Positions 1-64,000 of a DNA stretch of 64,000 nt are shown in pieces. The notes under the pieces are model-generated. The model was given only the letters and a program-made list of their open reading frames with translations, made no database searches and was not told the DNA's origin. Each line of letters begins with the position of its first letter. The stretch's first letter is position 1. Location: NCBI RefSeq assembly GCF_000177635.2, contig NC_014836.1, forward strand, positions 98,501 to 162,500. The letters run 5' to 3'. A program made the position numbers and the translations under genes. Origin of the DNA: Desulfurispirillum indicum S5 (GTDB taxonomy: Bacteria > Chrysiogenota > Chrysiogenetes > Chrysiogenales > Chrysiogenaceae).

Positions 1-1088
1 ACGATGAAGGAGGCGATGAAGACAAAGCCACCGATGAGAATGATGCCCTTGAGCTGGTCGATCAGGGTTACTTCGGCGTTGAAGATGGCCACGGCCAGGG
101 TTCCCCAGATGCCGCAGACAAGGTGTACGGAGAGGGCGCCCACGGGGTCGTCGATGCGTACTTTATCGAAGGCGGGTACGGCGATGACGACGAGGATGGC
201 GGAGACAGTACCAATGATGATGGCTGCCCATGGAGCCACGTCGGGGCCGGCGGTGATGCCCACCAGTCCACCCAGGGCGCCGTTGAGAACCATGGTGGTG
301 TCAACTTTCTGGTAGATAATTCGTGTCAGAATGGCGGCTACGATAGCGCCGGTGGCGGCAGCGGTGTTGGTGGATGCCACGACCAGGCCGATCTCGTCGG
401 CCAGCTCAGCGCTGTGCATGGCCAGGGCGGAGCCGCCGTTGAAGCCAAACCAGCCAAACCACAGCAGGAAGGTTCCCAGGGTTGCCAGGGGGATGTTGGA
501 GCCGGGGATGGCGCGAATCTTGCCGCCTTCGTACTTCCCTTTGCGTGCGCCGAGCAGCAGGACACCAGCCAGAGCGGCCCAGCCGCCAACGGAGTGAACG
601 ATGGTGGAGCCAGCGTAGTCAGAGAAACCTTCCAGGAACTCCAGGGACTCGCCCCAGGTCCAGTGGCCCTGGATGGGATAGATGATTGCGGTCAAAATAA
701 GTACAAAGATCAGGAAGGGCCAGAGTTTGATGCGCTCGGCCACGGTTCCGGAGATGACCGATGCTGCGGTAGCTACGAAAACCATTTGGAAAAAGAAGTC
801 GGCGTAGACGGAGTGGCTGTCATATTCAATGCCACTGAGGAAGGCGCCGCTGCCCATAAAGGCATTGCCGTCGCCATACATGATGTTGTAGCCCACAATG
901 TAGTAAGCCACGGATGCGATGGAAAAAATGAGAACGTTCTTGGTCATGATGGTGGCCGTATTTTTGGAGCGGGTCAGCCCCGATTCCAGCATGGCAAAAC
1001 CACATGCCATGATCATGACCAGGATGCCTGCAAAGACCATCAAAAATGAATCCAGTATGAAAGGGAGTTCAAGCACAATACCTTCCAC
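1..1088 (-). CDS. amt: Ammonium transporter Amt (3' end outside window)
   Basis: Inner-membrane ammonium channel of the Amt/MEP/Rh family. The visible 362 codons are strongly hydrophobic with many membrane segments. The family landmarks FAMLESG near the N terminus, DYAGSTIVHSVGG and SVHLVCGIWGTLA are present; the latter two hold the paired pore histidines. I chose the GTG start at 1088 because GGAGGTGA lies five bases upstream. The reading frame is still open at base 1, so the C terminus is missing. A consensus sigma-54 promoter precedes it and a sigma-54 activator is divergently encoded, so nitrogen-responsive control is likely. In many bacteria glnK follows amt; here that position is outside the window. 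Confidence 0.95.
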   Translation of the reverse strand, partial: MEGIVLELPFILDSFLMVFAGILVMIMACGFAMLESGLTRSKNTATIMTKNVLIFSIASVAYYIVGYNIMYGDGNAFMGSGAFLSGIEYDSHSVYADFFFQMVFVATAASVISGTVAERIKLWPFLIFVLILTAIIYPIQGHWTWGESLEFLEGFSDYAGSTIVHSVGGWAALAGVLLLGARKGKYEGGKIRAIPGSNIPLATLGTFLLWFGWFGFNGGSALAMHSAELADEIGLVVASTNTAAATGAIVAAILTRIIYQKVDTTMVLNGALGGLVGITAGPDVAPWAAIIIGTVSAILVVIAVPAFDKVRIDDPVGALSVHLVCGIWGTLAVAIFNAEVTLIDQLKGIILIGGFVFIASFI

Positions 1089-1136
1089 GACTTCACCTCC
1101 ACGTAAAGTAATAAAATTGCGATATGCCACTGTCAG

Positions 1137-1152
1137 AGCAACTGGCGTGCCA
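1137..1152 (-). promoter_or_regulatory. Sigma-54 (-24/-12) promoter of amt
   Basis: Read on the minus strand this is TGGCAC, five bases, TTGC, then T, a perfect match to the RpoN consensus with correct GG-to-GC spacing. It lies about 50 bases upstream of the amt start and predicts a transcript starting near 1125. Confidence 0.9.
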
Positions 1153-1198
1153 AAAGATAAAGTATTGCTTTATTGAGATTTGTCGTGTAGATTGACAA

Positions 1199-1240
1199 TG
1201 ACAAAAATAACAAAAAAACCATGAGTGACAAAAATGACAA
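1199..1240 (+). repeat. Direct repeat at the start of the sigma-54 activator gene
   Basis: Two 15-base copies of TGACAAAAATRACAA (1199-1213 and 1226-1240, one mismatch) lie 27 bases apart in the divergent region and run into the first codons of the activator gene. They sit about 50-100 bases upstream of the sigma-54 promoter on the amt side, where an enhancer-binding protein would be expected to bind. Their role as an upstream activating sequence is inference. Confidence 0.45.
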
Positions 1241-2733
1241 GCGAATGGCTCTTTCTGAGGTCGGCGGTGGATATCATCCATTCCGGCCGCAATATCAAGA
1301 TGGGAATCAATACGACCCTGCAGATGATGTCGGAATACTTTGACTTCCGCTTTCCCTCCCTGTTTCTGAAGGACATGGTCACCGGTCAGTATGGGCTGGA
1401 GATCAGCCCTGAGATCCCCTCCAGGGAAAAGTCCCGTATTTCCGAACGCATGAACCAGTGGCGTTATCACCGCAGCATCAATTCCGCCTCGGTGGTTATT
1501 CTGGGTGAGGAGGAGGATGATTTTGACGATAACCCCTTCGCGCCGTACCTGGGGGAGGCGCCCCTGCGCTTCTTTGTGATGGTGGCCATCGAGGAGCCAT
1601 CCAAGACCCTGCCCCTCTCATTTTTTACCTTCTTCTGCCGCGATATGTACGCGTTGAACCGGCGCATTGATGTGTTGCGCACGGTGGGGCGGGTGCTCTA
1701 TTTCTCTCTGAATTCCTACGGCTATCGCCTCAATGTCAGCGATGAGCCTCACCGGCGTCCCATTCCGGCGGTGCTGGATGGAGTTATCGGGAAATCCACA
1801 GCCATGCGCGAAGTGGCTGATCTGGTGCAGAAGGTGGCTGCCAGCCGTGCCAGTGTGCTGATTACCGGAGAATCGGGGACGGGGAAAGAGCTGATTGCCC
1901 AGGCTATCCATAAACTTTCTATCCGTTCCAACAGTCCTTTTGTAGCGGTAAACTGCGCGGCTCTTTCCCACACGGTACTGGAGAGCGAGCTTTTCGGACA
2001 TGAAAAAGGGGCGTTCACCGGTGCCATGAACCGGCGCATCGGGCGCTTTGAAAAGGCAGATGGCGGAACGCTCTTTCTGGATGAAATTGGCGAGGTTTCT
2101 GCCGAGTTCCAGAGCAAACTGCTGCGTGTCTTGCAGGAGGGGGAGTTTGAGCGGGTTGGTGGCAACGAGACCATCAAGGTGGACGTGCGCATCATCTGCG
2201 CCACCAATCAGGATCTTCACCGCGCTGTACTGGAAAAGCGCTTTCGCGAAGATCTCTACTACCGGGTCAATGTGGTAAATATCACCATGCCGCCGCTGCG
2301 GGAGCGCGCGGGCGATGTGGCGCTGCTGGCCCAGCATTTTCTGGAGAAAATCAACGAGGATAATAATACGGATATCAGTATTCATTCACATGATATTGGC
2401 CTGCTGGACTCCTACCCGTGGAAGGGCAATGTGCGGGAACTGCAGAACGCGGTCTTTCGAGCCTTCCTGGAGCAGAAGCAGGGGTATGCCAATTTCCGCT
2501 TCCTTCAGTACAGCGGGCGCAGTGAGGAGCCACTTCCCAGCAGCAGTTCCCGAGTCGCTCCATTGGCGCCTGCCATTGTGGAAAGCCGCCGGGAGTACGA
2601 GCGACGCAAGATCGAGGAGGCCTTGCAGGCCACCAAGGGAGTGCAGACGGAAGCAGCCCATATTCTGGGAATCAGCCCGAGGCAGCTGCGCTATCGCATC
2701 AGCAAGTATGGCATTCCGGTGCGGAAGTTCTGA
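1225..2733 (+). CDS. Sigma-54-dependent activator (NifA/NtrC type, GAF-like N-terminal domain)
   Basis: Enhancer-binding protein of 502 aa. The N-terminal ~165 residues resemble a GAF sensor; there is no receiver domain. The central AAA+ domain (about 185-415) has Walker A GESGTGKE, the sigma-54 contact loop GAFTGA and Walker [13 protein letters not shown] Fis-type helix-turn-helix closes the C terminus ([23 protein letters not shown]). It is divergent from amt, whose promoter is sigma-54 type, so it probably activates amt and nitrogen genes. The start is uncertain: GTG at 1225 or ATG at 1234, neither with a good ribosome-binding site. An in-frame stop at 1222 rules out anything longer. Confidence 0.9.
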
Positions 2734-2797
2734 CAGGCCGTGGAAAACCTTCACCATGGGGCGTAACTTTGTTCCGTAATCATTTGGCCGAGTGTGC

Positions 2798-3331
2798 TTA
2801 CGGGTGCCTGAGGTGGGGGAGCTGCTCCAGCACAAAATCCAGCACCGCTGATGGCGTATCCAGATCCAGCAGGGGCAGCTGGCTGGCTTCCAGGCGGGTG
2901 TGATCTTCCGCGGGGGCCGCTATGGCGATGATGTGCTGGATATGCCCGTAGAGGGGGGCTTTGCCATTGGCACTGCGGAAAATCTCGACTTTCGGGTGGG
3001 GACTGCTCTTGTGTCCTTCAATGATGATGAGATCTTCGTCGGTGAAGTATGCCAGCAGCGCCTCCAGTGGCGCTGGCTGCGCTGTGCGCTTCTGGATGGC
3101 CACCAGCTGGTCACTGGAAATGAGGGTGGTGGTTGCTCCGGCTTCCCGAAAGCGCCAGGAGTCCTTGCCGGGCTTGTCGATGTCAAAGCGGTGGGCGTCG
3201 TGCTTGATGACGCCCACTTTCAGTCCGCGATGGCTGAGTTGCTGCACCAGTTTTTCGATCAGTGTGGTTTTGCCTGAGCCCGAGGTGCCGGTAAAGCCAA
3301 TGACGGGGATATTACTGGCGTTCAAATACAC
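2798..3331 (-). CDS. mobB: Molybdopterin-guanine dinucleotide biosynthesis protein B
   Basis: P-loop GTPase-like accessory protein (177 aa) that helps convert molybdopterin to the guanine dinucleotide cofactor of DMSO-reductase-family enzymes. The Walker A motif [14 protein letters not shown] is near the N terminus, and the region with [21 protein letters not shown] is typical of MobB. It is the last gene of the minus-strand cofactor operon and its start overlaps the end of moaC by 20 bases. No mobA is seen in the window. Confidence 0.93.
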
Positions 3332-3779
3332 CGGATTTTCCGCCTGCTTTATAGAGAAGCCTGATGTTGGTGATTTCCATGGCCCGGTCGACGGCCTTGC
3401 ACATGTCGTAGATGGTCGAGGCGGCTATGGATGCGGCCACGACGGCTTCCACTTCAATGCCGGTCTTGTAGGTGGTGCGCAGTTCGGTGGTAATGATCAC
3501 GCGCTCATCCTGAACCTCAAAGTCCACGCTGACTCCCTCAATGGGGATGGGGTGGCACATGGGGATCAGGTCTGAAGTGCGCTTGGCGGCCATGATTCCG
3601 GCAACCCGGGCGACGCCGAGTACATCCCCCTTCTTGTGAGTGCCCTGGCGGATCATCTCGATGGTTTGCGGTTGGGCGATGACGGTGGCGGTGGCGCGGG
3701 CGACGCGCACGGTATCCTCCTTGCGGGAAACGTCCACCATGATGGCGTTGCCCTGCTGGTCGAAGTGTGTCAGTTCCAT
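3312..3779 (-). CDS. moaC: Cyclic pyranopterin monophosphate synthase MoaC
   Basis: Works with MoaA in the first step of molybdopterin synthesis, converting the 3',8-cyclo-GTP product to cyclic pyranopterin monophosphate. At 155 aa it is the normal length. The family signature [17 protein letters not shown] and the downstream MCKAVD segment are intact, as are the lysine- and histidine-containing active-site motifs. It lies 22 bases after moaA and overlaps mobB, consistent with one transcript. Confidence 0.97.
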
Positions 3780-3801
3780 AAATCCTCCTCCGGAAGCGCG
3801 G

Positions 3802-4779
3802 TTATCCTCCGATACGCGTCATATTGCGTGATCCTCGGTACATATCGTCAATTTCTGTCACCTTGCCGCCTGCCACTTGCAGGAAGTATGCCCTGAGCTC
3901 GGCATCACTGCAGTTCTGCTGGCGTAGCATGGGCAGGAAGTCGTGTTCCTGCTTGGAGAAGAGGCAGGTTTTTATTTTGCCGTCGGCGGTAATGCGCAGG
4001 CGGTTGCAGGTGTGGCAGAAGTGCTCGGTCATAGGGGAGATAAAGCCGAAGGTGCCCCGGCCGCCGACAATGCGGAACATGCGGGCGGTGGAGTAGCGTT
4101 CCTGATCAAGGGGCTCGATGGAAAAGCGATTTTTCACCTGGGAGAGCATTTCCGCCACGCTGACCAGCTGGTCGGTATTGTAGCGATCACGGATTCCCAC
4201 CGGCATGTACTCGATAAAGCGTACGCTGATGTCTTCATGTTCCGTGAGGGCGACAAAGTCGGCAATTTCGTCGTCGTTGATACCGCGTATGGCCACGGCG
4301 TTGATCTTGATGGGCACCAGTCCATTCTCCTGGGCGGCCTGGATGCCCTTCCATACCTGTTCGAAGCTATCCACTCCCGTGATGCTGGCAAAGCGTTCCG
4401 GATGCAGGGAGTCCAGACTGATATTGACCCGCTTCAGACCACATTCCCGCAGCAGCCCGGCAAACCGGGGCAGGAGCACGCCGTTGGTGGTCATGGCGAT
4501 ATCTGAAAAGCCGATGGCGCTGATTTGACGAATAAGCTTGCCGATACCTCGGCGGGCCAGGGGCTCACCGCCGGTGATGCGTACCTTGCTGACGCCCAGG
4601 CCATGGAGCAGATTCAGAACGCGAATAATCTCCTCCGGTGTCAGGAGCTGGTCTTTGGTGGCGTGGCAGATGCCGTCCTCCGGGACGCAGTAGAAACACT
4701 TGAGGTTGCAGCGATCCGTGACGCTGATGCGTACGTAGGTAATGGGGTTGCCTTGGGAGTCCAGGAGCTGTTGTGTCAT
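3802..4779 (-). CDS. moaA: GTP 3',8-cyclase MoaA (radical SAM)
   Basis: Radical-SAM enzyme catalysing the first step of molybdenum cofactor synthesis from GTP. The SAM-cluster motif CNLKCFYC is near residue 20-30; the second cluster is marked by [18 protein letters not shown] near the C terminus. The protein ends in the Gly-Gly pair required in this family. I place the start at 4779 ([10 protein letters not shown], 325 aa); the open frame extends upstream only into the end of moeA. It follows moeA by 10 bases. Confidence 0.96.
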
Positions 4780-4789
4780 GGCATGCTTC

Positions 4790-6010
4790 CTACAGCAGCT
4801 GCAGGGCAAAGGGCATGCCCCGCAGTCGCGTGCCCCGCGGGGCATTGCCGATATCTTCCGGGAAGATGACCAGGCCGTCGGCGTTGGCGAAGGGGATAAA
4901 GTGGGAGGACTTCTGGTTTTCGCCGCCCCGGGCGTGCCAGTGTCCGTTGACCAGATCGAAGTTGGCACGGTTGAACACCAGGTGCCCCTGGCGGGAGCGC
5001 ATGTCATTATCCAGCTCCACATCCACTTCGACGGGGTGATGGTCAGGGCGCCCCATGATTCGCTTCAGAGCCGGAACAACGTAGACCAGCATCACCGTGA
5101 AGAAGGCTGAAGGGTAGCCGGGCAGGCCGAAAAGAACCTGCTTGCCACGGGAGGCGAAGAGCAGGGGGCCACCGGGCCTGATGGCGGTACGGGTAAAGTG
5201 CAGGTTGACATCCAGGCTCTGGAAGATGGGTTTGACAAAGTCATATTTCCCCATGGAGACACCACCGGAAGTCAGCACTACGTCGCACTCCTCCATGGCC
5301 AGCCTGATGGTGGTGGCAATCTGCTCGCGGCTGTCCTGCACCATGCCGTAGCTTGTGCAGGGAATCCCCATGGCCTGCAGGATGTACTGGGCGGTGTACT
5401 GGTTGGTGTTGCGTACCTTTCCCCTCTGGTGGGGGCTGTGGCTCTCAAGGAGTTCATCGCCGGTGACGATGATGCCCACCCGGGGTTTGCGGTAGACGGA
5501 CAGATGGGTGGCACCCAGGTAGTGGATCAGGGGCATGCGTGCCCAGTTGAGCCAGGTGCCGGCTTTCAGGGCGATGTCTTCTCCATGGGCCTCTTCACCG
5601 GGCTGGCAGATATTCTCCTGGGAGCCGTACTCCTGGGAGAGGGCGATATGGTCTCCCTCCTGGACGGCGTCCTCGACGCGCACCACGAAGCCGCTGTTTT
5701 CCGGAACTTCGGCTCCGGTCATCACGTGAATGGCTTTGCCGGAAGTCAGGGTGGTGGAAAACCGGTGGCCGGCTCCCACCTGCTCCTGCACGGTAAAGTG
5801 CCGCACGCCATTGAGGCGATCTTCCTCGCTGATGGCAAAGCCGTCCACAGCAGCTTTTTTCACGTCGGGATAGGCGTGGTGGGTGAGAACATCACGGGCC
5901 AGCACGTGGTCTTGAGCCTCGTTGTGGGGCAGGGAGACCACCTCCAGGGGCGCGGTATGCCTGGCGATGAGTTCCGATGCCTGGGGGAAGGGAATATGGT
6001 GCAAGCTCAT
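4790..6010 (-). CDS. moeA: Molybdopterin molybdenumtransferase MoeA
   Basis: Inserts molybdate into adenylylated molybdopterin. The 406-aa frame covers the usual MoeA domains: the linker region with VDGFAI, the MPT-binding domain with VTGDELLE and TSGGVSMGKYDFV, and the C-terminal beta domain. The start at 6010 has GGAGGTG four bases upstream and overlaps the upstream MoeA-like gene by four bases (ATGA), indicating translational coupling. Longer in-frame starts upstream are less likely. Confidence 0.95.
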   Translation of the reverse strand: MSLHHIPFPQASELIARHTAPLEVVSLPHNEAQDHVLARDVLTHHAYPDVKKAAVDGFAISEEDRLNGVRHFTVQEQVGAGHRFSTTLTSGKAIHVMTGAEVPENSGFVVRVEDAVQEGDHIALSQEYGSQENICQPGEEAHGEDIALKAGTWLNWARMPLIHYLGATHLSVYRKPRVGIIVTGDELLESHSPHQRGKVRNTNQYTAQYILQAMGIPCTSYGMVQDSREQIATTIRLAMEECDVVLTSGGVSMGKYDFVKPIFQSLDVNLHFTRTAIRPGGPLLFASRGKQVLFGLPGYPSAFFTVMLVYVVPALKRIMGRPDHHPVEVDVELDNDMRSRQGHLVFNRANFDLVNGHWHARGGENQKSSHFIPFANADGLVIFPEDIGNAPRGTRLRGMPFALQLL

Positions 6011-7044
6011 CGGACACCTCCAAAGGTGCAATTGGGAAAGTGGCAGGTTGGGCATTGCTGGCACAGTCCACCGAGGGACGCGTGGTCCAGCTCGCGTTTG
6101 TGTATGGGCAAGCCAGCCAGCAGGCGCGGCAGGTAGATGTCCAGGGTCGTGATGGGCGTGCTGAGGGCGCCGGCCGGGATGGTCAACACGGGTATCGTGC
6201 GGGTGTGCTCATAGGCGATGGTGAAATTGTTCCCTGGCTGTGCTGGAACTCCCCGGCGCAGAGGAACTGCGCCGCTGTCGCACACGGCGGCAATGGTAAC
6301 ATCGTCGGGGTCAACGGAAGTTCCACCAGTGATGCAGACCAGCTCTGCTTTCGCGTAGGCTTCAGCCAGGGCACTGGCGATGTGTTGACGATCATCGGGC
6401 AGAAGCTGATGGTGGACGATCTCTACGCCGAAGGCACCGAGTTTCCGGGTCAGTAGGGGCAGGAAGCGATCCTGAATGCGCCCTTCATACACTTCGCTTC
6501 CGGTCACCAGTACTGCCGCCTTTGTGACTCGGTATGGCGCAATACGTATCAGTGGCGTGTCCAGGATGTTCAGGGTGCTCTGGAGCGTGTCGCGGGGTGC
6601 AAAGAGCGGGAGGATACGGAAGGCCGCCACCCGGTCCTCAGCTTTTACGGCGTAATACTGTGGCAGGGTTGGCAATGCTATTTCCCCGTGCTGTTCGTGG
6701 AGGCGGAAGAGTCGCTGCGAATCTATGCAGAGGACGCCTGTGGAACGGGCATAAAGTCCAAGGCGGCCCTGAACGGGCTTTGTATCATGGGAGATGGTGT
6801 CAGGGTCTCCGATGCGGCTGATGACGGCCAGAGCAAAGTCATCCTCATGGACGGCATCGGAGCTGCCATCGTTGTCAGCATAGATGTGGTTTTTCCCGAG
6901 ATTTTTCAGGAGTGCGACATCGGCGGCTTCAATGCGGTGCCCACGAAAAAAAGCGGTGCTTTTGACACCGCTTTGTGGATCAATTCCCATGATGTCGTGG
7001 CCAAGGCTCAGGCCGATGGCTTGTTCGACGGGGACTTTTTTCAT
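6007..7044 (-). CDS. MoeA-like molybdopterin-binding protein with Cys-rich tail
   Basis: 345-aa protein with a MoaB/MogA-type molybdopterin-binding fold in its second half (VLVTGSEVYEGRI, ITGGTSVDPDDVT). The N-terminal half is shorter and less like classical MoeA. The last 20 residues contain CX2CX2CX4C (CQQCPTCHFPNC followed by TFGG), which could bind an iron-sulfur cluster or zinc. It overlaps both neighbours by four bases inside the cofactor operon. Its function may be cofactor maturation or regulation; the exact role is not established by sequence alone. Confidence 0.85.
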   Translation of the reverse strand: MKKVPVEQAIGLSLGHDIMGIDPQSGVKSTAFFRGHRIEAADVALLKNLGKNHIYADNDGSSDAVHEDDFALAVISRIGDPDTISHDTKPVQGRLGLYARSTGVLCIDSQRLFRLHEQHGEIALPTLPQYYAVKAEDRVAAFRILPLFAPRDTLQSTLNILDTPLIRIAPYRVTKAAVLVTGSEVYEGRIQDRFLPLLTRKLGAFGVEIVHHQLLPDDRQHIASALAEAYAKAELVCITGGTSVDPDDVTIAAVCDSGAVPLRRGVPAQPGNNFTIAYEHTRTIPVLTIPAGALSTPITTLDIYLPRLLAGLPIHKRELDHASLGGLCQQCPTCHFPNCTFGGVR

Positions 7045-8081
7045 GGGCTCTGTCCCAGAGAGCGCAATACCGCTATATATTGTTCCCGCGATATCTGGAT
7101 GATACGGTACTGGTCATCTTCGCGTGGTTCCACCAGAAAGCGGCGAACCTGTCCCGGGCGCCCGACCGGGCCGTGTTCCTTGTTGTCGATAAAGACGTTG
7201 ACGCCTCCGGCGTTGCCCAGTGCGACGATAACGGTTCCCTGTGATTCGATGGAAAGGCTTCTGCCTTCCCGCAGGGTGGTGGTTTCCATGGCTTCCCCAT
7301 GGGAGCCAACCATCTTTACCCAGGCTTCACTCAACCCCTCCAGGCGAACGGACAGGGGGATGTCGTTGAGAAAGGCACCGGCAAAAGGATTTTCCGTTGC
7401 GGTTTCCGTGCTTGGCTGTGTGGCCTGTTGCTGCGCGGCTGCCTGCTCCCGCTGACGTGCTTCGCGTTCCGCCTGCAGTCGTGCCTCTTCTTCTGCCCTC
7501 AGGCGAGCCTCTTCCGCCTGTTGTTGTCGCAGCTCCTCCTGTCTGCGTGCTTCTTCCTCGGCGGCCTGCTGCTCCTGGAGGTTTCGCTGGGCTTCAGCTA
7601 TCACGTCGTACTGTTCACGCTCTGCCGCAACAGGCTCCTGGGGCTGGGATGAGAGGTAGAAGTAGGCAATGGCGGCGACAACGACAACGACAACGGCGCC
7701 GAAGATGACCGGGGAGAGTGAACTGTTCTTGTTGATGATTTCCTTGGCGGATTCTTTTTTTTCAGGGTCCGAGCTTTCCCGTGGAGCTTCGCCAGGTTCA
7801 ATTTCGCCGAGCATGGTGAACAGGAGTACCTTGGCGTACTCATAGTCCCCGCGGACTTCGTTGCAGATAGCTTTAATGAAACCCAGCACGAACGCTTTCG
7901 GGGGAAGGAACTGGTGCTGATCATTCTCAATGGCAGCAATCTGACTGACGGCTATTTTGGTGCGGTCAGCGACTTCCTCGACGGTGATGCCGCGGGCTTC
8001 CCGCAGCCTTTTCAGGTAAGAGCCAAGCGTTTCGGGCTCTGTGGCGTCGTGAGGTGTGCCGTGAATGTCGGTTTCCTTCAT
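7041..8081 (-). CDS. RodZ-like cytoskeletal membrane protein (HTH, TM, DUF4115)
   Basis: 346 aa with an N-terminal cytoplasmic helix-turn-helix (about 19-85: LGSYLKRLREARGITVEEVA), a single membrane span (about 125-145, PVIFGAVVVVVVAAIAYFYL), and a long Glu/Gln/Arg-rich coiled-coil linker (about 155-220). A C-terminal periplasmic beta domain of the DUF4115 type follows. RodZ proteins link MreB to cell-wall elongation. It overlaps coaX and the MoeA-like gene by four bases each. No mreB is nearby, so RodZ function rests on domain order. Confidence 0.85.
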   Translation of the reverse strand: MKETDIHGTPHDATEPETLGSYLKRLREARGITVEEVADRTKIAVSQIAAIENDQHQFLPPKAFVLGFIKAICNEVRGDYEYAKVLLFTMLGEIEPGEAPRESSDPEKKESAKEIINKNSSLSPVIFGAVVVVVVAAIAYFYLSSQPQEPVAAEREQYDVIAEAQRNLQEQQAAEEEARRQEELRQQQAEEARLRAEEEARLQAEREARQREQAAAQQQATQPSTETATENPFAGAFLNDIPLSVRLEGLSEAWVKMVGSHGEAMETTTLREGRSLSIESQGTVIVALGNAGGVNVFIDNKEHGPVGRPGQVRRFLVEPREDDQYRIIQISREQYIAVLRSLGQSP

Positions 8082-8857
8082 GCGCGATTCCTTTCAAAAA
8101 GTATCTTAAGTCCTTGAAGGGTCAAGTCATGGCTGTATTCGTGGAAAAGCCCTGATTCCTGGTGGAACAAAGAGCCCAGTCCGCCGGTGGCGATTACATA
8201 GGGCTTCATACCCTCTTCCTGGGAGATCCTTTGAACTATCCCTTGTATCATAGAGACATATCCGTAGTAAATACCCGACTGCAGCGAATGAATGGTATTG
8301 CGACCCACGACTTTTTTTGGCCGGGCAATTTCGATGAGTGGCAGGCGATCGGTTCGCTCCACAAGCGCTTCCAGTGATACGGTTATACCTGGAATTATGG
8401 CCCCGCCGATATAGCTTCCGTCGGGTGAGACGACGTCAAAGGTGGTGGCCGTGCCGAAGTCGACGACAATAGCGGCACCCTGCGCCTTGTCATAGGCTGC
8501 GACCGCGTTGACGATGCGATCGGCACCTACCTCCTTGGGGTTGTCCATGCGAATGGGCATCCCGGTGCGCACTCCGGCGGAGATAATCAGTGGTTCCTGG
8601 CCAAAGAGGGTGGTGGAAAGCTTGCGGAAAACCCTGGTCAGTGGAGTGACCACGCTGGAGATCACGACTCCCTCCACATCCCTTGGGGAGATGTCTTCAA
8701 GGCGCATCAGGTTGCCCAGCAGAACCATGTATTCGTCGGTGGTGCGGTGAATATTCGACTGCAGGCGCCACTTGGTGCGCGCGTTCATGTCATCGCCATC
8801 AAAGACGCCGATGACCACATTGGTGTTCCCTACATCAATAGCTATGAGCAACTTCAA
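8078..8857 (-). CDS. coaX: Type III pantothenate kinase
   Basis: Phosphorylates pantothenate, the first step of coenzyme A synthesis, using the ASKHA-fold enzyme insensitive to CoA feedback. Seen in the 259-aa sequence are the phosphate motif IDVGNTNVVIGVFDGD at the N terminus, GADRIVNAVAAYD, and VDFGTATTFD. It overlaps birA by 23 bases; the birA-coaX pair is common in bacteria. Confidence 0.97.
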   Translation of the reverse strand: MKLLIAIDVGNTNVVIGVFDGDDMNARTKWRLQSNIHRTTDEYMVLLGNLMRLEDISPRDVEGVVISSVVTPLTRVFRKLSTTLFGQEPLIISAGVRTGMPIRMDNPKEVGADRIVNAVAAYDKAQGAAIVVDFGTATTFDVVSPDGSYIGGAIIPGITVSLEALVERTDRLPLIEIARPKKVVGRNTIHSLQSGIYYGYVSMIQGIVQRISQEEGMKPYVIATGGLGSLFHQESGLFHEYSHDLTLQGLKILFERNRA

Positions 8858-9644
8858 TTACCTCGCCGGAGCTGATAGTGGTTATGGTGCCATCCTGGTT
8901 TCTGACGACCAGTGAGCCGTCATCTGCCATATCCAGTGGTGTGAACACCTGGTCATGGCGGCGGTCGCGATAGGGGCGGCCGAACATGGCGCAGGACGCT
9001 TTCCATCTGTCGACGAGGGCACCCCCGTTATGGTTGAGGAGTTCATTGTAGCCGCTGAGCAGCTCTTGCGCAATGGATAGAATAACCGCAGGGCAAGAAA
9101 AGGTGGTGTTTGCCGTCAATATGCGCAGGCTTTGGGCAATTTCGGCCACTTCAGGAGGGAATTGCGCCTGATTGACGTTGAGCCCGATGCCTACTATGAC
9201 GTTGCGGGGAGTGCCACCCTGGGTGCGCAGTTCCGTCAGGATGCCGCAGAGTTTACGCCCTTTTGTGTCGGTTATGTCGTTGGGCCATTTCACCCGGACG
9301 TCTGCGCCCAGCGCACTGCAGGTGTTGAGTACGGCCACTGCCGCCAGGACGGGAATGAGGGTGAGGTGCTGCATCTCACGGGGGGCGTCAAGGCAGACGG
9401 AGAAGGCGATGGATTCACTATCGGAAAACCATGGGCGTCCGAAGCGCCCTCGTCCGCCGGACTGGATTTTCGTGGCGGCAAGGGTTCCGTGCTCAAGGGT
9501 GCCGGACTGCTCCAGCAGATAGCTGTTAGTGGAGGGAGTACTCTCCAGCAGATCCAGGCGGTGGGGCCAGGTGGCCAGAATTTCACCGAAATCTTCCTCG
9601 CTGCGCTGGCCGGAAGGGTTGACGTTAAACGCTGTTTTACTCAT
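8835..9644 (-). CDS. birA: Biotin--[acetyl-CoA-carboxylase] ligase (catalytic-only BirA)
   Basis: Activates biotin to biotinyl-AMP and attaches it to carrier proteins. The biotin-binding loop GGRGRFGRPW and VKWPNDI are intact, and a C-terminal SH3-like domain follows. There is no N-terminal winged helix, so this is a monofunctional ligase that should not act as the biotin repressor. I start at 9644 (269 aa) because AGGGAG precedes that ATG; an upstream in-frame ATG at 9728 lacks a ribosome site. First gene of the operon that runs to mobB. Confidence 0.94.
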   Translation of the reverse strand: MSKTAFNVNPSGQRSEEDFGEILATWPHRLDLLESTPSTNSYLLEQSGTLEHGTLAATKIQSGGRGRFGRPWFSDSESIAFSVCLDAPREMQHLTLIPVLAAVAVLNTCSALGADVRVKWPNDITDTKGRKLCGILTELRTQGGTPRNVIVGIGLNVNQAQFPPEVAEIAQSLRILTANTTFSCPAVILSIAQELLSGYNELLNHNGGALVDRWKASCAMFGRPYRDRRHDQVFTPLDMADDGSLVVRNQDGTITTISSGEVIEVAHSY

Positions 9645-9856
9645 CTCGCTCCCTGTGTGAAGATAAGCTCCAGGAACCCTTTTACAAAAACGGATTTTTC
9701 TTATAAAATCCTTGAATTCCCTATCCATATTCAGTAATGTGCTGCAACTTTACCGCACCTGGCCGAAGGCGGTGCTCTAGGAATTTTGTATCAATCTTAG
9801 CAGTCGTCGGTTTGTATGTACAGAGAATAATTTTTGTGACAGCGGGAGCGTTCCAT

Positions 9857-11509
9857 ATGAGAAGTGATCGTGTAAAGAAAGGGATCGAAAGAGCCCCTCA
9901 CCGTTCTTTAATGTATGCCACCGGCGTCAGTAAGAAATCCATGGAACGACCATTTATCGGAATAGTTTCCAGCTTTACGGATCTGATTCCGGGGCATACT
10001 GGCATGCGGGATCTTGAGCGCTTTATTGAAAAAGGGGTCCATTCCGGTGGGGGCCAGTCATTTATCTTCAGCGTGCCCGGTGTCTGTGACGGCATATCCA
10101 TGGGCCATGTGGGAATGCACTACTCCCTGCCGACCCGTGAGCTGATTGCCGACATGATAGAGTCTGTGACCATGGCCCACGCGCTGGACGGCCTGGTACT
10201 GCTGACCAACTGTGACAAGATCACACCGGGGATGCTGCTGGCGGCCGGACGTCTCAACGTACCCTGCATAGTTGTTACCGCCGGACCGATGATGACGGGG
10301 AACTACAAGAATATCCGCCGTGATTTCATTACCGACACCTTTGAGGCCATGGGTCAGTGTCAGGCTGGTCTGATTACCCGTGATGAACTGGATCGCCTGG
10401 AAATGTCGGCCTGCCCCGGGCAGGGATCCTGTCAGGGGCTTTTCACCGCCAATACCATGGCCTGTGTCAGCGAAGCCCTGGGTATGAGTCTGCCCTACTG
10501 CGCCACGGCGCTGGCCGGGTTTGCTGAAAAGCGGCGCATCGCCCAGGAGTCGGGGGAGGTCATCTGCCGCCTGGTACGCGAAGACATCAAGCCTCGCGAT
10601 ATCATGACCGCACAGGCTTTTGACAATGCCATTGCCATTGATATGGCTCTGGGTGGTTCCACCAATACCGCTTTACATATCCCCGCCATTGCCCACGAAT
10701 GCGGCATCCGCATTCCCATGGAACGATTCGATGAGATCAGTCGCCAGGTACCCAATATCTCAAGCCTCAAACCGGCTGGTATCTACTATATGGAGGACTT
10801 CCACTTTGCAGGTGGTATTCCTGCCGCCATGCAGCAGCTGGGAGCCAATATCCACGACTGCCTGACGCTCAGTGGCCTCACCACCGCCCAGATCGCGGCT
10901 CAGGCCATCAATTACAATCAGGAAGTCATTCGCACCATGGACAACCCCGTGAAAAAAGAGGGGGGGATCGCTGTGCTCAAGGGGAATCTTGCTCCCGGTG
11001 GCAGCGTCATCAAGCAGACGGCGGTCAGCGATGCCATGCGTCATTTCAGCGGCACCGCCAGGGTGTTCAACTCTGAGGAGATGGCCATGGAGGCTATCAT
11101 GGGCAAGCAGATCAAGGCTGGTGACGTGGTGGTAATCCGCTACGAGGGACCGCGCGGTGGCCCTGGCATGCGCGAGATGCTGGCGCCCACGGCAGCCATC
11201 ATGGGCATGGGGCTGGGCGAGAAGGTCTGCCTGATCACCGATGGCCGCTTCAGCGGTGGTACCCGTGGCCCCTGTATTGGTCACATTTCACCGGAAGCCG
11301 CTGCCGGAGGACCCATTGCCGCGGTTCAGGAAGGTGATACGATCATCATAGATCTGGATAGCCGCTCCCTGCACCTGGATATTACCGATGAGGAAATCGC
11401 CCGACGTATGGAGCGCGTGGTTCACCCTGAACCGAAGATCAAAACCGGCTGGCTGGCCCGTTACGCCCGCCAGGTGACATCGGCCGATACCGGCGCGGTG
11501 ATGGAATAA
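9857..11509 (+). CDS. ilvD: Dihydroxy-acid dehydratase
   Basis: Iron-sulfur dehydratase forming the 2-keto acid precursors of valine, leucine and isoleucine. The 550-aa length is normal for IlvD. Cluster-ligand segments NCDKITPGM and [12 protein letters not shown] are present, together with the family motif [14 protein letters not shown] at 9857 (MRSDRVKKG) is preferred over the open frame starting 120 bases earlier, which adds an unrelated tail. First of three ilv genes in one direction. Confidence 0.97.
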
Positions 11510-11570
11510 CCAGACAGGTTTGTCGTAGCTGCAAAGGCTATTCACATAGGTCAGAAACCGGAGGGTATGC

Positions 11571-13271
11571 ATGAAACTGACAGGAGCGCAGATATTTGTT
11601 GAATGTCTGAGGAAAGAAAATGTGGATGTGATGTTCGGTTACCCGGGGGGGGTTCTGATCGGTATCTACGATGCTTTGTATGATTCCGACATCAACCACA
11701 TCCTCACCCGTCACGAGCAGGGCGCGGCCCACGCCGCCGACGGTTATGCCCGCAGCACCGGCAAGGTGGGTGTCTGCATGGCTACCAGTGGTCCCGGTGC
11801 CACCAACCTGGTAACCGGTATTGCCACGGCGTACATGGACTCGGTTCCCATGGTGGTCTTCACTGGCCAGGTTCCCACGGCTGCCATTGGCAACGACGCT
11901 TTCCAGGAAGCGGATATCGTGGGTATCACCCGCCCTATTGTCAAACACAACTATCTGGTGCAGGACATCAGCGAGTTGGCCACCACCATCAAGGAGGCTT
12001 TCCACATTGCTTCCACTGGCCGGCCCGGGCCAGTGCTGGTGGATATCCCCAAAGATGTCATTCACGCCCAGTACGAGTTCAGTTATCCCGAAGAAGTGAA
12101 TATTCCCGGCTATCGTCCCACCACCAAGGGGCATCCCGGGCAGATCAAGAAATTCGTGCAGCTGGTGAAGCAGGCCAGGCGTCCGCTGTTCTATGTGGGC
12201 GGCGGGGTGAAGGCCTCCAACGCGGCTGAAGAGTTGCGCACCATTGCTGAAAAACTGCACATCCCCGTTACCGAAACCTTGATGGGCCTTGGGTCGGTGG
12301 GCGGCTACAACAAGCTGTTTATCGGCATGCTCGGTATGCACGGCTGTTATGCCGCCAATACGGCTATCAGTGAGTGCGATCTGGTTATTGCCGTGGGTGC
12401 GCGCTTTGATGACCGCGTCACCGGCAAGCTCGACGAATTCGCCAAAGATGCCACGGTCATTCACATTGATATCGACCCCTCCTCCATCTCGAAGAGCGTC
12501 TTTGCCCACCATCCCATTGTGGGTGATGTGAAAGAGGTTCTGCAGGATATTCTGCAGGAGCTGGAAAAGCACGACGTCAAGGAAATTGCCAGTGGCCATG
12601 ACGACTGGGTGGAGCAGATCCAGCAGTGGCAGCGTCAGTACCCCCTGACCTATGTGCCCAGCGATGAAGTCATCAAGCCTCAGTTTGTGCTGGAGACGCT
12701 CAGTGACATGATCAAGGAGCGCGATGCCATTATTACCACCGAGGTTGGCCAGCACCAGATGTGGGCTGCCCAGTTCATCAAGCATCGCGATGCGCGGCGC
12801 TTTGTCACCAGCGGAGGCCTCGGCACCATGGGATTTGGCTTCCCGGCGGCAGTGGGAGCGGCCTTTGGCAACCCTGACTCCATCGTTATTGATGTGGCTG
12901 GTGATGGCTCCATCCAGATGAATATTCAGGAGATGATTGTGGCCGTTCAGTTCAAACTGAACGTGAAGATCCTCATCCTCAACAATGGTTTCCTGGGCAT
13001 GGTGCGCCAGTGGCAGCAGCTGTTTTTCAACCGTCGCTACAGCAGCACCAACATCGAATTCCAGCCGGACTTTGTCAAGCTGGGCGAGGCCTACGGTGCC
13101 ACGGGGCTGCGCACCAGCAAGCCTTCGGAAGTCGCCGGGGTGCTGGAGAAGATGCTCAACACGCCGGGGCCGGTTATTGTGGACATGGTTATCGACCGTG
13201 AAGAGAACGTCATGCCCATGGTTCCGGCAGGAGCCAGTGTCAGAGATATGATCCTGACAGATCAAATCTAA
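11571..13271 (+). CDS. ilvB: Acetolactate synthase large subunit
   Basis: Thiamine-diphosphate enzyme condensing pyruvate with pyruvate or 2-oxobutyrate. The 566 residues contain the catalytic glutamate region [14 protein letters not shown], the TPP/Mg motif starting GDGSIQMN, and [16 protein letters not shown]. It lies 61 bases after ilvD and 17 before ilvN. Feedback regulation is expected from the neighbouring ACT-domain subunit. Confidence 0.98.
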
Positions 13272-13288
13272 GCCAGGTGAGGACAGAG

Positions 13289-13774
13289 ATGAAACATACC
13301 ATAAGCGTCATTGTAGAAAATAAATTCGGGGTTCTGTCGCGGGTGACGGGACTGTTCAGCGGTCGCGGGTACAATATCGAAAGTCTCAGCGTGGCCCCCA
13401 TTGATGACAATCGCTTCAGCCGTATCACCCTGGTGACTACGGGTGACGACAAAGTGGTGGAGCAGATTACCAAGCAACTGCACAAGCTTATCAACACCAT
13501 CAAGGTCATCGACCTGACCAACGAAGAGCATATTGAACGCGAGCTGCTGCTGGTTAAGATAAACTGCCCCAACACGACGGTGCGCAGCGAAATTCTGCAG
13601 ATCATGGATATTTTCCGTGGCAAGACGGTGGATGTGGCTGTCAAGAGCATTACCGTCGAGGTGACCGGTGCCGCCGAGAAGGTCAACGCCTTTATCGACA
13701 TGATCAGGCCCTTTGGCATCAAGGAGATGGCCCGCACCGGCAAGGTGGCCATGCTGCGCGGTCAGAAGCCCTGA
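13289..13774 (+). CDS. ilvN: Acetolactate synthase small (regulatory) subunit
   Basis: 161-aa regulatory subunit that confers valine feedback. The N-terminal ACT domain (HTISVIVENKFGVLSRVTGL) is followed by the conserved C-terminal domain (EVTGAAEKVNAFIDMIRPFGI). The ATG at 13289 has AGGTGAGG upstream; a GTG at 13277 in frame overlaps that ribosome site and is less likely. A strong hairpin follows the stop, closing the ilvDBN unit. Confidence 0.97.
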   Translation: MKHTISVIVENKFGVLSRVTGLFSGRGYNIESLSVAPIDDNRFSRITLVTTGDDKVVEQITKQLHKLINTIKVIDLTNEEHIERELLLVKINCPNTTVRSEILQIMDIFRGKTVDVAVKSITVEVTGAAEKVNAFIDMIRPFGIKEMARTGKVAMLRGQKP

Positions 13775-13794
13775 ATCAATTGCTGCACCATCAC

Positions 13795-13830
13795 AAAGGC
13801 CCCGCCGCTCATCTGAGCAGCGGGGCCTTT
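13795..13830. terminator. Bidirectional terminator between ilvN and the response regulator
   Basis: AAAGGCCCCGC (13795-13805) pairs perfectly with GCGGGGCCTTT (13820-13830), and GCTC/GAGC extends the stem inside. The A-rich left arm and T-rich right arm allow it to serve both converging genes. Confidence 0.85.
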
Positions 13831-13839
13831 CATATTCAC

Positions 13840-14904
13840 TCAGAAAAGTTCCAGCTCTCCCCCATCTTCCTCATGCCCCTCAAGTTTGTTGCATATCTGT
13901 TCAATATTGCTCATCAGGGCGTCGTCGAGGTAGTGGATATCAACAGCATCGCCGTCCACAAAGATATGGGTGGTGAATTTCTGGATATCCTCGGCCAGGC
14001 TTTCGAGCATGCTGGCCAGAATGCTCACATGGTTGTGGTCGAGGTTTTCGGTGTCAATGGCCTCAATGCTGATGACCAGCTTATGCAGGGCGTCTGCTAT
14101 GGCGGAAAAGCGCATGAAACGGTCGAAGATCACCCGGTAGCTTTCGAATATCTCCAGGAAATCATCGCGCATCTCCATAGTGAATCCTTCGACGATCATG
14201 GTGCTGATGATGGAGTCCAGGCTGGCACCCAGTTCCATCATCTCATCGATGTCCTCCAGGGCGCTCTCCCAGTCCTTGGGATCACTTTTGAGCTCTTCAA
14301 TGAAGTGCAGGGCCGAGACTTTGCCGGCCTTGAAGCTGTTGATGGCCTCATCCTGTCGCTTCTTCAGTTCTTCCTGGCTGATCTGGCTGACCTGTTCCAT
14401 GGCCCGATCATAGGAGCTTGTCTTGCGTGGGCGCGTCGCGATCTGGCTGCGCAGCGATTCGATGTACTTTTTGGCCCGCAGCAGTTCAAACTGCTTGCGA
14501 TGGACGATGAACTCCGATGCGCGTAACAGGACACTGGCCAGCTGGTGGGTCTTGACGGGCTTGAGGATAAATCCATCGATGCCGATGTTGATGAGTTCGA
14601 TAAAGTACTCGGTCTCATGGTGGGCGGAGATCACAACGATCTTCTGCTCGGGGTCCATGGACTTGATGGCCTGGCTCAGCTCAATGCCGTTCATGCGAGG
14701 CATGCGAATGTCAGTTATGACAATATCGTAGCCGTCGTTTTTGCGGTAGAGCTCCAGGGCATCCTGCCCGTCCCTGGCCACATCGACTTTCAGGAAGAAT
14801 TTCCCCAGCAGTTCGCCAAGCTGGCGGCCGAGGATCTCTTCATCTTCAGCGATGAGAATGCTCTGTTTGGCGGCAAAGACTTCCAGTTGCTTGATGGTCT
14901 TCAT
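13840..14904 (-). CDS. Response regulator with uncharacterised helical output region
   Basis: 354 aa. The N-terminal receiver domain (about 15-130) has the acidic pair in ILIAEDEE, the phosphoacceptor Asp in TDIRMPRMNG, and the conserved Ser/Lys region (VISAHHE, ILKPVKT). The remaining ~220 residues are acidic and helical and match no DNA-binding or enzymatic output I recognise; they end EEDGGELELF. The gene overlaps the kinase gene upstream by four bases, so the two are a pair. Output may be by protein-protein contact. Confidence 0.88.
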   Translation of the reverse strand: MKTIKQLEVFAAKQSILIAEDEEILGRQLGELLGKFFLKVDVARDGQDALELYRKNDGYDIVITDIRMPRMNGIELSQAIKSMDPEQKIVVISAHHETEYFIELINIGIDGFILKPVKTHQLASVLLRASEFIVHRKQFELLRAKKYIESLRSQIATRPRKTSSYDRAMEQVSQISQEELKKRQDEAINSFKAGKVSALHFIEELKSDPKDWESALEDIDEMMELGASLDSIISTMIVEGFTMEMRDDFLEIFESYRVIFDRFMRFSAIADALHKLVISIEAIDTENLDHNHVSILASMLESLAEDIQKFTTHIFVDGDAVDIHYLDDALMSNIEQICNKLEGHEEDGGELELF

Positions 14905-16874
14905 GGAGTGCTCCTGTTGCGGTGAAAGCGCAATTGAAATACGGCTCCGCCAGCACTGTTGCGGGCATGGATGGAGCCGTGATTGTGTTCTTCCATAATG
15001 ACCTTGGACATGTAGAGCCCAAGGCCTGTTCCATTCTTGTTTTCCTTGGTGCTGAAATAGGGATCAAAGATCAGGGGCAGAAACTTTTCGGGAATGCCTC
15101 CGCCGTTGTCTTCTATTTCCAGACAGAGCTCCCCATCCTCCACCGAATCACGGAAAGTCACAACGGGATTTTCAACAGATCGTTCAGAAAGGACATCAAA
15201 GGCGTTTTTCAGGATATTGACAATAACCTGAATGATTTCATTGGTGTGAACATTGACGGGCTCCCTGGTGGCGGTCAAATTCTGCAGGACGATACTGTTG
15301 CGGGCGAACAGATGACCCATCAGGGCCAGGCAGCGGCTGACCAGATCCGGTATGGGAATATCTTCCCGCGAGGAGGTGGGGCGGAAAAAGTTGCGGAAGT
15401 CTTCAATGACCCGTGAAAGGTAGTCGGTCTGCTGTTCAATATCGGTGACAGCTACGTTGATGTCCTTTTCGGTGAGAATACCCATCTGCTGGTAGGTGTC
15501 CAGGGTGCCAACGGCCATGGAGATGGCTGAGAGGGGCTGGCGCCACTGGTGGGCAATCATGGAGAGCATTTCCCCCATAATGGCGTGACGGGATTGCTGC
15601 AGAATCAGGGCATTCTGTTTGCGGTTTTTTTCCAGCTCCTCCTGAACCCGCTCTTCCAGGTGGCGGTTCAGGGATGCCAGCTTCTGTTCCGCTTTCCACT
15701 GGCGGGTCCAGTCGCGACTGACGGTGACAATGCCGATCACCTGACCGCTGTGGCTGCGCAACAGTGATGTGCTGGAGATAAAGCGTCGCATTTCCTCGGG
15801 GTTATCGTCCTTCCACGACCAGCCCAAAGACGCCTCGGGCTGTTGACGAGCCAATACCTTCTCTTCAAACAAGCGAAAGAATCGGGCATAGGTTGGCTCA
15901 AAGAGGTCCTCGTCGCTCTTGTCGACAATATCTTCTGTGCTGAGCCCGACAAAGTCGGCGAAAGCTTTGTTGCAGCCGATGTAGCGAAGCTGGCAATCCT
16001 TGTAGAAAATGAGATCCGACACCGAATTGGTGACAATGTCCAGCAGGGCCGCCTGCTGGGTAACTTCCTGCTCCAGCTGGTGGGACTTCTCCAGGGCCTG
16101 CTCCAGGTGCTTGCGCTCCACCACTTCACCATAGGTCTCCAGGGCGGCCTGGATGCTCTTTTTGCTGAGCAGCGCGGCCATGGCCTCCATGCCCGAGGTG
16201 AGCGCGGCAATGTCGGTTGCGGTGATCACGGGGCCGCGATTGGGCAGGATGGTTTGTACTGTCAGGCTCTGGATACGACTCAGTGCCAGCCCGAGCAACT
16301 GACTGTTGGGTATGGCCTGAGAGTGATACTGGGCAATGGCTTCGAAATCGTCTTCATGGTGCAGAATTCCTGCACTCAGGGTGTTGCCGAAGAGTTCCCC
16401 GGAGAAGAGCAGCCCCTTTTCGGGAAAGCAGGTCACAAAGGAGCCGGGGCAGGGACAGTAGGGCGTCGGAATAAAGTGGCAGAGAAAGCCGGGTCGCGAA
16501 AGCTGAAAGTTGCGCTGATCAATGGGGTAGATGGAGGAGCGTACCCCCATCTGCCGCAGGCTGTCCGCCATCTGCCCCTGGGTGACGATGAGCAGATCGT
16601 CGCGCCCAATGCGTTTTTCCAGGTAGGGCAAAGCTCCACACGCCTCTGGAAGGGCACTGTTTACCACTATATAGCGGATCCGTTCCAGGGGGAAATCCCG
16701 GCGGATGCGCTCAAAATCCTCTTCCTGTCCAAGGGTTCCCCCGGGATTGAACAGGACGCTTTCGTGCTGGTTTTCCAGCCAGTAGGTGCGACTGTGGGGC
16801 TTCTGCCGCATGCGCACCAGAAAGACGTCGGAAGCTATGCTGACAGGGAGGCCCTGACTGAAGCTGGAGTGCAT
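14901..16874 (-). CDS. Histidine kinase with degenerate flavodiiron-type beta-lactamase domain and PAS
   Basis: 657-aa soluble sensor kinase. Residues ~20-215 resemble the metallo-beta-lactamase fold of flavodiiron/ODP proteins (RYIVVNSALPEACGALP, LLFSGELFG, ILPNRGPVI), but the iron-ligand positions read Ser73, Leu75, Glu77, Ala78, Pro141, Glu160 and Arg213. Cysteines 79, 132, 140, 142 and 149 cluster around them. A PAS domain (~275-390), coiled coil, H-box with His442 (MIAHQWRQPL) and an ATPase domain (NILKNAFDVL, DNGGGIP, GTGLGLYMSK) follow. The start at 16874 has GAGG upstream. It overlaps its response regulator. It may sense redox state or oxygen, but not through a canonical di-iron site. 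Confidence 0.88.
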   Translation of the reverse strand: MHSSFSQGLPVSIASDVFLVRMRQKPHSRTYWLENQHESVLFNPGGTLGQEEDFERIRRDFPLERIRYIVVNSALPEACGALPYLEKRIGRDDLLIVTQGQMADSLRQMGVRSSIYPIDQRNFQLSRPGFLCHFIPTPYCPCPGSFVTCFPEKGLLFSGELFGNTLSAGILHHEDDFEAIAQYHSQAIPNSQLLGLALSRIQSLTVQTILPNRGPVITATDIAALTSGMEAMAALLSKKSIQAALETYGEVVERKHLEQALEKSHQLEQEVTQQAALLDIVTNSVSDLIFYKDCQLRYIGCNKAFADFVGLSTEDIVDKSDEDLFEPTYARFFRLFEEKVLARQQPEASLGWSWKDDNPEEMRRFISSTSLLRSHSGQVIGIVTVSRDWTRQWKAEQKLASLNRHLEERVQEELEKNRKQNALILQQSRHAIMGEMLSMIAHQWRQPLSAISMAVGTLDTYQQMGILTEKDINVAVTDIEQQTDYLSRVIEDFRNFFRPTSSREDIPIPDLVSRCLALMGHLFARNSIVLQNLTATREPVNVHTNEIIQVIVNILKNAFDVLSERSVENPVVTFRDSVEDGELCLEIEDNGGGIPEKFLPLIFDPYFSTKENKNGTGLGLYMSKVIMEEHNHGSIHARNSAGGAVFQLRFHRNRSTP

Positions 16875-16935
16875 AATGAATCCTCGGGCAGGGAAAATCA
16901 TGGTCGCGCAAAGTCGACACCTGATATACTCTTTA

Positions 16936-16964
16936 TATGTACGCCATGAAATACATTGCGTCAA
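16936..16964 (-). promoter_or_regulatory. Candidate sigma-70 promoter of the kinase operon
   Basis: On the minus strand TTGACG, 17 bases, TACATA, about 60 bases before the kinase start codon. It faces away from the lrgA promoter candidate in the same divergent region. Confidence 0.45.
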
Positions 16965-17020
16965 TTCCTCTTGCCCAACGAAATCGGTAATAATTATTCC
17001 TGATTTTATAGGGGCAGGTG

Positions 17021-17049
17021 TTGACGCCCCAAGGTGCGTATCGTTACAT
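17021..17049 (+). promoter_or_regulatory. Candidate sigma-70 promoter of lrgAB
   Basis: TTGACG (17021-17026), 17-base spacer, TTACAT (17044-17049). The -10 box is poor and the predicted leader is short, ending almost at the ribosome site, so this is tentative. Confidence 0.35.
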
Positions 17050-17069
17050 TTCATTTCTGGAGGGGGCCT

Positions 17070-17435
17070 ATGCTGGGTGGCATACTCTTGATACTGTTTT
17101 GTCAATTGGGAGGGGAAGTACTGGTTCGTTCCCTGGGGCTGCCGTTGCCCGGGCCGGTGGCTGGCATGGTGCTGCTGCTGGGTGTGGTTATTGTCTATCG
17201 CGATGTTCCGGCCACCCTGCGCAGTGCCACTGACGGGCTGCTGCGCTATCTTGCCCTGCTCTTTGTGCCCATTGCCGTGACAGGAATCATGGCGCACCGG
17301 GTCTTTATGTATGAAATCTGGTTTCCCCTGACCGTGGCCATTCTCGGCAGCACCATCCTGGGCATTATCACGACCGCCCTGGTTTTTCGCCTGCTGATGC
17401 GACGCCAGCAGCGCTCCGGGAGGTCAGCGTCATGA
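17070..17435 (+). CDS. lrgA: LrgA/CidA family holin-like protein
   Basis: 121-aa membrane protein with four predicted hydrophobic segments. The family core LGLPLPGPVAGMVLLLG is intact. In Gram-positives LrgA modulates murein hydrolase export; in some bacteria LrgAB-type pairs move small organic acids such as pyruvate or glycolate. ATG at 17070 follows GGAGGGGG, which decides the start over an earlier in-frame ATG. It overlaps lrgB by four bases. Confidence 0.92.
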   Translation: MLGGILLILFCQLGGEVLVRSLGLPLPGPVAGMVLLLGVVIVYRDVPATLRSATDGLLRYLALLFVPIAVTGIMAHRVFMYEIWFPLTVAILGSTILGIITTALVFRLLMRRQQRSGRSAS

Positions 17436-18133
17436 TGGAATGGGTGCTCGAAAGCTCGCTGCTGTGGCTGGGCATTACCATTACGGCCTTCTTACTGGGC
17501 AGCTGGCTCAATATCAAAGCCAGGCGAAATGCCCTGGTTAATCCGGCGCTGATCAGCATTTTTCTCGTCTGCGTTGCCCTGGTGGCCACGGGGGTTTCCC
17601 ATGAGGAGTACTTCGCCTCCGTCTCCCTGATCCACTTTCTGCTGGGGCCTGCCACGGTGGCTTTGGCCATTCCCCTGTACGACCAGTTTGCCCAGATACG
17701 CCGCCTGCTGGTGCCCATCATGGTGGCCTGCCTGTGTGGCCTGACCGTCTGCGCCGTTTCAGCGGTGGCCATCGGCATGTATTTTGATCAGTCCCGGGAG
17801 CTGCTGATTTCTCTGGCGCCAAAATCGGTTACCACCCCGATTGCCATGGGCATCAGCGAAACCCTTGGTGGTCTTGGATCACTGACCGCGGCTCTGGTTA
17901 TTATCACGGGCGTCTCCGGCAGTATTGTGGGGCCGCTGGTGCTGAAGCTGATCCGGGAGAAAGACGAGAATACCCAGGGCTTCACCATGGGTCTGGTGGC
18001 CCACGGCTTTGGAACTGCTTACGCTTTCAGCATCAGCCCTGCGGCCGGAGCTTTTGCTGGTCTGGCCATGGGATTGACAGGCCTTTTCAGCGCTTTCTTG
18101 CTGCCACTGTTTTTACAGTTGATGGGAGTGTGA
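17432..18133 (+). CDS. lrgB: LrgB/CidB family membrane protein
   Basis: 233-aa partner of LrgA with about seven to eight membrane spans. Family motifs LAPKSVTTPIAMGISE and HGFGTAYAF are conserved. The gene begins inside the lrgA stop region (ATGA overlap) and so is translationally coupled. Element A begins about 30 bases after its stop. Confidence 0.94.
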   Translation: MMEWVLESSLLWLGITITAFLLGSWLNIKARRNALVNPALISIFLVCVALVATGVSHEEYFASVSLIHFLLGPATVALAIPLYDQFAQIRRLLVPIMVACLCGLTVCAVSAVAIGMYFDQSRELLISLAPKSVTTPIAMGISETLGGLGSLTAALVIITGVSGSIVGPLVLKLIREKDENTQGFTMGLVAHGFGTAYAFSISPAAGAFAGLAMGLTGLFSAFLLPLFLQLMGV

Positions 18134-18161
18134 AAACCCGCTCTTCAATGGTAAGTTTCTC

Positions 18162-18738
18162 AACTTTCGCACCCCCGAAACGGCAGGTTGTCGGCGCTGA
18201 CCCACATGCAATGCTGGAATGGCCGAAATGGTTCTGCTCAGACTGCATTTCTTTTGCCACTTTGGACCCGCCCAAAGTGGCTGGGAAGCGTTCCCCAGTG
18301 CTGTCCTTTTCAGCCGTCCGCTTGCCTGGAACTGGGGACCGCAAACAACCGCCCTCCGTGGCTTTTGGTTTGCGGTTGCCGCCCTCGTGGCGGCAACCCT
18401 GCGGATCCATCGCGTTATGCAGGCAAGACCCGAACGGGACACCTGCAGGAAGCAGGTGGTCCGGCAGCACTGCAGGGAAGCAGGGGTCAGGCAACGCAGC
18501 AGATGGGGCTCTTTGAGCAGCCTGCTGCCGGATCTCCAGGACAGGCGAGCAGGCGAACCGGAAGAACGGGCGTTCGGGGGGCGCGTTTTTGTACCCTTTT
18601 TGACCGCGCAAAAAGGGTAATATCTGGAAACAGAAAGAGGAATACCAGATGATTCAAGTAATTAAAATCAATACGGTTTTAGTGATGTAAAGGCTAGGAT
18701 AATAATGCCTTAGTCCAAGGCAGCAAGATGCGAAACTT
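18162..18738. mobile_element. Element A: TIR-bounded, hairpin-rich dispersed repeat (short copy)
   Basis: A 577-base non-coding segment. It is closely similar to element B at 46734-47644; a large block around 18295-18425 is almost identical. Ends are inverted: CTCAACTTTCGCA at the left and the complement of CTCAAGTTTCGCA at the right. GTAAGTTT flanks both sides (18151-18158, 18741-18748), like an 8-base target duplication. Inside are hairpins at 18256-18281, 18441-18457 and 18592-18619. No transposase or convincing ORF is present, so it would be non-autonomous. The rest of the 18134-18803 gap holds no gene I can support. Confidence 0.7.
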
Positions 18739-18803
18739 GAGTAAGTTTGTCATGTTTAATCACCCGCTGGGCGAACCAGCAACGGAAAGGGAGGGAAGAG
18801 GCC

Positions 18804-20204
18804 ATGCGTGAAGTTGATGTAGCCATTATCGGAGCCGGATCTGCCGGATTGACGGCTTTCAGCGAGGTCAATCGGGTCACGGAGAATGTGGTGATCATAG
18901 AAGCCGGTGTGGGGGGCACGACCTGTGCCCGTGTCGGCTGCATGCCCTCCAAGGTGATGATTCAGGTTGCCGAAGATTTCCACCGGCGCGAATACCTGGC
19001 CACCGAGGGCATCATGGGTGCTGAGCACCTGCGTCTGGATATTCCTGCTGCCATGGCCCATGTGCGCAAAATGCGTGACCGTTTTGTGGCCAGTGTCATG
19101 GGCGGTACGGTGGCACGGGCGGGGGATCGCTATATTCGCGGTAAGGCCCGATTTTGCGGGATGAATATCCTGGACGTAGACGGACAGAAGATCAAAGCCG
19201 GCAAAGTCATTCTTGCCACCGGATCACGCCCCTTTGTCCCCGAGGGCTGGGAGCGCTTGCCAGTGCCGGTCTATACCAGCGATACCCTTTTTGAGCAGGA
19301 AGACTTTCCCGCCTCCCTGGCGGTCATGGGAACCGGTGTTATTGGTCTGGAGCTTGGCCAGGCACTGGCACGCATGGGAGTTGAAGTTACTGCCTTCGGA
19401 CGCTCTGGACGGGTAGCCGGCATCACGGATCCCGAACTGAACACCTCTGCTGTAACAGCCTACAGCAGGGAATTTCCACTGCGCTTCTCGCGCGATATCC
19501 GGGTTGAACCCATCGCGGGAGCTTCAAAGGTGCGTATCGTCTGGCCGGAAGGCTCGGTGGAGGTCGATGGTATCCTGGCGGCACAGGGGCGTCGCCCGAA
19601 CCTTGATGATCTGGGACTGGAGCCGCTGGATATCCCCCGTGACGAACATGGCATTCCCCTGTTTGACCCCCAGACCATGCAGGTGGGTGATCTGCCACTG
19701 TTTATCGCCGGCGATGTGACGGGCAGCCTGCCGGTGCTCCACGAAGCCTCCGATGAAGGGCGCATTGCCGGTTACAATGCCGTGAATTCCGTGCAGCGTT
19801 TCCGGCGCAAGACGCCTTTGCTGGTGGTCTTTACCGATCCCAATGTGATGCAGGTGGGGCAGACGTACCAGCAGCTGCGTGATGCTGGTACCCCTTTCGA
19901 GGTGGGGCAGGTGAGTTTTGAAGGACAGGGGCGCAGTCTGGTTATGGGTAGAAATTGTGGGTTGCTGCGCGTTTATGGGCACCGTGACAGCGGTGCGCTG
20001 CTGGGAGCGGAAATGATGGGCCCGGCTGGAGAGCACATCGCCCATGAGCTGGCCTGGGCTATGGAGCGTGGGCTGGACGTGTTTGAGATGATTCGTCTGC
20101 CCTTTTACCATCCTGTGGTGGAGGAAGGTCTGCGCACAGCGTTGCGGGAGCTGGCCGCCCGGGTGGATAGGCGAAAGGCCCGCTGGGAACTTTCTTTTGC
20201 CTGA
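18804..20204 (+). CDS. Dihydrolipoamide dehydrogenase-like FAD disulfide oxidoreductase
   Basis: 466-aa flavoprotein of the pyridine nucleotide-disulfide reductase class I. It shows the FAD motif GAGSAGLTA, redox-active cysteines in GTTCARVGCMPSK (CX4C), NAD-binding GTGVIGLELGQALARMG, the second FAD motif FIAGDVTG, and the C-terminal catalytic His-Glu in YHPVVEEG. ATG at 18804 follows GGGAGG. No lipoyl-enzyme subunits are adjacent, so the substrate (lipoamide, another disulfide or a thiol) is open. Confidence 0.9.
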   Translation: MREVDVAIIGAGSAGLTAFSEVNRVTENVVIIEAGVGGTTCARVGCMPSKVMIQVAEDFHRREYLATEGIMGAEHLRLDIPAAMAHVRKMRDRFVASVMGGTVARAGDRYIRGKARFCGMNILDVDGQKIKAGKVILATGSRPFVPEGWERLPVPVYTSDTLFEQEDFPASLAVMGTGVIGLELGQALARMGVEVTAFGRSGRVAGITDPELNTSAVTAYSREFPLRFSRDIRVEPIAGASKVRIVWPEGSVEVDGILAAQGRRPNLDDLGLEPLDIPRDEHGIPLFDPQTMQVGDLPLFIAGDVTGSLPVLHEASDEGRIAGYNAVNSVQRFRRKTPLLVVFTDPNVMQVGQTYQQLRDAGTPFEVGQVSFEGQGRSLVMGRNCGLLRVYGHRDSGALLGAEMMGPAGEHIAHELAWAMERGLDVFEMIRLPFYHPVVEEGLRTALRELAARVDRRKARWELSFA

Positions 20205-20225
20205 GCTTCCCCGGCCGTGTATAAT
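20197..20225 (+). promoter_or_regulatory. Sigma-70 promoter of the small coiled-coil membrane protein
   Basis: TTGCCT, 17-base spacer, perfect TATAAT at 20220-20225, about 40 bases before the next start codon. The -35 box overlaps the last codons of the flavoprotein gene. Confidence 0.6.
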
Positions 20226-20266
20226 CCGCTAAGATTCTGTGACCAAAGCTTTCCGGAGGGCGTATC

Positions 20267-20602
20267 ATGGGACTTTTTGAGCTTGGTGGCTATATACTCT
20301 TTGTGCTGATGATGGCCTTTGCCGTCATTGTCATCCATCTCAAGGACAAGCGCATTGCCCAGTTGCGAGACGATCGAAATCGCTATCTGCAGGAGCGCAA
20401 CGAAGCGGTGGACTATGCCAACAAGCTCAGTGGTCAGGTGGATCTGGACTTCTCCCGTCAGGAGGAGAAGATTCAGCGGTTCCAGCGAGAGCGCGATGTC
20501 CTGCTGGAGCTGGCCAAGGAGAACCTGCCCGGTGATCAGTACGGTGTCCTGAACCGCGCCTTTGAACAGCGGGTCAGCAAGATGAAGCCGGTCAAGGACT
20601 GA
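20267..20602 (+). CDS. Small membrane-anchored coiled-coil protein, unknown function
   Basis: 111 aa. An N-terminal hydrophobic span (about 5-24) is followed by a charged heptad-like helix (about 27-85). I do not recognise a family. Its own promoter precedes it and it converges with the HAD phosphatase gene 19 bases downstream. A cytoplasmic coiled coil tethered to the inner membrane is the likely topology. Confidence 0.75.
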   Translation: MGLFELGGYILFVLMMAFAVIVIHLKDKRIAQLRDDRNRYLQERNEAVDYANKLSGQVDLDFSRQEEKIQRFQRERDVLLELAKENLPGDQYGVLNRAFEQRVSKMKPVKD

Positions 20603-20621
20603 GCGCTTCTTTCAATCCCAC

Positions 20622-21269
20622 TCAGGGTAGCAGATGTAATAATTCTTCAGGGGTTTCCAGGATGGGAACCCCTTTTTTCTGAAAAAAGGCCCTGTCATAG
20701 GCACCCCAGCCAGCGCAGATGAATTCGGCACCGGCGCTGTGAGCACTGTGCAGATCATTTTCGGAATCGCCGATATACACGGCTTTGCGCGGTGAGATAC
20801 TCCATTGGCGGCACACTTCCAGCATGGGGTCCGGATAGGGCTTTGGCCGGGCAATATCATCGACACAGATAGCCGGGTCGAAAAAGCGGTCAAGGTCAAA
20901 GCGGTTTTCCATGAGCTTGTACTTGAAACGCAGATTGTTGGTAACAACACCCATGCGCCCATAACGCTGCCGAAGCCGCACCAGCACCTCTTCCATTCCA
21001 TCGTAAAACCCCAGCTTCTCTTCATGGTTCGCGTAATTTTCGTACCACTGGCGTATACCGTGCTGGGGGTCGTGGTATCCCAGTTTTTTCAGGGTAACGG
21101 CTCCTGGACTGCCCATGACCCAGTCAAGCTCATCGGGATCCAGCTCCAGGTTCAGCAGCTGGCGGGCGGTGTCCACCAGGGAGTAGACGATGACATCCCG
21201 GCTGTCCAGCAGGGTTCCATCCACATCAAAAATCAGACCTTCCAGAGGCTTATGCCAGAAGTGGGACAT
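20622..21269 (-). CDS. HAD-superfamily phosphatase (phosphoglycolate phosphatase-like)
   Basis: 215 aa with the HAD motifs: FDVDGTLLDS (motif I nucleophile Asp), VVTNN (motif II), KPYPDP (motif III lysine) and GDSENDL (motif IV). A helical cap lies between motifs I and II, as in Gph/PpaX-type enzymes. Start at 21269 has AAAGGAAA upstream and overlaps the end of the PHP gene by 20 bases, so the two are co-expressed. Substrate cannot be read from sequence. Confidence 0.9.
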   Translation of the reverse strand: MSHFWHKPLEGLIFDVDGTLLDSRDVIVYSLVDTARQLLNLELDPDELDWVMGSPGAVTLKKLGYHDPQHGIRQWYENYANHEEKLGFYDGMEEVLVRLRQRYGRMGVVTNNLRFKYKLMENRFDLDRFFDPAICVDDIARPKPYPDPMLEVCRQWSISPRKAVYIGDSENDLHSAHSAGAEFICAGWGAYDRAFFQKKGVPILETPEELLHLLP

Positions 21270-22065
21270 ACTGTCGTTTCCTTTTCTCAAAACGTACCAG
21301 GGTGGTGATGTCCGCTTCGCGGGCCATCCGCTGTGCCAGGGGGAAATCGCGACCCACATGCTCGGGGCAGTGGGCATCACTGGTGATAATGACCGGCAGC
21401 CTGTACTTCCCGGCCATCTGCAGGATCTCCGGCGCGGGATAGATCTGCCCGGCAGGCTTGTACAGGCCGGCGGTATTGATTTCCAGTACCATGTCATAGT
21501 CTTTCATCAGGCGTATCGTACTCTCGTATACCGCTGTCATGATGACATTGCGGGGTGGCCGGTAGCCGAATACCTTGATCAGGTCGAAGTGGCCGATGAT
21601 ATCAAAAAGCTGGCTGCGGATGGCCATCTGCAGAATTTCATAGTAACTGTAGTAGACATCCACCACATCGCGTTCTTTCCACTCATGGGCAAAACGAGGC
21701 AGGTCGAATCCCCAGTCGCCGATCCAGTGGACACTGCCGATGATATAATCCCAGTGGACTGATTCCAGGAAGGCGCGTATACCCGCTTCGCGGGAAGGGA
21801 TATAGTCCATCTCTATTCCGGTTTTCACTGCCATGCCCTGCTGGCGGGCCTGCTCAACGGCATGTACGTACTCGTGAACATCGTAGTGAAAGGCTGCGTC
21901 CGCCCAGGAGGTTTCCAGCAGGCTGCTGGCCTGGCTGAATCGGTAGGCGTGCTCGCTGAAACCCAGTTCGCTCAAGCCGCGTTCCATGGCAGTGTCGTAG
22001 TACTGGCGGATCCACTGTGCCGTGTAGGGGCCACTTTCGAGGTGGACATGATAGTCGTGCAGCAT
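21250..22065 (-). CDS. PHP-family histidinol-phosphatase-like hydrolase
   Basis: 271-aa metal-dependent phosphoesterase of the PHP fold, HisJ/HisK type. Metal-binding motifs include DYHVHLE at the N terminus, GIEMDY, GSVHW, IIGHFDLIK and TSDAHCPEHVG near the end. The likely reaction is histidinol-phosphate hydrolysis, but no other his genes are here. I start at 22065 (MLHDYHV) with AGGA upstream; the longer open frame to 22149 reads into a dispersed repeat and is rejected. Confidence 0.88.
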   Translation of the reverse strand: MLHDYHVHLESGPYTAQWIRQYYDTAMERGLSELGFSEHAYRFSQASSLLETSWADAAFHYDVHEYVHAVEQARQQGMAVKTGIEMDYIPSREAGIRAFLESVHWDYIIGSVHWIGDWGFDLPRFAHEWKERDVVDVYYSYYEILQMAIRSQLFDIIGHFDLIKVFGYRPPRNVIMTAVYESTIRLMKDYDMVLEINTAGLYKPAGQIYPAPEILQMAGKYRLPVIITSDAHCPEHVGRDFPLAQRMAREADITTLVRFEKRKRQYVPLLA

Positions 22066-22080
22066 CGGGCGTCCTGTCAA

Positions 22081-22203
22081 CAGGCTGCTGAAACCATTTA
22101 CGGTGCTGTCCGCCGGACGCTCACGCGCAGCAGCGCACTTTGCGTGCACTTCGCACCAAGCCTGGCGTGCGCCTGCATCTGTGGGTTTTCAACGGCCTGC
22201 CTG
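22081..22203 (-). repeat. Small TIR repeat s1
   Basis: About 123 bases bounded by CAGGCTGCTGAAA at the left and the complement of CAGGCCGTTGAAA at the right (11 of 13 matched), with a GC-rich interior. It matches the same repeat family as s2 (23136), s3 (47023) and s4 (47306). It sits 15 bases upstream of the PHP gene start. The following stretch 22204-22459 holds no gene I can support and is presumably the leader of the first RRM gene. Confidence 0.65.
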
Positions 22204-22459
22204 ATGTAAAGTATTCCAAGTGCTCAGGCAAGGTTCTGTGATAGCCGCAGATCATAGCGGCAAACCCGTGGGAATTCAAGAGAGCTCCCTGGAAAGACGC
22301 TGCCAGGAAAATATTTGCATGGATTACGGTTTTTTGGTGACAGCTGACATTCTTTCTGTTACAAGATGTACCCATGTTGTTTTTCCGCTCGCAGGACAAG
22401 TCTTTTTGCCTTTCTTGTATCGTGAACACCAACGATTACACTTTTTAAGGATCTATTGA

Positions 22460-22711
22460 ATGATGAAATCTATCTATGCCGGTAACTTGCCTTTCACGAC
22501 GACTGAAGACGAACTCGGAAACCTCTTTGCTCAATACGGAGATGTTTACTCTGTAAAACTCATCTCTGACCGTGAAACTGGCAGACTGCGCGGCTTTGGT
22601 TTCGTTGAAATGGAAGAGAAAGACTGCGAAGCGGCAGTTGAAGCTCTCAACGGTTTCGAATTCGGTGGCCGCAAGCTGCGCGTCAACGAAGCTCGCCCTA
22701 AAGGCTTCTGA
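22460..22711 (+). CDS. RRM-domain RNA-binding protein (copy 1)
   Basis: 83-aa single RNA-recognition-motif protein like the small glycine-rich-type RRMs of cyanobacteria and proteobacteria. RNP2 (SIYAGNL) and RNP1 (RGFGFVEM) are intact with the conserved aromatic residues. It probably binds single-stranded RNA as a chaperone, possibly in the cold. A near-identical second copy follows 104 bases later; a terminator separates them, so each may be its own transcript. Confidence 0.94.
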   Translation: MMKSIYAGNLPFTTTEDELGNLFAQYGDVYSVKLISDRETGRLRGFGFVEMEEKDCEAAVEALNGFEFGGRKLRVNEARPKGF

Positions 22712-22735
22712 GCAACACTTCTCCGTAACCTCAAG

Positions 22736-22769
22736 GCACTGGCTCAGCTGTTGGGCCGGTGCTTTTTTT
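22736..22769 (+). terminator. Terminator after RRM copy 1
   Basis: GCACTGGCTCA (22736-22746) pairs with TGGGCCGGTGC (22752-22762) using two G-U pairs, five-base loop, followed by seven T. Confidence 0.8.
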
Positions 22770-22814
22770 CTTTCCCACCTGTCGCCCCGGCGATACTACT
22801 CCCAAGGATTCAGA

Positions 22815-23069
22815 ATGTCTGTGAAATCTATCTATGCTGGAAATCTGCCTTTCACCACTACCGAAGACGAACTCGGAAACCTCTTTGCACAATACGGTGA
22901 CGTGTACTCCGTAAAACTTATCTCTGACCGTGAAACTGGCCGCCTGCGTGGTTTTGGTTTTGTTGAAATGGATGAGAAGGATTGTGCTGCTGCAGTTGAA
23001 GCTCTCAACGGCTATGAGCTGGGTGGCCGCAATCTGCGCGTCAACGAAGCTCGCCCCAAAGGTTTCTGA
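22815..23069 (+). CDS. RRM-domain RNA-binding protein (copy 2)
   Basis: 84 aa, differing from copy 1 at only a handful of positions (extra Ser-Val at the start, Asp for Glu near the RNP1 motif, NGYELGGRNL versus NGFEFGGRKL). The DNA is also highly similar, so the duplication is recent or maintained by conversion. ATG at 22815 follows AAGGA. A perfect terminator hairpin follows. Confidence 0.94.
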   Translation: MSVKSIYAGNLPFTTTEDELGNLFAQYGDVYSVKLISDRETGRLRGFGFVEMDEKDCAAAVEALNGYELGGRNLRVNEARPKGF

Positions 23070-23091
23070 GGAAAATTTTCCTGAAATCATG

Positions 23092-23125
23092 AAAGCCCTG
23101 ACTCTCCGGAGTCAGGGCTTTTTTT
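23092..23125 (+). terminator. Terminator after RRM copy 2
   Basis: AAAGCCCTGACTC (23092-23104) pairs with GAGTCAGGGCTTT, four-base loop, continuing into a run of seven T. Classic intrinsic terminator. Confidence 0.9.
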
Positions 23126-23135
23126 GCGTGTGCTA

Positions 23136-23230
23136 CGGGGTGCTGAAAAATTCCTGTATGGGGCGCTGCTTGCTGGACACTGCGCGAGCAATGCTTCATT
23201 TTGGCGACCTGAGTGTTTTCAATTGCCTGC
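23136..23230 (-). repeat. Small TIR repeat s2
   Basis: About 95 bases. The left end GGGGTGCTGAAAAATT and the complement of the right end, GCAGGCAATTGAAAAC, are the two terminus types seen in s1, s3 and s4. The right end is almost identical to the left end of s3. It lies between the RRM terminator and the 3' end of the gntR gene; no ORF is supported. Confidence 0.55.
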
Positions 23231-23298
23231 TTGTTTTGAGGTATCTGAGCAAGCTGCCTCATGTCGCAGTTCTTTCTCGTCCTCAGGAGGAGATGTCG

Positions 23299-24027
23299 TC
23301 ACTCTTTGGGGGAAAATATTTTGCGGGTTTGATCCTCAATGTACTTCATATGGTCCAGCATGGCCAACGTGGCTCGTTCCGGGTCGCGATCCCGTATGGC
23401 TTCGAAGACGGCACGGTGTTGACGGTAGAGTAGATTGTGATGGTTCGGATCCTGAAACATCCGGGAGCGTACCTCAAAGGAGACCTGTTCCACCCAGTGG
23501 TGGATGGTGTTCATAATATGTACCAGCAGTACATTGTGGGTGGCGTGGCTGATGGTGGAGTGAAAGCTGGCATCCGGCTCGTGGCCTACCTGGGTTTGCT
23601 CGCAGGCGATGCGCATCTCCTCGAGATACTCCTCCATCTGCGCTATTTCCTCATCGGTTGCCCGTTCAGCGGCAATGCGGGCGGCCCAGGTTTCCAGCAC
23701 TTTACGCATTTCCACCGCATCAAATATGGATTCGTCACGCTTGAAAAACTCATCAATGGCGATACCCATGGAATTTTGTGTCATGGAGCGCACAAAAGTG
23801 CCACTGCCCTGAACATTGTAAACAAACCCCTGGGCCTCCAGGCGATGAATGGCTTCGCGCAGGCTGGGGCGGCTGACCCCCATATTGGCAGCCAGCTCCC
23901 GTTCCGGTGGCAGCTTTTGTCCCGGCTGCAGCTTGCCTGACAGAATAAGTTCTTTTATCTGCTTGTATATTTCGTCGCTGATGCGCTTTGGTTTGATTTT
24001 TTCAAACATTTCCATGGTCTGGCTCAT
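23299..24027 (-). CDS. GntR/FadR-family regulator of lactate genes (LldR/LutR-like)
   Basis: 242-aa repressor. The N-terminal winged helix (ISDEIYKQIKELILSGKLQPGQKLPPERELA... SRPSLREAIHRLEAQG) is followed by an all-helical FCD ligand domain with metal-ligand histidines (ASFHSTISHATHN, YRQHRAVFEAI). It sits downstream of lctP and beside the lut operon, and both divergent lactate promoters carry a FadR-type palindrome, so it is very likely their lactate-responsive repressor. The start has GGAG upstream. Confidence 0.92.
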   Translation of the reverse strand: MSQTMEMFEKIKPKRISDEIYKQIKELILSGKLQPGQKLPPERELAANMGVSRPSLREAIHRLEAQGFVYNVQGSGTFVRSMTQNSMGIAIDEFFKRDESIFDAVEMRKVLETWAARIAAERATDEEIAQMEEYLEEMRIACEQTQVGHEPDASFHSTISHATHNVLLVHIMNTIHHWVEQVSFEVRSRMFQDPNHHNLLYRQHRAVFEAIRDRDPERATLAMLDHMKYIEDQTRKIFSPKE

Positions 24028-24138
24028 TGGTGGCTCCGAAGACAGTTCCCGCGTGGGTATTCAGTGCATGTAGAGAGAGGAATCCTCAAAGATTAGACCT
24101 GGAGCCGTGGGCTGTCAAGCAATTTGCCGATGCTTTTC

Positions 24139-24173
24139 GGGCCCGGCAAGCGACACTGCTGCTTACCGGGCCC
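24139..24173. terminator. Strong hairpin between lctP and the gntR gene
   Basis: GGGCCCGGCAAGC (24139-24151) pairs with GCTTACCGGGCCC (24161-24173), one mismatch. There is no long T run on either side, so it may stabilise the lctP 3' end or act as a weak terminator. Confidence 0.5.
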
Positions 24174-24203
24174 GGGTGGTGGGTGGGTTGTTTTTGGTAG
24201 TTT

Positions 24204-25901
24204 TTAGCCCATCAGCGGATCGGCTACCCCCAGCACGAAGACGGCAATCAGGGCGATAATGCCGGCAAAGACCAGGTAATAGAGTGTGGGTATGGCGGTC
24301 ATGCGCAGGGTGCGCCCTTCGCGGCCCAGCAGGCCAACGGTGGCGGAAGCGGCAACCACATTGTGGATGGCGATCATGTTTCCGGCGGCAGCGCCTACGG
24401 CCTGCATGGCGACCAGCAGCGCGCCAGAGATACCCAGCAATTCACCGACACTGAACTGGAATTGCACCAGCATCAGGTTGGATACGGTGTTGGAGCCGGC
24501 AATAAAGGCTCCCAGGCCACCGACAGCAGGGGCGAAGAAGGGATAGATATTGCCCACGGAGTTAGCCACCAGCTGGGCCATGGCAATGGGCATGGAGGGC
24601 AGGTCGGCTGCATTGACGCCGGAGTTTATGAGGATGCGCACCATGGGTATGGTGAAGATGAGCACGAAACCTGCGCCCAGCAGCGTGCGGGAGGACTCGC
24701 CCACGGCTGCCTTCATCTCCTTGAAGCTCATGCGGTGCAGGAAGTAGGTGATGAACACCACCATCACCATGATACCACCAGGCAGGTAGAGGGGCTGAAT
24801 GCTACCGGAGACACCCGCTTCGCCCAGAATATTGGACCAGCCAAAGCTCAGGAAGCTTGTGAAGAATGACTTGACTTCAGGCACCACGCGGGAGATCACC
24901 AGGATAAGCGCCAGCAGCAGGTAAGGAGTCCAGGCCATGACTCCGGACATGGGGGCGCGTCCAGCCAGGGCGTCCAGCTTGATTTCAATGCTGCCCATCC
25001 AGTCAACGGGCCACTCTTTGGGGGCGGCAAAATCCCATGACTTCTTGGGCACCAGGAATCCGGCTTTGGCGGCGGGAACAACCACAGCCAGGCCTACCAG
25101 GGCGCCGATCAGGGAGGGGAACTCTGGTCCGAGGAAGACGCCGGCAGCGGCGTAGGGCAGCACAAAGGCGAGTCCGGCAAAGATGGCAAAGGGTGCGATG
25201 GAAAGCCCTTCGGTCCAGGACTTGTTCTTGCCGAAGAAGCGGGTGAGCATGATGCACATGAGCAGGGGCATGAACAGGCCCACGATGGCGTGAGTGATGG
25301 CGACCTGGGAGGTGATGAGCTGGTAGAAGACTTCCCAGCTGGACTGATTTTCGATCAGGGTGGCGCTGATGCCTTCGCGGTCAAGGCCAGCACTGACGCC
25401 AATGACGATCGGTGTTCCCACGGCACCAAAGGAGACGGGGGTGGACTGGATCATCATGCCCATGGTGACGGCTGCGAGGGCGGGGAAGCCAATGGCCACC
25501 AGCAGGGGCGCCGCGATGGCGGCGGGAGTGCCGAAGCCGGAGGCGCCTTCAATGAAACAGCCGAAGAGCCAGGCGACAATAATGACCTGAACTCGGCGGT
25601 CGGCACTGACGCTGGAGAATCCGCCCCGGATGGCCGTGACGGCTCCGGAGTGTTTCATGGTGTTCAGCAGCAGGATGGCGCCGAAAATGATCCACAGAAC
25701 TGAGGCGGTCAGGATCAGACCTTGGAGGGAAGAGGCGACAATGCGGGTGAAACTCATCTCCCAGGCGGTCAGACCAATGGCTGCAGTGGTGAGGAAGACG
25801 ACGGGCATGGCGCGGCGTGCCGGCCAGTTCAGTCCCACCAGCAGCACAGCGGCTAAAATGAGTGGGGTGAAAGCGAGGAGTGACAATAGAGTCTGGTTCA
25901 T
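24204..25901 (-). CDS. lctP: L-lactate permease
   Basis: 565-aa inner-membrane transporter of the LctP family, normal length, with about 13-14 membrane segments and family motifs such as [16 protein letters not shown] and [15 protein letters not shown]. It imports lactate (and likely glycolate) with protons. It is transcribed from a strong promoter that carries an operator just downstream, divergent from lutC. Confidence 0.96.
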
Positions 25902-25939
25902 GGGCTCTTTCCTTGTCCGCGGGCGTTTGCCCGGCTTAA

Positions 25940-25954
25940 ATTGGTAATACCAAT
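25940..25954. promoter_or_regulatory. Operator O1 for the lactate regulator
   Basis: ATTGGTA-A-TACCAAT is a perfect 15-base palindrome of the FadR/LldR type (TTGGTnnnACCAA). It lies about 10-25 bases downstream of the predicted lctP transcription start, a repressor position. A second copy is at 26152. Confidence 0.8.
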
Positions 25955-25969
25955 AGGTTGTTGATGGGA

Positions 25970-25998
25970 AAAATAGGGAATTGCCGTGGCGATGTCAA
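25970..25998 (-). promoter_or_regulatory. Sigma-70 promoter of lctP
   Basis: Minus strand TTGACA (25998-25993), 17-base spacer, TATTTT (25975-25970). Operator O1 follows it immediately. Confidence 0.75.
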
Positions 25999-26122
25999 GA
26001 AACTTTTTTGCAAAATAAAAATTGGTTCTATTTTTTCATATTGGAGAATGTGGTGCCTGCATTGTAGTTAGCGGCTATTCTGTGCGGTTCGGCTGAACTG
26101 TTGGGGTGTTCATCGAACGGTG

Positions 26123-26150
26123 TTGACAAAATAATCATGGGGTATATCAT
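26123..26150 (+). promoter_or_regulatory. Sigma-70 promoter of the lut operon
   Basis: TTGACA (26123-26128), 16-base spacer, TATCAT (26145-26150). The predicted start falls inside operator O2. Confidence 0.7.
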
Positions 26151-26151
26151 G

Positions 26152-26166
26152 TTGGTATTACCAATT
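26152..26166. promoter_or_regulatory. Operator O2 for the lactate regulator
   Basis: TTGGTATTACCAA palindrome, the same site type as O1, directly overlapping the predicted transcription start of the lut operon. Binding here would block polymerase. Confidence 0.8.
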
Positions 26167-26182
26167 GAAACGGCGGTGCCCT

Positions 26183-26662
26183 ATGCTTGAAAAATTTCTC
26201 CAGCACTGTGCAGTGGCTGCCATGCAGACCCGGGTTATCCCGGCGGCAGAGCTGACATCATCCATAGAATCCTTTCTGCAGGAAGGGGGTGTGGTCTGCG
26301 CCCCTCGCTTTGAGATACCGGAAGTCTCCACCCCAGTGGATCGTGCCGGTATCCCTGTATGTATTCTCGAAGCCGACTGGGCTATCGGTGAAACCGGTAC
26401 TTTTGTCATCAACCAGCGTAATCCGGAAGTTCGCCTGGCCAGTTGTATGGCCGAAACCCTGGTGGTGATCCTGGAGCGCTCACGCCTGGTGGAAAAGCTG
26501 GAAGACGTGGCTGCCTATATGGAAGAGAAACTCTCCGGTGCCGAAGCGGGCTTTGTGGCCTTTATCTCCGGTGCCAGCCGTACCGCCGATATCGAGCGGG
26601 AACTGACCATCGGCGTGCATGGGCCGCGCTACATGCATGCCCTGATTCTGGAAGACAGGTAG
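26183..26662 (+). CDS. lutC: Lactate utilization protein C (LUD domain)
   Basis: 159-aa LUD-domain protein, third component of the LutABC L-lactate oxidation complex. The conserved core EADWAIGETGTFVINQRNPEVRLAS is typical of LutC/YkgG. It is shorter at the N terminus than Bacillus LutC. ATG at 26183 has no clear Shine-Dalgarno; an in-frame TTG at 26165 is possible but overlaps the operator. It leads the lut operon. Confidence 0.9.
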   Translation: MLEKFLQHCAVAAMQTRVIPAAELTSSIESFLQEGGVVCAPRFEIPEVSTPVDRAGIPVCILEADWAIGETGTFVINQRNPEVRLASCMAETLVVILERSRLVEKLEDVAAYMEEKLSGAEAGFVAFISGASRTADIERELTIGVHGPRYMHALILEDR

Positions 26663-26668
26663 GAAACC

Positions 26669-28783
26669 ATGAAGAGAAATATCCCCCAGCAGATCCGAGA
26701 AAAAATTGACGACAAGGTTCTCTACCAGGCGCTGCGAAATTTCGGGCGCAACTATCGCATCTCCCGTGACAAGGCGTACAGCGCCCATGACTTTGCCGCC
26801 CTGCGTACTGAGCTGTCAGCGGTAAAGCAGAACTCCTGCCACAACATCGACACCCTCTTTCAGCAATTCAAACAGAACGCCGAAGCTGGTGGGGCCATGG
26901 TCCACCAGGCAGCCACTGCTGAAGAAGCCAACCGCATCATTGCCACAATCTGCCAGCAGGCTGGTGCCACCATGGCGGTGAAATCCAAGTCCATGACCAG
27001 TGAAGAGACCCACCTCAACAGCGCCCTGGAAAAAGAGGGTGTGGAGGTGGTGGAGACCGATCTGGGCGAATACCTGCTGCAGGTGGGCAAACAGCATCCC
27101 TCCCACATGGTCATGCCGGCCATCCACATGACCCGTGGCCAGGCCCGTGATATTTTCAACGATGGCCTGCAGGCAGGTCTCAGCGAAGATATCCCCGCCA
27201 TGGTGGAGTTTGTTCGTCACCACCTGCGCCCATCCTATTTTGAAGCCGGAGCGGGCATCACCGGTGCCAATGTGGCCGTCGCTGACAGCGGCGCCATCGG
27301 CATTGTCACCAACGAGGGCAACGCCCGCCTGACCACCACCCTGCCCCCGGTGCACATCGTCCTGCTGGGCTACGAAAAGCTGGTCCCCAGCTTCACCGAT
27401 GCCCTCAAGGTTATCCGCATGCTGCCCAAGTCGGCCACTGGGCAGACCATCAGCACCTACGTCACCTGGATTCAGGGGCAGGAAGTTACTCCTGCCGGTG
27501 AGGCCAAGCAGATGCACTACGTTTTCCTGGATAATGGCCGCCTGAAATACAAGAATGATCAGGACGTCAACCAGGCCCTGGGCTGTATCCGCTGTGGCAG
27601 CTGTGCCAACGTCTGCCCCGTCTATGAGCTGCTGGGCGGCCATGTCTTTGGTGACGTGTATATTGGTGCCATCGGCCTGATCTACACCTCCATGTTCGGC
27701 GACGCCAAGCTGGCCAATGCCCTGCAGAAGCTGTGTTCTTCCTGCATGGCCTGCAGCGCCAATTGCCCCGCCGGCATCGATCTGCATGCCATTATCGCTC
27801 ATCTTCGCTTGCGATATGGCAAGGAACACGGCGTACCTCTGCTCAAGCGCGCCATCTACGGCGGCATGCTGGCCAACCCCTCCCTGTTCCGCGCTGCCAT
27901 GAAAACCGCTTCCTTTGCGCAGAAGCCCTTGGTGGACAAGCACAGTGGACTCATGAACCTGCCCCTGCCCGGCAGCCACAACTTCCGCAAGTTGCCGCGC
28001 TTTGAATCCGCCACCTTCAGCGATCGCATGAAGCAGCATCCAACGAAAATATCCACCAAGAAGGTTTTCTTCTACCCCGGCTGCGCCGTGGAATATTTCT
28101 ATCCCCAGATGGGAACCGCTCTGGTGAACCTGCTGGAAAAGGCGGGCTATCAGGTGGATTACCCCGACAAGGCCGTCTGCTGTGGCCTGCCAGCCCACTT
28201 CGGCGGCGATGCACAAAGCGCCGGGAAAACCGTGGACCAGTGCCTGGATCACTTCCGCAATCCCGATGACTACGAAGCCATCCTGGTGCTCTGCCCCAGC
28301 TGCGGCTCAGCCATGCAACATGAGTTTCCCCACTACGCCGCCGCCGGGCAGCACGAAGAACTCAGCCAGCGCGTTGCCGCCAAGACCATGACCCTGGCCT
28401 CCTTTGTGGAAAAGGCCGGACTGCAGTTCCAGTCAGGCGGCCACCAGAAAGTCACCTACCATGTCCCCTGCCACATGGGTCGCGGCATGGGCTCCAGCGC
28501 TGCCGACCTGCTGAAGTCCCTGCTGGGTGAACAGTTCGCCCCCATGGAACACGCCGATGTCTGCTGTGGCTTTGCCGGCTCTTACTCGGTAGACTACCCG
28601 CAGGTTTCCGCTGGAATCCTGGGCAAAAAACTGGAGCACGCCGCTGCCACTGGTGCCTCCACCCTCATAACCGACTGCCCCGGCTGCGTCATGCAGATCG
28701 GGGGTGGTGCCGCCAAACAGGAGATGGACATGCAGGTGGTGCACCTGAGCACCTTCCTGGAAAATCTGGAGAGCAGGGGCTAG
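26669..28783 (+). CDS. Fused LutB-LutA iron-sulfur lactate oxidation protein
   Basis: 704 aa combining two subunits that are separate in Bacillus. Residues ~30-300 form the LutB LUD domain. Two 4Fe-4S motifs follow (CIRCGSCANVCPVYE, CSSCMACSANCPAGID). The C-terminal ~240 residues are LutA-like with two CCG domains (AVCCGLPAHFGGD, DVCCGFAGSY). It oxidises L-lactate to pyruvate together with LutC, passing electrons to the membrane chain. It starts six bases after lutC. Confidence 0.93.
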   Translation: MKRNIPQQIREKIDDKVLYQALRNFGRNYRISRDKAYSAHDFAALRTELSAVKQNSCHNIDTLFQQFKQNAEAGGAMVHQAATAEEANRIIATICQQAGATMAVKSKSMTSEETHLNSALEKEGVEVVETDLGEYLLQVGKQHPSHMVMPAIHMTRGQARDIFNDGLQAGLSEDIPAMVEFVRHHLRPSYFEAGAGITGANVAVADSGAIGIVTNEGNARLTTTLPPVHIVLLGYEKLVPSFTDALKVIRMLPKSATGQTISTYVTWIQGQEVTPAGEAKQMHYVFLDNGRLKYKNDQDVNQALGCIRCGSCANVCPVYELLGGHVFGDVYIGAIGLIYTSMFGDAKLANALQKLCSSCMACSANCPAGIDLHAIIAHLRLRYGKEHGVPLLKRAIYGGMLANPSLFRAAMKTASFAQKPLVDKHSGLMNLPLPGSHNFRKLPRFESATFSDRMKQHPTKISTKKVFFYPGCAVEYFYPQMGTALVNLLEKAGYQVDYPDKAVCCGLPAHFGGDAQSAGKTVDQCLDHFRNPDDYEAILVLCPSCGSAMQHEFPHYAAAGQHEELSQRVAAKTMTLASFVEKAGLQFQSGGHQKVTYHVPCHMGRGMGSSAADLLKSLLGEQFAPMEHADVCCGFAGSYSVDYPQVSAGILGKKLEHAAATGASTLITDCPGCVMQIGGGAAKQEMDMQVVHLSTFLENLESRG

Positions 28784-28804
28784 GTGGCCCCTGAGGGCAG
28801 CCCC

Positions 28805-30640
28805 ATGACGCGCATGGCTCAGGTATTCTACCAGTGGCTCGAAAAGCGATTTTTCTCCACGTTAACCCGTAAGATCGTCGGAAATCTCAGCGTACTGCTG
28901 ATTCTGCAGGTGCTGACCTTTGTCGTCTACACCCGCGGGCTTGGCGCCATCGAGGCAGCGGTGGTGACCGCGCCAGGGGGCGCTCCGGAAGTCGGGCAGC
29001 AGGTGAGCTCTCTGGTGGGCGATCTGTTTATCCGGGGAGCCGTGTTGACTCTGGTCAGTGTGCTGGCCATGGCGGGGGCCGCTCTTTTCCTGCGCTACCT
29101 GATACGTCGTCCCATCATCGGAATGACCCGCAGTTTCCGTGAGTCCACGGAGCGTCGTGACCTGTCCCGGGATATCGTTCCCTACACGGTGGATGAAATC
29201 CGTACCATGGGCACCGGGTATAATGGCTTCATGACCATGCTGCGCGCGATGATCGGTTCTTTGCGGGAGCAGGGTGTCAGAACGGCAATGGAGACCATGA
29301 AAGTGGTGTGGAATATGGGCAGGACTATCCAGAACACCCAGCACCAGGAAGAGTATGTCAGGGGAGTCCTGATCGCCAGTGACGAAAGCGTCCGCGCCAT
29401 TGAGGACATCTCCAGCAGCGTGCAGGGAATTTCCCAGTCAACCAGCCGCAACCTGGAGAGCGCCCGCAGCTCCCTGGATGAACTTTCCGAAGTATCCCAC
29501 GGTATTGCCCGGGTGTCGTCCATGCTCAACGAGTTCGGTCGGACGGTGGATCGCCTGGGGGAGAACTCCCGCACCATCAATAACATCGCCCTGATCATCA
29601 ACGATGTTTCCGAACAGACCAACCTGCTGGCACTCAATGCTGCCATCGAGGCCGCCCGCGCTGGTGACAACGGGCGCGGTTTCGCCGTGGTGGCTGATGA
29701 AGTGCGCAAGCTGGCCGAGAAGGTCCGTGAGGCCACGAGTGAAATTTCCGCGAACATCCAGAATATGAATGCACTGGTACAGCGCACCGCAGAGGAGACC
29801 TCCGGCATTCGCACCCAGATGGGAGCGGCCAGTGTCGTGGTGGAAAAGACGGCCGGGGAATTTCGCCATATGGTGCAGGATTTTGAGCAAACCAATACCC
29901 AGCTTATGATGATAGCCTCTGCCATTGAAGAGCTTTCCACCACCAACGGCGAAGTTCGTCGCCAGGTGGCCGACATCAGTGCCCTGAGCAGCAGCGTGAA
30001 GGAGCAGATGGAAGACGCCGGCATCTGTCTGGATGCGCTTTCGGCTATCACCGAAAGCATGCAGGCCGATGTGCTGAGTTTTCACCTGGGGCAGGGGGTG
30101 TTTGAGGAAATCCTGCAGGTCACGCACCTCTATCACCAGGAGGCACACGCTATCATGACGGATCTCCTGGAGAGTGGTGCCAACCTTTTCGACCACACCT
30201 ATGCCCCGGTTTCCGGCACCAATCCCCAGAAGTACCGCACCTCGTACACCGATGTGTTTCTGGCCCGCCTGCAGGGGTTGTTTGACGAAGCCCGCGCCGC
30301 CATTCCCGGCTGCTGTTACGCTCTGTGCATTGATGCCAACGGCTATCTGCCCACCCACCACAGCAACGTCTCTTTGCCGCCAAGCGGTGATCGGGAAAGG
30401 GATATTCAGTACAGTCGCCATATGCGCATCTACAATAACACGCCGACCGAACGTCGTCGCGCCAGCCACCAGGAACCCTTTTTGCTGCAGACCTATCTCA
30501 GGGATACCGGGGAAATTCTCAATGATCTTTCCATACCGATTTTCCTTGAGAATCGCCACTGGGGTGCCTTTATTGTGGGTTTTGAACCGCAGGCGCTCCT
30601 GACTTCCGCCACCGTGACCAAACCGTTGCTGACCAGCTAA
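28805..30640 (+). CDS. Chemoreceptor in the lactate operon (MCP with C-terminal sensor-like domain)
   Basis: 611-aa methyl-accepting protein. Two membrane spans (about 20-45 and 75-105) enclose only a short periplasmic loop; a HAMP-like segment follows. The signalling domain contains the invariant hairpin tip region ([19 protein letters not shown]). The last ~120 residues form a cytoplasmic Cache/PAS-like domain ([31 protein letters not shown]). It lies between lutBA and dld, so lactate or redox taxis is likely. ATG at 28805 has GAGGG upstream. Confidence 0.9.
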
Positions 30641-30666
30641 CACATTACATACAATAAGGAAATGAC

Positions 30667-33613
<2,947 letters not shown>

Positions 33614-33630
<17 letters not shown>

Positions 33631-33763
33631 GGGAAGCTGTTATCAGCGTTTTTTCATAGCGGTAGAGGGGAATGTTGGAATCGTTCTCCAGATACTGCAC
33701 TCTGCCATCCAGGGTGATGGCAGGCGTCAGCTCACGGGAGTCAGAATTTTCGGGGAATACCAT
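33614..33763 (-). pseudogene. Remnant of an outer-membrane beta-barrel protein (C-terminal end)
   Basis: A 49-codon frame ending LYRYEKTLITASLNYRF. It has the alternating polar/aromatic pattern and terminal Phe that end outer-membrane barrels and direct BAM assembly. It has no signal peptide or upstream barrel: the frame begins inside the 3' end of the amidotransferase gene and its stop lies inside the end of dld. The simplest reading is the last two strands of a gene whose 5' part was deleted. It is too short to function alone. Confidence 0.6.
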
Positions 33764-34511
33764 CCTGGAAGAGCAGCAGTTCGCCGGGCCAGATCATGGT
33801 CCAGGATTCGTTATAGGTAAGTGGGGTGGTGGCGATGACGGTCACCCGGTCGGCGGGGGTGGTCACCTGGCTGAAATCCAGGGTAATGTCCTGATCCACC
33901 AGGTGGGCGGACTGGAAGGGATGCTCGCGAATAATATAGTTGAGTTTGGTGCTGCAGTGGGCAAAGAGCCACTGTCCGTTGGAGAGCAGAAAATTGAAGA
34001 TGCCGTGGGTGGCAATGTGGCGGGTAATTTCGGCCATGGCCCTGTACAGCGCTTCCGCGTTGGGGTTTCCCTGGGGAAAGCTCTGGAACAGGTGCTCCAG
34101 GATCAGGCAGAAGGCGCGCTCGCTGTCGGTGTCGCCCACGGGGTTGTAGCGTCCACCCAGGGTCGGATGGAAATGGTTCAGTTCGCCGTTATGGGCAAAG
34201 AGCCAGTATTTTCCCCACATCTCCCGCACGAAGGGGTGGCAGTTCTCCAGGGTGACATGGCCGTGGGTGGCTTTGCGGATGTGGGCAATGACATTTCTGG
34301 ATTTGATGGGATACTGTTTCACCAGGGCGGCGATGGGCGACTGACTGGCGGGCAGGGAGTCCAGGAAGGTGCGGCAGCCGCCGTCCTCAAAAAAGCCGAT
34401 GCCCCAGCCGTCGGTGTGGTGGTCGGTCAGCCCGGCCCGGGCGGCGAAGCCCTCGAAGGAAAAACAGATATCGGTGGGGACATTACAGTTCATTCCCAGG
34501 AGTTGACACAT
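33741..34511 (-). CDS. Class II glutamine amidotransferase (YafJ-like)
   Basis: 256 aa with the N-terminal nucleophile Cys2 directly after Met (MCQLLGMNCN), as required in class II glutaminases. It also has GWGIGFFEDGG, HIRKATHG and AHNGELNHF segments that build the active site. There is no synthetase domain, so the ammonia acceptor is unknown. The start at 34511 is one base from the stop of the AEC transporter gene, so translation is coupled. Confidence 0.9.
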   Translation of the reverse strand: MCQLLGMNCNVPTDICFSFEGFAARAGLTDHHTDGWGIGFFEDGGCRTFLDSLPASQSPIAALVKQYPIKSRNVIAHIRKATHGHVTLENCHPFVREMWGKYWLFAHNGELNHFHPTLGGRYNPVGDTDSERAFCLILEHLFQSFPQGNPNAEALYRAMAEITRHIATHGIFNFLLSNGQWLFAHCSTKLNYIIREHPFQSAHLVDQDITLDFSQVTTPADRVTVIATTPLTYNESWTMIWPGELLLFQDGIPRKF

Positions 34512-34512
34512 A

Positions 34513-35421
34513 CTACACCCATCCCAGAGCCAGCCACCACAGGGGCAGCGTGATAAAGGAAAACACAATCCCAACCCCAAGAAGCAGGGGAACCAGTTGA
34601 GGACGCAGGCCGTACTCCATGGCCAGGATGCCTCCCACGATCATGGGTGGCATGGCTGCTTCGAAGATGGTGACCTGCACGATCTCCCCTCTGCCTCCCA
34701 GCAGCAGGACAAAGAGGACGAATATAGCCAGGGGAGCCAGCAGCATCTTGAAACCAAGCCCCAGGGCCAGCTCCCGCTCAAGGCCCCGGAGTCCCCGCAC
34801 GGTAAAGAGGGTGCCCACCGAGACCATGGCCAGCATGGGAACGGTGCTGCCGATGGTGCTGAGGGTATCCGTCCACCACAGAGGATAGGCAATGGGTCGC
34901 AGGAGCAGGGCCACAATGGCGGCAATGGCGGGTGGGAAGGTGAGGATCTTGCGGGCAATGGCTGAGGGGCGGATGTTGGCGCGGGAGGAAAAGATTCCTG
35001 CGGTGACAATGCCGGCGGTGGAGAGCACCAGAAAGCTGCCGGCCTGATCGGCGATAATACCCACCGCCAGCATATGGGAGCCGTAAAATGCGTCGATCAT
35101 GGGCAGGCCGATAAAGGAAGTGTTGCCCATGCCCCCCAGCAGAATCAGGCAGCCCACGGTGGCGCGATCCAGCTTCAGCAGTTTGCCGACGACGAGGAAG
35201 AAGGGGATGGCCAGGCCGAAGGTCAGCCAGGGCATGGCCACGGTGAACAGCAGTTCCCGCTGAAACTCCAGGCTGTGTATCTGCAGCAGTACCAGAGCGG
35301 GCAGGCTGATATAGATGATGACGGTGTTGATCACCTGGGGGGCATTCTCGGCGATGCGCCCGGTGTGGCGCAGGATGGCTCCACCCATAAAGCACAGCAC
35401 AACCATCAGCAGGCTCTCCAT
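34513..35421 (-). CDS. AEC-family transporter (auxin efflux carrier-like)
   Basis: 302-aa membrane permease with about ten spans arranged as two five-helix repeats. The crossover-type segment GGMGNTSFIGLPMIDAFYG is diagnostic for the AEC family. Bacterial members export or import dicarboxylates such as malate; the substrate here is not evident. It forms a two-gene unit with the amidotransferase. Confidence 0.9.
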   Translation of the reverse strand: MESLLMVVLCFMGGAILRHTGRIAENAPQVINTVIIYISLPALVLLQIHSLEFQRELLFTVAMPWLTFGLAIPFFLVVGKLLKLDRATVGCLILLGGMGNTSFIGLPMIDAFYGSHMLAVGIIADQAGSFLVLSTAGIVTAGIFSSRANIRPSAIARKILTFPPAIAAIVALLLRPIAYPLWWTDTLSTIGSTVPMLAMVSVGTLFTVRGLRGLERELALGLGFKMLLAPLAIFVLFVLLLGGRGEIVQVTIFEAAMPPMIVGGILAMEYGLRPQLVPLLLGVGIVFSFITLPLWWLALGWV

Positions 35422-35485
35422 GGTACTCCTTTCGTCACTCTTCGCGGTACAACGGCACTTGCGCCCATATTATCCAGGTTCGCCA

Positions 35486-37900
35486 TCAAGGCATTGGCGC
35501 GAACGCTCCTGCCTGCTGCAATGCCTTGCCTGTCAGCAGGCGGGCGGCCTCTTCCAGAATGCCTCGTGCCTGTGCCGGGGTTTCGTCCAGGAACTCCAGT
35601 CGAATATCACGAACCCCCCGGCCAAGCAAGCCCGGAAGTGTGTGCAGTTGGTTCAGGCTTTGGCCGTGGTAGATGGTATTGGCGCAGGTGGCGTCGGCCT
35701 GAACCATGTGCCGTTGCCCTTTGCGGTCGCGGATTTCCAGGAGATGGTGCTGGCACAGGAGCCCACAGGCGGGTTTCGGGCGGCCAGCGGCCAGGTGCCC
35801 GCTGAAGAGGCAATAGCCCATGTGAAACATGGCCGGGTGAAAATGCACCGGTACTTCCATGCGACCGGGGTCTGCCTGCTCAAGAAGCAGCCAGAGCTGG
35901 TTCTCCTCCAGCTCTGGCGAGGGGCAGAGGCGATGGAGCCCCTTTTCGAGGAAATACCGGAAGCTCAGGGGGTTGGTGATGTTCAGGCGCATATCGCCCA
36001 CCAGGGTGGGGTGGGCATTCTGCCCCAGCACGAAGCCCAGGGAGCTCAGGCTGCGAATCAGCAGGGTATCGGGACTGTGGTTGAGAATCGCCTCCATGGA
36101 TGGCCCGTCGTGGGGCTTGAGCAGGGCTGGAGTGCACAGGCCGGTGGCATATCCCAGGTCGCGCAGCCGCCGCAGGGCGCTTGTGGGGTCCTGGCCCGCA
36201 GGCAGGTCAAGGTAAACGGTTCCCATGGGCAGCTGGATTCCTGGCAGGGCATCCAGCTGCGCTTCATTCCGCAGCAGCAGGTGCAGGCGGGGTGCAGCAC
36301 ATTGCGGAGCATGGGTCACTGCCGGAAGCGGCAACACCACGCATGGAGGTGGGGTGCCGTGGGAGCGCCGGGCGATGAGCGCTTCCACCGCAGCACGGCG
36401 GAGCTCCTTCAGCTCGCTGTTGGGCAGAAAGAGTCCCGGCTCCACATCCACCTCCCACTGTTCGATGGCAAAGGGGGTGCGGCCCAGGGCACCCAGGTGC
36501 TTGCGCAGGGTGGTTTCATCCAGGGGAGCGCGGCTGGCGGGTTCCAGCGCAATTTGGCTGCTGTTGCGCACATGGTGGCCATCTTCATCGTGCAGGTGCA
36601 GTTCCAGTGGCGCTCCTGCGCGGCCCTGCAGACGGGCGCGCAGGGGAATGGTGCGCTGGCGCTGCTGATCTGTCCAGCTGCGCTCCAGCTCTTTTTCCAC
36701 CGCCGGGGCGCTGGTGATAAAGACATCGGCCCCTGGCGTAATGGTGTGGGCGGGGAACTCCCGTCCCATGGTGAGGGTCAGCTGTGTGCCGGCCTGTGCC
36801 ACACCATAGACAGACCCGCCGTGCTCGGCCTTGCCCTGGACCAGCAGCAGGCCATCGCCAGCCTGGGGGGTGTAGCGGCACACCTGATGGATCAGCAGCT
36901 GCTGTCCCTGTACGGCGTGGACAGAACCCAGGCGCAGTCCGCGATCGCCGGAGTAGTCCGGTTCCATGAGGGTGCGCTGGAAGGTCTCTTCCAGCCAGCC
37001 GCTGGAAAACCGACGGCCGAAGGTCAGGGCCATGGTTTCGTGGGGGGGTGGCATATGCGCTTGCCACTGCCATCTCCCCAGGGCCGACCCATAGGCCTGC
37101 AGCACGGCGGCCACATAGTGGGGGGATTTCAGGCGGCCTTCAATTTTCAGGGATTGGATGCCCATGCGGGCCAGGGTGCTGGCCTGGCCTGTGGTGCACA
37201 GGTCGGTGGGGGAGAGCAGATAGCGCGCCGGACCCTGCTCCTGGCCGTCCAGGAGCAGATCGTAGGGCAAGCGGCAGCTTTGGGCGCACTGGCCCCGGTT
37301 GGCGGAGCGCCCTCCCATGGCGAAGGAGGCGAGGCACTGCCCCGAGCAGCTGATGCACAGGGCGCCATGCACGAAGACTTCCAGTTCGCGGGTGGTGTGC
37401 TGACGGATGGTTTCCAGCTCCCGCAGGCTCAGTTCACGGGCCAGGATAAAGCGGCGGATGTCCAGATCCTCCAGCGCCTCCATGGCCCAGGAGCTGGTGA
37501 TGGTCATCTGGGTGGAGGCGTGAATGATCTGGGAGGGGCAGATATGGCGGATCAGGCGGGCCAGCCCGATATCCTGTACGATGATGGCATCGGGGCAGAG
37601 TCCGATGAGTTCCGGGATCAGGTGGCGGGCGCTCTCCAGCTCGCCGGGCAGCAGCAGGGTGTTCCAGGCCACATAGGCCTTCAGGCCGTACAGGTGGCAC
37701 AGGGCAATGCTTTCCCCCAGTTCCGCCATATCCATGGTGTTGGCGCGCGCGCGGGCGTTAAAGCCGGGCATGCCCATATAGATGGCATCGGCACCGTTGT
37801 GGATGGCCGCCAGCAGCATCTGTCTGGTGGATACGGGGGCCAGCAGTTCCGGCATCGGATGGGAAGGCCGTGCTGGTGTTGCGGAAGACTTCAGATCCAT
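35486..37900 (-). CDS. U32-family peptidase/tRNA-rRNA hydroxylation-type protein
   Basis: 804 aa. The N-terminal U32 domain (about 15-290) carries the family signature with clustered cysteines (FVHGALCISCSGQCLAS, NRGQCAQSCRLPY), now known in RlhA/TrhP relatives to be linked to RNA hydroxylation using prephenate and an Fe-S cluster. A collagenase-like C-terminal extension (DUF3656 type) fills the rest. Classical annotation is collagenase-like protease. Which activity holds here cannot be decided from sequence. Confidence 0.88.
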   Translation of the reverse strand: MDLKSSATPARPSHPMPELLAPVSTRQMLLAAIHNGADAIYMGMPGFNARARANTMDMAELGESIALCHLYGLKAYVAWNTLLLPGELESARHLIPELIGLCPDAIIVQDIGLARLIRHICPSQIIHASTQMTITSSWAMEALEDLDIRRFILARELSLRELETIRQHTTRELEVFVHGALCISCSGQCLASFAMGGRSANRGQCAQSCRLPYDLLLDGQEQGPARYLLSPTDLCTTGQASTLARMGIQSLKIEGRLKSPHYVAAVLQAYGSALGRWQWQAHMPPPHETMALTFGRRFSSGWLEETFQRTLMEPDYSGDRGLRLGSVHAVQGQQLLIHQVCRYTPQAGDGLLLVQGKAEHGGSVYGVAQAGTQLTLTMGREFPAHTITPGADVFITSAPAVEKELERSWTDQQRQRTIPLRARLQGRAGAPLELHLHDEDGHHVRNSSQIALEPASRAPLDETTLRKHLGALGRTPFAIEQWEVDVEPGLFLPNSELKELRRAAVEALIARRSHGTPPPCVVLPLPAVTHAPQCAAPRLHLLLRNEAQLDALPGIQLPMGTVYLDLPAGQDPTSALRRLRDLGYATGLCTPALLKPHDGPSMEAILNHSPDTLLIRSLSSLGFVLGQNAHPTLVGDMRLNITNPLSFRYFLEKGLHRLCPSPELEENQLWLLLEQADPGRMEVPVHFHPAMFHMGYCLFSGHLAAGRPKPACGLLCQHHLLEIRDRKGQRHMVQADATCANTIYHGQSLNQLHTLPGLLGRGVRDIRLEFLDETPAQARGILEEAARLLTGKALQQAGAFAPMP

Positions 37901-37984
37901 ACTTCTGCCATGGCGGACAGGTTCCGGGAGCAGCGTCTATTCATGGGCGTGGTTCCTCAGGAAGGGTATGGCACATCCGGCTGC

Positions 37985-38395
37985 TCACGATGCCAGGTGC
38001 AGCAGGATGCGCAGCAGGAAATAGGCATAGGGCAGGGAGGTCAGTACCAGGGAGAGGCGCACCGTTGCCATGAACTGTTCAGCACCGGCCTGACGAAACG
38101 CCTCTTGCAGGACCAGCGCCTGGTCAATCCCTTTCATGGAGTAGAAGAAATACAAAAAAGAGATCATGAGGAACAGAATGCCCAGGGCAAAGGCTTCCAG
38201 GGCAATAAAGCACACCAGGGCAAAGAGGATGTGGATGAAGGTGCCGTGGACTGGCTGGGTGAAGCGGATATGTTCAATGGAGAGGCCTTCAGAGGAAGGG
38301 CGCGCCATTTGCTGTTGCAGGATGCGATAGTTACTGAAGCTGGCGTACAATTCCATGATGGCGAAGTACGCTGCACCGAGGACACTGATGAGCAT
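37985..38395 (-). CDS. Small integral membrane protein, unknown function
   Basis: 136 aa with three to four hydrophobic segments (MLISVLGAAYFAIMELYASF at the start, then about 55-85 and 108-130). I recognise no family motif. ATG at 38395 follows AAGGAGA, which excludes the longer upstream frame. It lies 84 bases upstream of the U32 gene on the same strand and diverges from mnmG. Confidence 0.75.
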   Translation of the reverse strand: MLISVLGAAYFAIMELYASFSNYRILQQQMARPSSEGLSIEHIRFTQPVHGTFIHILFALVCFIALEAFALGILFLMISFLYFFYSMKGIDQALVLQEAFRQAGAEQFMATVRLSLVLTSLPYAYFLLRILLHLAS

Positions 38396-38449
38396 TGAGG
38401 TTCTCCTTGCAAATTCGGGCTGAATATACCATAACTTATGGCGCAAAGT

Positions 38450-38475
38450 AACCGGGCAGTTGTCCGGTTGAATTT
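38450..38475 (+). terminator. Weak hairpin with T run upstream of mnmG
   Basis: AACCGG (38450-38455) pairs with CCGGTT (38464-38469), eight-base loop, then GAATTTTTT. It lies in the mnmG leader and could be an attenuator or incidental. Confidence 0.3.
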
Positions 38476-38536
38476 TTTGCCCATGCTCCCGGCCCGTCAC
38501 GTGGCCGCGAGGCTATTTTCCGCGAAGGAAACACCT

Positions 38537-40429
38537 ATGCTCAACTATACGCGCACCTTTGACGTCATTGTGGTGGGAGCGGGCCACGCTGGCTGCGAGG
38601 CGGCCCTGGCAGCGGCCCGCATGGGCTGTTCCACCGCCCTGTTCAGCATCAATCTGGACACGATTGCTCAGATGAGCTGCAATCCTGCTATTGGCGGCGT
38701 TGCCAAGGGCCATCTGGTCAAGGAGATCGATGCCCTGGGGGGTGAGATGGCCCTGAACATCGATGCCACGGGTATTCAGTTTCGCACCCTCAACACCAGC
38801 AAGGGTCCGGCGGTGCGTTCTTCCCGTGCCCAGGCCGACAAGCAGCTCTACCGCAAGCGCATGAAGCAGGTGCTGGAGCTGCAGCCCAATCTGCATATCA
38901 CCCAGGATATGGTGACGGGCATTTTTACACAAAACGGGGTGATTGCCGGCGTTATCAGCCAGATCGGCGTGCGTTACCACGCGCGGGCGGTGGTGCTGAC
39001 GGCAGGAACCTTCATGAATGGCACGGTGCATATCGGATTTGAGAGCTTCCCCGCTGGTCGCCTGGGCGAGCCTCCCGCCCTTGGACTCTCCGAATCCCTG
39101 CAGGAGCACGGGTTCGAGCTTGGGCGCCTGAAGACCGGCACCCCGGCCCGGGTCAACCGGCACTCCATCGACTTTTCCAGAATGGAGGAGCAGCCGGGTG
39201 ATCCTGACCCCAGGCCGTTTTCCTTTATGAATACCCACATCCGCCAGTCTCAGGTTCCCTGCTGGATCAGCTGGACCAACGAACGGACCCATGAGATCAT
39301 TCGCCGTAATATTGAGCGCAGTGCTCTCTACAGCGGCAAGATCACTGGCATTGGCCCCCGCTATTGCCCTTCCATAGAGGACAAGGTGGTCAAATTTCCC
39401 GACAAGGATCGTCATCAGACTTTTCTGGAGCCCGAGGGCTACGATACCAATGAGTTCTACATCAACGGCATGAGCACGTCGCTGCCTGTGGATGTTCAGA
39501 TGGAGTTTTACCGTACCATTCCCGGCCTGGAGCGGGTGGAGTTGATGCGCCCCGCCTATGCCATTGAGTATGACTTTATTCCCCCCACGCAACTCTGCGC
39601 CACCCTGGAGACCAAACCCGTGCGGGGGCTCTTTCACGCCGGGCAGATCAACGGCACCAGCGGCTATGAAGAGGCGGCGGCCCAGGGTTTGCTGGCGGGG
39701 ATCAATGCGGCGCTGCGCGCCAGCGGGCGTGAACCGGTGACCATTGGTCGCGAACAGGGCTATATCGGGGTCATGGTGGACGACCTGGTGACCAAGGGTA
39801 CCCGTGAGCCCTATCGCATGTTCACTTCCCGGGCCGAACATCGCCTGGTGCTGCGCGAGGACAACGCGGATCTGCGTCTAACAGAACTTGGCCGTCGTGT
39901 TGGTCTGGTGAGCGATGAGCGCTACCGGCGCTTTGAGATCAAGCGAACCATGGTGGAGGCGGAAAAAAAGCGCCTGCAGAATCTGACTGTCAAACCAGCT
40001 CCCGAAGTGAACCAGCTTCTGGCGGAACTGGGCACAGCGGTGTTGGCCGAGCCTTTGCGGGCAGCCGCTCTGCTGAAGCGTCACGAGGTGCACTACAAAC
40101 ATCTGGTGCAGATGGGAGCGGGCCTGGCGGGCTTGCCCGCCGATGTGCGGGAGCAGGTGGAAATTCAGCTGCAGTATGAAGGCTATATCCAGCGGGAAGA
40201 AAAATTTATCCAGCACCAGATGAAGCTCGACCGGGTGCAGATTCCCGCCAGTTTCGACTACGAAAGCGTCTCCGGCCTTTCCCGCGAAGTGCGGACCAAG
40301 CTTCTGGAGATTCGCCCCGCCACGCTGGGGCAGGCGTTGCGTATTTCCGGGGTGACCCCGGCCGCCGTTTCCGTGCTGAGCATCCACCTGGAAAACCTGC
40401 GTCGTCAGCAACGCGGAGCCCAGCAGTGA
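38537..40429 (+). CDS. mnmG: tRNA uridine-5-carboxymethylaminomethyl modification enzyme MnmG
   Basis: 630-aa FAD protein (GidA) that with MnmE modifies the wobble uridine of tRNAs. FAD motif [17 protein letters not shown], the signature [22 protein letters not shown] and the C-terminal helical domain ([22 protein letters not shown]) are all present. Start at 38537 has GAAGGAAA upstream. Its stop overlaps the rsmG start by four bases, the usual mnmG-rsmG order. Confidence 0.98.
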
Positions 40430-41037
40430 GCGCCTTTGAAAATTTTCTGCGTGATCTGGGGCGCGAGGAGCTGCTGCCACTATTCGAGCTGTACTGCCAG
40501 GAACTGGTTCGCTGGAATCGGGCCAAAAAGTTGACGGCAATCACGGAGCGCGCGGAAGTTTACGATCGTCACTTTCTCGATTCGGTTCATGGGGTGGATG
40601 GGCTCCTGCCCCAGGGGGCGCTGGTGATTGATATTGGCTGTGGAGCCGGATTTCCGGGGCTGCCCCTGAAAATGCTGCGGCCCGATATCCACCTGATCGC
40701 CGTTGACTCCATTTCCAAGAAGATTGCCTTTGTGCGCCATATGGCACGCAAGCTTGGCCTGCAGGGGGTGGAGTGCTTTGACCGGCGCGCCGAGGAGCTG
40801 ACCCAGCTGCACGCCAAGGCTGATGTGGTCACTTTCCGCGCCGTTGCCGACAGCGCGTTGCTGGTCAAGATAGGCTTGCCATTCCTGAAGCAAACAGGTA
40901 AGTTACTGCTCTGGAAGACGAAACGGGAAGTTCCCGAAGCCGAACAGGTGGCTGGCCGCACTGGACTGCAGATGACATTCCACGCTACCCCTTTTGGTGA
41001 AGAGACGGGCATTCTCGAGCTTTCATACGCCCGCTGA
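40426..41037 (+). CDS. rsmG: 16S rRNA (guanine527-N7)-methyltransferase
   Basis: 203-aa SAM methyltransferase (GidB). The SAM loop is visible in [21 protein letters not shown], with [11 protein letters not shown] and VTFRAVAD downstream as in the family. The GTG start at 40426 overlaps mnmG by four bases. Confidence 0.96.
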
Positions 41038-41070
41038 CTGGCCTTTCGAGCTTAAGTGGAGGAGCACACG

Positions 41071-41730
41071 ATGATATTTGCCATCACCCATCCGCGCAAC
41101 GGCAGCTTCAAGACGACGACAGCAGTTAATATTGCCGCAAATCTTGGTATATACGAGAAGAAGACTCTGCTGGTGGATGTGGCCGGGGGCGATGCCTCCA
41201 CACTGCTGGGCTGCGAGAGAAGCCTGCCGGGTATCACGAATATCTATCGCGGTGGCGAGCGCATCGTCGATTACGTGGTGCCTACCCGCTCGCCGGGGGT
41301 TGATCTGCTGCCTTTTGGCACCGGCAGCTTCGGATTCGGCATGTTCTGGGAGAGTCTGCTGGAGGAGCTGCAAAGCGAGCCCTACACCTATATTGTCCTT
41401 GACGTCAACCTCAACCAGTACCCTCCCCTGGGTGCCAGGTACTGGAACTGGATGTTCTTCCTGAACCACCGTTCGCCCTTTCAGGTGGAGGACGCCAGGG
41501 CCATGGAATCCATGGCGCATCTGGTCAGCAGTGTGGCGGATCTCTCCTTCCGGGTTATCAACATGGGGGAGCACGCGCCGGCGTTGGAAGGTCTGGATAT
41601 CTTCGAGACGAGTCTGCCCATTGACTCCAGCATTCGTCGCTACACGACGCCAGTGGCCAACAGCCAGATCACTTCGCACCTTTCCCGCAGCTTTACCCAG
41701 CTGACCAACGAAATTCTGACACTGTCATAA
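41071..41730 (+). CDS. ParA/Soj-like ATPase with altered Walker A motif
   Basis: 219 aa in the place where parA normally follows rsmG. The fold is recognisable (TTTAVNIAANLGIYEKKTLLVDV), but the deviant Walker A KGGVGKTT is here RNGSFKTT, losing the signature lysine and the glycine before the catalytic lysine. Switch II (IVLDVNLNQYPP) also departs from the family. No parB follows; tpiA starts 15 bases later. ATG at 41071 has TGGAGGAG upstream. It may be a repurposed or non-hydrolysing ParA. Confidence 0.8.
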   Translation: MIFAITHPRNGSFKTTTAVNIAANLGIYEKKTLLVDVAGGDASTLLGCERSLPGITNIYRGGERIVDYVVPTRSPGVDLLPFGTGSFGFGMFWESLLEELQSEPYTYIVLDVNLNQYPPLGARYWNWMFFLNHRSPFQVEDARAMESMAHLVSSVADLSFRVINMGEHAPALEGLDIFETSLPIDSSIRRYTTPVANSQITSHLSRSFTQLTNEILTLS

Positions 41731-41745
41731 ATTGGAGTAGTTTTC

Positions 41746-42492
41746 ATGCGTACCACGTATCTTGTCGGCAACTGGAAAATGCACTATGCGCCTGCGGATA
41801 CCCGCACCTTTCTGGCGCGTTTCCTGTCGCGTATTGGCACCGTCACCGCCGGACGTGAAATTGTCTTCTGTCCCCCTGCTCTCTCTTTGGAGAGCGCCCT
41901 TGAGGCGGTAAAAAGCACGCCGGTGTCCGTCGGCGCCCAGAATGTTCACCACAAGGAGTCGGGAGCCTATACCGGAGAGATATCCGCACCCATGCTGCAG
42001 TCCATGGGGGTGAAATACGGTATTGTTGGTCACTCGGAGCGTCGCCAGTATTTTGGTGAAAGTGATGTGCTGGTGAACCAGAAGGCTGTTGCCCTGCTCA
42101 ACTGTGACATTACTCCCATCATCTGTGTGGGCGAGACCCTGGAGCAGCGTGAAGCCGGTGAGGCGCAGGTGATTGTGCGGCAGCAGGTGGAAGCAGCCGT
42201 TGCCGGCATGGATATCACCCGCCTGATTATTGCCTATGAACCGGTGTGGGCCATTGGCACCGGCAAGACGGCAACGCCCGCTGACGCTCAGGAGGTTCAC
42301 GACGTGATTCGCGATACCCTGCGCTCCCTGGGAGACAGCCAGCGGGTGCCGATTCTTTACGGTGGATCAGTAAAGCCGGAGAATATTGACAGCCTCATGG
42401 CTCAGCCCGATATCGACGGAGCCCTGGTCGGTGGAGCGAGCCTTGAAGTGGAGAGTTTCCTGCGTATCTGCCAGTATAACGCCGGAAGTTGA
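41746..42492 (+). CDS. tpiA: Triosephosphate isomerase
   Basis: 248-aa glycolytic TIM-barrel enzyme interconverting dihydroxyacetone phosphate and glyceraldehyde-3-phosphate. Asn-Lys (GNWKM), catalytic His (GHSERR), the loop with catalytic Glu (AYEPVWAIGTGK) and the phosphate loop (YGGSVKPEN) are all intact. Confidence 0.98.
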   Translation: MRTTYLVGNWKMHYAPADTRTFLARFLSRIGTVTAGREIVFCPPALSLESALEAVKSTPVSVGAQNVHHKESGAYTGEISAPMLQSMGVKYGIVGHSERRQYFGESDVLVNQKAVALLNCDITPIICVGETLEQREAGEAQVIVRQQVEAAVAGMDITRLIIAYEPVWAIGTGKTATPADAQEVHDVIRDTLRSLGDSQRVPILYGGSVKPENIDSLMAQPDIDGALVGGASLEVESFLRICQYNAGS

Positions 42493-42642
42493 CCTGCCAG
42501 GCGAATCAGTATATTCTGCATTGTTTTTCTGTCAGGCGACTGCATGATTTCCATGGCACAGTGGAGGGCAGGAGCTGATATCGGCATATGTGCGGATATT
42601 TCTGAAGCAATTTCTGAAGAGTAGAGAAAGGTATAATTTCCC

Positions 42643-42930
42643 ATGACCACACTGTTAGTTATTCTGCATGTTCTGGCGGCTATTGCCATTATCGCGTTTG
42701 TTCTGATTCAGAAGGGCAAGGGTGCCGATATGGGCATGATGGGTGGCTCCGACTCCATTCTGGGTACCGGTGGTGCCAATTTTCTCATCAAGATCACCGC
42801 GTTTGCTGCGGTTATTTTCCTGGCCACGGGCCTGATTCTGGCCATGGTGCAGACGCGCGCCTACACCGAAGGTGGCAGCGTTATGGACAGCGCTGAAGTT
42901 CCGCAACAGCAGCAGCGTGCCGCTGATTAA
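42643..42930 (+). CDS. secG: SecG protein-export subunit
   Basis: 95-aa component of the SecYEG translocon with two membrane helices (about 2-22 and 48-70) and the conserved KGKGADMGMMGG loop between them. The tpiA-secG order is common. A 150-base gap separates it from tpiA, which may hold its promoter. Confidence 0.96.
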   Translation: MTTLLVILHVLAAIAIIAFVLIQKGKGADMGMMGGSDSILGTGGANFLIKITAFAAVIFLATGLILAMVQTRAYTEGGSVMDSAEVPQQQQRAAD

Positions 42931-42949
42931 TCGTCCAGGGCCTGGCCCG

Positions 42950-44110
42950 ATGCCATCTCACTCCTTCTGGCAGACATCATTTCCCCGGCGCGCGGTTCTG
43001 CTGTCCCTGGCGCTGCTGCCCCTGAGCGGCTGCTCTTCCCGGGAAGTGCGCCGCCATTTTGAGCAGATGGGAAAGGCCGCTGTGGATGAGGGGCTGGACA
43101 CGATTTCGTCGGGAATCCCATCGACGGGGAATACCGTGATGGACGAGCTGGTGCGTCAGCAGTTCCGGCAGCTGGCCGACAGGCTGCGGGCCAAGTGGGG
43201 TGATGAACGGATTGCCAGTCCCACCGAGTATGTCAAGTATACCGACGACTACAACACCCGTGCCATTGTCAACTTCGAGACGGGCAGTATCCGGGTGGAG
43301 ACCATTGCCAGCGATAATCCCCGCACGGTTCTGGAAAAGGCCATCATCACCACTCTGCTGACGCCGGAAGATCCCGGCAAGGTTGATCTGCTCAGCGACC
43401 GGGCGGTGGAAGTGGGCAGTCAGCCTTTCCTCTACAATCTGGTACTGGATCACGAGGGCCAGCCCATCCGCTGGGAGTGGCGCGCGCAGCAGTACGCCAG
43501 CTACCTCATCCAGACCGCCTACCAGCAGGATCGCTCCCAGAGCCTGGTTCGTCATTTTGTCAGCTTCGCCATGGTGGACGGTTATCAATCAAATCAGCAG
43601 CGCCACTATCAGGAATATGTCAGTACCAACAGCCAGCGTTTCGGCATCCGGCAGCCCCTGATCTATGCCATCATGGAGGCGGAGAGCAGCTTTAATCCAC
43701 ACGCCATGAGCCATATTCCCGCCTACGGCCTGATGCAGATTGTCCCCACCACTGCCGGGCGCGATTCCCATGAACTGATTTACGGGCAGCCAGGCACGCC
43801 CACCAAGGAGTACCTCTTCGTGCCCGGCAATAACGTCCGCATGGGCGTAGCCTACCTCTCTATCCTCAACGACCGCTACCTGGCGCGCGTTACCCACCCC
43901 CAGTCACGGGAGTACTGTGTGATCGCCGGATACAATACCGGCAGCGGCAATGTCCTGCGCGCCTTTGACAGCGATCGCAGCCGGGCCTTTGACCGGATTA
44001 ACGCCCTGTCGCCCCAGCAGGTATACCACCATCTGGTGCAGCACCTGCCCTACCAGGAGACCCGCGACTATATGCGCAAGGTGACTACCTTTGAGCGCAA
44101 GTATCTGTGA
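42950..44110 (+). CDS. Lipoprotein lytic transglycosylase (MltC-like)
   Basis: 386 aa. An N-terminal lipoprotein signal ends LSGCSS. A DUF3393-like domain (about 45-215) precedes the SLT transglycosylase domain with catalytic Glu in IMEAESSFNPHAMS and GLMQIVP, then YNTGSGNV. It cleaves peptidoglycan glycan strands from the periplasmic side of the envelope. ATG at 42950 is preferred over an earlier frame that reads from inside secG. Confidence 0.92.
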   Translation: MPSHSFWQTSFPRRAVLLSLALLPLSGCSSREVRRHFEQMGKAAVDEGLDTISSGIPSTGNTVMDELVRQQFRQLADRLRAKWGDERIASPTEYVKYTDDYNTRAIVNFETGSIRVETIASDNPRTVLEKAIITTLLTPEDPGKVDLLSDRAVEVGSQPFLYNLVLDHEGQPIRWEWRAQQYASYLIQTAYQQDRSQSLVRHFVSFAMVDGYQSNQQRHYQEYVSTNSQRFGIRQPLIYAIMEAESSFNPHAMSHIPAYGLMQIVPTTAGRDSHELIYGQPGTPTKEYLFVPGNNVRMGVAYLSILNDRYLARVTHPQSREYCVIAGYNTGSGNVLRAFDSDRSRAFDRINALSPQQVYHHLVQHLPYQETRDYMRKVTTFERKYL

Positions 44111-44133
44111 CACTCGGACTGCTGAGGGGCTTT

Positions 44134-44532
44134 TCAGGTGCTGAGCTTTTCAAACTCCCGGTAGAGGATTGATTCCTCACGGCTGATTCTCTGGCGCAGG
44201 GTTGCGTAAAGTTTGCCGAAATCCCGTGCGAAATCCAGGCGGTTCTTCTCTTCCCAGGGGTGCTCAAAAAATGCCACGGCGAACCTGGATATTTCATCCA
44301 TCTCACTGGCAAAGCTGGAGTATATTTTCCCCAGGCGCGGGTCCTGGCGGGATGCCTGCTCCAGCTTGGGGTAGAGGTGGCGATCCTCCTTTTCCAGATG
44401 CGCCAGCAGCGCTTTTTTCGCCCCCATGAGCTTTTGACGTCCGGTTTCATTGCCGACTCCCAGCTGCCGCACTTCGTCCAGCAGGCAGAAGAGTTCCTTG
44501 TGATCGTGTATGAGTTCCTGAATCAGTGCCAT
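44134..44532 (-). CDS. Hemerythrin-like (HHE) cation-binding protein
   Basis: 132-aa four-helix protein. His-rich metal-ligand pattern: HDHKE near residue 9-13, HLEKEDRHLYP near 45-55, and EEKN/E-rich segments in helices 3-4. Ligands resemble HHE-domain proteins, some of which bind di-iron and respond to oxygen or nitric oxide, though the third-helix histidine set is incomplete. It converges with the transglycosylase gene. Confidence 0.8.
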   Translation of the reverse strand: MALIQELIHDHKELFCLLDEVRQLGVGNETGRQKLMGAKKALLAHLEKEDRHLYPKLEQASRQDPRLGKIYSSFASEMDEISRFAVAFFEHPWEEKNRLDFARDFGKLYATLRQRISREESILYREFEKLST

Positions 44533-44615
44533 GATAGCCTCCTTGAAGAGTATTCTGGAGGAAATATAGCTGCGTAGAAGAAAGTTCCCTTGAGCTACGT
44601 CAAAAGAAGGCGAAT

Positions 44616-45011
44616 TCAGGCGGGACAGAATTGCAGATAGACCTGACGCTGGCGTGGGCCGTCAAATTCGCAGAAGTAGAGCCCCTGCCAGGTTCCAAGC
44701 TGCAGAGCTCCTCTGGCGACGATCATCTGCGCGGAGCAGCCCAGCAGGCTTGATTTGATGTGGGCGTCGGAGTTGCCTTCCATATGCCTGAAGGAAGGAT
44801 CAGCAGGAATTCTGCTCTTGAGGAAGTGTTGCAGGTCTACCGCGACATCGGGGTCGGCATTTTCGTTGATGGTCAGAGCCGCCGTGGTGTGGGGCGTGAA
44901 AGCGAGGAGAATTCCATCTTTCCAGCCGTTTTCCCGCACAGCCTCGTGGAGAGAGCGGGTAATTTCAATGAACTGGGTGCGTTCGTGGGAGTGGAGTGTC
45001 AGGACGTGCAT
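44616..45011 (-). CDS. YjbQ/UPF0047 family protein
   Basis: 131-aa protein of the YjbQ family (thiamin-phosphate-synthase-like side activity reported in the family). It shows the conserved PHTTAALTINENADPDVAVDL and HIKSSLLG segments and the C-terminal GTWQGLYFCEFDGPR. Physiological role is unknown. It is separated from elbB by that gene's terminator. Confidence 0.93.
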   Translation of the reverse strand: MHVLTLHSHERTQFIEITRSLHEAVRENGWKDGILLAFTPHTTAALTINENADPDVAVDLQHFLKSRIPADPSFRHMEGNSDAHIKSSLLGCSAQMIVARGALQLGTWQGLYFCEFDGPRQRQVYLQFCPA

Positions 45012-45020
45012 GGTGACCTC

Positions 45021-45050
45021 AAAAAAAGAGCCGGAAAAGGCTTCCGGCTC
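45021..45050 (-). terminator. Terminator of elbB
   Basis: GAGCCGGAA (45028-45036) pairs with TTCCGGCTC (45042-45050). Read on the minus strand the hairpin is followed by seven T, directly after the elbB stop. Confidence 0.9.
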
Positions 45051-45074
45051 AAGGGGGGATCGTGAAACGGGGGG

Positions 45075-45737
45075 TTATGCCAACTCGAGGACGTTCTGTA
45101 CCAGCTTGTCGATGCCCGATTTCACTTCAGACATCCTCTGCCCCAGCATGTAGGCGGGGGTCGTGACGATGCGGTGTTCATTGTCAACGACCACGTCAGT
45201 TACCCGTGCCTCTATGTGATTCGCACCGGTTCTGCTGATCTGTTCAGCCGTGGCGCTATCGCTGCCTATAGTAAGTTTCACATTATTGTCGCCGAAAACC
45301 CTGGCGACAACAGCTGGCGCTATGCAGATGGCTCCCAGCACTTTTTTGGCGGAGTACGCTTCTTTCAGGACCCGCTCCACTTCAGGATGTATGCTGCACT
45401 CAGCGCCCTGTGTCGCGAAGGTGGAGAGATTCTTGGCCACACCGAATCCACCTGGCATAATGATGGCGTCAAAGTCGCTGCCCTTGACATCGGCGATGGG
45501 AGTGATATTGCCGCGCGCCACCCGGGCCGATTCCACGAAGACATTGCGTGTTTCACCGGCAGCCACTTCACCGGTGGCATGGTTGATGACGTGCATCTGG
45601 GCCACATCCGGTGCCACGCAGGTGACGATTGCCCCGGCCTTTTCCAGGGCCAGCAGGGTGAAGACAGATTCGTAGATCTCAGCACCATCAAAAACTCCGC
45701 AGCCAGCAAGAATAACGCATACCTTTTTTGTGGACAT
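45075..45737 (-). CDS. elbB: Isoprenoid biosynthesis glyoxalase ElbB (DJ-1/PfpI fold)
   Basis: 220-aa DJ-1/PfpI-superfamily protein. It has the ElbB-type N terminus VILAGCGVFDGAEIYE and the nucleophile elbow GAICIAPAVVA with its cysteine. Escherichia coli ElbB has weak glyoxalase activity. It follows secB on the minus strand and ends with an intrinsic terminator. Confidence 0.93.
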   Translation of the reverse strand: MSTKKVCVILAGCGVFDGAEIYESVFTLLALEKAGAIVTCVAPDVAQMHVINHATGEVAAGETRNVFVESARVARGNITPIADVKGSDFDAIIMPGGFGVAKNLSTFATQGAECSIHPEVERVLKEAYSAKKVLGAICIAPAVVARVFGDNNVKLTIGSDSATAEQISRTGANHIEARVTDVVVDNEHRIVTTPAYMLGQRMSEVKSGIDKLVQNVLELA

Positions 45738-45793
45738 GTTTACCTCCTTTTCGGGCTTTCAGCAGGGGTTACGATTATCGATGATTCTGGGCT

Positions 45794-46261
45794 TCAGCTG
45801 GTGGTTTCCTCATCGGAGGGCTGCTTCGGTGCCTCTGCCGGGCGATTTTTTTTTGCCTGGTACAGCTCCATGAAGTTGACGCTGGGCAGGGTTATGGCGC
45901 CGTATTCGCTGCGCATGCTGAGGTTTGCCACACATTCGCGGCTGTACGGAAAGAGGATTGATGGGCAGTTCACGTTGAGGATAATTTCACGATCCTCTTC
46001 GTCAAAGTCATCCTTCAGGGCGAAAATGCCGGAAAGTACGACTTCCATGACAAAGGGGGCAGTTTTCTCCTCGGCAAACACCAGGGCGGTGATCAGGGTG
46101 ACCTTGTACTTCTCGTCATCCAGACGGGTGTACTTGGTGTTGATGTTCATCTGCATATCCTGCTGCCCTTTGACATCCTTGAGGGCGTAGCGCGGACGGG
46201 TCCGGTAATGGACTCCCTCCAGCATGGTTCCCAGCAAGTGTACGGCACCGATTCCGCTCAT
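45794..46261 (-). CDS. secB: Protein-export chaperone SecB
   Basis: 155-aa cytosolic chaperone that keeps preproteins unfolded for SecA. The conserved C-terminal half NCPSILFPYSRECVANL and LPSVNFMELYQ is diagnostic. Start at 46261 has AAAGGAGAG upstream; the longer open frame upstream is unrelated sequence. SecB is typical of organisms with an outer membrane. Confidence 0.92.
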   Translation of the reverse strand: MSGIGAVHLLGTMLEGVHYRTRPRYALKDVKGQQDMQMNINTKYTRLDDEKYKVTLITALVFAEEKTAPFVMEVVLSGIFALKDDFDEEDREIILNVNCPSILFPYSRECVANLSMRSEYGAITLPSVNFMELYQAKKNRPAEAPKQPSDEETTS

Positions 46262-46733
46262 GTTCTCTCCTTTGACCGTATGGCGATTCTGGTCAGTTGA
46301 TTTTCTGTGACAGCCTATACGAAAACCATAAAAAATGTACAGTGAAAAGGCGTTGGGGTGTTGTGGAAAAACTGTTGATGTTTTCATTGTTTTGAGGGGA
46401 AGAAGTCGATGCTCCAAGGGTCAGTGGGCAGGTGAGTTAGGGTGGCTGCTCCATCGGGTGTTCTTGGGAGGTCGTAAATTCAACGGACACTTTTGCGTAT
46501 TTCTTGAGATTGCCCGCTGATTATCTTCTTTATTTGGTGTAGGTTAGCGTGGGTTCGGCAGTGGCGCCTCAGGGTGGCAGTTTCCCAATGGAATATGCCT
46601 GTGACTTTTTGCCCGTGCCGAATACGCTCTCCAGGTTCTCCCGTGTTTTGTTACCAAGTGCCTGTTGATAACATGTTGATAGCCTTGGGGTGTTAGTGGC
46701 AACTCCAGATACATGTAGCTTTACGGTAAACTG
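46262..46733. other. Non-coding stretch between secB and element B
   Basis: 472 bases with stops in all frames at short spacing and no gene I can support. It presumably holds the secB promoter near its left end. The phrase AATTCAACGGACACTTTTG near 46478 is reminiscent of some insertion-sequence ends, but no partner end or transposase is present. Confidence 0.4.
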
Positions 46734-47022
46734 AAGTTTCGCACTCCCGAAACGACAGGTTGACTGCGCCGATCCTGGCACTATGTTGGAATGGAGGAAA
46801 TGGTTCTGCACAGACTGCGTCGCTTGACATTGCCCTCACCCTGTTTATGAGTTTCTTTTGCCACTTTTGGGTCGCCAAAAGTGGCGTAAAAGCGACCCCC
46901 AGTGCTGTCCTTTTCAGCCGTCCGCTTGCCTGGAACTGGGGACCGCAAACAACCGCCCTCCGTGGCTTTTGGTTTGCGGTTGCCGCCCTCGTGGCGGCAA
47001 CCCTGCGGGTCCATCGCGTTAT

Positions 47023-47146
47023 GCAGGCAATTGAAAAGTTCTCAGGTGCAAGGCGCACGCAAGGTGAGGAGTGAGACGTACTTCCTGTACGTCGCAGTGA
47101 CGAGCACTGGTGAGCAACGCCGCAGATGAGGCTTTTCAGCAGCCTG
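47023..47146 (+). repeat. Small TIR repeat s3 (inside element B)
   Basis: 124 bases with ends CAGGCAATTGAAAAG and the complement of CAGGCTGCTGAAAAG (12 of 15 matched). The interior holds TGTACGTCGCAGTGACGAGC, shared exactly with s4. Element A lacks this block. Confidence 0.65.
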
Positions 47147-47305
47147 ACAGTCGGCGCGTTCTGGCTGGGAAAGTACACGGGGGAGAGACAGAAGCAGACA
47201 GTTCCCCCCTGAGCCCGTCCGGTGAGTGCGACGCCTGGCTGGCAAGACCCGAAGGGACACTCACAGGAAGTGAGTGGTCCGGCAGCACTGCAGGGATGCA
47301 GGGGT

Positions 47306-47430
47306 CAGGCAACGCAAAGAGGCCCAGGTGCAAGGCGCGGGCAAAGCGAGAAAGGAGGCGTACTTCCCTGTACGTCGCAGTGACGAGCGATGCCCTGCAA
47401 CGCAGCAGATGGGCCTCTTTGAGCAGCCTG
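47306..47430 (+). repeat. Small TIR repeat s4 (inside element B)
   Basis: 125 bases with ends CAGGCAACGCAAAGAGGCCC and the complement of CAGGCTGCTCAAAGAGGCCC (16 of 20). It shares the interior with s3. Element A retains only the two termini (18488-18522), as if 88 bases were lost between GCAACGCA direct repeats. Confidence 0.65.
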
Positions 47431-47779
47431 CTGCCGGATCTCCAGAACAGGCGAGCAAACGAGCCGGAAAAACGGGCGTTCGGGGGGCGCGTTTTTGGGT
47501 CCTTTTTGCGCGGTCAAAAAGGACAATATCCGGAAACAAAAAGTGGAATACCAGATAAGTCAAGCATTCAAAATCAATACGGTTTCCGCGATATAAATGT
47601 CAGAATAATAACACCTTAACCTAAGACAACAAGATGCGAAACTTGAGGGTAAAGCGATCCAACATTGGCGGACTCTGGAAATCACCCATCTGTGGCTTTG
47701 CCCGCGGTGCCTCATTGCCGCAAGCGCAGGGGAAGCGCCCTTGCTCCTTGTTCGCGGGCAACCTGGCACCTTGGGTTAT

Positions 47780-48505
47780 TCAGTTGCCTGTGTCTTCCCC
47801 GGGGCTGGATTGGGCATTGTAGATGAGTACGTTGTGGTAGAGGTAGTAGGCCATGAATTCGCCGAGGGTTTCAAAGATGCGGATATCGTGTTCATGGAAG
47901 AAGCCCTTGATATGATGGGAGAAGCACAGAACCCCCAGCAGCTCCTTGCGGCAGATGAGTGGAGTGCAGATAAGTGAATTGATGGGAGTACCCAGCGCAT
48001 CCTTAGCGGTGAAACGCGTGTCCCGTGTGACATCACCAAGCAGGGCGGTTTCACGGTGCTGGGCAACCCAGCCGGTCAGACCTTCGCCCATGGCGAAAGT
48101 CACGGGTTCGGTATCCTTTCCAGGAAGACTTATCTTCTGGTGCTCGCGATTATAGCTGGAGATCATCTCCAGCGAGTCCTCGTTGCAGAGGAAAAGGGCC
48201 ATATTATGGAAGGGCATCTCCAGAGCCACGACCTCAAGGGCGTGCCTGGCGGCATCTTCCTTGGTGGGGAAGTTGCGGTCACTTTGCAGCAGGACTATGG
48301 CGCAGGAGAGCGCGTTGATGATTTTATCGTAATTGATGCGCAGGTCATTGAGGGAGCGGTAGGCAATCTGCTTTTCCAGCACCAGGAAGGATATCTTCTG
48401 CAGCGCGCTGCGGAACCCGTGATCTGCAACTTCATCCAGATCCTTGCGGGTTTTGCGGCCTTTCAGTACATCGTCGATCAGTGAGGTAACCTGTTGCATT
48501 TCCAT
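47780..48505 (-). CDS. GAF-domain protein
   Basis: 241 aa. The N-terminal ~65 residues are helical; a GAF domain (about 75-225) follows, with GLTGWVAQHRETALLGDVTRDTRF and SLICTPLICRKELLGVLCFSH. No catalytic output is attached, so it is a stand-alone small-molecule sensor or scaffold. Its ATG shares a base with the HDOD gene stop (TAATG), so the pair is coupled. Element B lies 136 bases downstream. Confidence 0.88.
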   Translation of the reverse strand: MEMQQVTSLIDDVLKGRKTRKDLDEVADHGFRSALQKISFLVLEKQIAYRSLNDLRINYDKIINALSCAIVLLQSDRNFPTKEDAARHALEVVALEMPFHNMALFLCNEDSLEMISSYNREHQKISLPGKDTEPVTFAMGEGLTGWVAQHRETALLGDVTRDTRFTAKDALGTPINSLICTPLICRKELLGVLCFSHHIKGFFHEHDIRIFETLGEFMAYYLYHNVLIYNAQSSPGEDTGN

Positions 48506-49368
48506 TAGAGCAGCTCCGATACCAGTGATGAGATTTCTTCCTGGAGAGCAGATGTTTTGTGCAGCACTTCCTGTATCTTCTCTTCAGTGGTTCCCGTAAT
48601 TTCCTGCACCAATACTGTATAGGATTCGGAATGCGGTGCCAAGGTTATAATGGGCTCTTCTGCGAACACGTGCCTGGAGAGGATATCGCCCATGGCCACA
48701 ATGGCTGACAATCCGCGATATGGATCCTGGCTGTCCATGTGGTCAACCCGGTGGTGGTTTTCAATGGCGGCGCAGATGGGCTTGGGAAGTTTCCAGCGCA
48801 TGGCGATATGGTGGCCGAGATTCCAGTGATCCACTCCATACAGCTCTTCTTCCGCTTCCTTCAGGGCGCTGCCGGCACGGACTTTCAGCTCCAGGGCGCC
48901 GTAGCTGCTGTCATCAAGCACCTGCATGGCGAGGCTGCCGATGTTATGCAGGATGCCGGTGACATAGGCAAGTTCACTGTGGGGCAGGCGGCTGTCCCGG
49001 GCAATGGTCTTGCTGAGTATGGCCACGCAGAGGCTGTGACGCCAGAACTGGCTCAGGTGCTGCTGGGCCATGTTGGAGCGCTCGCCAAGCTGTGCGGCAA
49101 AAGCGCCCAGAACCAGACCGCTCAGGGAGTCCATACCGATGCGCATGATCGCGTTCTGTACACTGCTGCACTCCTTGCCGCGGGCGTAGTAGGCGCTGTT
49201 GGCCATACCGAGAATGCGCCCGCTCAGGGTCGGGTCCATGGAAATTGAACGCGCGATTTTCTCGAAATTGACATTGTCGTCGTTCAGGGTTTCCACGACT
49301 TCTGCGATGACACCTGAGGGGCTGGGAAAGGATTCTGTGGAGTCAAGAAGCTGGACGATACGACTCAT
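48505..49368 (-). CDS. HDOD-domain signalling protein
   Basis: 287-aa HDOD protein, a catalytically reduced HD-type domain (about 15-215). It shows FPSPSGVIAEVVETLNDD, MDPTLSGRILGMANSAYY, YVTGILHNIGSLAM and the VDHWNLGHHIAMRWKLP segment. HDOD proteins often regulate motility and signalling. It overlaps its neighbours on both sides in a three-gene unit. Confidence 0.92.
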   Translation of the reverse strand: MSRIVQLLDSTESFPSPSGVIAEVVETLNDDNVNFEKIARSISMDPTLSGRILGMANSAYYARGKECSSVQNAIMRIGMDSLSGLVLGAFAAQLGERSNMAQQHLSQFWRHSLCVAILSKTIARDSRLPHSELAYVTGILHNIGSLAMQVLDDSSYGALELKVRAGSALKEAEEELYGVDHWNLGHHIAMRWKLPKPICAAIENHHRVDHMDSQDPYRGLSAIVAMGDILSRHVFAEEPIITLAPHSESYTVLVQEITGTTEEKIQEVLHKTSALQEEISSLVSELL

Positions 49369-50114
49369 GGAGTACTCTCCTGTAAAAGTTTCTCGATATT
49401 CTGCTTCAGCCGTGTTGCTTCGTTAAAGTGCACCGAGTCCGGGTGTACCTTGTTGAGCCAGAAGAGGATAAAGCGCACCTGGTGGGCCGCGATGTTTTGC
49501 TCACTTTCCGTCAGCAGCAGGGTGATATCCCTGCGGGCGATTTCCATGGCAAGCCGTGACTGCAGCATCTGGACCTCATGGTCGACGGGCCGAATTTTTT
49601 CAGAGTACGAGTACGCTAGGCGCAGCTCTCCGGCGCGGGCATAGGACTGTGCCTGTTGGATATAGTGCTGGCGGGCCAGGGCCCGTGCATGGTCGCGCTT
49701 GCGATATATCTGCTGTTCCAGAGCGTCAATGCGAGGCAGATCGCCAAGTTCCCTTTTGCGGACTTCGACGATTGCCAGCAGCGCCGACTCCAGAAGTCGC
49801 TCCACCCGGTCAAAGTCCTTTTCCGCTATGGCGGCGTCGGATTTCTCCAGGAAATCCTCTATGGTTTCCGCCACTTCCAGCGTCATCAGGGCAAAACGGG
49901 AGTTGCGCTGCATCAGCAGCGCCTTTTGATTGTAGCGGTAGGAGTCCACTGCCTGTACAAAAAGCTGGTGGGCCTGACGATAGTCCTCCTGGCGGTAGTG
50001 CTCCATTCCTTCACGGTACAGTCGGAAGGATTCATGGGTCATCAGATGAAACAGTGCGTACAGTAATACGCCAAAAAAGACTATGGGGAACAGGAGTTTT
50101 CGCACAGTACCCAT
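49365..50114 (-). CDS. Membrane-anchored helical repeat (TPR-like) protein, unknown function
   Basis: 249 aa. One N-terminal membrane span (about 7-25) is followed by an all-helical domain with TPR-like spacing (YREGMEHYRQEDYRQAHQLFVQAVD). I recognise no specific family. It overlaps the HDOD gene by four bases (ATGA), so it is probably part of the same signalling unit, with the helical part in the periplasm or cytoplasm depending on anchor orientation. Confidence 0.78.
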   Translation of the reverse strand: MGTVRKLLFPIVFFGVLLYALFHLMTHESFRLYREGMEHYRQEDYRQAHQLFVQAVDSYRYNQKALLMQRNSRFALMTLEVAETIEDFLEKSDAAIAEKDFDRVERLLESALLAIVEVRKRELGDLPRIDALEQQIYRKRDHARALARQHYIQQAQSYARAGELRLAYSYSEKIRPVDHEVQMLQSRLAMEIARRDITLLLTESEQNIAAHQVRFILFWLNKVHPDSVHFNEATRLKQNIEKLLQESTP

Positions 50115-50253
50115 GGGAAGCCTCTTTCATTCATCCTAATCCCTTAAGTTACCATATGAAGAATGAGAAATCACAGGGAATATTGAAAAGTCGCTGCGAG
50201 AATTCACTCCCCGTGCGCCTCGACAATTTTCTTGTATTTGCCGAATTCGTCTA

Positions 50254-50282
50254 TTGACATCCCGTGGCGATTTGCCTATATA
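50254..50282 (+). promoter_or_regulatory. Strong sigma-70 promoter of tRNA-Leu
   Basis: TTGACA (50254-50259), 17-base spacer, TATATA (50277-50282), about 12 bases from the expected start to the tRNA 5' end. Confidence 0.85.
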
Positions 50283-50300
50283 TGTCAGGCATTCAAATTC

Positions 50301-50386
50301 GGGGCTGTGGCGGAATTGGTAGACGCACTGTCTTCAGGTGGCAGCGGCCACAAGCCGTGGGAGTTCGAGTCTCCCCAGCCCCACCA
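50301..50386 (+). tRNA. tRNA-Leu (anticodon CAG)
   Basis: Class II tRNA with encoded CCA. Acceptor GGGGCTG pairs with CAGCCCC, the anticodon stem CTGTC/GGCAG encloses loop TTCAGGT (anticodon CAG), a long variable arm CGGCCACAAGCCG follows, and the T arm is GGGAG-TTCGAGT-CTCCC. Confidence 0.97.
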
Positions 50387-50438
50387 CTTTTTCTCTTTTT
50401 TCTCACCGCAATAATTGCTCTTCCCATAAGGATTATCG

Positions 50439-51215
50439 GTGTACCTTCGCTCCTCCCACTCGCCTGTGGAAATACTCTTTTCTTCTCTTGCCTCATCCGA
50501 TATCAGTCACGGGTTTACCACTGCCCGAAACGGATTCAGTTCTGGTGCCTATGGCCGGGGGAACCTGTCGTGGCGTGTTGGCGATGATCCATCAGCGGTT
50601 CAGCGCAACTGGGATGGCCTGCTGGGCTCTCTGGGTATTGCTGCGATCTCCCTTCCGCTGCAGGTGCATGGCATTCATAGTGCCTATGTTGGCGCGCCCC
50701 TTGAGGGTGAAGTCATTGAAGCTGACGCCCTCTGGACCGATCAGCCCGGTGTTGCCATTGGAGTGCTGACGGCCGACTGCATGCCCATTCTTCTGGAACT
50801 GCGTGACCAGAGCGACCAGCTGATTGCCGTGGCGGCAGTGCATGCTGGCTGGAAAGGCGCGCTCGGCAATATTCTGGCAGCTTGCTTCGGGGAGGTGAGC
50901 CGCCAATGGCCCCAGGTGTATGCCCCGGCCTGTAAAGCCTTCCTCGGGCCGTCGATCTGTGGGAATTGTTACGAAGTGGGTCAGGATCTGGCGGAAAAAT
51001 TCTCGGCCAGTGGTTACGGGGGGGCGGTGCAGTGGCAAAATGGTAACTCTTTGCTTGATTTATGGAAAGTTGCCGTATTACAATTGTCGTCGTTGGGCTT
51101 TTTATCAGGCAATATAGATATTGCCGCAGAGTGTACCAAATGCTGTGCGGGATACTTCTCCTACCGACGGTGCTCCGATACCGGAAGGGAGCTTGCGTTT
51201 ATATGGATGAAATAG
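50439..51215 (+). CDS. pgeF: Polyphenol oxidase/purine nucleosidase-like YfiH family protein
   Basis: 258-aa member of the DUF152/YfiH (CNF1-like) family. Zn ligands are visible in LQVHG, TADCMPILL and VHAGWKGALGNI. Relatives act as peptidoglycan editing factor or purine nucleoside phosphorylase. The GTG start at 50439 follows AAGGATT. It overlaps the next gene and heads a cell-envelope/division cluster. Confidence 0.93.
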   Translation: MYLRSSHSPVEILFSSLASSDISHGFTTARNGFSSGAYGRGNLSWRVGDDPSAVQRNWDGLLGSLGIAAISLPLQVHGIHSAYVGAPLEGEVIEADALWTDQPGVAIGVLTADCMPILLELRDQSDQLIAVAAVHAGWKGALGNILAACFGEVSRQWPQVYAPACKAFLGPSICGNCYEVGQDLAEKFSASGYGGAVQWQNGNSLLDLWKVAVLQLSSLGFLSGNIDIAAECTKCCAGYFSYRRCSDTGRELAFIWMK

Positions 51216-51871
51216 CCCTTCACTACACCCGTATCTGTGCCGAAATCCATGCCCTGAGCCAGCAGGCCGGGCAGGAATCTCCGGTGCTGGTGGCCGTATC
51301 CAAAACGTTTCCGGCCTCCGCAGTTTTGGAGGCCTATGGTGCAGGGTGTCGCGATTTTGGTGAAAATCGACTGCCGGAATTTCTGCAGAAAGTGCGGGAG
51401 CTTCCCCGGGACATTCGCTGGCACTTCGTGGGCCAGCTGCAAAGCCGCAAAGCGCGGGACGTGGTGGGCAAAGCGCACCTGATTCACTCCCTTGATCGCC
51501 TCTCCCTGGCAGAAGCTGTGGAAAAACAGGCTGCCAGCCTGAAGCTGGTGCAGGGCTGTCTGGTGCAGGTGAATATCGGCGACGAACCCCAGAAGGGTGG
51601 AGTGAAGCCCGCAGACCTCAGTGGATTTATCGGCCAGCTGCGCTCGTTTCCCCATGTTGAGGTACGTGGACTGATGTGTATTCCCCCTGCCTCCGAAGAC
51701 GCGACCCTGTACTTCCGTCAGATGAGGCAACTGCGACAGCGCATGCAGGAGGAGTTTCCCGGTCTGGGCGGCGAACTGTCCATGGGCATGAGTGACGACT
51801 ATAGCCTGGCTGTCCGTGAGGGCAGTACTCTGGTAAGAATAGGATCAGCCATCTTTGGCCAGCGCGGATAA
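51203..51871 (+). CDS. YggS-family pyridoxal phosphate homeostasis protein
   Basis: 222-aa PLP-binding protein (PLPBP/YggS) without known enzymatic activity, maintaining vitamin B6 balance. The PLP lysine lies in VAVSKTFP, with FGENRLPEF, WHFVGQLQSRK and SMGMSDDYSLAV, all family hallmarks. I start at ATG 51203; the AAGGGAG site lies 12 bases upstream. It overlaps pgeF and precedes proC, a conserved arrangement. Confidence 0.95.
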   Translation: MDEIALHYTRICAEIHALSQQAGQESPVLVAVSKTFPASAVLEAYGAGCRDFGENRLPEFLQKVRELPRDIRWHFVGQLQSRKARDVVGKAHLIHSLDRLSLAEAVEKQAASLKLVQGCLVQVNIGDEPQKGGVKPADLSGFIGQLRSFPHVEVRGLMCIPPASEDATLYFRQMRQLRQRMQEEFPGLGGELSMGMSDDYSLAVREGSTLVRIGSAIFGQRG

Positions 51872-51911
51872 CGACAGTTTCCCCGCTGCCAGGACGCTGT
51901 AAGGAGAGCAT

Positions 51912-52733
51912 GTGTATCAGTATCAATACGGGTTTATCGGCTCCGGAAATATGGCAGAAGCCTTTGTGCGTGGAATTCTGCAGAAATCTGCGACGCAGCC
52001 GCAGCAGGTACTCTGCTGCGACATCGATCCCAGGCGCCTGGAAGCCCTCGCTCAGGCTTTTCCCGGCATCGCTACCACGAATGACCTGGCCGATATGAAT
52101 GCCTGCCGCATACTCCTGCTCTGCGTGAAACCGGCGCAGATAGCAGCTGTCTGCGAAAAACTGCATGGCCTGCTGAGCTCAGAAGAACATATCCTGATCT
52201 CGGTGGCCGCCGGCATTCCCATGGCAGTGCTGCAGCGGCATTTGCCCGGCCGCAAGGTGGTGCGGGCCATGCCCAATACGCCTGCCCTGGTGGGAGCCGG
52301 TGCCACTGGCTACTGTGTTGACAGTACCCTGAGTGAGTCCAGGCGCCGGGAAGTCCAGGAACTTTTTGAGGCGGTGGGAGTTGCCTTTGAACTGGAAGAA
52401 AAGCAGCTTGATGTCGTCACCGCCCTTTCCGGCGGTGGACCGGCCTATATCTGCCTGGTGACTGAAGCTCTGGCCGACGCTGGCGTACGCCTGGGGCTCA
52501 GCCGCTCCGTGGCCCAGGCCCTGGCGGCCCAGACACTTCTTGGAACCGGCTCCATGATTCTGCAGACGGGCGAGCATCCTGCGGTGCTGCGCGAAAAAGT
52601 TTGCAGTCCGGGGGGAACCACTATAGAAGGTATCTGTGCCCTGGAAATGGCCGCGGTACGCGGGGCGTTTGCCGAAGCAGTGGCTGCGGCATACGACAAG
52701 GCAAAACTCTTGGGAGAGGTTTATAATGGGTAG
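51912..52733 (+). CDS. proC: Pyrroline-5-carboxylate reductase
   Basis: 273-aa last enzyme of proline synthesis, NAD(P)H dependent. Rossmann motif GFIGSGNMAEAFV, central VRAMPNTPALVGAG, and the C-terminal SPGGTTIEG segment are intact. GTG at 51912 follows AAGGAGAG; an overlapping ATG at 51910 is out of frame. Confidence 0.97.
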   Translation: MYQYQYGFIGSGNMAEAFVRGILQKSATQPQQVLCCDIDPRRLEALAQAFPGIATTNDLADMNACRILLLCVKPAQIAAVCEKLHGLLSSEEHILISVAAGIPMAVLQRHLPGRKVVRAMPNTPALVGAGATGYCVDSTLSESRRREVQELFEAVGVAFELEEKQLDVVTALSGGGPAYICLVTEALADAGVRLGLSRSVAQALAAQTLLGTGSMILQTGEHPAVLREKVCSPGGTTIEGICALEMAAVRGAFAEAVAAAYDKAKLLGEVYNG

Positions 52734-53010
52734 TGTTGGCGGAAGCTTTTTGATGACCTTGGTCAGTACCATCAGTTTTGTTATCAATATATATACCTGG
52801 ATTCTCATCGCGCGGGTGTTCATGTCGTGGATCAATCCCGACCCCTATAATCCCGTGGTGCAGTTTATCTATCGCATAACCGAGCCGGTGCTGGAGCCGT
52901 TCAGGCGCATAATCCCGCCCCTTGGCGGCGTCGATCTTTCACCCATTGTGGTGTTTATTCTCATACGTTTCCTGGAGAACCTCATTCTGGGCTCTTTCCG
53001 AATGTACTAA
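52726..53010 (+). CDS. YggT-family membrane protein
   Basis: 94-aa protein with two membrane segments and the family core ARVFMSWINPDPYNPVVQFIYRITEPVLEPFRRIIPP. YggT proteins lie beside yggS and proC in many genomes and are linked to envelope or division functions. Start 52726 overlaps proC by eight bases. Confidence 0.94.
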   Translation: MGSVGGSFLMTLVSTISFVINIYTWILIARVFMSWINPDPYNPVVQFIYRITEPVLEPFRRIIPPLGGVDLSPIVVFILIRFLENLILGSFRMY

Positions 53011-53025
53011 GTGGAGGATTGGCAT

Positions 53026-53763
53026 ATGGAACCAGCAATTCCTGAATTTGAAACCTCGTTCCGGGGGTACGACAAGGAGCAGGTGGAGGCTTACATCACC
53101 GATCTCCAGGAGAAGATCATTCAGTTGAACCAGCAGAACAAGGAAATTCAGGAACGTCTCGACGCCATTGTCGGCGACGAGAAAATGCTGAAATCCACCC
53201 TCTTCCAGGCCCAGCGCTTCTCGGATAACGCAAAAAAAGAAGCTGAAGAACACAAGAAAGCCATTCTCCAGGAAGCCAGCCAGCTCCAGAAAAAACTGCG
53301 CGATGAAATTGAGCAAAAGCGCCAGTTTATGGAACAGGGCCTCCACGAGATGATGAACCGCTACAGCAGCGCCCTCAAGGAGCTGAAGTTTGTCTTTAAC
53401 TCCGGCGTGGTCTTTACCGAGCAGATGGAGTCGAAGTTCAAGCGCCTGTGTACGGAGACAAAAACCGAGACCTCCCTGGAAGATGAAACCCGCTTTGCCT
53501 TGGTGGACAGCGATCTGTCGGCGGCAAAAGCCCAGGATGAAAACGTACTGCCCGACGACCTCTCGGCCGATCTCGACCGCGCCCTGGAAGCCATTGACGC
53601 CATTGAGGCCCTGGAAGAACTGGAGCAAACTGCCGTTTACGATCCGCCCGCCAGTGAAACCCCTTCCAATCCCATCTCCGCTTCCGATGAAGGCGAATAC
53701 AGCGAAGAAGAGCTGGATCGCTTCCTGCGCTCCCTGCGAGACGGAGAGAATGAAAAAAGGTGA
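53026..53763 (+). CDS. DivIVA-domain coiled-coil protein
   Basis: 245 aa. The N terminus FETSFRGYDKEQVEAYITDL is the DivIVA lipid-binding signature, followed by long coiled coils (about 25-130) and an acidic C-terminal tail. Such proteins mark poles or division sites. ATG at 53026 follows GTGGAGG; the GTG at 53011 would sit on the ribosome site. It overlaps the next gene by 14 bases. Confidence 0.9.
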   Translation: MEPAIPEFETSFRGYDKEQVEAYITDLQEKIIQLNQQNKEIQERLDAIVGDEKMLKSTLFQAQRFSDNAKKEAEEHKKAILQEASQLQKKLRDEIEQKRQFMEQGLHEMMNRYSSALKELKFVFNSGVVFTEQMESKFKRLCTETKTETSLEDETRFALVDSDLSAAKAQDENVLPDDLSADLDRALEAIDAIEALEELEQTAVYDPPASETPSNPISASDEGEYSEEELDRFLRSLRDGENEKR

Positions 53764-54028
53764 TGGCCCGTCACTGACCCTGCAACTGAAAGTGCAACCC
53801 CGCAGCTCGCGAACCGAACTGCTGCGGGAAGCTGATGGACAACTGAAGCTGCGCCTGAACGCCCCTCCCGTTGATGGTGCAGCTAATCAGCAGGTAATCG
53901 AATTTTTCTCCCGGCTTCTGAGTATCCCCAAATCCCGCATATCCATAGTCCAGGGCCAGCAGAGCCGCCGCAAGGTCATTGCTTTGCTTGGTGTTGAGCC
54001 CGCCATCCTCGAAAAGGTACTGCCATGA
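53750..54028 (+). CDS. DUF167/YggU-family protein
   Basis: 92-aa protein with the compact DUF167 fold: LQLKVQPRSSRTEL at the N terminus, LRLNAPPVDGAANQQVIEFF in the centre and SRRKVIALLG near the end. Function is unknown in the family. ATG at 53750 has GGAGAG upstream, and the stop overlaps mtnA by four bases. Confidence 0.92.
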   Translation: MKKGDGPSLTLQLKVQPRSSRTELLREADGQLKLRLNAPPVDGAANQQVIEFFSRLLSIPKSRISIVQGQQSRRKVIALLGVEPAILEKVLP

Positions 54029-55068
54029 CGGAAACCCTGCGTTTTGACTCTTCCTCCAGCGAACTGCACCTCCTCGATCAGCGTATCCTGCCCCATCAAA
54101 CCGCCTATATCCGCTGTCGCACCCATGGGGAAGTGGCTGACGCCATTACCACCATGGTCGTACGCGGAGCACCCGCCATCGGCGTGGCCGCAGCCTATGG
54201 TGTTTACCTGGGCGCCCTGGAGGCGCTCAAGAACCAGGAGAGCATCAGCCATACCATGGAGCAGGTCTTTGCCCTGCTGGCCGCTTCACGCCCAACGGCG
54301 GTCAACCTCTTCTGGGCCATAGAAAAGATGCGACGCGTCAGTGAACGCCATATGACCGCAGATCCGCAAATATGGCGACAGGCGCTTCTGGAGGAAGCGC
54401 TGCGCATACACGCCGATGACGTGGAATCGAACCGGCGCATGGGAGCGTACGGTGCGCCTTTGCTGCCCGCGGGTGGTGGAGTGCTGACCCACTGCAACGC
54501 CGGAGCGCTGGCCACCGCCGGCTATGGCACCGCCCTGGGTGTTATTCGCAGCGCGGTATCCGCAGGCCGTGGCATTCAGGTTTATGCCACCGAAACTCGA
54601 CCTTTTCTGCAGGGAGCCCGCTTGACCGCCTTTGAGCTCCTGCAGGACAATATCCCCGTCACCCTGTTGTGCGACAACATGGTGGGCTCCCTGATGGCCC
54701 AGGGAAAAATTCAGGCCGTGGTGGTGGGAGCGGATCGCATTGCCGCCAATGGCGACACTGCCAACAAGATCGGAACCTACACCATTGCCATTGTCGCCAA
54801 AGAGCACGGTATCCCCGTGTATATCGCCGCTCCCTGTTCCACCATTGATCTGCAGATCGCCTCCGGCGATCAGATTGTCATCGAGCAGCGCGACCCCGCT
54901 GAAGTCACCCATCTGCAGGGGCACCATATCGCCGCAGCGGGTGTGCAGGTGGAAAACCCCTCATTTGATGTAACCCCTGCTCGCTTTATCAGTGCCATTA
55001 TTACCGACAAGGGTGTGGCATATCCTCCCTACCGGGAAACACTAGCCCAGCTGGTTGGCTCCGACTGA
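54025..55068 (+). CDS. mtnA: Methylthioribose-1-phosphate isomerase
   Basis: 347-aa enzyme of the methionine salvage pathway, converting methylthioribose-1-phosphate to methylthioribulose-1-phosphate. The catalytic Cys region THCNAGALATAGYGTALG and the Asp region GADRIAANGDTANKIGTY are intact, with TTMVVRGAPAIGVAAAYG at the N terminus. No other mtn genes are in the window, so it may serve another aldose phosphate. Confidence 0.96.
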   Translation: MTETLRFDSSSSELHLLDQRILPHQTAYIRCRTHGEVADAITTMVVRGAPAIGVAAAYGVYLGALEALKNQESISHTMEQVFALLAASRPTAVNLFWAIEKMRRVSERHMTADPQIWRQALLEEALRIHADDVESNRRMGAYGAPLLPAGGGVLTHCNAGALATAGYGTALGVIRSAVSAGRGIQVYATETRPFLQGARLTAFELLQDNIPVTLLCDNMVGSLMAQGKIQAVVVGADRIAANGDTANKIGTYTIAIVAKEHGIPVYIAAPCSTIDLQIASGDQIVIEQRDPAEVTHLQGHHIAAAGVQVENPSFDVTPARFISAIITDKGVAYPPYRETLAQLVGSD

Positions 55069-55181
55069 AATCGGAGCCTCTCTTTATTTCTGGCCATGCT
55101 GCGCGGAATTGTTATCCGGACCAGACTTGGGTATCATATTCATGAAATTTCCCTGAACGCGCAATGAATGAGGAGGAAACC

Positions 55182-55565
55182 ATGCGATTTCTGCACACCA
55201 TGATTCGGGTCGGCAACCTGGAAAAGTCCCTGGACTTCTACACGAATATCCTCGGTATGCGGCTGCTGCGCAAAGAAGACTACCCCGAAGGCAAGTTCAC
55301 CCTGGCCTTTGTGGGATTTGGCAGCGAGGCGGAGAACACGGTTCTGGAACTGACCCATAACTGGGATACCTCATCCTATGAGATGGGCAGCGGATTTGGC
55401 CATATCGCCATCGGTGTGGAAGACGTGTATGCCGCCTGCGAGAAAATCCGCGCCAAAGGCGGCAAAATAATACGCGAAGCCGGCCCCATGAAGCACGGCA
55501 CCACCATCCTGGCCTTTGTGGAAGACCCCGATGGCTACAAAGTTGAACTGCTGGGCCTGAAGTAA
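55182..55565 (+). CDS. gloA: Lactoylglutathione lyase (glyoxalase I)
   Basis: 127-aa VOC-fold metalloenzyme that detoxifies methylglyoxal as its glutathione adduct. Metal ligands are placed as in GloA: His in FLHTMIRV, Glu in TVLELTHNW, His in FGHIAIGV and Glu in [11 protein letters not shown] at 55182 follows GAGGAGG. Confidence 0.96.
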
Positions 55566-55571
55566 CCCGCC

Positions 55572-55970
55572 ATGGTCATGGACACCATCGTTCTCATCAA
55601 AGACATCATCTACTACATCATCAGTTTCATTGGCATCGCCGTGGTGCTGTGGGCCGTCCTGGAAGCCACTATCAAGTTTCTGCGGGTCGAGCTGGTATGG
55701 CGTCACGATCTCAAGCGCTTTTCCTATGAAACGCGCATTATTCGCGAGCGCCTTGGAATACATCTGATTTTCAGCCTCGATATCTTTGTGGGTGCCGATA
55801 TTATTAAGACCGTTGGCGCCCCCACCATGGAAAGTGTGATTATTCTGCTGGTCATCGTCAGTATCCGCATCGCCCTGAGCTATTTCCTTGCCAAGGAGAT
55901 TGAGCGCAATAAAGAGATGATGAAGGAGCTGGATGAGCGCTATCGCGATAATGAAAGTAATGCGAAGTAG
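55572..55970 (+). CDS. DUF1622-family membrane protein
   Basis: 132 aa with three membrane segments (about 15-35, 65-80 and 85-105) and a charged C-terminal tail. The stretch RIIRERLGIHLIFSLDIFVGADIIKT is typical of DUF1622. Function is unknown. It lies six bases after gloA and may be co-transcribed. Confidence 0.88.
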   Translation: MVMDTIVLIKDIIYYIISFIGIAVVLWAVLEATIKFLRVELVWRHDLKRFSYETRIIRERLGIHLIFSLDIFVGADIIKTVGAPTMESVIILLVIVSIRIALSYFLAKEIERNKEMMKELDERYRDNESNAK

Positions 55971-56044
55971 TTATTCTGGTGCGCCCCTGGATATTGGGAG
56001 TGCGCCTTTCTGTAAATGGAACTTCGCTCTGGAAAGGGAGTCTT

Positions 56045-57337
56045 TTGTTTCCCAAACAGGATATATACCGGCTGCTGATAAACCACGAGGAGGAGGCTCG
56101 CGCCTGTCGTGATCTTCCCGAGAGCGCCTGTCGTGAGGTGCCTCGCAACTTCTTTCTGCAGCTGATCAGTCAGGTGATGGCGTCCCTGGGTGATCTGTTG
56201 ATCAATCCCAAAACCGTGCTGGCCTGGTTGCTGGGCGCGGTGGGTGCTCCAGGGCTGGTGGCCTGGCTGGTGCCGGTGCGGGAGTCGGGCTCCATGGTTC
56301 CCCAGATTGTGATTGGTGCCTGGATGCGGCGCAGACCGGTGCGCAAGTTTTTCTGGGTGGCGGGGAGTCTGGGGCAGGCCCTCTGTGTGCTGGGTATGGC
56401 TGCCAGTGTGTGGCTGCTCAGTGGTCTGTGGGCCGGTCTGTCCATTCTGGCCTGTCTGGTGGCTTTTTCCCTGGCGAGGGGCTTCTGTTCGGTGGCCCAG
56501 AAGGATGTGCTGGGCAAGACCATTCCCAAAGGGCGGCGGGGCCGTCTGACGGGGATCGCCACCACGGTCAGCGGACTTTTGGTTGTTCTTTTCAGCCTGC
56601 TGCTCTTTCGTGATCAGGGGGAGCCGTCTCTGACGTTTTACCTGACCTTGCTGGTGGTGGCGGCGGTTCTGTGGATACTGGCTGGTTGGCTCTTTGCCTG
56701 TATTGATGAACAGCCGGGGGAGACGGGCGGGGGAGTGAACGCCCTGGGGGAGGCTTTCGGAAATCTGCGCCTGGTGCGCGACGACCTGCTTTTTCGACGT
56801 TTTGTCATCGCCCGTGGCCTGCTGCTCAGCTCGGCTCTGGTGGCACCCTACCTGGTGGTGCTGGCCCAGCAGCAGAGTCCGGGGGCCTGGCTGCTGGGGG
56901 TGTTCATGGTGGCCAGTAGTCTGGGGAGCGCGGTCAGTGCTCTGATCTGGGGCCTGATGGCCGATCAGTCGAGCCGTCGCGTGATGCTGTGGGGCGGGAT
57001 CATGGCCAGTGCTGTCAGCCTGCTGGTGGGTGCCGTGAGCCTGGGGGCGCAGGAGCCTTCGGCACTGGTGTGGTTCTATCCGGCGGCCTTTCTGGTGCTC
57101 AGTATCGCCCATGCTGGTATCCGGCTGGGGCGCAAGACCTACCTGGTGGATATGGCCGGTGGCAACAAGCGCACTGATTACACGGCGGTCAGCAACACTT
57201 TGATTGGTGTCCTGCTGCTGGTGATGGGTGGGTTGACGGCGCTGGTTTCCCTGCTTTCGGTCAGTGCGGTGGTGATTTTCCTTGGGGTGATGGGCGTGCT
57301 GGGGACCCTCATGACAGCGCAGCTTCGGGAGGTATAG
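56045..57337 (+). CDS. MFS-type transporter with N-terminal cytoplasmic extension
   Basis: About 430 aa with some ten to twelve membrane spans beginning near residue 55, in two halves around a soluble loop with EQPGETGGG. A charged Glu/Arg-rich N-terminal region precedes the first span. The start is not settled: TTG at 56045 has AAAGGGAG four bases away, whereas the GTG at 55979 opens the same frame without a ribosome site. Substrate unknown. Confidence 0.75.
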   Translation: MFPKQDIYRLLINHEEEARACRDLPESACREVPRNFFLQLISQVMASLGDLLINPKTVLAWLLGAVGAPGLVAWLVPVRESGSMVPQIVIGAWMRRRPVRKFFWVAGSLGQALCVLGMAASVWLLSGLWAGLSILACLVAFSLARGFCSVAQKDVLGKTIPKGRRGRLTGIATTVSGLLVVLFSLLLFRDQGEPSLTFYLTLLVVAAVLWILAGWLFACIDEQPGETGGGVNALGEAFGNLRLVRDDLLFRRFVIARGLLLSSALVAPYLVVLAQQQSPGAWLLGVFMVASSLGSAVSALIWGLMADQSSRRVMLWGGIMASAVSLLVGAVSLGAQEPSALVWFYPAAFLVLSIAHAGIRLGRKTYLVDMAGGNKRTDYTAVSNTLIGVLLLVMGGLTALVSLLSVSAVVIFLGVMGVLGTLMTAQLREV

Positions 57338-57408
57338 ACTCTCTGCGAGCACTGTTTTCCATTGACGACTGATTGAGATAGACACCGTGCAGCTGCGGTT
57401 CATTTCCT

Positions 57409-59277
57409 ATGGGGAGAGTGAAAGTGCCAACGGAGCAGTGGTTTATTCTGAGTATTCTTGCCGGCACCCTGGCGATGTTTCTCTGGGGGCGCTGGCGTCA
57501 CGATATGGTGGCTGGAGGTGCTTTGCTGGCTTGTGTGCTGGTGGGGCTGGTGCCCGGTGCCGAGGCGTTCAGCGGCTTTGGTCATCCGGCGGTGATCACG
57601 GTCGCCTGTGTCCTGGTGCTCAGCCGAGGCCTGCAGCTGACGGGGGCAGTGGATGCCCTGGCCCAGCGCATGCTGCCTTCCAACCCCGGCCCCATTGAAG
57701 CCATTGCGGCTTTGACTCTGGTGGGGGCAGTTCTGTCGGCTTTCATGAATAATGTGGGAGCCCTGGCCTTGCTGATGCCCATTGCGGTTCAGCTGGCCCG
57801 GCGGCTGGAGATTCCTCCGGGGCGCGTGCTCATGCCCCTGGCTTTTGGAACCATTCTGGGAGGCATGACCACCCTGATCGGTACGCCGCCCAACCTGCTG
57901 GTTTCCGGCTTCCGTGCCGAGAATGGCTCCGGCAGTTTCAGCATGTTCGATTTTTCTGCGGTGGGAGGCGTGGTGGCCCTCACCGGAATTGTGTTTATCG
58001 CCCTGATTGGCTGGAGGCTGGTGCCTCGTCGTCAGCAGGCTGGTGGTGACAGCTTTGAGACCAGCACCTACTTCACTGAGGTGCGGGTGGAGGAGAAGAG
58101 CAAGGCGGCGGGCAAGACCCTGGAGGAGATAGAGGCGCAGCTGGAAGAGGCCGATGCCCAGATTGTGGCCCTGGTGCGCAATGAGTACCGCGTCACGGCC
58201 CCCAATATGCGTCAGCTGTTGCGGGCAGGGGATATCCTGATTATCGAAGCGGACCCGAAATCCCTCTCTGCGGCTCTCTCAGGCACTGGGCTGCAGCTTG
58301 AGGAAGCGGTGGCGGTCGACGGTGGCGAAGGTGATGAAGAAGCTGTCCTCCAGGAGGCCTCGACACAGGAGAGTGATGCCGGGAATGGCGAAAAGGAGCA
58401 GCGCGGCAAAGAGGACGACGAAATTGTCCTGCAGGAGCTGGTGATTATGCCACACTCTGCCATGGTGGGTCGCAGCGCCAGCGACGTACAGATTCGCACC
58501 CGTTACGGTTTGAATCTGCTGGCTATTGCCCGTCAGGGTAGCCGGACTATCCGGCGCCTGCGTTCAACTCCAGTGCAGTCCGGCGATGTTCTGCTGATGC
58601 AGGGGCGGCCTGAAGCTCTGTCAGCCTTTGCCAGTGAGATCAGTGGCGTGCCTTTGGCCCAGCGTTCCATCGATATTCCCGATAAGCGCAAGGCGACCAT
58701 CGCCATGTTGGTCATGGCGGCGGCGGTTGCTGGGGCCGCTTTTGGGCTGCTGCCAGCGGCCATCTCCTTTGCGGCGGGTATGCTGGCGTTTATGGCGCTG
58801 CGCATTGTACCCCTGCGCTCGGTGTATAACTCCATCGACTGGACGGTAATCGTTCTGCTGGGGGCCATGATTCCCGTTGCCGGAGCCATGGCCGACACGG
58901 GGGCTGCTGATATGCTGGCGGGGCTGCTGCTGGAAAATATTGCCCGTGGCAGTGCCGTTGCGGCGGTGGTGGTTCTTCTGGTGGTGACCATGACCCTGTC
59001 GGACTTTATGAACAACGCGGCCACGGCTGCGGTGATGTGCCAGATTGCCATCAGTACGGCCCTGCAGCTTGGCGTGAATGCGGATACTTACCTGATGGCG
59101 GTGGCGGTGGGGGCATCCTGTTCGTTCCTGACGCCCATCGGTCACCAGAACAATACCCTGATCCTGGGGCCGGGAGGATTTCGCTTCGGCGACTACTGGC
59201 GCCTGGGCCTGCCCATGGAAATCCTGGTGGTGGCGGTCGGGGTGCCCATGATCCTGTGGGTGTGGCCGCTGGTATGA
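57409..59277 (+). CDS. SLC13/ArsB-type permease with two TrkA-C (RCK) domains
   Basis: 622 aa. Two hydrophobic halves (about 8-205 and 425-615) flank a soluble region with two TrkA-C domains (about 225-290 and 345-415). Symmetric motifs FMNNVGALALLMP and FMNNAATAAVM, and GTPPNLL with TPIGHQNNTL, identify an ion-transporter (SLC13/DASS) fold. It is probably a sodium-coupled anion (sulfate, phosphate or dicarboxylate) carrier gated by a ligand. GTG at 57424 is an alternative start with GGGGAG upstream. Confidence 0.88.
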   Translation: MGRVKVPTEQWFILSILAGTLAMFLWGRWRHDMVAGGALLACVLVGLVPGAEAFSGFGHPAVITVACVLVLSRGLQLTGAVDALAQRMLPSNPGPIEAIAALTLVGAVLSAFMNNVGALALLMPIAVQLARRLEIPPGRVLMPLAFGTILGGMTTLIGTPPNLLVSGFRAENGSGSFSMFDFSAVGGVVALTGIVFIALIGWRLVPRRQQAGGDSFETSTYFTEVRVEEKSKAAGKTLEEIEAQLEEADAQIVALVRNEYRVTAPNMRQLLRAGDILIIEADPKSLSAALSGTGLQLEEAVAVDGGEGDEEAVLQEASTQESDAGNGEKEQRGKEDDEIVLQELVIMPHSAMVGRSASDVQIRTRYGLNLLAIARQGSRTIRRLRSTPVQSGDVLLMQGRPEALSAFASEISGVPLAQRSIDIPDKRKATIAMLVMAAAVAGAAFGLLPAAISFAAGMLAFMALRIVPLRSVYNSIDWTVIVLLGAMIPVAGAMADTGAADMLAGLLLENIARGSAVAAVVVLLVVTMTLSDFMNNAATAAVMCQIAISTALQLGVNADTYLMAVAVGASCSFLTPIGHQNNTLILGPGGFRFGDYWRLGLPMEILVVAVGVPMILWVWPLV

Positions 59278-59304
59278 TTTTTTCCCCCGCAGGGGCATAG
59301 AGAA

Positions 59305-59337
59305 AAGGGGGTTGCGCGTTTTACGCGCAACCCCCTT
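59305..59337. terminator. Bidirectional terminator, 15-bp perfect stem
   Basis: AAGGGGGTTGCGCGT (59305-59319) pairs perfectly with ACGCGCAACCCCCTT (59323-59337) over a three-base loop, between two converging genes. The minus strand reads TTTTCTC after the stem. Confidence 0.8.
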
Positions 59338-59358
59338 CTGACGTGGTGCTTTGTGTGC

Positions 59359-61341
59359 TCAGGCGGGAAGCCACGGGCGGTTGGATTCGCCTTTGAGGCG
59401 GAAGCGCGATGTCTGGGAGCTGAGATCTTCAGCGATGCGGCTCAGGTCAGCGGCTGCCTGGGAGATGGCGGCTGCCTGGTGAGCGTTTTCCTCGGTGATG
59501 CCCCGGATGCCTTCGACGCTGCCGGCGATCTGATTGGTGGTGGCGGCCTGCTGCTGAGCTGCTGCGGCAATCTGGGCAATCATGTCGGCCATTTCCTGGG
59601 TCAGCGCCGCAATTTCGTCCAGTTTCTGTCCTGCCTGGCGGGCCGTCTGGGTGCCGGTTTCCACGTTGCGTACACTGGCTTCAATGCTGGTGACCGCCGA
59701 GGATGCCTGCCTCTGCAGGCCTTGAATCATGGTGTTGATTTCGCCGGTGGCGTCCTGGGTTCGCTCCGCCAGTTTGCGCACTTCATCGGCGACTACGGCA
59801 AACCCTCTGCCGGACTCTCCGGCCCGTGCGGCTTCAATGGCAGCGTTGAGGGCCAGGAGATTCGTCTGGTCGGCTATTTCGTCTATGACGCCTGTGATTT
59901 TTCCGATTTCCCCTACGGTTGCACCCAGTGACTGTATCACCCGGGAAGAGTCGGCAACGTTGCCGGCGATTTCGTCCATTTTCTGCACGGCAGCCAGAAC
60001 GGCCTTGCGACCTTCCAGGGAGGCCTCACTGGCATTCTGGGCCCGGTCGGAAGTCTGGTGGATATTCTGGGCGATCTGCTCTACGGTGGCGTGCATTTCG
60101 TTGACAGCAACTGCCAGCTCCCCGGTACTCTGGGACTGGTTGTCGGCGCCCTGGGCGAGCTGGGAAGCAGTGGCCGAGAGCTCTTCGGAGCTGGATGAGA
60201 CGGAAGAGACGGCCATGTTGATTTCACTCAGGGTGCCACTGAGCTGCTCGTTCATCGTGTTGAAGGTGTCAGCCAGCTGGCCTATTTCATCGCGGGAGAG
60301 TACGGGAACCTCCTGGCGGAAATCCCCCCTGGCGATGGTGCTGGCGACCTGAACCGTGCGCTGTATGGGAGGGGCGATGACAGATTTTAGCAACAGGTAT
60401 ACGACTGCGATCATGATGACGACCGCTGCGATCATGGCCAACATCAGGGAGTTCTTAATGCGATCCGATGATACAAAGGCGGCGTTAAATACGTCCAGGG
60501 GCTGCCCCACCAGCTGCATGCCGATCAACGTACCCGTATAGTCAGTGAGGGGAGCAAAAGTGACAAAATACTCGTCAGTAAAGGCGTAACCGTGTTGCTG
60601 GAGAAACTGATAGTCGACTTTCTGAGCAAAGGCGATAGTCTCAGCGCAGAACCAGGTATCGTTGGCCACCACAAAGGGGCCGATTTTCTGATTGTTTCTC
60701 AGCCCGGTACTCACCTGAAGAGCGCGCTCGTTCAGCAGCACAATGTAGCGGTCGCCACGGGACAGAAAGTCTCGACTGACGCTGCCAAATCCAGTGGATA
60801 TTTCCACGGCGCCGATGTAGCTTCCATGGTTGAAAACCGGAGCCATGGCGCGCAGGGTCACCTCGCTGGCTCCCGGCTCCAGGGCCGTGAAGGGCCTCTG
60901 CTCTGTGCGAATGCGCTGGGCGGTTGGGCGAAACGAGGTCAGGTCGTCACCAAAGAGATCGGGTCGGAAGGTTCTCAGGATTGTGTAACCCCGCTCGTCG
61001 TGCAGGTGGACGCGCAGGTTATTGACTTCGGTTGCGTCGCGAAAGACCTGAGCGAGCTCACGCAGCTCCTGGAGCAGTCCGGCCCGCTCGTTCAGGATCA
61101 TGCCCTCTTTGATGCTGCTGCTGGATGCCAGGGCAATGGCGATTCCAAGGGTATTTTCCTCTTTGTCGCGCACGCTGTCTTCCACTTGTTGCTGCAGCAC
61201 GTCCGCGATTTCTGCGATGCGCTGCTCGACATAGCGCTTTTTTTCAAAGCTGGTAAAGACGATTGCCGAAACCAGCACCAGGACGCCAACGGCGATCAGG
61301 CTGGCCATGAACTTCAATTGCATGGAAAGATTCTGAAACAT
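59359..61341 (-). CDS. Methyl-accepting chemotaxis protein with periplasmic Cache-type sensor
   Basis: 660 aa. TM1 (about 10-32) and TM2 (about 300-325) bracket a large periplasmic Cache-like domain ([36 protein letters not shown]). A HAMP domain follows ([20 protein letters not shown]) and a signalling domain with the conserved tip [23 protein letters not shown] at 61341 follows GAGG; the longer frame upstream is not protein-like. The ligand cannot be read from sequence. Confidence 0.92.
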
Positions 61342-61846
61342 AAAGGGCCTCGTTACGGGAGTTTTGCTCAAGGCTGGATAAGCCGTTGAAAAAGGGCAGT
61401 GTGATGTTGGCACTGCCCCTGGGGAGTGGCGAGGCGATGAAGCACTGGCTGAGGTGTTGCTCAAGCGGCAGCTCCATGCCTTGTTTGCCATATGGGAATT
61501 CTATGCGGAAAACGCTTCTTGGTAAAGAAAAATCGAACTAATGATACGATGCGTACCATTTTCGCGCAACAACGTGGTGGTCTCAGGTGGCTTAGCATTG
61601 ATCGCCTGGCGAGCGCGTCCTGGTAAGATAATTTTTTGAAAGAGCTTATGTGGAGTCGCTGAGCGGTTGCCTCCCTGTCTGGCCAGGCAGTTGGTATGCT
61701 GCAGATGGTCTTGCTGGTGATGGTTCGGGTATCGATGCAAAGCTGTTGCGCTGAAAGCCCTTCAGGCTTATAGTAGGAGGCGCGCCAGGAGATGGGCGTC
61801 TCAGAGGAATTTTGGCTTGAGAACCTCTTGCACAGGAGAGTGAGTC
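61342..61846. other. Divergent intergenic region with operator-like palindrome
   Basis: 505 bases with no gene I can support. It contains an interrupted palindrome AATGATACG-ATG-CGTACCATT at 61540-61560 (8 of 9 paired) and a hairpin GGGCAGTG/CACTGCCC near 61395-61420. The phrase GCCGTTGAAAA nearby recalls the ends of the small TIR repeats, but the match is too short to call. Confidence 0.4.
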
Positions 61847-62119
61847 ATGGATGGGAAGTTTGATCTCAGGAAACTTGACGTAAAGACCCTCAAACGCATC
61901 GGGCTGGGGGCAGCGGCCCTGCTGCTGGTGATCGTGCTCTTTCAGAACATTCACTCCGTTGATACCCGCCTGCTCTTTATCAAAATCACCATGCCCCATG
62001 CGGTCTGGGCCATACTCTTTCTGGGTGCTGGCTTTATTGCCGGATGGCTGATGGGCCGCGCGCGCCTGCGGCGCGAAGAGCCCCAGGAATTTGAAGACCT
62101 GGAAAAAGAAGATGACTAG
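61847..62119 (+). CDS. LapA/DUF1049-domain membrane protein
   Basis: 90 aa with two membrane helices (about 17-32 and 48-68) joined by a short loop, and an acidic tail (EEPQEFEDLEKEDD). This matches the LapA family (YciS), whose members assist lipopolysaccharide assembly. It overlaps the following protease gene by eight bases. Confidence 0.85.
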   Translation: MDGKFDLRKLDVKTLKRIGLGAAALLLVIVLFQNIHSVDTRLLFIKITMPHAVWAILFLGAGFIAGWLMGRARLRREEPQEFEDLEKEDD

Positions 62120-63434
62120 AAGTGTCTGTGAGATGAGTGTTTGCCTTCTCCGACGAGACTTTCTGTATCTGGGTGTTGCTGCTGGCACTCTGGCTTTCCT
62201 GCCCGGCTGCTCCAAGAATCCGGTCACGGGTCGCCGTGAGCTGATGCTCATGTCAGCCAGCCAGGAAGTGGATATTGATCGGGAAAATGCGCCCCATCAG
62301 ATATCCGCTGACTATGGTGTCGTGCAGGATGCGCGCCTGGCAGAATATGTCTCCGGGGTGGGTCAGGCTATGGTTCCCAGGACCCATCGGCCGGACATGC
62401 CCTACAGCTTCAATTGCCTGGGCGCCACCTATATTAATGCCTACGCCTTTCCCGGTGGTACCATCGGCATCACCCGCGGAATTCTCCTGACCATGGAGAG
62501 TGAGGCCGAACTGGCTGCCCTGATCGGCCATGAGATTGGCCACGTCAGTGCTCGCCACACCTCCCAGCGCATGAGCCGTGGCATGCTTGCCAGCCTGGCC
62601 GTCGCCGGGGCCGCTGTTGCCTTTGTCGATGAGCGCTATGCTGGCGTAGCGGCTGGACTGGGTGCCATCGGGGCCGGAGTGCTGCTGGCCAGCTATGGTC
62701 GGGATCAGGAACGGGAAGCCGACGCCCTGGGGCTTGAATATACGGTCAGGAGTGGCTACAGTCCCGAGGGGTTCGTGGGTCTGATGTCCATGCTCAATGA
62801 CCTTTCGGGCAGCCGGGAATACAATCGGGTGGAGTTGCTCTTTTCCACCCACCCCATGAGCCGTGAGCGCTATGAAACTGCCCTGCGCCAGGCGCGCAGT
62901 GGCCGTTACGATGCCAGTAAGCCTCTGCACCGGGAGCGCTACATGGATAATACCGCATCCCTGCGGGCTATCCGTGGCGCCATCGAGGCCACCCAGCGTG
63001 GTGACGCCGAAATGGCGGGCAAGCGTTACGATAAGGCCCAGGAACACTATGCCACAGCCCTGAAAATTGCTCCCCGCGACTACGCCACCCATCTGATGAT
63101 GGCCAAGTGCCTGCTGGCGCAGGAAAAGCCAGCAGAAGCCGCCGTCTATGCCCGCAACGGTCGCGACCTCTCTCCTGCAGAGCCCCAGGCCCACCATGTT
63201 CTGGGCTTTGCCTCCCTGCAGCAGGGACAGTTTGAGCAGTCGCTGCAGGCGTTCAGCAGCTACCAGCAGATGCTGCCTGGCAACCCTAATACCATTTTCT
63301 TTATCGGCTACAGCCATGAAGGCCTTGGCAACCGCCCTGCAGCTGCCCAGCATTACGAAGCCTTTCTCAAGCAGGTTCAGGATGGACCCAACGCGCAGCA
63401 TGCCCGCCAGCGGCTGGCGCAGTGGAGCAGTTAG
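62112..63434 (+). CDS. M48-family lipoprotein metalloprotease with TPR tail (BepA/LoiP-like)
   Basis: 440 aa. The signal region has a twin-arginine-like RRDFL and a lipobox LPGC (Cys33). Zinc site HEIGH at 140-144 and downstream Glu in DQEREADALGLEY define the M48 domain, followed by TPR repeats (about 300-440). BepA-type proteases police outer-membrane protein assembly. Start 62112 overlaps lapA; ATG 62133 is an alternative. A terminator follows. Confidence 0.92.
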   Translation: MTRSVCEMSVCLLRRDFLYLGVAAGTLAFLPGCSKNPVTGRRELMLMSASQEVDIDRENAPHQISADYGVVQDARLAEYVSGVGQAMVPRTHRPDMPYSFNCLGATYINAYAFPGGTIGITRGILLTMESEAELAALIGHEIGHVSARHTSQRMSRGMLASLAVAGAAVAFVDERYAGVAAGLGAIGAGVLLASYGRDQEREADALGLEYTVRSGYSPEGFVGLMSMLNDLSGSREYNRVELLFSTHPMSRERYETALRQARSGRYDASKPLHRERYMDNTASLRAIRGAIEATQRGDAEMAGKRYDKAQEHYATALKIAPRDYATHLMMAKCLLAQEKPAEAAVYARNGRDLSPAEPQAHHVLGFASLQQGQFEQSLQAFSSYQQMLPGNPNTIFFIGYSHEGLGNRPAAAQHYEAFLKQVQDGPNAQHARQRLAQWSS

Positions 63435-63459
63435 CAGGCGGCTCCTGTCAGGGATGTCG

Positions 63460-63487
63460 AAAGCCACCGTTATCACGGTGGCTTTTT
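63460..63487 (+). terminator. Terminator after the M48 protease gene
   Basis: AAAGCCACCGT (63460-63470) pairs with ACGGTGGCTTT (63475-63485), four-base loop, ending in six T. Confidence 0.88.
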
Positions 63488-63544
63488 TCTTGCGCTCAGC
63501 CGGAAATTTCATACTATATGTCGGCGAAAATGGAGGTCACCAGC

Positions 63545-64000
63545 ATGGGAATGATTCAGCATATAGTTCAGCATCAGCGGTTTCAGCAAATCGTTATCGG
63601 CCTGATTTTCACCAACGCTGTGATTATCGGCATGGAGACCTACCCTGCGCTGTATGATCCGAACCCTCAGCTGTTTTTCTGGCTTGAGCAGGCTTTCCTG
63701 TGGGCCTTTACTGTTGAAATTGCGCTGCGCATGGTTGCCGCCGGCTCACCAGTGCGCTTTTTCAAGAGCGGCTGGAACCTCTTTGACTTTGTAATTGTCG
63801 CCAGCGGGCACCTCTTTGTGGGCGGGTACTTTATCTCTGTCCTGCGTATTCTGCGTGTCCTGCGCGTATTGCGGGCGATAACCGTGATTCCCTCCCTGCA
63901 GCGCATGGTGGCCGCATTGCTGCGCACCATTCCCGCCATTGGCAATATCATGATTCTGCTCAGCATACTCTTCTATCTTTTTGCCGTGATTGGAACCATA
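63545..64000 (+). CDS. Voltage-gated ion channel (Ion_trans family), 3' end outside window
   Basis: 152 codons visible. Membrane helices S1-S3 are followed by an S4 with arginine every third residue (LRILRVLRVLRA), the voltage sensor, then the start of S5. This resembles bacterial NaChBac-type sodium channels. The pore and selectivity filter lie beyond base 64000, so ion choice cannot be judged. ATG at 63545 has TGGAGGT upstream. Confidence 0.9.
   Translation, partial: MGMIQHIVQHQRFQQIVIGLIFTNAVIIGMETYPALYDPNPQLFFWLEQAFLWAFTVEIALRMVAAGSPVRFFKSGWNLFDFVIVASGHLFVGGYFISVLRILRVLRVLRAITVIPSLQRMVAALLRTIPAIGNIMILLSILFYLFAVIGTI

Follow-up and report, generated by a model that had tools for sequence, protein, structure and literature searches.

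Two closely similar segments, A and B, lie 28 kb apart in a 64,000-bp stretch of the Desulfurispirillum indicum S5 genome (the window; positions 98501-162500 of the single contig of 2,928,377 bp that makes up the genome), and they raise the question of what kind of sequence they are and what put them there. An earlier note, written from the letters of the window, had taken them for members of a non-autonomous, MITE-like family with terminal inverted repeats, and the rest of the genome bears this reading out through empty sites, 30 flanking duplications and a total of over 70 loci. We consider it highly likely (probability about 0.86) that A and B are non-autonomous MITE copies that were moved in trans by an IS1634-family DDE transposase and orphaned, and whose interior has been converted.

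Both proposed elements are real, but their exact ends lie 3 bp further out on each side than had been proposed. Copy B (46731..47647, forward strand) is a full-length element of 917 bp, bounded by a left terminal inverted repeat CTGAAGTTTCGCA (46731..46743, forward) and a right one CTCAAGTTTCGCA (47635..47647, reverse), and flanked by the two copies of its target duplication GGTAAA (46725..46730 and 47648..47653, both forward), just as the note had it. Within B, all on the forward strand, we located a hairpin H1 with the allele CCACTTTTGG..CCAAAAGTGG (46860..46885), a module M1 that is a truncated copy of a second repeat, M, with ends CAGGCAATTGAAAAG / CTTTTCAGCAGCCTG (47021..47147), a hairpin H2 with the allele CACTCAC..GTGAGTG (47258..47276), a second M copy, M2 (47302..47430), and a hairpin H3 with the allele GTCCTTTTTG..CAAAAAGGAC (47499..47524). 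Copy A (18159..18741, forward; 583 bp) is a deleted variant in which the greater part of the middle core and of both M modules is gone and the right-hand 34 bp of M2 survive (18491..18524, forward). Its terminal inverted repeats are CTCAACTTTCGCA (18159..18171, forward) and CTCAAGTTTCGCA (18729..18741, reverse), and its hairpins, again on the forward strand, are H1 with the allele CCACTTTGG..CCAAAGTGG (18256..18281), H2 with the allele CACCTGC..GCAGGTG (18440..18458) and H3 with the allele ACCCTTTTTG..CAAAAAGGGT (18593..18618), the loop of the last being inverted relative to B. The target duplication of A is the 7-bp TAAGTTT (18152..18158 and 18742..18748, both forward); the additional G that had been included in it is not duplicated.

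A and B are members of one repeat family present at no fewer than 73 places in the genome, where it takes up at least 35.5 kb, or at least 1.2% of the sequence. This count is a lower bound on loci with element-specific sequence, taken from 65 stretches around copies; a genome search with B as the query gave 80 matching pieces, and the left, middle and right parts are all present at 49 of the 73 or more places. Full copies carry the 13-bp terminal inverted repeat CTSAASTTTCGCA at both ends, in agreement with the inverted repeats first seen on A and B. Thirty two-ended copies have flanking direct repeats, 22 of them exactly 6 bp, four of 7 bp and one of 5 bp, the remaining three being 6 bp with one mismatch, so that the duplication is a perfect 6- or 7-bp one in 26 of the 30. 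The duplicated sequences differ from copy to copy, with a consensus of about TTANAA and an AT content of 73%, compared with 50% in the flanks. Common ends and direct repeats in other copies were what the earlier reading had called for, and finding both favours a MITE; 30 genome copies combine the same ends with a direct repeat, far more than chance would give. On the other side, age or recombination has left about 14 of the roughly 44 copies examined either without a legible duplication or with one end missing.

The insertions can also be followed through natural empty sites, obtained by removing an element plus one repeat and rejoining the flanks. The rejoined flanks of the copy at 740922 match an M element (L099, 83%) from another genus with no gap at the junction, and those of the copy at 924521 match an uninterrupted M element (L086) across the junction. 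These uninterrupted M elements, from the genome itself and from the sister genus, are natural empty sites and confirm that the MITE inserted. The proposition that A and B are ordinary dispersed duplications or gene remnants whose terminal repeats arose by chance could draw on the fragments that lack one or both ends, but it retains practically no probability, already refuted as it is by the ends that copies share, by the exact 6-bp duplications, of which there are over 20, and by the empty sites.

Shared ends, varying target duplications, the lack of a transposase and the empty sites all place the family among MITEs. Its copies are mostly 580-1,070 bp long (the shortest about 336 bp), and the typical ones thus exceed the 50-500 bp given for MITEs in a review (PMC10969869), which is a usual size and not a strict limit. 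Neither A nor B contains a transposase, as had been observed, and the same is true of every copy of the family. The two segments had also been judged not to code convincingly, and a coding function for the interior is ruled out by the six reading frames, all broken in many copies, and by the lack of clear codon periodicity. No autonomous copy came to light either, for none of the paired ends flank a matching transposase; the longest pair, 1,590 bp apart (2788198-2789787), is a MITE copy into which one copy of an IS5-like insertion sequence has inserted. This IS5-like element, with the end GAGCTTGTCCATAAAT, has about 15 genome copies (L108-L122; for example L109, approximately 1034-1958).

Relatives of the MITE were absent from 58 other genomes, among which only module M was found, in one sister genus, and none were found in plasmids and phages. 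The left-end pattern had no exact match among 84,980 species represented by one genome each, a set from which the D. indicum genome itself was possibly left out. The main text of the D. indicum S5 genome paper does not mention transposons, insertion elements or mobile elements (PMC3368425). The family is, apparently, an undescribed and unusually long one in the deep-branching Chrysiogenota, and apparently without a living driver.

Copy B is a composite, in that it carries two truncated copies of M (around 125 bp), which are 81% identical to each other over 106 bp. M also exists on its own, with 157 first-look candidates in the genome and 46 in the sister genus, and weak relatives occur in three unrelated genomes. 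It measures approximately 125-155 bp, with ends like CAGCTTGCTGAAA / CAGGCTGCTGAAAAA and a central GCGTACTCCCCGTACGTTGCAGTGACG hairpin (L153, L158, L160, L099, L154); free-standing elements extend about 30 bp further on the left side, with ends like TTAACAGCTTGCTGAAA...TTTTTCAGCAGCCTGTTAA. No target duplication was seen at M elements, and searching the literature for their end sequence turned up nothing related. Many MITE copies are missing one or both M modules, at the same two sites, which points to two probable entries of M into the MITE, followed by amplification or exchange. Some MITE copies would in this way have gained an unrelated short repeat once or twice, and M may offer the two families a movable stretch of homology at which to recombine. 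At one locus (L036, genome positions 440368-440864), a free-standing M element is joined to MITE core.

What drove the family is best approached through its ends, which the note had been unable to assign to any family and which can now be matched to the IS1634 type, with no exact-end relative found. IS1634 elements are described as having ends C-----YT and AT-rich duplications of 5-6 bp (PMC2266710), and a trap assay with ISPfe2, an element of the IS1634 family, yielded duplications of 6 bp (PMC3281130). Looking for an inverted repeat accompanied by a direct repeat, we located the termini of 14 IS1634 elements belonging to several bacterial phyla; for several plasmid elements we chose the end register that starts with C and gives a 4-6-bp duplication. 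The resulting pattern is approximately C-Y-S-R-R-S-T-T-N-N-R-C-A. Examples are CCCAAGTTTGACAG with the duplication TTGAAA (L127), CAGGAGTTTATCAG/CTTGACTTTATCAG with TTTAAA (L151), CCGGACTTACGCAC/CCGAACTTACGCAC (L132), CCCGAGTTCCGCAG from Rhodococcus and CTCATCTTTGACAG from Alicyclobacillus, the last with ATAAAA. On the matrix built from these 14 elements the MITE ends score 11.7-13.0 bits, within the span (mostly 9-16.6 bits) that real IS1634 ends cover when scored leave-one-out; random or permuted 13-mers reach such a score with a P of about 4e-5 (range 3-8e-5). Like those of IS1634, the MITE ends begin with C, show TT at positions 7-8 and, for the most part, CA at positions 12-13, and accompany AT-rich duplications of 5-6 bp (22 of 30 exactly 6 bp, 73% AT); the 7-bp duplications of 4 of the 30 copies are borderline for IS1634. 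Unlike IS1634 elements, the MITE has no transposase gene and is shorter, and the likeness is confined to the 13-bp ends.

As the exact end CTSAASTTTCGCA turned up on none of the IS1634 elements wherever we searched, the link to IS1634 rests on this similarity of ends and on the length of the duplications, which make an IS1634 driver very likely rather than proven. The IS1634 transposase model NF033559, which does match other genomes, has no match in the D. indicum genome, and we therefore speak of an IS1634-type orphan and not of a proven derivative. Protein-based scans for an IS1634 parent gave nothing usable, and the search suggested earlier for a transposase with the same ends found none in the genome, so that the family appears to be orphaned and probably no longer mobile. 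In the proposed mechanism, an IS1634 transposase would have bound the 13-bp ends and excised or copied the element, whose joining to a staggered cut would have duplicated an AT-rich target of 6 bp, sometimes 7 bp; the transposase would then have been lost, leaving copies that are most likely immobile today. A different DDE family, of which the most plausible is the IS4 subgroup ISPepr1, or else another IS family could have been responsible, and all eight specified positions of the published ISPepr1 ends, YT-AA-YTT---A (PMC2266710), are indeed matched by CTSAASTTTCGCA. However, ISPepr1 duplicates 7-8 bp (PMC2266710), while 22 of the 30 MITE duplications are exactly 6 bp, only four reach 7 bp and none 8 bp. 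The DDE_Tnp_1 matches in the genome, moreover, look like copies of the single IS5-like element, with ends unlike those of the MITE, and we consider a driver outside IS1634 very improbable.

IS1634-related MITEs are already known, having been recorded in Methanosarcina barkeri and M. acetivorans (PMC3852290), and the present family is longer, more numerous and partnerless. Like the Methanosarcina elements, which were assigned to IS1634 partners, it is non-autonomous and multicopy, and the 247-bp M. barkeri MITE, with 23 copies, has 6-bp direct repeats as here (PMC3852290). The Methanosarcina MITEs are, however, archaeal and around 250 bp long, and a putative partner IS is named for them (ISMba11, ISMac10; PMC3852290), whereas that of D. 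indicum is mostly 580-1,070 bp, is found at 70 or more places, lacks a partner in the genome and contains nested modules. Among bacteria, the Chunjie MITE of Geobacter uraniireducens is similar in its many full and partial copies, its terminal inverted repeats and its direct repeats, as a review describes it; it is 178-235 bp long, and a nested second repeat family does not feature in that description (PMC10969869). With its many copies, nested repeat and natural empty sites, the D. indicum family is a usable case for studying orphan transposon decay and concerted evolution.

The interior of the element has evolved differently from its ends. Among 39 copies, the outermost 160 and 110 bp had a diversity of approximately 0.18-0.21, compared with 0.06-0.08 in the core, which has many singletons (37 in 130 bp) and few shared variants. 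Distance matrices of different regions were nearly uncorrelated (rho -0.24 to 0.20; 0.45 for core C and the right end), all four combinations were present at 73% of informative site pairs, and the copies are mosaic. Ectopic recombination or gene conversion among the 70 or more copies would shuffle the interior and keep it homogeneous, while the ends, bordering on unique flanks, would diverge. Exchange between copies with a homogenised interior explains the diversity pattern better than strict constraint does, and gene conversion is its probable cause, as judged from the sequences of the copies. The hairpins come in several alleles: H1 occurs as TTTTT/AAAAA, TTTTG/CAAAA and TTTGG/CCAAA, H2 as CACTCAC/GTGAGTG and CACCTGC/GCAGGTG, and H3 as GTCC/GGAC, GCCC/GGGC and ACCC/GGGT. 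Double changes (H1, 7 and 4; H2, three adjacent; H3, up to 3) keep the arms complementary, with no broken pair at these positions of H1-H3 in 15 copies. Either template switching at palindromes or structural selection could account for these compensatory alleles.

The interior might instead be a functional structured RNA or DNA element under selection, for which the transposon ends are merely a vehicle, and both the complementarity of H1-H3 preserved through allele changes in the 15 copies and the low diversity of the core, 0.06-0.08 as against about 0.2 at the ends, are what such an element would display. We nevertheless regard this as unlikely: a core rich in singletons but poor in shared variants and nearly uncorrelated regions are predicted by conversion without selection, template switching can keep palindromes perfect and loop inversions are observed, and large deletions of the core are tolerated, copy A being an example. 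An Rfam search of the window, moreover, returned only a tRNA, and no structured-RNA family matches the MITE. A combined version, in which the hairpin-rich interior of 435 bp is a maintained RNA or DNA module with selected stems that is spread by conversion, seems to us distinctly improbable; if true, it would turn a dead transposon family into a genome-wide set of around 70 structural or regulatory sites. At a further locus (L055, genome positions 1093896-1096280), MITE copies are arranged in tandem or nested, one of them beginning beside hairpin H3 of another.
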